DNA of 20,629 bases from IMG/VR virus record IMGVR_UViG_3300027777_000188, positions 1 through 20,629 of that record; one strand, written 5' to 3'. A model generated the notes under the pieces. It saw only the letters and a program-made list of their open reading frames with translations. It was not told where the DNA came from and did not search any database. How positions within the stretch are numbered: position 1 is the first letter of the stretch; every line of letters starts with the position of its first letter. The stretch comes from a virus. Below, one piece after another: positions 1 through 20,629 of this stretch. Position numbers and translations under genes: made by a program.

Positions 1-662
1 AAGAAATATACAAGCGATGAACTGTTTAATGTAAGATAGTTTTCTGCTTTTGTGTAGATTTGATAAGAAGCATTTGCAGATGATTGTTGTACCAATACTT
101 GTAAAGTTGTAGTATCCAGATTTGTTTCTGGTATATTAAACTTGTATTTTGGATTTGATGTAGAATTGACCGTGAACGATAATGTTGACGGAATACCCTG
201 TTTGATACTTACAGAAGGAAATGTTGCTGTATTAGCAGAAACCGCAACTGTCGTTGAGTCGGTTGTAACAAAGTTATAGTTAATACCATCAATAGCTTCT
301 GACATAAAAGTTGTGAACTTTGGAAGTGTCAATGATGCAGCAGATACTTGATTTACAACAAATCTGATTGTGGCTGCTGGAGACAATGATGATTGTGGTA
401 TATAATTTAGTAACTTGGCCTGAGAAACAACTGAACTTCTTTGAATTGCTGAGTCCAAGAACATTTCATTGGCAACCATGTTCAAATAATAGGCATTGTA
501 TTGTGTATTATAGGCCAAAACGTCTAACAATGTAGAAAGCGCAGAGCCTTCATAGTTATAATCTTTTAGTGTATCTTGACTTTGTAAGTAAGTTTTCAGA
601 TTGTTTTTAATTGTATTAAAATCTAAATCTGTCATCAGAATTTGTGAATTAGCACCAGCCAT
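1..662 (-). CDS. gp6: Baseplate wedge protein gp6 (N-terminal part, cut by window edge)
   Basis: Translating the minus strand from the ATG at 662-660 gives about 220 residues, open to the window edge. The start reads MAGANSQILMTDLDFNTIK, followed near residues 45-70 by a block containing LLDVLAYNTQYNAYYLNMV and NEMFLDSA. This block is the hallmark of the N-terminal region of T4-like gp6, the protein that dimerises to form the inner ring of the baseplate wedge and drives baseplate opening. The ATG lies one base after the gp25 stop (TAA-A-ATG), so the two are translationally coupled; gp25 and gp6 are also adjacent in T4. The C-terminal two thirds lie outside the window. Identification rests on remembered family motifs and on synteny. 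Confidence 0.88.
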   Translation of the reverse strand, partial: MAGANSQILMTDLDFNTIKNNLKTYLQSQDTLKDYNYEGSALSTLLDVLAYNTQYNAYYLNMVANEMFLDSAIQRSSVVSQAKLLNYIPQSSLSPAATIRFVVNQVSAASLTLPKFTTFMSEAIDGINYNFVTTDSTTVAVSANTATFPSVSIKQGIPSTLSFTVNSTSNPKYKFNIPETNLDTTTLQVLVQQSSANASYQIYTKAENYLTLNSSSLVYF

Positions 663-663
663 T

Positions 664-1056
664 TTATCTGTTTCTCTCTAAAAGAATTGTTGTTGTTGTT
701 GGTAGCGTTGCATTTTCTATGTAAAATGTTATCGAAACATTATAGGCATTTAAATCTGGTTGTGATGACACTTTGACACTTTGTATTTTAGCTCTAGGTT
801 CATAATTAGTAATCAGATTTGTTATAATAGTTTCCATCGTAGATGCCACAATAGGAGATATGTTTTCAAATAATAGACCAGTAATCTGAGAACCTAGGTC
901 TGGATTGAATAACCTGTCATAGTTCTGAGTATTTAACAGATTTCTAATGGAACGAGAAACCGCCTGAGCATCATAACTTAACGCAACATCTGCCGTCACA
1001 GGTTTCTTGGTAAAAGCGAAATCTATGTCGGAATATATCTTGTTTATGGTTGCCAT
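664..1056 (-). CDS. gp25: Baseplate wedge protein gp25
   Basis: A 130-residue protein of the gp25/GPW family, close to T4 gp25 (132 aa). The family signature near the middle, a conserved EPR inside NYEPRAKIQSVKV (about residues 84-96), is present, as is the preceding FNPDLGSQITGLLFEN segment. gp25 joins the gp6-gp7-gp53 wedge core and is thought to help trigger sheath contraction; its homologue in type VI secretion is TssE. It lies between the unknown 270-aa gene (7-base gap) and gp6. The sequence CATAAATA, resembling a T4 late promoter, sits only a few bases before the start, too close to drive gp25 itself unless the mRNA is almost leaderless. Confidence 0.92.
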   Translation of the reverse strand: MATINKIYSDIDFAFTKKPVTADVALSYDAQAVSRSIRNLLNTQNYDRLFNPDLGSQITGLLFENISPIVASTMETIITNLITNYEPRAKIQSVKVSSQPDLNAYNVSITFYIENATLPTTTTILLERNR

Positions 1057-1063
1057 CTTTTAT

Positions 1064-1876
1064 TTATGAGTTAATCCTGGTCTTTAACTTGTCGGTACCA
1101 ATATAATTATTTAATATATACAACTCGGTTTGACCTGGACTTGAGAATTGTTTGAGTTGGTTATAATTTGATACAATAGCTTGTGAGTTATAATAGAAGT
1201 TCACATCACCGTTTCTACGATTATTCATAAGATTTACTATAACATTTATATTATTAGCAATTGTTGATATTTGATTTGATGTCAAATTACTTGAATATGT
1301 TATTGTAGGTGGTTCTCCTCCACCTGAAGAAGAAGATATACTGTTTGCAATTGTATTTGCGTATGCAATTATTGTATTATATGAAGCATTTAAACTATTA
1401 GCTATTGTTAAACTAGTAAAATTACCCATCATAGGAGCATTATTTTGTATGTTATCAGATTTGGTTACAATCAACATAACAATTTTACTCACACCAATGA
1501 CTGAATTGTATGTTGGTAAAGTAGGTTGATCCAAATCCATACCCGAAACACCAGAAATTCTATTTGTATGAGAGTAAAAACTATTACAAGAAGCTACCAA
1601 AGAATTAGCCGAACTCATAACATTAGACAAATTTGCTACATTATAAGCTCCTGTTATTATAATAATATTATTTGCAATATTCCATATATTTTTTGTAACA
1701 TTACCAACAGGATTTTGAAAATAACCACCAACAGTATTACTGGAAACATCTTCAGTTTGCCAAGTATTTAACAATGATGGCATAGAATTCATTGTATACG
1801 CCACATTTGCGGATAAAGGAGTCACAACATTTGCTGTGTTTGCGGAATCATAACCTAATCTACCAAAAATACTCAT
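1064..1876 (-). CDS. Asn/Ser-rich protein of unknown function in the baseplate operon
   Basis: A 270-residue protein that I do not recognise. It is strongly enriched in Asn, Ser, Thr, Ile and Val, with repeated NxI/NxV patterns such as NIWNIANNIIIITG, TIIAYANTIANS and TIANNINVIVNL, and a short Ser/Gly linker (SSSSGGGEPP) near residue 180. There is no signal peptide or membrane anchor. AAAGGATATAATATG gives a good ribosome binding site for the start at 1876. It sits between the spike beta-helix gene and gp25 in the baseplate operon, so a structural role at the spike or wedge is the reasonable inference. The Asn-rich hydrophobic periodicity could be a fibrous or beta-rich fold, or a coiled coil. 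No enzymatic motif is visible. Confidence 0.75.
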   Translation of the reverse strand: MSIFGRLGYDSANTANVVTPLSANVAYTMNSMPSLLNTWQTEDVSSNTVGGYFQNPVGNVTKNIWNIANNIIIITGAYNVANLSNVMSSANSLVASCNSFYSHTNRISGVSGMDLDQPTLPTYNSVIGVSKIVMLIVTKSDNIQNNAPMMGNFTSLTIANSLNASYNTIIAYANTIANSISSSSGGGEPPTITYSSNLTSNQISTIANNINVIVNLMNNRRNGDVNFYYNSQAIVSNYNQLKQFSSPGQTELYILNNYIGTDKLKTRINS

Positions 1877-1886
1877 ATTATATCCT

Positions 1887-2750
1887 TTAAATCATTGGAC
1901 TTAGTGGTGAACTTGTTGGAAAACCTTTATTTCCAATATGTGCATGAACATCAAATATTGTTGTATTCACCAAATCGGTCATCAAACCGGCACTCATCAA
2001 ACCAAAATTACCAATTGGTGCGTTCACTGAAACGCCGGCATTAATTAAAAGACCAGCATTAATAGTACCTACACAAATAATATTTCCTGGTACAGGTATA
2101 GGAAAACCTACTGCGACTCCACCGAGCATCGTAACAAATCCATCTTTACCTGCACTTATACCACCCAAAGGTGATGTATCAACTCTATTATCAGAATATA
2201 TATTTCCAGCCATAATTTGGCCACGAACCCTCAAGTTTCCATCCGTATTAACACTTCCGCTCTTGATGTGTAAACCACCAGGTCCAGCGCCAGTAGTGAG
2301 TGTCATACCAACTTGAGCAGTTACATCAGAATATCCTTCAACCACTTGTGTGAAGTTTCCTTTAATGTGTTGAGTTACATCACCTTCAATATTTTCAATT
2401 TTATTGCCCATCACTTGCATGTTAATGTCACCAAAAACTGTAATATTTAATTTTTTGGCAAGATTTCCATCATCTACACCAATAGAAATGTTATGGTCAC
2501 CAAGTGTGATTGTATAACCATCACCAAATATTTTATGTACCTCATCACCATTTGGATGCATCTCAATGAATGTATTAGCACGATGTTGTAAACGTACCCT
2601 CTCACGACCTTTAGTATCATCCAATTCAAACATATGACCAGACCTGGTCTGTGTCACATTATTGTATGGATATTTTGGTTGATAATCTGTATTGGCTGCT
2701 GATTCCGGTTCATTCCAGCCCCAAAATGCGTCAGGTTTGTTCATGCCCAT
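1887..2750 (-). CDS. gp5: Baseplate central spike, gp5 C-terminal beta-helix protein
   Basis: A 287-residue protein corresponding to the spike half of T4 gp5. Residues 38-80 (SGHMFELDDTKGRERVRL, then FIEMHPNGDEVHKIFGDGYT) match the segment that leads into the gp5/VgrG beta-helix. Residues 105-145 show octad repeats of the VxGxxxxx type (VFGDINMQ, VMGNKIEN, IEGDVTQH, IKGNFTQV, VEG...), which build the trimeric triangular beta-helix needle. The C-terminus (DVHAHIGNKGFPTSSP) resembles the His-containing tips of spike proteins. There is no lysozyme or OB domain here; the OB domain is in the upstream gene, whose last codons overlap this start by 10 bases. AAGG five bases before the ATG supports the start. 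It probably trimerises as the membrane-piercing tip. Confidence 0.85.
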   Translation of the reverse strand: MGMNKPDAFWGWNEPESAANTDYQPKYPYNNVTQTRSGHMFELDDTKGRERVRLQHRANTFIEMHPNGDEVHKIFGDGYTITLGDHNISIGVDDGNLAKKLNITVFGDINMQVMGNKIENIEGDVTQHIKGNFTQVVEGYSDVTAQVGMTLTTGAGPGGLHIKSGSVNTDGNLRVRGQIMAGNIYSDNRVDTSPLGGISAGKDGFVTMLGGVAVGFPIPVPGNIICVGTINAGLLINAGVSVNAPIGNFGLMSAGLMTDLVNTTIFDVHAHIGNKGFPTSSPLSPMI

Positions 2751-3916
2751 TGTACCTTATTAGGATCAAAATTACTTGCCTCTACCGTTGCCATTATAGT
2801 ATTTGCATTTCCATATGTATTCGAAACATATTGAATAATTGTATTACTGTGGTCTAAATGTGGATCTGTAAATATACCTTTTAAATTATCTGGTATAACT
2901 ATTGAATCAAGTTCGCTTTGTTGTTTACCAAGTAACTCATCAGCACCAGCCTGAATAGATTTACCCAATGTATCTATTGTAGCACCAATTTGACCTGGCA
3001 CTGCTGCTACTTGTGCAACAAATGCTTTAGCACCATTCAAGAATCTCGTTATACAATCTTGTACCATTGCTAAGAATCTTGCTGGTAAACTTTGTAAATA
3101 TGTAATAATATCATTGATATTTTTAACCAAATAATATATAGTTGCTGCTATCTCAACATATTCAGCAATATCTTTTATGAAGTCATTGATATCCTGAAGT
3201 GTGGCAGTAACTTTGGCGTAAATAATTGATGATACTCCGGTTGGATCAAAACTTATTGCTGCTATTATTCCTTTTATAGCTAATGTAATAGTATCGTTTA
3301 ATTTTTTAATTAAGAAAGCAATAAAGTTAGCAGCATTATTTTTACCTTTTTTAATAGCTTGAGTGATTGCCGTTACTGGATTGATAAGACCACCTAATCC
3401 AATATCAAATTGAAATTGATATCTAAAATCACAAACATGACTTAGTGCTGAGTTTGTTAATGATATACCTGTACCAGCAACAATACCTCTTGAAATATAT
3501 GAGTTGGTTGTTGGATTCTTTTTGGCCGTTTCAGCAATTGCATCTGGCATAGCAGGCGCATCTGGTTCAGCTTCTTTACCTGGAAACAAAGGTTGTGGTG
3601 AGAAACCTATGTTTGTGTTCCATGGATTTTCTGCCAAGTTTCTAATTCCAGGTAATATTGAAACAATATATGGATTCTGTGTAGATTCACCGTCACTAAA
3701 ATAACCAGTAACATAAGCACCTGGTTCAGGTACATTAAATGAACCTGACATATTTGGTCCTGTCATTAATGTAGACCAAGGCAAGGCCGCTGTAGGTAAA
3801 GAAATCAAATCTTCAGTATGATAACCAAAGATACGAACTTTCACACGACCGAGTTGTAATGGATCATCAATGTTTTCTACAACACCGATCCATGATTTAC
3901 CAATAAAATTATTCAT
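2741..3916 (-). CDS. gp5: Baseplate hub protein, gp5 N-terminal OB-fold with long helical C-terminus
   Basis: A 391-residue protein whose first roughly 95 residues are the OB-fold of gp5/VgrG: WIGVVENIDDPLQLGRVKVR, then LPWSTLMTGPNMSG and YVTGYFSDGESTQNPYIVSI. In T4 this domain sits on gp27 and is followed by a lysozyme and a beta-helix in one chain. Here a Pro/Ala linker (about residues 105-130) leads instead to a long Ile/Ala-rich helical region (about 170-340: AIKKGKNNAANFIAFLIKKL, IIAAISFDP, IAEYVEIAATIYYLVK). No lysozyme catalytic region is seen. The beta-helix is the next gene. The helical half is amphipathic to hydrophobic and might cap the tube lumen or act on the host membrane; that part is inference. 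The start at 3916 overlaps the end of the gp27-like gene by eight bases. Confidence 0.82.
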   Translation of the reverse strand: MNNFIGKSWIGVVENIDDPLQLGRVKVRIFGYHTEDLISLPTAALPWSTLMTGPNMSGSFNVPEPGAYVTGYFSDGESTQNPYIVSILPGIRNLAENPWNTNIGFSPQPLFPGKEAEPDAPAMPDAIAETAKKNPTTNSYISRGIVAGTGISLTNSALSHVCDFRYQFQFDIGLGGLINPVTAITQAIKKGKNNAANFIAFLIKKLNDTITLAIKGIIAAISFDPTGVSSIIYAKVTATLQDINDFIKDIAEYVEIAATIYYLVKNINDIITYLQSLPARFLAMVQDCITRFLNGAKAFVAQVAAVPGQIGATIDTLGKSIQAGADELLGKQQSELDSIVIPDNLKGIFTDPHLDHSNTIIQYVSNTYGNANTIMATVEASNFDPNKVQWA

Positions 3917-5267
3917 TTTTTGCTGTTGAACTGTTTGTTGAACCTATTGGAGTTTCGTAACTCTCTTTTGCTAATTCCATAATTGTCTGATAAGCACCTT
4001 GTGATTGTAATACATGACGTACAGCATTCACCAAATACTTACCTGAGTAGTATGGATCTAATTCTTTTTTATCACCAGATGATGATAAATTATATATGTT
4101 AAAGACCACAGTCTTACCGACAGTAAGTCCTGGATCACCAGGAACAACCACCTTCAACAATGTAAAGTTGGCTAAGCCAATCTGTGCTGTTCTATTTGGA
4201 ACGTAATTCTCAACATATACATCATTTGCAACAGAACCTGGTGAATCCTTTATGTATGGTACTTTATATTGTTCCGAATTACCAACCATAACTTTTACCA
4301 CACTCTTTGAATTCTGAGTTGTTTTAAGACCAAATCTATTTGTATCGTTTATTGAAATACCATTACCTGCACCATTCATTGGTGTTGCGGTGTTTTTTTT
4401 GTATGTATCATAGTTAAAATCTGTAATCTTAAATGACCGAGTTAGTGGGTCAACTGATATCAATCTGTTTGCATATGTACCAGAAGATATGTCATTTAAA
4501 ACATCAAAAGATTTAACAAATTCATAATCCAAAACTGTTCTTATCTTCTCTTCCATTGGCATTTCATGGTTTATCTGCTGAACTTTGTAAGTATTATATG
4601 GATCTGCTGCCATCAAAGTTCTTAATGACTTGAAGTTGAAACCTTCTTTGTTTTCAAAGAATAACATATCAGCGCCAGCAGGCTTCTGTGTCTCAGGTCT
4701 TGCATAGGTAGACAACCAACTTATTGCTTCAAATGGTTTTAATGTGTTGAGGTTGAAATTATAGAGTCCTCTAGTGTTCTCAATATTGAGTTTCTTTTTG
4801 ATTTTTAAATCAGTTTGTAATATTCTTGTTACAGTCTTGTATATTTCTTCACCACCATCTGGTGCACCTTTTTGTAACTTAATAGATTCAGATAACATTA
4901 ATTCTTCAGAACAGAAATGTAATGTTATTTCTTCCGCTCTGTGATTACCAACCTGTTTTCTACTACTTGTATATATTCTAAAGGTTCTTGATATGTTTTC
5001 TGTGGATGATTTAACTCTACCAAAATTCATTCGTAAATATTCATAACCTAAGAGTTGAAATTTTTGTAATAGACCTTGGCCGTCATATAATGTAGCAGAG
5101 CCAGACACAGAGAAACTATATAAATCTTCAAAATAAGAAATTTCTGTAACCAACTTTTGAACTAATATTTCTTGGCCTGTATGTGAAATGATAGTTAAAT
5201 CATTTATACTTGCACTTTGTGAATAAAATAAACCACTCTCTGGTGGTGTAGTTGTTGTTTCAGCCAT
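3909..5267 (-). CDS. gp27-like baseplate hub protein
   Basis: A 452-residue protein between gp53 and the gp5 OB protein, the place expected for the hub ring that carries the spike. The opening (SINDLTIISHTGQEILVQKL, then TEISYFEDLYSFSVSGSATL) and the later GLYNFNLNTLKPFEAISWLS fit the tandem beta-barrel layout of gp27/gpD/VgrG hub proteins. Hub proteins of this kind form the trimeric adaptor between the six-fold tail tube and the three-fold spike. Direct resemblance to T4 gp27 is weak by eye; order and partner genes carry much of the weight. The start ATG follows the gp53 stop with one base between (TAAGATG), within an AGGTAAG Shine-Dalgarno-like context. The C-terminus is a Ser/Thr-rich tail. 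Confidence 0.72.
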   Translation of the reverse strand: MAETTTTPPESGLFYSQSASINDLTIISHTGQEILVQKLVTEISYFEDLYSFSVSGSATLYDGQGLLQKFQLLGYEYLRMNFGRVKSSTENISRTFRIYTSSRKQVGNHRAEEITLHFCSEELMLSESIKLQKGAPDGGEEIYKTVTRILQTDLKIKKKLNIENTRGLYNFNLNTLKPFEAISWLSTYARPETQKPAGADMLFFENKEGFNFKSLRTLMAADPYNTYKVQQINHEMPMEEKIRTVLDYEFVKSFDVLNDISSGTYANRLISVDPLTRSFKITDFNYDTYKKNTATPMNGAGNGISINDTNRFGLKTTQNSKSVVKVMVGNSEQYKVPYIKDSPGSVANDVYVENYVPNRTAQIGLANFTLLKVVVPGDPGLTVGKTVVFNIYNLSSSGDKKELDPYYSGKYLVNAVRHVLQSQGAYQTIMELAKESYETPIGSTNSSTAKNE

Positions 5268-5268
5268 C

Positions 5269-5865
5269 TTACCTCATCAAAGTTCGTAGTTCTATCTCAA
5301 ATTCATTAACATAATTTTTATTCAATAACTGAATATTTCTTTTTGATTCATTCAATTCTAATTCATACGTGTAATAATCAACGGCTCTACCACTTGTTTT
5401 CACTGATACTTTTCCTGTTGGTAATGTGTATGTTGATGTGGCAGATACAAGACTATTGTATGTGTTTTGACTTATCACAATCGTGTTTTTAGATATTGTA
5501 TTAGTTGATACATCAGTTTGTTCAACTATTTTTTCGTAATGATGTGCTGTTGAATATGGATTAAATGCCGTATACTTATCAACAATATATTTCTGAAAAT
5601 TATTTCCACTTAGTGGCCAATCCCATTGTGGATCAATTATTCGATTTGCAAACAGAACAATCCAGTAACGATAAGAGTCGTTGTAATACTTATGTGCAAC
5701 GATTTCTGGTGTATCACCTTCTTGTATGTCATATGTGTAGTATAACAAAGGACTTTTTAATGCTTCTGGTAGAATGTTGGCACGTGCCAGAAGATTTGTC
5801 AGAACTATGGTACCACCATTATAATTTGTGGATAATATCTTTGGTAATGTATTAAAGTATTTCAT
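5269..5865 (-). CDS. gp53: Baseplate wedge protein gp53
   Basis: A 198-residue protein, close to T4 gp53 (196 aa). Residues 42-85 carry the family's most conserved block: YYTYDIQEGDTPEIVAHKYY, followed by YWIVLFANRIIDPQWDWPL. The block is a LysM-like fold used here structurally. In T4, gp53 clamps neighbouring wedges together through gp6 and gp25. The start at 5865 has AAGG nine bases upstream and follows the gp48 stop by one base. The gene order gp48-gp53-hub-gp5 differs from T4, where 53 and 5 are adjacent and 48 lies elsewhere, but the same functional set is gathered in one operon. Confidence 0.92.
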   Translation of the reverse strand: MKYFNTLPKILSTNYNGGTIVLTNLLARANILPEALKSPLLYYTYDIQEGDTPEIVAHKYYNDSYRYWIVLFANRIIDPQWDWPLSGNNFQKYIVDKYTAFNPYSTAHHYEKIVEQTDVSTNTISKNTIVISQNTYNSLVSATSTYTLPTGKVSVKTSGRAVDYYTYELELNESKRNIQLLNKNYVNEFEIELRTLMR

Positions 5866-5866
5866 T

Positions 5867-6880
5867 TTAATAACCTTGTTCTATCTTAGCTCTATCAACA
5901 AGCACAGTTTCTTTGAAGCTCAAGTCCATTGTAGTTTGTGTTGGTTGTCCATCTTTATATGATGACCATCCGTTTGGTGCATAATTTACAGTCACATTTT
6001 GTAATACACAATCTGTTAACTTGTTGATGTTTGGATTTACTCTACCATCTTTTCTGAAAGATAAATTAAAAACACCAGGTGGTGTATAGAAGAATCCAGC
6101 AGCACCTGTAACGATAGTTGGTGCAGCATATGACCTGAATAGTTTAATTATTTTCTGAACCTGTTGTGCTTCCCGAGCAGACTTTGGTGAAAATGTAAAA
6201 GACATTTCAAATGTTCTGAAATCTATACCCTGAAATAAGACCTGTGATTGTGGATTAAAAGCATAACCCATTTTGTTTAATGCTAACTTTGCCGCCGGAT
6301 TATCCATCACACTTTGCACAAATCCAGGAACCTTTCCGAGTATTCCAGGCAAAGAAGAGGCCGCACCCATTATTGTTTCTTCATTATAATCGGCAACATA
6401 CTGGAAACTCAAAGAATCTGGCATATACAAGGACACAACTGCTTTCAATTCTTTCTGTACACTCATCAACTCAGCTGCTGTTGTTCCAAAAGCGTTACCG
6501 TTCAAAAGACTTGTTACACCATTTTTAACATCTGTTCCTAATTGAGTGAGTGCTGCTTCCGCTTGAGCATCAGTCATAGCATTGAGTTCTTTTACTTTAT
6601 TACCTACAGCGGTTCCTACTTCTGTTGCAGTTTTAACTGAATAGTCTATAACATCTTGTATAGATTTAGATTTTGGTTGAGATATTTCAAAAATAATAGC
6701 ATGACCTTTACCCACAGAATTCAAATCTGCCGGATATTGTATAGAATTATAGTTATATATGGATTGAAATAATGATCCTAGGGGTCCACTAGCAAAATCT
6801 GATGCTGATTTTGCGGCATCACTTTGTATATCTGATCCGTTTACATAATTAACCGATTGTGGGTCGTTTGGTTCTGCCAT
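5867..6880 (-). CDS. gp48: Baseplate tail tube cap gp48
   Basis: A 337-residue protein (T4 gp48 is 364 aa). The C-terminal third has the conserved block of this family: FRKDGRVNPNINKLTDCVLQ, NVTVNYAPNGWSSYKDGQPT and TMDLSFKETVLVDRAKIEQG. The middle (SLSFQYVADYNEETI; QGIDFRTFEMSFTFSPKSAR) is the tube-like beta-barrel region. gp48 sits on the hub and, with gp54, starts polymerisation of the tail tube. It is the first gene of the leftward operon and faces gp4 across a 35-bp divergent gap. No strong Shine-Dalgarno is seen; CATAAATA at 6911-6918 on this strand is a candidate late promoter. Confidence 0.85.
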   Translation of the reverse strand: MAEPNDPQSVNYVNGSDIQSDAAKSASDFASGPLGSLFQSIYNYNSIQYPADLNSVGKGHAIIFEISQPKSKSIQDVIDYSVKTATEVGTAVGNKVKELNAMTDAQAEAALTQLGTDVKNGVTSLLNGNAFGTTAAELMSVQKELKAVVSLYMPDSLSFQYVADYNEETIMGAASSLPGILGKVPGFVQSVMDNPAAKLALNKMGYAFNPQSQVLFQGIDFRTFEMSFTFSPKSAREAQQVQKIIKLFRSYAAPTIVTGAAGFFYTPPGVFNLSFRKDGRVNPNINKLTDCVLQNVTVNYAPNGWSSYKDGQPTQTTMDLSFKETVLVDRAKIEQGY

Positions 6881-6910
6881 GTTCTGTCTTTATGAAGAAG
6901 TTATATATAC

Positions 6911-6918
6911 TATTTATG
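6911..6918 (-). promoter_or_regulatory. Candidate T4-type late promoter for the baseplate operon
   Basis: CATAAATA on the minus strand differs at one position from the T4 late consensus TATAAATA and lies about 30 bases upstream of the gp48 start, leaving a short leader of about 25 nt. It overlaps the first codon of gp4 on the other strand. The call is based on motif resemblance only. Confidence 0.35.
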
Positions 6919-7350
6919 GCGTATTCAGGAACATTTAGACCTACAAATCCTCACAAATATGTTGGGGACCATACAAAAATCATATACCGCTCTTCATGGG
7001 AATGTAGAGTGATGAACTGGCTCGACAAAAATCCAAACATTATATCTTGGGCTTCAGAAGAGGTAATCATTCCTTACAGGTCTCCAGTAGATGGTAGAAT
7101 GCACAGATATTTTCCTGATTTCGTAGTTAAATCCCGTGGAAAAGATGGTTCAACCAAGACTATGATGATTGAGGTCAAGCCAAAGAAACAAACTATGGAA
7201 CCAGAAAAAAAGAAACGAGTTACCAAACAATACATCAACGAGGTGGTTACATGGGGTGTCAATCAATCTAAATGGAAAGCTGCCACAGAATACTGCCTTG
7301 ACCGTGGTTGGCAGTTCATGTTAATGACAGAAGACCATCTAGGCCTCTAA
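6916..7350 (+). CDS. gp4: Head completion nuclease gp4
   Basis: Starting at the internal ATG 6916 gives 144 residues beginning MAYSGTFRPTNPHKYVGD, close to T4 gp4 (150 aa). It shows a PD-(D/E)XK nuclease core: E29 in YRSSWECR, D68 in RYFPDFVV and E86-x-K88 in MMIEVKPKK. T4 gp4 is required after packaging to complete the head before tail joining, probably by trimming DNA ends. A longer reading from 6859 would run back into the start of gp48 and add 19 residues absent from the family, so I reject it. The gene opens the rightward block and is followed by the gp2-like gene, the same pairing as in T4 (2-4). Confidence 0.9.
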   Translation: MAYSGTFRPTNPHKYVGDHTKIIYRSSWECRVMNWLDKNPNIISWASEEVIIPYRSPVDGRMHRYFPDFVVKSRGKDGSTKTMMIEVKPKKQTMEPEKKKRVTKQYINEVVTWGVNQSKWKAATEYCLDRGWQFMLMTEDHLGL

Positions 7351-7361
7351 CTAAATAGTCC

Positions 7362-7982
7362 ATGACAATAAGACCTTCAATACTCACTACATTATCCGAA
7401 CAAAAAGCCGAACTCAGCTATCAAACAAATAGTCGAGAGTCTTACAAATGGCTCATGCAGAAGATTGGTAACTTGAGAAATCCAACAGTATCATCTGCCT
7501 TGATGACTAAAGAGAAACATCGCTATGTAAGACCAAGCGACCGACAAAAGTTTTTGATGGGTGGTTTATACTTTTTTGTGTATGATCCAAAAGGTAAGGC
7601 AGAATTGCCGTATTATGACAGATTTCCATTGGTTATACCACTTAAACGAACACCTGATGGTTTTATAGGCCTTAACCTACATTACTTACCACTTAGATAT
7701 CGTATCAATTTCCTCAAAAAATTGTTACCACTTGCTATCTATAATGACGAGGATGAGATTAAGAGAATCCGAATCACTTATCCGATACTGGATGCGTCAT
7801 CCAAGTACAAGGAATTTAGGCCTTGTATCAAACAGTACCTTTACAGTCATGTGAAGTCCAGGATTCTTTCGGTTGAACATAATGAATGGGATATTGCGGT
7901 ATTCTTACCAATACAACAATTTAAGAAAGCCAAGCCACAAGAAGTGTGGAAAGATTCAGTTAACGAAATAAGGAACTCATAA
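7362..7982 (+). CDS. gp2: Probable DNA end protector gp2
   Basis: A 206-residue protein next to gp4. The central segment FLMGGLYFFVYDPKGKAELP, then YYDRFPLVIPL and GFIGLNLHYLPLRYRINFLK, matches my recollection of the conserved core in marine and freshwater T4-like phages annotated as gp2, the protein that binds the ends of packaged DNA and shields them from RecBCD. T4 gp2 is longer (274 aa). Basic residues are frequent (RYVRPSDRQK; EIKRIRITY), which fits DNA binding. The start has no clear Shine-Dalgarno; CTAAATA sits at 7351-7357, immediately before it. The stop overlaps the next ATG (TAATG). The family is fairly sure, the exact function less so. Confidence 0.65.
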   Translation: MTIRPSILTTLSEQKAELSYQTNSRESYKWLMQKIGNLRNPTVSSALMTKEKHRYVRPSDRQKFLMGGLYFFVYDPKGKAELPYYDRFPLVIPLKRTPDGFIGLNLHYLPLRYRINFLKKLLPLAIYNDEDEIKRIRITYPILDASSKYKEFRPCIKQYLYSHVKSRILSVEHNEWDIAVFLPIQQFKKAKPQEVWKDSVNEIRNS

Positions 7983-8512
7983 TGGCCGGATCAATTAGTG
8001 CCTTTAAATCCAGTTTTAGAACCGACTTAGCAAGACCTAACAAGTTTGATATTATCATTCCTTTACCTGTTGTCTTGTTTGCTGCACCTTTGGTTACCAG
8101 TAGAACACTCTCATATCGTTGTGAGGCTACTACTCTACCAGGAAAAACATTTGAGATGCATGAACAAAAGACCTATGGTCCAATAGAAAAGCATCCACAT
8201 TTAGTGTCATATACAGACATTGATGTAACAATATTGATGGACGATGATATGAAACAGAAGTATGCCTTTGATGCATGGTTTAATTATATCAACTCTAGAT
8301 TTGACAATAACTACAATTACAAAGACGAATATTCAACAATAATTACAATCAATCAATATAATGTGACAAACAAATTGTCCTATTCTGTTGATTTATATGA
8401 GGCATTTCCTACATCTATGAACCAGATGGATTTGGATTGGAGTAATGACGGCGTACATAAACTGTCCGTTACATTTGCATATACTTATTGGAGAAACAAT
8501 TCTCTATTTTGA
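7982..8512 (+). CDS. T4 tail-tube family protein (gp19/gp54-like)
   Basis: A 176-residue protein with the features of the T4 tail-tube fold. There is an N-terminal ARPNKFDIIIPLP strand, a YRCEATTLPGKTFEMHEQ segment, and a C-terminal YSVDLYEAFPTSMNQMDLDW followed by LSVTFAYTYW, which is the most conserved part of gp19-type tube proteins. T4 gp19 is 163 aa and gp54, the tube initiator, 320 aa, so length favours a gp19-type tube subunit. Position just before the tail assembly chaperone gene would suit either the main tube protein or an initiator. Its ATG overlaps the preceding stop, with AAGGAA eight bases upstream. Confidence 0.75.
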   Translation: MAGSISAFKSSFRTDLARPNKFDIIIPLPVVLFAAPLVTSRTLSYRCEATTLPGKTFEMHEQKTYGPIEKHPHLVSYTDIDVTILMDDDMKQKYAFDAWFNYINSRFDNNYNYKDEYSTIITINQYNVTNKLSYSVDLYEAFPTSMNQMDLDWSNDGVHKLSVTFAYTYWRNNSLF

Positions 8513-8530
8513 TTTAATTAAGGAGTTATT

Positions 8531-9256
8531 ATGGCTTTACCAAAAATTGATGTACCAACATACGATATTACATTACCAGTTTCAAAGAAAGAGATTCGAT
8601 ACAGACCTTTTCTTGTGAAAGAACAAAGAAATCTATTGATGGCCATGGAATCAGATGATTCTTCGGCCGCTCATTCGGCTATTCGTGACATTCTTTATAA
8701 TTGTACCTTGACTGAAGGTATTGATATTGAAAAGTTACCTATTGTTGACGTTGAATTCTATTTTATTAACCTCAGAGCAAAATCTGTTGGTGAAGTTATT
8801 GATTCAAAGTATCGTTGTAATAATGTTGTAGATGAAAAAGAATGTAACAATCTGATGGAGTCAAATCTGAATTTGCTAAATGTCAAGGTTGAAATTGATG
8901 AAAAAATTTCACCGGAGATTCAACTGACCGACAAATTAATGATTAAGATGAAATACCCTGAGTTTGGTATCGTTAAAGATTCTATTAATATGGAAAGTGA
9001 TACTGATATTACTTTTAATATGCTGGCTCAAAGTATTGAATACATCTATGATGGTGAACAATTCTACTATGGACATGAAACACCAATTGCTGAGATGGTA
9101 CAGTTTGTTGAAGGCATGAACCAAGAACAATTTATGAAGATTGAAGAATTCTTTAATAACTTACCAAAGTTAAAAGAGAAAGTTGAAATGACTTGTTCCA
9201 AATGTGGTTTTCATCATGTGATTAATGTGGAGGGTCTAGAAAGTTTTTTCGGATAA
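8531..9256 (+). CDS. gp26: gp26-like baseplate/tail assembly chaperone (zero-frame product)
   Basis: A 241-residue protein of the T4 gp26/gp51 family (baseplate hub assembly). The opening IDVPTYDITLPVSKKEIRYR and PFLVKEQRNLLMAM is the conserved part. Four cysteines (C96, C105, and C222-x-x-C225 in MTCSKCGFHH) could bind zinc. The last codons before the stop read GAA AGT TTT TTC GGA TAA and contain a T-TTT-TTC slippery heptamer at 9244-9250; slipping back one base extends the protein (see the next entry). Position between a tube protein and large tail proteins corresponds to the tail assembly chaperone of lambda (G and G-T). AAGGAG lies six bases before the ATG. Confidence 0.85.
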   Translation: MALPKIDVPTYDITLPVSKKEIRYRPFLVKEQRNLLMAMESDDSSAAHSAIRDILYNCTLTEGIDIEKLPIVDVEFYFINLRAKSVGEVIDSKYRCNNVVDEKECNNLMESNLNLLNVKVEIDEKISPEIQLTDKLMIKMKYPEFGIVKDSINMESDTDITFNMLAQSIEYIYDGEQFYYGHETPIAEMVQFVEGMNQEQFMKIEEFFNNLPKLKEKVEMTCSKCGFHHVINVEGLESFFG

Positions 9257-9438
9257 CCTTTCGCCATGATGATTTAAAGAATTATTATAAAACTAATTTT
9301 TCTTTGATGCAACACCATAAGTACAGTTTGACAGAACTAGACAATATGATGCCATGGGAAAGGGACATATATGTTGCAATGCTGATACAGTATATTGAGG
9401 AAGAGAACCAGAAGATAAAAGAAAAACTAAGAAAGTAA
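8531..9438 (+). CDS. gp26 -1 frameshift extension product (G-T-like chaperone)
   Basis: Joining 8531-9250 with 9250-9438 through a -1 slip on TTTTTTC adds 62 residues to the first 240, giving 302 aa. The added reading frame starts RITFRHDDLKNYYKTNFSLM and continues QHHKYSLTELDNMMPWERDI, then YVAMLIQYIEEENQK, a pattern typical of the T domain of phage tail assembly chaperones. The extension has no ATG near its beginning and no ribosome binding site of its own, and it fills the gap exactly up to two bases before the next gene. An independent start at an internal ATG (9307 or 9349) is possible but would drop the conserved part. Confidence 0.75.
9244..9250 (+). other. Programmed -1 ribosomal slippery heptamer TTTTTTC
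   Basis: In the gp26 frame the codons TTT-TTC (9245-9250) are preceded by T, forming X-XXY-YYZ with U-UUU-UUC, a classical -1 slip sequence. The zero-frame stop follows one codon later. The -1 frame stays open for 62 codons with a recognisable chaperone tail. Confidence 0.75.
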
Positions 9439-9439
9439 A

Positions 9440-10867
9440 ATGGCAAAACCTTCAGACGATACAAAGAAAACAGCCAGCTCGATGTTTAGTCGTGTTGGTA
9501 AATCTGCTTTTGGTGGTGCCAAGAAGGTGGCTTCCTCTGTCGGAAAATTATTCACTAAGAAACCAGAAAATGTTATACCACATCTTTCAGGTCCGACCGA
9601 AACTCTAGGTGAAATCTTCAAGATGATGAAGCTTATGGATGAGGATCGTAAAGCCGCACAAGAAATGGCAAGTTCTCATGTTGAAGAACAGAAACACGAA
9701 AAAGACAGACGCAATAATGAAATCATTAAGGCGTTAACCGCTCGCAAGCCACCAAAACCACCAAAAGTAAAAAAAGAAAAGAAGGTTGAGGAGAAGAAGG
9801 TTGAAGAAAAGAAGCCTGAAGAAAAGAAGGTTGAGGAAAAGAAACCACCAGAGAAAAAGGTTGAAGAAAAGAAACCAAAAGAATCAGCTGAAAAAGTAAA
9901 AGAAGAAAAGAAGTCAAAAGAAACAGTTGACAAGGTCAAAAAAGAAGAAGATAAAAAGGCAAAAGAAACCGCTGATAAGGCCAAACAAGAAGAAGCTAAA
10001 AAACCAAAAGAACCAGCAAAACCAACTGCAAAAAAAGAAGAAAGGCCTACGCCAGTAATACCATCAGGTGGTAATGTAGCAAAGGCCACATTAATTGCTG
10101 CATTGGCATCAGAAGGTTATTCTCAAACAGCACAGGCAAATATTCTTGCGAATGTAAAAGAAGAAAGTAACTTTATACCACAAACTGAAAATTTGGGAAG
10201 ATATACAGGTAAAAATTTATTTTCGATGTATGGTGGACCAGAAGTTAAACAAACTAAAAGTGGCAGACCATTAAATGCTGCAGGTAATATTATTAGATTT
10301 CAATCAATTGAAGAAGCTAATGCTTTGGTGAAACAAGGTCCCGCAGCCGTAGCAGAAGTGATATATGGCGGCAGAATGGGTAACAAAGAACCTGGAGATG
10401 CTTACAAATATATTGGTCGTGGTTTTATACAGTTAACAGGTAGAGAAAATTACGAAAAAGTCGGTAAGCTGATTGGTGTGGATTTAGTTAATAATCCAGA
10501 ATTGGCAAACGATCCAAAAATTGCAGCAAAAATTGTACCGGCTTTCTTTAAAGTTGGTGGTAAAAAACCAAAAGATTTGGAAGATATTGATAAAGCAATA
10601 TCTGCTGTTGGTTCTGCTAGTGAAAAATCTAGAATAGAAAGAAGAAAATTATCTCAAGACTATCAGAAGAATGGTTTTGGAGACCAATTAGATGAATCAT
10701 CAAAAACAAATGCTGATGGCAAAAAAGAACTTAATGCTCAACAAGCACAAAGTCAACAGAACATAAATGTGATTAATCAGAATACAAATCAAACTGAACA
10801 AAAAATGCCAGACAAACCAACTGACACAAATCCATTACTTGCAAAAGTTAAAGGTCAAGCAAAATGA
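9440..10867 (+). CDS. Virion-associated tail protein with GH19-type peptidoglycan hydrolase domain
   Basis: A 475-residue protein in three parts. Residues 1-100 are basic and helical, ending in a coiled-coil-like segment EEQKHEKDRRNNEIIKAL (82-99). Residues 101-210 are a Lys/Glu/Pro low-complexity linker with repeated KKVEEKK and KKPEEKK units. Residues about 218-400 are a GH19 (chitinase-like lysozyme) domain, with a probable catalytic Glu at 241 or 242 in NVKEESNF and the family motif RGFIQLTGRENYEK from R327. The C-terminus is Gln/Asn-rich. There is no signal peptide, and the gene lies among tail genes, so this is more likely a virion enzyme that opens the cell wall during DNA entry than a lysis endolysin. 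By position it could also be a tape-measure-type or hub component. TAA-A-ATG spacing couples it to the frameshift product. Confidence 0.75.
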   Translation: MAKPSDDTKKTASSMFSRVGKSAFGGAKKVASSVGKLFTKKPENVIPHLSGPTETLGEIFKMMKLMDEDRKAAQEMASSHVEEQKHEKDRRNNEIIKALTARKPPKPPKVKKEKKVEEKKVEEKKPEEKKVEEKKPPEKKVEEKKPKESAEKVKEEKKSKETVDKVKKEEDKKAKETADKAKQEEAKKPKEPAKPTAKKEERPTPVIPSGGNVAKATLIAALASEGYSQTAQANILANVKEESNFIPQTENLGRYTGKNLFSMYGGPEVKQTKSGRPLNAAGNIIRFQSIEEANALVKQGPAAVAEVIYGGRMGNKEPGDAYKYIGRGFIQLTGRENYEKVGKLIGVDLVNNPELANDPKIAAKIVPAFFKVGGKKPKDLEDIDKAISAVGSASEKSRIERRKLSQDYQKNGFGDQLDESSKTNADGKKELNAQQAQSQQNINVINQNTNQTEQKMPDKPTDTNPLLAKVKGQAK

Positions 10868-12240
10868 ATGATAAATTAACGTATCAACAAGCCAAGAGAT
10901 TAAGAGAACAATCTCTTACATCTGTTTTCTCTGACCAACTCATTATGGGTGAAGGTTATGGTTCTGCCATTGGTAAAGCCATATCATTAAAGACAAAAGC
11001 AAAGATAACTGGTATCAAACAGAAATTTGATCCACTCAATATTGCTAAGATTCTTACTGGTGGTTCTCGTTTAGGTCCTGCTATTGTTGGTAAGATGTTA
11101 GGTCGTTCCAGAAAAGATATTGAATTCTTTGCCGGTCGTGCTAGACCTGTAACAAGCCGACAAAAAAGAATTGGTGCATTACCGGGTAGTGGTGAAGATA
11201 CTACAGGAATGTCAGTAGTTCTGGATGATATATTAACATTCTTACGCAAGAGCCATGATGATGATATGATTCTGAGAGAGAAGGAGAACAATCTACGAGA
11301 AGGCGAAAAACATGAAGATGAAAGACGCCACAAGAAATTAATAAAGGCCTTAGAAAAGGTTGGACTAGGCGGTACTGCCAGTAAGGTTAAATCTGATAAA
11401 CCAGGTTTCTTTGATGGTATATTTGATTCTATCAAAAAGTTTGTTCAAGACATGATAGATAAAGCCATGTTAGCACTTGATTGGATAAAGGATTTGAAAG
11501 CATTTGCTGGTAGTGGATTGTTTAAGATTATGTCCGGTTTATTAAGATTAGCAGGACCAGTTGCTATTGCTGCACTTATTGCTTTTGCTGCCAAAGAAGC
11601 TGTTGAAGCTATTGGCCAAAAACAAATTGACACAGCAAAAGACCTATTAGAACGAAACAAGAACCGAGAATCATTAACTGAAGATGAAAAGATAATACTG
11701 GATGCTGAGATTAAGGCTGCAGGTGGTTTAAAGAAATTAAACCAAGTTATGGAAACAGCAAACGCTGTGCCTATAGAACAAAGACAGATAGAAGCTAGAC
11801 CAGATACTACTGGTGGTAAAAATGCTCAACGGGCAAAAAATTGGGATATGAAGTTTGGTGCAACACATAATCCAGATGGAACACCAAAGGCATTAGGTTA
11901 TGTGAGTGATGCTGAGCAAATTGCCAGTATGAATAAAGCTAGTAATGATACGAGTGTTAATGATGCTGAGATGAAAAAACTTCAGCGACAAAATGTTACA
12001 ACACCTCCGCCACCAGCAGCAACACCACCTGCTTCGGCTGCCGTTTCTTCAATGTCTACCGAAAATCAAAATCTGAATATGCAGGCGGCTTCAAAATCTA
12101 TGACAGTACCAAAAACAAATACAAATGTTGTCAATAACAATAATAAGGTTGCACCAAAGCCAAGAGCACCTATTATTGCTGTTCGTAATACCGAACCTAC
12201 CTTTATGCAGGCAATATACAATTCAACGAGAGTTGTTTAG
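10864..12240 (+). CDS. Tail structural protein, candidate tape measure or hub component
   Basis: A 458-residue protein overlapping the previous gene by ATGA. Residues about 128-165 form a charged helix whose end, EKHEDERRHKKLIKAL (148-163), closely matches residues 83-99 of the upstream GH19 protein. A hydrophobic stretch follows at about 219-244 (LFKIMSGLLRLAGPVAIAAL), then a helical region, a Pro/Ala linker near 380 and an Asn/Gln-rich tail. Charged coiled coil plus one membrane-like segment downstream of the tail assembly chaperone suggests a short tape-measure or lumen protein that enters the host membrane. Tape measures usually carry longer helical stretches, so this is inference. Last gene of the rightward block. 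Confidence 0.6.
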   Translation: MNDKLTYQQAKRLREQSLTSVFSDQLIMGEGYGSAIGKAISLKTKAKITGIKQKFDPLNIAKILTGGSRLGPAIVGKMLGRSRKDIEFFAGRARPVTSRQKRIGALPGSGEDTTGMSVVLDDILTFLRKSHDDDMILREKENNLREGEKHEDERRHKKLIKALEKVGLGGTASKVKSDKPGFFDGIFDSIKKFVQDMIDKAMLALDWIKDLKAFAGSGLFKIMSGLLRLAGPVAIAALIAFAAKEAVEAIGQKQIDTAKDLLERNKNRESLTEDEKIILDAEIKAAGGLKKLNQVMETANAVPIEQRQIEARPDTTGGKNAQRAKNWDMKFGATHNPDGTPKALGYVSDAEQIASMNKASNDTSVNDAEMKKLQRQNVTTPPPPAATPPASAAVSSMSTENQNLNMQAASKSMTVPKTNTNVVNNNNKVAPKPRAPIIAVRNTEPTFMQAIYNSTRVV

Positions 12241-12245
12241 CGCAA

Positions 12246-12270
12246 GAAAAACCCCACACTAGGTGGGGCA
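12246..12270 (-). terminator. Intrinsic terminator of the gp32 operon
   Basis: Arms 12252-12257 (ccccac) and 12263-12268 (gtgggg) form a perfect 6-bp GC-rich stem with a 5-base loop. On the minus strand the stem is followed by TTTTT, a standard rho-independent terminator about 30 bases after the gp32 stop. On the plus strand no T run follows, so it would stop rightward transcription poorly. Confidence 0.82.
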
Positions 12271-12297
12271 AAACACTTCAGGAAAAGTGAAAATGTT

Positions 12298-13170
12298 TTA
12301 ATCTTCAGCTAACTTAGAGAAGTAAGCCAAATCTTCATCTGTCTCATCTTCTGAGATATCTGCTGTTACTGCCTTCTTAGGTGCAGCCTTCAGAGTTTCC
12401 ACAGTAGTCTTAGGTACATCAGTAGCACCCAACACTTTATCTAGACGAGCCTTCAAGTCATCATATGATTTGAATTCTTTGTCAGCAGTCAACGCTGTAA
12501 GCGAATGCTGTGATTTCCAAATCTTTTCTAATTCATCATCATCTTCCAACAATGCAGTAGATGACATGAACTCTGACTTATCATAGTTCTGATAACCAGC
12601 AACTTTAGTAATCTTCAATTTGAAGTTAGCACCTTTCCACATATCAAATGGATTGATTGCTACTTCATCTTCAAAAGATGGATTCATTGCACCAGTAACC
12701 TTTTCGAAAATCTTGGCACCAAACTTGAACAATTTAACTTGTCCTTCGTTCTCTGGATGCTTAGGATCACTTACGATATACACGTTAGCAATGTATGAGA
12801 GTTTACGCTTTTGTTTGCGTACAATCTCTTTGTTGGCTTCGATGCCAGAGTTCCACAATTTGTTGTTGTGTTCACATACTGGACATTGTTGACCTTTAGT
12901 AGTCAAACAATTATCGATTAACCAACCACCTGGACCCTGAAATCCATGACCAAAGATTTTAGCCCAAGGAAGACCATCATCACCATCAACTGCAGCTGCA
13001 GGTAGAAAACGAATAACGGCAAGGCCATTACCAGCTTTATCTACTTCTGGTTTCCAGTAATTGTCTTTGTCGGATTTACCACCTTCTGATGAGCTTGAGA
13101 GTTGCTCGATGGCTTTAGTGAGTTTGTCCAGATTGCCTGAACTCTTTTTTAGTTTTGAAAAATCTGTCAT
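12298..13170 (-). CDS. gp32: Single-stranded DNA-binding protein gp32
   Basis: A 290-residue protein (T4 gp32 is 301 aa) with the three-part gp32 layout. The N-terminal segment MTDFSKLKKSSGNLDKLTKA is basic, for cooperative self-interaction. The core contains YWKPEVDKAGNGLAVIRFLP and a zinc site: H75 in IFGHGF, C88, C96 and C99 in CPVC, matching the T4 His-Cys-Cys-Cys set. The C-terminal tail is acidic (DISEDETDEDLAYF), used to recruit partners such as gp59. It coats single-stranded DNA in replication and recombination. AAAGG lies nine bases before the ATG. A sigma70-like promoter overlapping a triple repeat lies just upstream, and gp59 and gp33 precede it, the same 33-59-32 cluster as in T4. 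Confidence 0.97.
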   Translation of the reverse strand: MTDFSKLKKSSGNLDKLTKAIEQLSSSSEGGKSDKDNYWKPEVDKAGNGLAVIRFLPAAAVDGDDGLPWAKIFGHGFQGPGGWLIDNCLTTKGQQCPVCEHNNKLWNSGIEANKEIVRKQKRKLSYIANVYIVSDPKHPENEGQVKLFKFGAKIFEKVTGAMNPSFEDEVAINPFDMWKGANFKLKITKVAGYQNYDKSEFMSSTALLEDDDELEKIWKSQHSLTALTADKEFKSYDDLKARLDKVLGATDVPKTTVETLKAAPKKAVTADISEDETDEDLAYFSKLAED

Positions 13171-13187
13171 GATTTTTACCTTTCTAG

Positions 13188-13219
13188 TATAAACGGAATA
13201 TAACGGAGTATTAACGGAT
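13188..13219 (-). repeat. Triple CCGTTA-type direct repeat before gp32
   Basis: On the minus strand three near-copies follow each other: CCGTTAATACT, CCGTTATATT and CCGTTTATACT, at spacings of 11 and 10 bases, about 20 bases upstream of the gp32 ATG. T4 gp32 represses its own translation by binding a leader with an AT-rich unstructured stretch. These repeats could be the equivalent operator, or a protein-binding site on DNA since they overlap the promoter. Confidence 0.6.
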
Positions 13220-13225
13220 TGTCCA
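13197..13225 (-). promoter_or_regulatory. Sigma70-like promoter of gp32
   Basis: TGGACA (13225-13220), a 17-base spacer, then TATATT (13202-13197). The predicted transcription start near 13190 leaves a leader of about 20 nt that contains AAAGG. The repeats overlap the spacer and -10 region. Confidence 0.5.
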
Positions 13226-13247
13226 CATTATTCATAATATGGATTAT

Positions 13248-13868
13248 TTAGGCGTGTTCTTTCAAACACTCCTTCAGTATTGTGGTAAACTTTGGTTTAT
13301 CATAATCAATAAATGGTGTATACTTTATAAACTTTAATCTCATGGAAGGCCATACGATTGTGTCAGCAATCTTTTTGTCCCACATAGGAAAGAAATTCAT
13401 AATGTCATTCAAAATAACCAAGGTTTCTACCGCAACACTACTATACATTACTTCTTTCAACAACGATGGATATTGTCCATCTTCAACCATCAACATTTGA
13501 TTTGGTGATTGTGCATCATTAAGTAGGTGTATTATATCTTGTTCAAAGCGATATGTCAAGCTCTGGTTTCTTTTTTGCCACTTCTTATAGGTTTCTTCAC
13601 CATCTAGGTTATTAATGTCACCAATCCAGTTGACATCTTTTTCTAGGAGGTTTGACACATAGAAGTTCTTTAATTCTTCCAGTCGGTACTTACGGGATAA
13701 TTTATAGAAAGAATATTTGTCCTTTCTGTTGGCAAAATTATCGGCAGTAACATTGGACTTTCCGTGGTAACGAATATAATCGTAAGAATCAGTAGTAAAA
13801 TGAAGTTTAAGCGCATTGAACATGGCAAAGGCCGAGAAGCCAGAGCCTTCCTCAAAGTTGAAAATCAT
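13248..13868 (-). CDS. gp59: DNA helicase loader gp59
   Basis: A 206-residue protein (T4 gp59 is 217 aa) with recognisable family segments: an N-terminal GFSAFAMFNALKLHFTTDSY, then DYIRYHGKSNVTADNFANRK, and RKYRLEELKNFYVSNLLEK. gp59 binds fork DNA and gp32 and loads the gp41 helicase. The ATG overlaps the gp33 stop (ATATGA), so translation is coupled. The stop is followed by CCTAAATAATCC. It lies directly upstream of gp32, its physical partner. I see no unusual features. Confidence 0.93.
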   Translation of the reverse strand: MIFNFEEGSGFSAFAMFNALKLHFTTDSYDYIRYHGKSNVTADNFANRKDKYSFYKLSRKYRLEELKNFYVSNLLEKDVNWIGDINNLDGEETYKKWQKRNQSLTYRFEQDIIHLLNDAQSPNQMLMVEDGQYPSLLKEVMYSSVAVETLVILNDIMNFFPMWDKKIADTIVWPSMRLKFIKYTPFIDYDKPKFTTILKECLKEHA

Positions 13869-14086
13869 ATGGGTAGTTTAGAACTCTTTTTCAATAAGTT
13901 GAGTTCTTGTGCTTCTTCACGCAGTTTAGCCTTTAAGGCAGATGAAACTAATGTAGATGCTACATCAATCTCCATACCTGTTTGTTCACAGTAACCAACA
14001 ATAGCATCCATGATTGAAAGATTTTCTTCTTCAGCCAGTTCCGCTATCTTGGTACTAAATTCACTTATTTCATTTTTTGTCGGCAT
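13865..14086 (-). CDS. gp33: Late transcription co-activator gp33
   Basis: I place the start at 14086 (MPTKNEISEFSTKIAELAEE), giving 73 residues, rather than at the earlier in-frame ATG at 14131. The later start sits one base after the preceding stop, has AAGAAG about six bases upstream, and avoids overlap with the hydrolase gene. The protein is small, acidic and helical, with SIMDAIVGYCEQTGMEIDVA and LVSSALKAKLREEAQELNLL, as in gp33 of T4-like phages. gp33 bridges the RNA polymerase beta flap to the sliding clamp during late transcription. Synteny 33-59-32 supports the call strongly. It is shorter than T4 gp33 (112 aa). Confidence 0.85.
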   Translation of the reverse strand: MPTKNEISEFSTKIAELAEEENLSIMDAIVGYCEQTGMEIDVASTLVSSALKAKLREEAQELNLLKKSSKLPI

Positions 14087-14087
14087 T

Positions 14088-14567
14088 TTAACTTCTTGTA
14101 TAGAATAGATGGTTTCCAATTTTAGCAACATACTTCAGTTTCCATGCCGGATTTACCGAGGTGTTATGATAGTACATTGAATTTGTTTTGTGTATTATAT
14201 CATGTAATACACCTTCTGTCAAGGCCTTTCTGGCAACAATCATACACTCTTCCCATGCATATTTGTTTCTGACAGGACCAACACGTTCACCAACCCAACT
14301 GAATTGATACGTTTGATTTATTTTTTGATATACAACTTCACAGACTGATTTTGGAAATTGTACCGAGTTGGCACGGTTCATAGTTACCTGTGCTACCGCC
14401 AATTTACCTTCAAAAGATTCACTTGCGGCTTCATAATATAGATTCTTAGCCATGCATAGAATTTGTTGACCTAGTTCACCTGATACTTCTTGTACCTCTG
14501 ATACTGGTTGTTGATGACCAACTACAGGTATTAAAGCAAATAATGTAATGAGAATGAATTTCTTCAT
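14088..14567 (-). CDS. Exported SleB-type cell wall hydrolase (putative endolysin)
   Basis: A 159-residue protein with an N-terminal signal sequence or signal anchor (MKKFILITLFALIPVVG, residues 1-17) and a Hydrolase_2/SleB domain. Family marks are LYYEAASESFEGKLAVAQ with the probable catalytic Glu46, VTMNR (61-65), QFSWVGERVG and the C-terminal SMYYHNTSVNPAW plus HLFYTRS. SleB-type enzymes cleave peptidoglycan glycan strands. The Sec signal means that it could reach the periplasm without a holin, as in signal-arrest-release endolysins, or act as a secreted muralytic protein. It lies in the gp33-gp59-gp32 operon, not a classical lysis cassette. AAGGAG six bases before the ATG is strong, and a C(UUCG)G hairpin stands just upstream. 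Confidence 0.85.
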   Translation of the reverse strand: MKKFILITLFALIPVVGHQQPVSEVQEVSGELGQQILCMAKNLYYEAASESFEGKLAVAQVTMNRANSVQFPKSVCEVVYQKINQTYQFSWVGERVGPVRNKYAWEECMIVARKALTEGVLHDIIHKTNSMYYHNTSVNPAWKLKYVAKIGNHLFYTRS

Positions 14568-14588
14568 TAATTCTCCTTGTGTGTGTTA

Positions 14589-14602
14589 GGGGCCGAAGCC
14601 CC
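14589..14602 (-). terminator. C(UUCG)G hairpin between the 92-aa gene and the hydrolase
   Basis: On the minus strand GGGGC-TTCG-GCCCC forms a 5-bp stem capped by the very stable UUCG tetraloop, as in many T4 terminators. It is followed by TAACACACAC rather than a T run, so it may attenuate transcription, or act as an RNA processing or stability element, rather than fully terminate. Confidence 0.55.
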
Positions 14603-14607
14603 AACCC

Positions 14608-14886
14608 TCAAGTAGTTTTTCTACTGACCTTTACTTCAGGTGCAGTAATAATATTAGACACAAAACCATTCAAGGTTTGAGCCTTGTTGATAATGTCTGA
14701 TTCTGAGGGGATTGTTGGCAATCCTGGATGTTCAGGTGGTGTCTCACCTTTATTCCTTGCCGTTTCACATTGCATATGCCAAGTCTCTTGTATTCGATTG
14801 GTTTCTGCGTGATATACATCATATAACATATCTCTAGCCATTTTTAAAAGTTCGAGACGGATTTCAAAGGGTGTCATGTTTGACAT
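14608..14886 (-). CDS. Small conserved protein of T4-like phages, function unknown
   Basis: A 92-residue protein beginning MSNMTPFEIRLELLKMARDM, with a later PTIPSESDIINKAQTLNGFV. I recall similar short proteins (MTPFEIRLE...LKMA..., then a PSE-D-I-KA-LN-FV segment) as conserved hypotheticals near replication genes of aquatic T4-like phages, but no function is known to me. It looks mainly helical, with a Pro-rich middle (GETPPEHPGLP). AGGAG nine bases before the ATG gives a good start; a second ATG at codon 4 is possible. No membrane segment. It follows an 80-base gap that holds a weak hairpin and a CTAAATA motif. Confidence 0.8.
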   Translation of the reverse strand: MSNMTPFEIRLELLKMARDMLYDVYHAETNRIQETWHMQCETARNKGETPPEHPGLPTIPSESDIINKAQTLNGFVSNIITAPEVKVSRKTT

Positions 14887-14930
14887 AGTTTTCTCCTGTG
14901 TTGTGATAAGTGTGTTAGTGGATTATTTGA

Positions 14931-14961
14931 ATGGGTCCCACCGAACCCATATACTTATTTA
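14931..14961 (-). promoter_or_regulatory. Intergenic element: candidate late promoter CTAAATA and small inverted repeat
   Basis: CTAAATA (around 14961-14955, minus strand) lies about 70 bases upstream of the 92-aa gene and could be a phage late promoter. Arms ATGGGT (14950-14945) and ACCCAT (14936-14931) form a 6-bp stem, possibly a terminator for the barrel gene, though no T run follows. Both calls are weak. Confidence 0.3.
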
Positions 14962-14966
14962 GGCTA

Positions 14967-15503
14967 TTAGAAACCTACTGTGTATGCTACAGCAACAACT
15001 TTCTGATTGCTGTCACCTTGAACACGGTCATACTTCACTGCAATAGCATCGTTCTTATTCAAAGCATAAGACACAGCATAACGCATTGTATGTGTTTGGT
15101 CGCCATTTGTACTTTGAAATGCACTACGGAAACGGTAACCAACCTTAGCAGTCAAACCAGCACCGATTGGTGCAGTAAAACCTGGTTCTACTGAGTAGTA
15201 GTTGAAGTCGGCTGTATTACTATATTTTTGACCAATAGCAGTACGAGCATACAATCCAACTGGACCTGATACTGTTGCGCCAGCTTCTAAGCGAGTGCTC
15301 AAAGCATTTGTGCCTTCAGTTTGTGCATTTGCGAAAGATACATCACCAGCAAAATTGCCGAAATCTTTCTTAACACCCAAAACATATTGTTGTTGTGCAG
15401 CTGCACCTGCGTTGTTGATACGTTGACCTTCAACAGTAACGGTATCACCAGCATATGCTGATACACTTAATGCAACCAAAGTTGCGATTGCTAATTTCTT
15501 CAT
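14967..15503 (-). CDS. Outer-membrane beta-barrel protein with signal peptide
   Basis: A 178-residue protein. Residues 1-18 (MKKLAIATLVALSVSAYA) are a textbook signal peptide with an AYA cleavage site, leaving a mature chain of about 160 residues. The rest alternates polar and hydrophobic residues in strands typical of an 8-stranded porin-like barrel (LSTRLEAGATVSGPVGLYAR; GLTAKVGYRFRSAF; AVSYALNKNDAIAVKYD) and ends with VAVAYTVGF, a terminal Phe of the kind recognised by the BAM complex. Such host-type barrel proteins are rare in T4-like phages. Known phage examples (lambda Lom, the PA-2 Lc porin) modify the host surface. The gene follows the tmRNA, with AAGGAG six bases before its ATG. Superinfection exclusion or surface change is inference. 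Confidence 0.8.
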   Translation of the reverse strand: MKKLAIATLVALSVSAYAGDTVTVEGQRINNAGAAAQQQYVLGVKKDFGNFAGDVSFANAQTEGTNALSTRLEAGATVSGPVGLYARTAIGQKYSNTADFNYYSVEPGFTAPIGAGLTAKVGYRFRSAFQSTNGDQTHTMRYAVSYALNKNDAIAVKYDRVQGDSNQKVVAVAYTVGF

Positions 15504-15530
15504 TAAAACTCCTTTTTATTTAAATAAAAT

Positions 15531-15562
15531 GTGGTTTGATTCTGTTACGAGGTACAAACCAC
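15531..15562 (-). terminator. Terminator-like hairpin after the tmRNA
   Basis: Arms 15555-15562 and 15531-15538 pair perfectly over 8 bp (GTGGTTTG with CAAACCAC on the minus strand) around a 16-base loop. They are followed by ATTTTATTT. The long AT-leaning stem plus T-rich tail suits a terminator for the tmRNA or a barrier and read-through point before the barrel gene. It could instead be part of the 3' domain of the coding piece. Confidence 0.55.
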
Positions 15563-15579
15563 AAAACCCTAGTCAGCGT

Positions 15580-15612
15580 TTAGGCTGCCAATGCGAACTG
15601 TGAGTCGTTTGC
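15580..15612 (-). other. tmRNA proteolysis-tag reading frame
   Basis: GCA AAC GAC TCA CAG TTC GCA TTG GCA GCC TAA encodes ANDSQFALAA and a stop. The resume codon GCA and the ending ALAA match tags recognised by ClpXP/ClpAP with SspB (E. coli tag ANDENYALAA). It follows a short H-type pseudoknot by about 23 bases. Confidence 0.9.
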
Positions 15613-15696
15613 GTTTACTTTGATTTAGTTTTTACACCTACTCTGGTGAGTTGTCCACTTCTATACTTGTTACCCTGTCGAATCTAGGTCATCCCC

Positions 15697-15724
15697 ATCA
15701 GAAGCATACACTCACATATGCTTT
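15697..15724 (-). other. Intervening spacer of the permuted tmRNA, with hairpin
   Basis: Between the CCA end (15725) and the first base of the coding piece (15696) lie 28 bases. Arms 15717-15723 and 15702-15708 (AAGCATA / TATGCTT) form a perfect 7-bp stem with an 8-base loop. In known permuted tmRNAs this segment is removed by RNase P and 3' processing, giving two RNA pieces held by base pairing. Confidence 0.75.
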
Positions 15725-15873
15725 TGGTGGAGATGGAGGGATTTGCACCCTCTTCCAGAATACTTTTCTAGTTGCTTCATACAACAATTCAGTCACCCAT
15801 TTTATTGTAGTACCATATTAACCATCCTATGGTCATCAGGCAAACTATTAATATGATGGGTTCGAAGTAGTCC

Positions 15874-15902
15874 ATTATACTATATTTATTTACGTTTGGC
15901 GA
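15874..15902 (-). promoter_or_regulatory. Sigma70-like promoter of the tmRNA (copy A)
   Basis: TCGCCA (15902-15897), a 17-base spacer, then a perfect -10 TATAAT (15879-15874). The predicted start lies near 15866, ahead of the acceptor piece. The region is nearly identical to copy B at 17072-17100. Confidence 0.7.
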
Positions 15903-15908
15903 TAGCTA

Positions 15909-17000
15909 TCAAGCCATTAAAGAGGTACTTGGTTTTGTCTTACTGTAAAAATTACTTAAACTTATTGCACCACTAGTTGGAATACCAGTAACACTTGTAT
16001 CGACAATACCACCATTTTTATAATATTTACCCAATCTTACTAATCTAGATGCATCCATGTAAACTGTTTTTGTAAAAGTTCCGTTGCCTTGGCCGCCTTG
16101 TGCAGCTACAAACGTATTATTACCATAACCTACTGCTTGCCAATATGCATAACCATTATTTGGATTAGATATCCAATTTATTCCATCGGAACTTAATGCA
16201 GTTGAAGCAATTCCTCCACCATTAGAGGCAACTGCACAAAAGTAACCGTTACCATATGTCATACTCATATAAGCTTGTGTAGTCGGCATCTCACCAGCAG
16301 TCCAAGTAACACCATTATCTGTTGAATATAAAAATTCTGAACCTGTAACACCTGAAGTATTAGGACCCGAAGAAACAAATGTACCATTACCATAAGCAAT
16401 TGAAGACCAAAATGATGTTTTAGGTAATGTTCTTTGTGTCCAAGTAACACCATCAGTTGATGTTGCTGCTATACTTGAATTATAAGCGACAGCAACAAAA
16501 TATCCATTACCAAATGCGAGGCATGTTGTCCATTGAGCGTTAATTGGCCATGAAGTTGATGACCAAGTTGCACCATTATCTGTTGATATATTCAATTTGG
16601 TTGGTCCCATCGCCACAAATCTTCCGTTTCCGTAGGCTATTGACCTCCAGCTATCATTATCAACCAAGGTCCTTTGTGTCCAAGTTATACCATCAGGTGA
16701 TGTCGCAGCAATATTCAAACCCAATACAACTGCACAAAAATAACCATTACCAAATGTTATTGCTCTCCATTGTCGTGCAGATGGCATTGCTCTGAGTGTC
16801 CATGTTCGGCCATAATCAGTTGAAGTTATTACATCAGTTGTGGGCGCTCCAGGATTTGTTCCGTAAGCAATAGCTACAAATGTACCGTTGCCATAAGCAA
16901 CACCTGTGTAACTTTGACCTGGACATGTAGCAGATGACCAGTTACCAAATTCTGTTGTGATATTCGATAATTTTATACTACCTGATACTGGTAAAGTCAT
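15909..17000 (-). CDS. Asp-box beta-propeller tail protein (putative fibre/adhesin)
   Basis: A 363-residue protein with a seven-fold repeat of about 40 residues. (Y/F)GN(G/N)xF occurs near residues 36, 83, 123, 163, 203, 249 and 292, and six BNR/Asp-box motifs (STDYGRTW, SPDGITW, STDNGATW, STDGVTW, STDNGVTW, SSDGINW) stand between. This predicts a sialidase-like beta-propeller, probably seven-bladed; I see no sialidase catalytic set, so binding rather than cleavage is likely. The first residues MTLPVSGSIKLSNI match the start of the glycine-rich protein at 18694-19587, and a variant, PTSGAISLSNFYS, recurs at 342-353. I infer a shared attachment module for tail fibres. AAGGA lies upstream, and promoter copy B drives it. 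Confidence 0.75.
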   Translation of the reverse strand: MTLPVSGSIKLSNITTEFGNWSSATCPGQSYTGVAYGNGTFVAIAYGTNPGAPTTDVITSTDYGRTWTLRAMPSARQWRAITFGNGYFCAVVLGLNIAATSPDGITWTQRTLVDNDSWRSIAYGNGRFVAMGPTKLNISTDNGATWSSTSWPINAQWTTCLAFGNGYFVAVAYNSSIAATSTDGVTWTQRTLPKTSFWSSIAYGNGTFVSSGPNTSGVTGSEFLYSTDNGVTWTAGEMPTTQAYMSMTYGNGYFCAVASNGGGIASTALSSDGINWISNPNNGYAYWQAVGYGNNTFVAAQGGQGNGTFTKTVYMDASRLVRLGKYYKNGGIVDTSVTGIPTSGAISLSNFYSKTKPSTSLMA

Positions 17001-17071
17001 TTATTTTTCCTTTTTAATTCATATAATGGTTACAGCACATACAAGAGTTAAAATAGGTTCTATGTAGTCCA

Positions 17072-17100
17072 TTATACTATATTTATTTTAGTTTGGCAAT
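17072..17100 (-). promoter_or_regulatory. Sigma70-like promoter of the propeller gene (copy B)
   Basis: TTGCCA (17100-17095), a 17-base spacer, then TATAAT (17077-17072), about 70 bases before the ATG at 17000. It is nearly identical to copy A from the -35 box to just past the -10 box (shared AAATAAATATAGTATAATGG and GACTAC). Confidence 0.75.
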
Positions 17101-17103
17101 AGA

Positions 17104-17661
17104 TTATACAAAATTTATTGCAAGAGATATTCTTTCTTCATCACTTTGACTTGGTTCAACACCGTGTCGTAGAAAGGCAGGAAAGGCAATCAATAGATTT
17201 TTTTGTGGAGTAATAAACCAATCAGGATAATTATATTCCGATTGTTCATCAAAATCATTAAATTCATTTAAAAGATCCGGTCTTTCAAAAATTATATTTC
17301 CACAATTCTCTGGAGTCTTAAAATAAAAAACCACAGAAAAGGTTGACCTAGAATGCCTATGTGCAATATTATAGTTATCACGTTTATTTATGTTAAACCA
17401 ATAACTTCCAATTTCTGCAGGTCGGAGTATTCCATATTTTGTATACAGTTCTTGTACTCTTGGCTTGATTATATTCAAAAGAGGAGATAAAAAATCATTA
17501 GAAGATTCTACATAACTATCACTTTGCCAACCACCTATGTTACTTACATTTCTACCTTCAGACAATCGTTGTAAATTTTTAATATTATCTAAGTTGTTAT
17601 CTGAATTATAATCAAGTACTTCAAAAAATATTGGAGTAAAAAACGGACGCATTTCGTTCAT
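17104..17661 (-). CDS. 2-oxoglutarate/Fe(II)-dependent oxygenase family protein
   Basis: I place the start at 17661 (MNEMRPFFTPIFFEVLDY), giving 185 residues. TAGGAAATAGTTCT just upstream supplies a Shine-Dalgarno, and the upstream gene stops four bases before; the in-frame ATG at 17685 would overlap that gene. The double-stranded beta-helix motifs are visible: NIAHRHSRSTFSVVFYF (H101 and H103, possible metal ligands), then ITPQKNLLIAFPAFLRHGVE with H166, and R177 in DEERISLAINF for 2-oxoglutarate. Phage members of this group (2OG-FeII_Oxy_5) are common in aquatic T4-like genomes, with unknown targets, possibly structural proteins, DNA or host metabolites. It pairs with the 241-aa gene upstream. 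Confidence 0.82.
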   Translation of the reverse strand: MNEMRPFFTPIFFEVLDYNSDNNLDNIKNLQRLSEGRNVSNIGGWQSDSYVESSNDFLSPLLNIIKPRVQELYTKYGILRPAEIGSYWFNINKRDNYNIAHRHSRSTFSVVFYFKTPENCGNIIFERPDLLNEFNDFDEQSEYNYPDWFITPQKNLLIAFPAFLRHGVEPSQSDEERISLAINFV

Positions 17662-17665
17662 AGAA

Positions 17666-18391
17666 CTATTTCCTACCAAAACCAAACGGACACTTTTTAG
17701 GTTTTCTGAATGATAGAGTTTTCATAAACGATTCTGCCATCACATACAAATTTTTCAAAGGTACATTTTTTATGGCCAACTTTAACTTGAAACAAGTTTT
17801 TTCAGCAGACTTCAATTCTTCCGTCATTTGAACACGTTCTAACTCTACTTTAGAATCATCCTTTGTTCTAAATTTAACATAAAAAAGAACATCACCTCTG
17901 GTCATTTTAACTTTCTTGGTATCATCTTTTACTTCAAAACTAAAATCTATTGACCTAATCCATTTTGAAATGTTGTATGTTCCTGGTATCAACATAGTAT
18001 TTGATATACTATCATTTAGTTCCATAAAAGGATGAATAGATTCAATTGACATATCATCATTTGAATAAAATAGATAAGCCGGAAATGTTGACATAACATA
18101 TGGATTTGTAGGCTCAACTTGGTCAATTCTATTAATTATAAATTGACTATACTCTTGTGGTACTCCAATAATATCAAGTGTGCCTTTTTTCCTATTAACT
18201 GTTATCTCACAATCGAAAGGTGCTTTAATAACAAATGTATTTTTAGTGTATTCTTGAAAGGCAGGGCATTTTAAATATTGTGTGCCTTTTCTTGTTTCTT
18301 GTAGGTGTTTAAATAAACTCTCGGGTTCAAAGAATACAATTTGTAATTCAGGTGAACCACAATCTGGTATTGTCCAATAAACTTTCTGCAT
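17666..18391 (-). CDS. Protein of unknown function paired with the 2OG oxygenase
   Basis: A 241-residue protein that I cannot assign. It starts MQKVYWTIPDCGSPELQIVF and has beta-rich middle segments (TFVIKAPFDCEITVNRKKGT; AYLFYSNDDMSIESIHPFME). It ends in a helical, basic C-terminus (MAESFMKTLSFRKPKKCPFG). No signal peptide or membrane segment. It is the first gene after an exact-consensus sigma70 promoter, with AAGGA seven bases before the ATG, and ends four bases before the oxygenase start. A functional pair is likely, with this protein as a possible substrate or partner, or both acting on tail fibre proteins. This is inference from gene pairing. Confidence 0.75.
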   Translation of the reverse strand: MQKVYWTIPDCGSPELQIVFFEPESLFKHLQETRKGTQYLKCPAFQEYTKNTFVIKAPFDCEITVNRKKGTLDIIGVPQEYSQFIINRIDQVEPTNPYVMSTFPAYLFYSNDDMSIESIHPFMELNDSISNTMLIPGTYNISKWIRSIDFSFEVKDDTKKVKMTRGDVLFYVKFRTKDDSKVELERVQMTEELKSAEKTCFKLKLAIKNVPLKNLYVMAESFMKTLSFRKPKKCPFGFGRK

Positions 18392-18414
18392 AATTATTCC
18401 TTTTCAATTCATAT

Positions 18415-18443
18415 ATTATATACCAGAAATTAAACCTTGTCAA
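18415..18443 (-). promoter_or_regulatory. Exact-consensus sigma70 promoter
   Basis: TTGACA (18443-18438), a 17-base spacer, then TATAAT (18420-18415). Both boxes are perfect and the spacing is optimal. It overlaps the stop of the 84-aa gene and would drive the 241-aa protein and the 2OG oxygenase as early genes under host polymerase. Confidence 0.85.
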
Positions 18444-18694
18444 TCCCAAGTTGCTTCATTTTCACCAAATGTACCATCTTCTTCTCTTATAGAATTTACT
18501 ATACTTTCAGTAACTTCATCAGAAGTAAAAGTTAAATTTAACCACTCTTCGGTTATTTCAATAATCTCTTTATCATTAGTCTCAATAAACTTAGCAAGAT
18601 TTTTAATTTTTGTTGGATGTGTGAAGGATTGTGTATTACCATTGGAATCAACATATGTGATTTCCCATTTATCTTCTTTTAATGTATATTTCAT
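18440..18694 (-). CDS. Small acidic protein downstream of the glycine-rich fibre
   Basis: Starting at the ATG 18694 gives 84 residues (MKYTLKEDKWEITYVDSNGN...), acidic, ending NEATWD. The start overlaps the last base of the preceding stop (TAATG), so translation is coupled. An in-frame start at 18787 would run back through the glycine-rich gene and is unlikely. I do not recognise the protein. The first part looks like a small beta-hairpin (KWEITYVDSNGNTQSF) followed by helices rich in Glu. Small proteins placed right after tail fibres can be fibre chaperones, but nothing in the sequence proves that here. Confidence 0.7.
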   Translation of the reverse strand: MKYTLKEDKWEITYVDSNGNTQSFTHPTKIKNLAKFIETNDKEIIEITEEWLNLTFTSDEVTESIVNSIREEDGTFGENEATWD

Positions 18695-19587
18695 TAATAA
18701 CCCCACCAAATAAAGACGGCACCGGTTGCGCCAGCAGCTGCAATCCAAGTACCATTTTGTTGACCACCTTGGTCTGATTGAGAACATCCTCCGCCACCGC
18801 CTCCTGCACCATATCCAGTTCCAGTTTGTCCTGGTCCTCCGCCTCGACCTTGGCCGCCTAGACCAACACTACCAACACTAACAATGCTTCCTATTGAATA
18901 TCCAACTGTGGTATTAATATTAATACCACTAGAACCATTACCACCATAAGTTGCTGCAGGATATGATGTAGAATAATCGTTATATATTGCTTGGGTTCCA
19001 GTTGATATTGAACCAGTTCCACCTCGACTTCCGTCTGGAGATTGTATACCGCCATTACCTCCATTCGCATAAGCATAAGTTGTGCCATTTACAGTAAAAC
19101 TAGTTGCGCCACCGGTGCCGCCACTTGAACCTACATTACCTTGGTTTCCGTATATACCATCACGACCCAAACCGGCAGAACCACCGCCGCCAATAGAGAA
19201 ACTAACAGATTGTCCTGGTGTTACGGGTATGCTAAGTGTATATGCGTTAGCACCTGAACCACCACCGCCTCCACCAACAACGTATCCTGATAATGTACGA
19301 TATGAGCCACCGCCGCCACCTGCACCGCCAGCTACAACAAGAACACTAATTGTTTTGCCTGAAGTTCTTGGTAATGTATATGATGATCCGTCGGTAATGA
19401 CACCACTATTTCCTGGAATTGTATATGCTTTGTCGTGGCCAGTGTTCATATCAATCTGACCACTTGATACACCAAAAATATTTCTAACAACCGAATCATT
19501 GAGTGAAGCTGCCGCAGTACTGGATGATCCATAGATTTCTTGATTAATATCTGCGAATGAAATTGCACCTGATACAGGTAAAGTCAT
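18694..19587 (-). CDS. Glycine-rich tail fibre or adhesin protein
   Basis: A 297-residue protein with two parts. Residues 1-65 are a head beginning MTLPVSGAISFADINQEIYG, which matches the start of the propeller protein and similar N-termini of phage fibre proteins. The rest is a glycine-rich domain with runs such as GGAGGGGGSYRTLSG, YVVGGGGGGSGANAY and GAGGGGGGCSQSDQGG, ending GAVFIWWGY. Glycine-rich sandwiches of polyglycine helices occur in T-even adhesins (gp38), and similar ends (a short VxIxW tail after GAxGA) are common in phage receptor-binding proteins. It is probably a distal host-recognition subunit. GGGA upstream of the ATG serves as the ribosome binding site, and CTAAATA about 40 bases upstream is a possible late promoter. 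Confidence 0.75.
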   Translation of the reverse strand: MTLPVSGAISFADINQEIYGSSSTAAASLNDSVVRNIFGVSSGQIDMNTGHDKAYTIPGNSGVITDGSSYTLPRTSGKTISVLVVAGGAGGGGGSYRTLSGYVVGGGGGGSGANAYTLSIPVTPGQSVSFSIGGGGSAGLGRDGIYGNQGNVGSSGGTGGATSFTVNGTTYAYANGGNGGIQSPDGSRGGTGSISTGTQAIYNDYSTSYPAATYGGNGSSGININTTVGYSIGSIVSVGSVGLGGQGRGGGPGQTGTGYGAGGGGGGCSQSDQGGQQNGTWIAAAGATGAVFIWWGY

Positions 19588-20238
19588 TTAATTTTCCCTA
19601 TAAAACTTTATGTACTCCAATAATGTATTTAGGTGGTCTGCCGTTTTCTCTATAAAAATCAGCGGTTCTTCATTATCAACTGCCATAATAATGACAATTT
19701 GGTCAATTCCTGTACCAATCAGTTCTTCGTACATGCAGGCATACGCCACACATTGTGCAAAGTAATTGTCAATATCTTCCCTTTTCTTGATTCTTTTTGA
19801 TGTTTTGAAGTCAATTACAGACAAAACACCATCAAATTCACCAATACAGTCTACACGACCTGCCATTCCAAGGTTGACAGACCAAAGTGTACATTCCTGG
19901 TAATGAATGTTATTGATTCGATTTAATAATGGTTTAAGTGGTAGAAACATTGCCTTTGCATCAGGCATAATGTCACCAAGTGCTTCATTATTAAGATATC
20001 GTTCACAGAGCGTATGAACATTTGTACCACGGGACGATGCTTTCCGTGATATCTTATTTGCCTCTTCTTCACCAACACGTTTACGCCATTTCATAATGGC
20101 TTCTTTGCCTTTTGCACCTATGACCGTGGTGACTGACGGCAACTTCGTACCATCGGGTAGAGTATAGTATCTCTTACCATCAGGAAATGTGGTTGCTTTT
20201 AGGTCTTGTAAATCTTTAGGTGGGCAATAATTGAACAT
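19588..20238 (-). CDS. PD-(D/E)XK exonuclease (Cas4/MGME1-like)
   Basis: A 216-residue nuclease of the RecB/Cas4-like PD-(D/E)XK family common in aquatic T4-like phages. Motifs in order: SRGTNVHTLCERYL (69-82, with H75), E115 in YQECTLW, D130 in MAGRVDCIGEF, D143-x-K145 in VIDFKTSKR, and the QxxxY motif Q162-Y166 in AQCVAYACMYEE. The N-terminus has a LPSVTTVIG segment usual for mitochondrial exonuclease MGME1 relatives. It probably digests single-stranded or end-exposed DNA in recombination or host-DNA breakdown. I see no four-cysteine Fe-S cluster set. No strong Shine-Dalgarno is seen; CTAAATAAA lies about 25 bases upstream. The stop immediately precedes the ATG of the glycine-rich gene. Confidence 0.88.
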   Translation of the reverse strand: MFNYCPPKDLQDLKATTFPDGKRYYTLPDGTKLPSVTTVIGAKGKEAIMKWRKRVGEEEANKISRKASSRGTNVHTLCERYLNNEALGDIMPDAKAMFLPLKPLLNRINNIHYQECTLWSVNLGMAGRVDCIGEFDGVLSVIDFKTSKRIKKREDIDNYFAQCVAYACMYEELIGTGIDQIVIIMAVDNEEPLIFIEKTADHLNTLLEYIKFYREN

Positions 20239-20259
20239 AATGTATTCATGGTTAAATTT

Positions 20260-20266
20260 TTATTTA
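20260..20266 (-). promoter_or_regulatory. Candidate late promoter before the exonuclease
   Basis: CTAAATA followed by AAAATT on the minus strand, about 22 bases before the exonuclease ATG at 20238, overlapping the stop of the 50-aa ORF. A similar CTAAATA occurs about 40 bases before the glycine-rich gene. The evidence is motif only. Confidence 0.25.
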
Positions 20267-20416
20267 GTAGTCCATACCACGATACAAACTGTCTCTATAT
20301 CGTTCCATCTCTTTCAAATTCTTAGCATACTCCGCTAATTCTTGTTCCAAACGTTTCTTCTTCATCTGTTCGTAGTAGATACGAATACTGCGTGGCATCA
20401 TTCTTTTTTTGCTCAT
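20264..20416 (-). CDS. Small basic/helical protein, unknown function
   Basis: Translating from the ATG at 20416 gives 50 residues, MSKKRMMPRSIRIYYEQMKK then KRLEQELAEYAKNLKEMERY, ending YRGMDY. It is rich in Lys, Arg and Glu and predicted to be one long helix. AAAGGAAG lies six bases before the ATG, the best ribosome binding site in this corner. It ends 25 bases before the exonuclease start. I do not recognise it. It overlaps the 69-aa ORF in another frame, and its amino-acid pattern looks more like a real gene than that ORF. Confidence 0.6.
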   Translation of the reverse strand: MSKKRMMPRSIRIYYEQMKKKRLEQELAEYAKNLKEMERYRDSLYRGMDY

Positions 20417-20531
20417 GAACACTTCCTTTTTTGTTGTTACACTTTTTCTTGGAAGTATTAGGTTTCACGGAGGCTTTTTTAACATGCACACTCCTTGTTG
20501 GTGGTAAAAATAAAGCGGGAACTTGTGCCAT
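20322..20531 (-). CDS. Possible small ORF overlapping the 50-aa gene
   Basis: Starting at the ATG 20531, which overlaps the preceding stop (TAATG), gives 69 residues: MAQVPALFLPPTRSVHVKKA..., Lys- and Ser-rich. The first half covers 115 bases not used otherwise, but the second half overlaps the better-supported 50-aa gene out of frame and looks like its shadow. Start overlap speaks for it, composition against. Without it, 20417-20530 would be noncoding. Confidence 0.3.
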   Translation of the reverse strand: MAQVPALFLPPTRSVHVKKASVKPNTSKKKCNNKKGSVHEQKKNDATQYSYLLRTDEEETFGTRISGVC

Positions 20532-20629
20532 TACCATTCTCTCTGCATCTTAGTCTTATGGCCACCCATAGTGTTTCCTGGAATGGTATCTTTCATACGT
20601 TGTATGACATACTTTTCAAATGTGGAGTC
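20531..20629 (-). CDS. C-terminal end of a protein cut by the window edge
   Basis: The frame is open from the window edge to TAA at 20533-20531, giving 32 residues: DSTFEKYVIQRMKDTIPGNT then MGGHKTKMQREW. No family can be assigned from this fragment. The composition is normal for the phage and the stop overlaps the next possible start. Confidence 0.5.
   Translation of the reverse strand, partial: DSTFEKYVIQRMKDTIPGNTMGGHKTKMQREW

Follow-up and report, generated by a model that had tools for sequence, protein, structure and literature searches.

tmRNAs are processed by tRNA enzymes, charged by AlaRS through the G3-U70 pair and bound by SmpB at the elbow; they serve in ribosome rescue and in the degradation of the tagged products (PMC3968760). 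Two-piece forms account for 53 of the 133 unique phage tmRNA structures reported in PMC9004378. The Methylophilales phage Melnitz (MZ577097; PMC9004378), a T4-like phage (Kyanoviridae) that infects an OM43 host, carries a permuted, two-piece ssrA of alpha type between a PD-(D/E)XK nuclease gene and gp33-gp59-gp32. The Pelagibacter phages Mosig and HTVC008M have a permuted form with an alpha-type body at the same locus; the HTVC008M gene (L269, NC_020484.1 145103-145414; 83.8 bits) is unannotated in its record and lies between the exonuclease and a putative late-promoter factor. These precedents do not support the view, put forward in a first-pass annotation of the DNA studied here, that two-piece tmRNAs are unusual among T4-like viruses. 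Two-piece tmRNAs in aquatic T4-like phages are already known; what is new at the present locus is a betaproteobacterial-type body together with a coupled elbow change.

The window (the whole stretch of DNA that was analysed, a virus record of 20,629 bases from an uncultured T4-like phage) contains a complete circularly permuted tmRNA gene on the minus strand, as revealed by cmscan and by the sequence. The Rfam covariance-model scan proposed in the first-pass annotation gave a strong match to beta_tmRNA (RF01850) at 15865-15525 (-), with 125.4 bits and an E-value of 2.9e-38, and a second one to tmRNA_permuted (RF04321) at 15786-15580 (-), with 115.9 bits and an E-value of 2e-22 (cut-off 47 bits). 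The permuted order, with a CCA-ended piece followed by a spacer and then the 5' piece, was confirmed by the sequence and the RF04321 match. All of the marks originally named (the CCA piece, the 28-nt spacer, GGGGATG, G3-U70 and the tag ANDSQFALAA) were recovered and are now placed on the minus strand, while the candidate processing points 15725 and 15696 coincide in the sequence exactly with the CCA end and the GGGG start. The elements of the gene are as follows:

15874-15902, minus strand: sigma70-like promoter candidate, TCGCCA-N17-TATAAT, 10/12 matches, upstream of the tmRNA
15725-15787, minus strand: tmRNA acceptor piece (TLD 3' half) including the P2 strand, its mature 5' end probably near 15787 (RF04321/RF01850 alignment, script coordinates, sequence)
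15752-15736, minus strand: T-arm, loop UGCAAAU, with G55 at 15746 (script, sequence)
15735-15729, minus strand: acceptor 3' strand CATCTCC (script, sequence)
15728 and 15727-15725, minus strand: discriminator A73 and CCA, respectively (script, sequence)
15697-15724, minus strand: 28-nt spacer between the tmRNA pieces, expected to be removed by processing (script)
15531-15696, minus strand: tmRNA coding piece, comprising the acceptor 5' strand, D-loop, mRNA-like domain and 3' hairpin, its mature 3' end predicted at 15531 (alignment, consensus structure, sequence)
15696-15690, minus strand: acceptor 5' strand GGGGATG (sequence)
15685 and 15684, minus strand: A18 and G19 of the D-loop UAG (alignment, sequence)
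15580-15612, minus strand: tag reading frame GCAAACGACTCACAGTTCGCATTGGCAGCCTAA, encoding ANDSQFALAA and a stop (script; codon table over relatives)
15562-15531, minus strand: 3' hairpin of the coding piece (consensus structure)

All seven pairs of the acceptor stem are formed, the third being G-U (G3-U70), and A73 and CCA are encoded, which makes the stem alanine-type.

By its body, the window tmRNA belongs to the beta class. It scored 125.4 bits with the beta, 56.0 bits with the alpha and 32.9 bits with the cyano model; the cut-offs are 84 bits for beta_tmRNA (RF01850) and 50 bits for alpha_tmRNA (RF01849), so that the gene passes the alpha cut-off yet stays far under its beta score, and alpha is not its best-scoring class. 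The Melnitz tmRNA scored 107 bits with the alpha and 25 bits with the beta model, the alpha score exceeded the beta score in HTVC008M and Mosig, and the tmRNA of AG-345-P14, a single-cell marine virus, reached 120 bits with the cyano model. Together with the window, these examples indicate that all three classes occur in T4-like phages.

The elbow departs from the class of the body. The beta consensus has the T-loop UUCGAUU and the D-loop UGG (U55, G18), whereas the window has UGCAAAU and UAG, that is, G55 and A18, a difference overlooked in the first-pass annotation. The G55/A18 kind of elbow is that of the alphaproteobacterial two-piece tmRNA (RF01849), with the consensus T-loop GGCgGUA and D-loop uAG, although its T-loop is not that of the window and its body model scores only 56 bits here versus 125 bits for beta. 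Melnitz likewise has A18/G55, but differs from the window in its alpha-type body, 142-nt spacer, tag ANDNYVPVDYALAA, T-loop GGCAGUA and an adjacent glutamine riboswitch. In Mosig, a UGC T-loop is combined with A18, as in the window. The betaproteobacterial two-piece tmRNA (RF01850; plasmid-borne in Cupriavidus) resembles the window gene in body architecture, G3-U70, spacer length class (32 nt) and an ANDxxFALAA tag, and the Cupriavidus form differs in U55/G18, the acceptor GGGCCTG and the tag ANDEKFALAA; the 3' terminator-like hairpin of RF01850 is absent from the window. Only one record with a beta-type permuted tmRNA was found among 50,697, that of the Synechococcus phage BUCT-ZZ01 (94.5 bits), which has a different gene neighbourhood and a cyanobacterium as its reported host. 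This gene (L002, ON615601.1 116891-117291) is unannotated, and its beta type is odd for a cyanobacterial host.

ARAGORN, another check suggested at the outset, reported no gene in the window. In a set of 77 distinct permuted genes, 6 of 22 G55 types escaped it versus 1 of 55 U55 types, which makes the unusual elbow a plausible cause. The proposal that the tmRNA lineage would point to the host became doubtful, given that Melnitz combines an alpha-type tmRNA with an OM43 host and that the window elbow is alpha-like; with this precedent and a mosaic elbow, host assignment from the tmRNA lineage was ruled out.

Comparison with Pfam and PHROGs disclosed homologues of gp25, gp53, tail tube, baseplate, gp32, gp59 and gp33, in agreement with the first-pass view of a T4-like contig, here one related to Kyanoviridae; the model scores likewise bear out its reading of a permuted, two-piece tmRNA gene of betaproteobacterial architecture. 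Isolate relatives are distant, the best identity of gp32 being ~56% over its length, to cyanophages. The slot of the tmRNA is delimited by conserved markers:

19588-20238, minus strand: PD-(D/E)XK exonuclease (phrog_298), the conserved upstream marker
13865-14131, minus strand: gp33-like late-transcription coactivator, the first conserved downstream marker
13248-13868, minus strand: gp59, after gp33
12298-13170, minus strand: gp32, after gp59

Downstream of the window tmRNA lie a small outer-membrane-like ORF, an endolysin and gp33-gp59-gp32. Of the viral contigs with a related gp32, nearly all that span the region keep the gene order exonuclease (phrog_298), tmRNA, gp33, gp59, gp32, and the tmRNAs of Melnitz and Mosig occupy the same slot. 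The clear exception is L146/L147, near-copies of each other that lack the tmRNA; as this relative is near-complete (172 kb), the gene is not essential to the phage group. The presence of alpha-type and beta-type tmRNAs at one phage locus suggests that one type replaced the other in situ, rather than that the two were inserted independently.

To evaluate selection on the gene, we compared related sequences. The acceptor stem was fully paired in 33 of 33 distinct sequences, despite the 28-284 nt that separate its strands, and compensatory changes were present at pair 4 (G-C/C-G), pair 5 (A-U/C-G/G-C) and pair 6 (U-A/A-U), while pair 3 was always G-U (invariant G3-U70). RNAalifold on 29 sequences predicted 49 pairs, of which 30 had changed at both partners. 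In 29 ten-residue tags, synonymous changes appeared at Asn2, Leu8, Ala9 and Ala10, and the final AA and the stop were kept. Stem and tag are thus both under selection. A TTGACA/TATAAT promoter with 11-12 of 12 matches, ending 6-13 nt before the mature 5' end, was found in 18 of 32 related loci, compared with 0.06% of shuffled sequences; the window's own candidate is weaker and further upstream. The conserved locus, the acceptor covariation across the spacer and the codon-level conservation of the tag show that the tmRNA gene is not a relic. The spacer itself measures 56-284 nt in related phage loci versus 28 nt in the window, with lengths of up to 284 nt in the tmRNAs at L177:2425-2967, L187:2629-3089 and L126:3211-3556. 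A second T-arm-like stretch, GTGGTTCGATTCCAC, perhaps the trace of a duplication, is located in the L126 spacer.

A pattern-level search of 84,980 species genomes gave no cellular match to ANDSQFALAA; its single match was a phage-type contig reading ANDTQFALAA. This contig (L189), binned in a species-representative MAG (G050) of a small-genome order, carries tRNAs, a Clp-like protease frame and a beta-like tmRNA, with a signal-peptide-like ORF of the kind seen at 14967-15503 in the window nearby. It was rejected as a bacterial gene and is probably mis-binned; other genomes of the order had no comparable match except one at 70 bits. Many related phages have exactly the Cupriavidus tag, ANDEKFALAA. 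Permuted Cupriavidus ssrA copies (L271, L272, NZ_CP016951.1) reside on plasmids of 0.58-1.67 Mb, and both of those whose tag was read have ANDEKFALAA. Our bacterial ssrA comparison covered these plasmid-borne copies only (ANDEKFALAA, U55/G18), and no phage-versus-host tmRNA tree is claimed from it. A search of 28 phage records (the window and 27 others, with none in Melnitz) detected no SmpB, while 10 of 14 control genomes matched; the host's SmpB is therefore presumably borrowed.

With a probability of roughly 0.85, the window encodes a functional phage-borne circularly permuted (two-piece) tmRNA with a betaproteobacterial-type body that would work as follows. Host sigma70 polymerase most likely transcribes the gene, and cleavage directly after CCA (15725) and ahead of GGGG (15697/15696) would yield an acceptor RNA and a coding RNA, presumably held together by P2 and the acceptor stem. 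The G3-U70 pair would allow charging by host AlaRS. With the help of SmpB and EF-Tu from the host, the charged molecule would then reach ribosomes stuck on broken mRNA and append (A)ANDSQFALAA to the stalled products for destruction by host proteases. The likely benefit to the phage is the recycling of ribosomes stranded as mRNAs are degraded in infection; amino acids might also be fed back, as inferred for Melnitz (PMC9004378).

Two other readings of the gene were weighed against ribosome rescue. The gene could be a passenger, a host ssrA acquired through recombination and having no phage function; this would agree with the frequent use of tmRNA genes as integration sites (PMC11915505) and with the prophage gene exchange suggested for Melnitz (PMC9004378). 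Such an origin is strongly disfavoured, and in our estimate very improbable, by the recurrence of the same exonuclease/gp33 slot in dozens of contigs, the compensatory acceptor and synonymous tag changes, the near-perfect promoters in relatives and a tag that was not found in the cellular genomes searched. The phage RNA could instead compete with host tmRNA, rewriting the tag or blocking host trans-translation like the tag-less tmRNA of mycobacteriophage DS6A, a form that inhibited E. coli tmRNA (PMC11915505). The difference between ANDSQFALAA and the Cupriavidus tag ANDEKFALAA would fit this idea, but many relatives have exactly ANDEKFALAA. The tag frame, moreover, is uninterrupted and maintained by purifying selection, and its LAA ending is that of a normal degradation tag; we consider competition unlikely.

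We then asked how positions 18 and 55 vary among permuted tmRNAs. The 77 distinct permuted genes comprised 55 U55/G18 and 22 G55/A18 elbows, with no mixed type. An unbiased 2x2 pattern scan of 2.9 million viral contigs returned 102 U55/G18 and 39 G55/A18 contigs, and neither G55/G18 nor U55/A18 occurred. On a core-gene tree (gp32+gp59, 41 contigs), the elbow type switches at least 4-5 times; this tree provides four independent contrast pairs (p 0.125), too few for significance. A tree of the tmRNA body with the elbow left out gave 12 changes and seven supported independent pairs, all concordant (p 0.016), although this tree is short and affected by recombination. As far as the literature search reached, the lockstep switching of 18 and 55 inside phage lineages and the combination of a beta body with an alpha-like elbow are new.

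The D-loop/T-loop contact in tmRNA matters for SmpB binding according to Barends 2002, as cited in PMC3968760. In the window, this contact has changed to the A-G form of alphaproteobacterial tmRNAs and has probably been compensated within the RNA. Because a G at position 55 cannot be converted to pseudouridine, it is uncertain whether the RNA works with host SmpB, and the window elbow is possibly tuned to elbow-reading host factors. Switching may reflect matching to host SmpB, escape from an elbow-reading factor, or exchange with internal compensation.

Within the close-relative pairs L132/L135 and L138/L133, near-identity is broken only in the D-loop, T-arm and acceptor, and the 86-nt spacer that lies between these parts is almost unchanged. 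Among them, these four contigs pair each tRNA-like type with each tag type, a four-gamete sign that recombination separates the two modules. The pattern, along with T-stem and spacer SNPs that travel with the elbow type, would be in keeping with elbow flips that are simply exchanges of whole tmRNA segments between phages, with no selection for host fit or tertiary contact, an explanation to which we give somewhat less than even odds. Exchange of a single segment would produce linkage but not a complete lack of mixed types among 141 contigs, nor does it account for a spacer that has diverged far less than the T-arm, acceptor and D-loop on its two sides. A more specific scenario, which we put forward tentatively and hold to be doubtful as a whole, is that of an exchangeable tRNA-like module with two never-mixed elbow states, swapped independently of the tag so as to fit the present host's SmpB, or some other factor that reads the elbow, or else to evade one that recognises the canonical elbow; the window would then represent a beta body with an alpha-like elbow.

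The gene type itself has already been described in T4-like phages; the elbow coupling and the module exchange are the part worth pursuing. With the tmRNA at a fixed locus and close relatives differing almost only in the tRNA-like module, this clade of T4-like phage contigs offers a set of natural mutants, and the lockstep of 18 and 55, which held in all 141 pattern-matched contigs, cleanly supports the D-loop/T-loop contact of tmRNA. The coupled change is a useful natural test of whether phages tune tmRNA to their hosts, and it poses a testable question: whether elbow type decides which SmpB is usable and hence which hosts a phage can serve.

Several further features were observed. Pelagibacter phage Mosig has an Rfam manA RNA element (L270:3165-3372, -; 64 bits). 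Between the exonuclease and the tmRNA, the window (15909-19587, -) carries cargo that includes a BNR-repeat protein, a 2OG-Fe(II) oxygenase and a glycine-rich protein; this cargo is not common to the closest relative, L112, and the tmRNA-adjacent stretch looks like a variable region. On the other side, a small ORF at 14967-15503 (-) with a signal-peptide-like start and a resemblance to outer-membrane barrels had no match in Pfam, PHROGs or NCBIfam, and it adjoins the tmRNA in several relatives. Finally, a 28-codon ORF at 15789-15875 (-), MDYFEPIILIVCLMTIGWLIWYYNKMGD, terminates immediately ahead of the tmRNA 5' end and probably encodes a single membrane span; this stretch, translated by eye, is conserved in L112, L116, L117 and L119.
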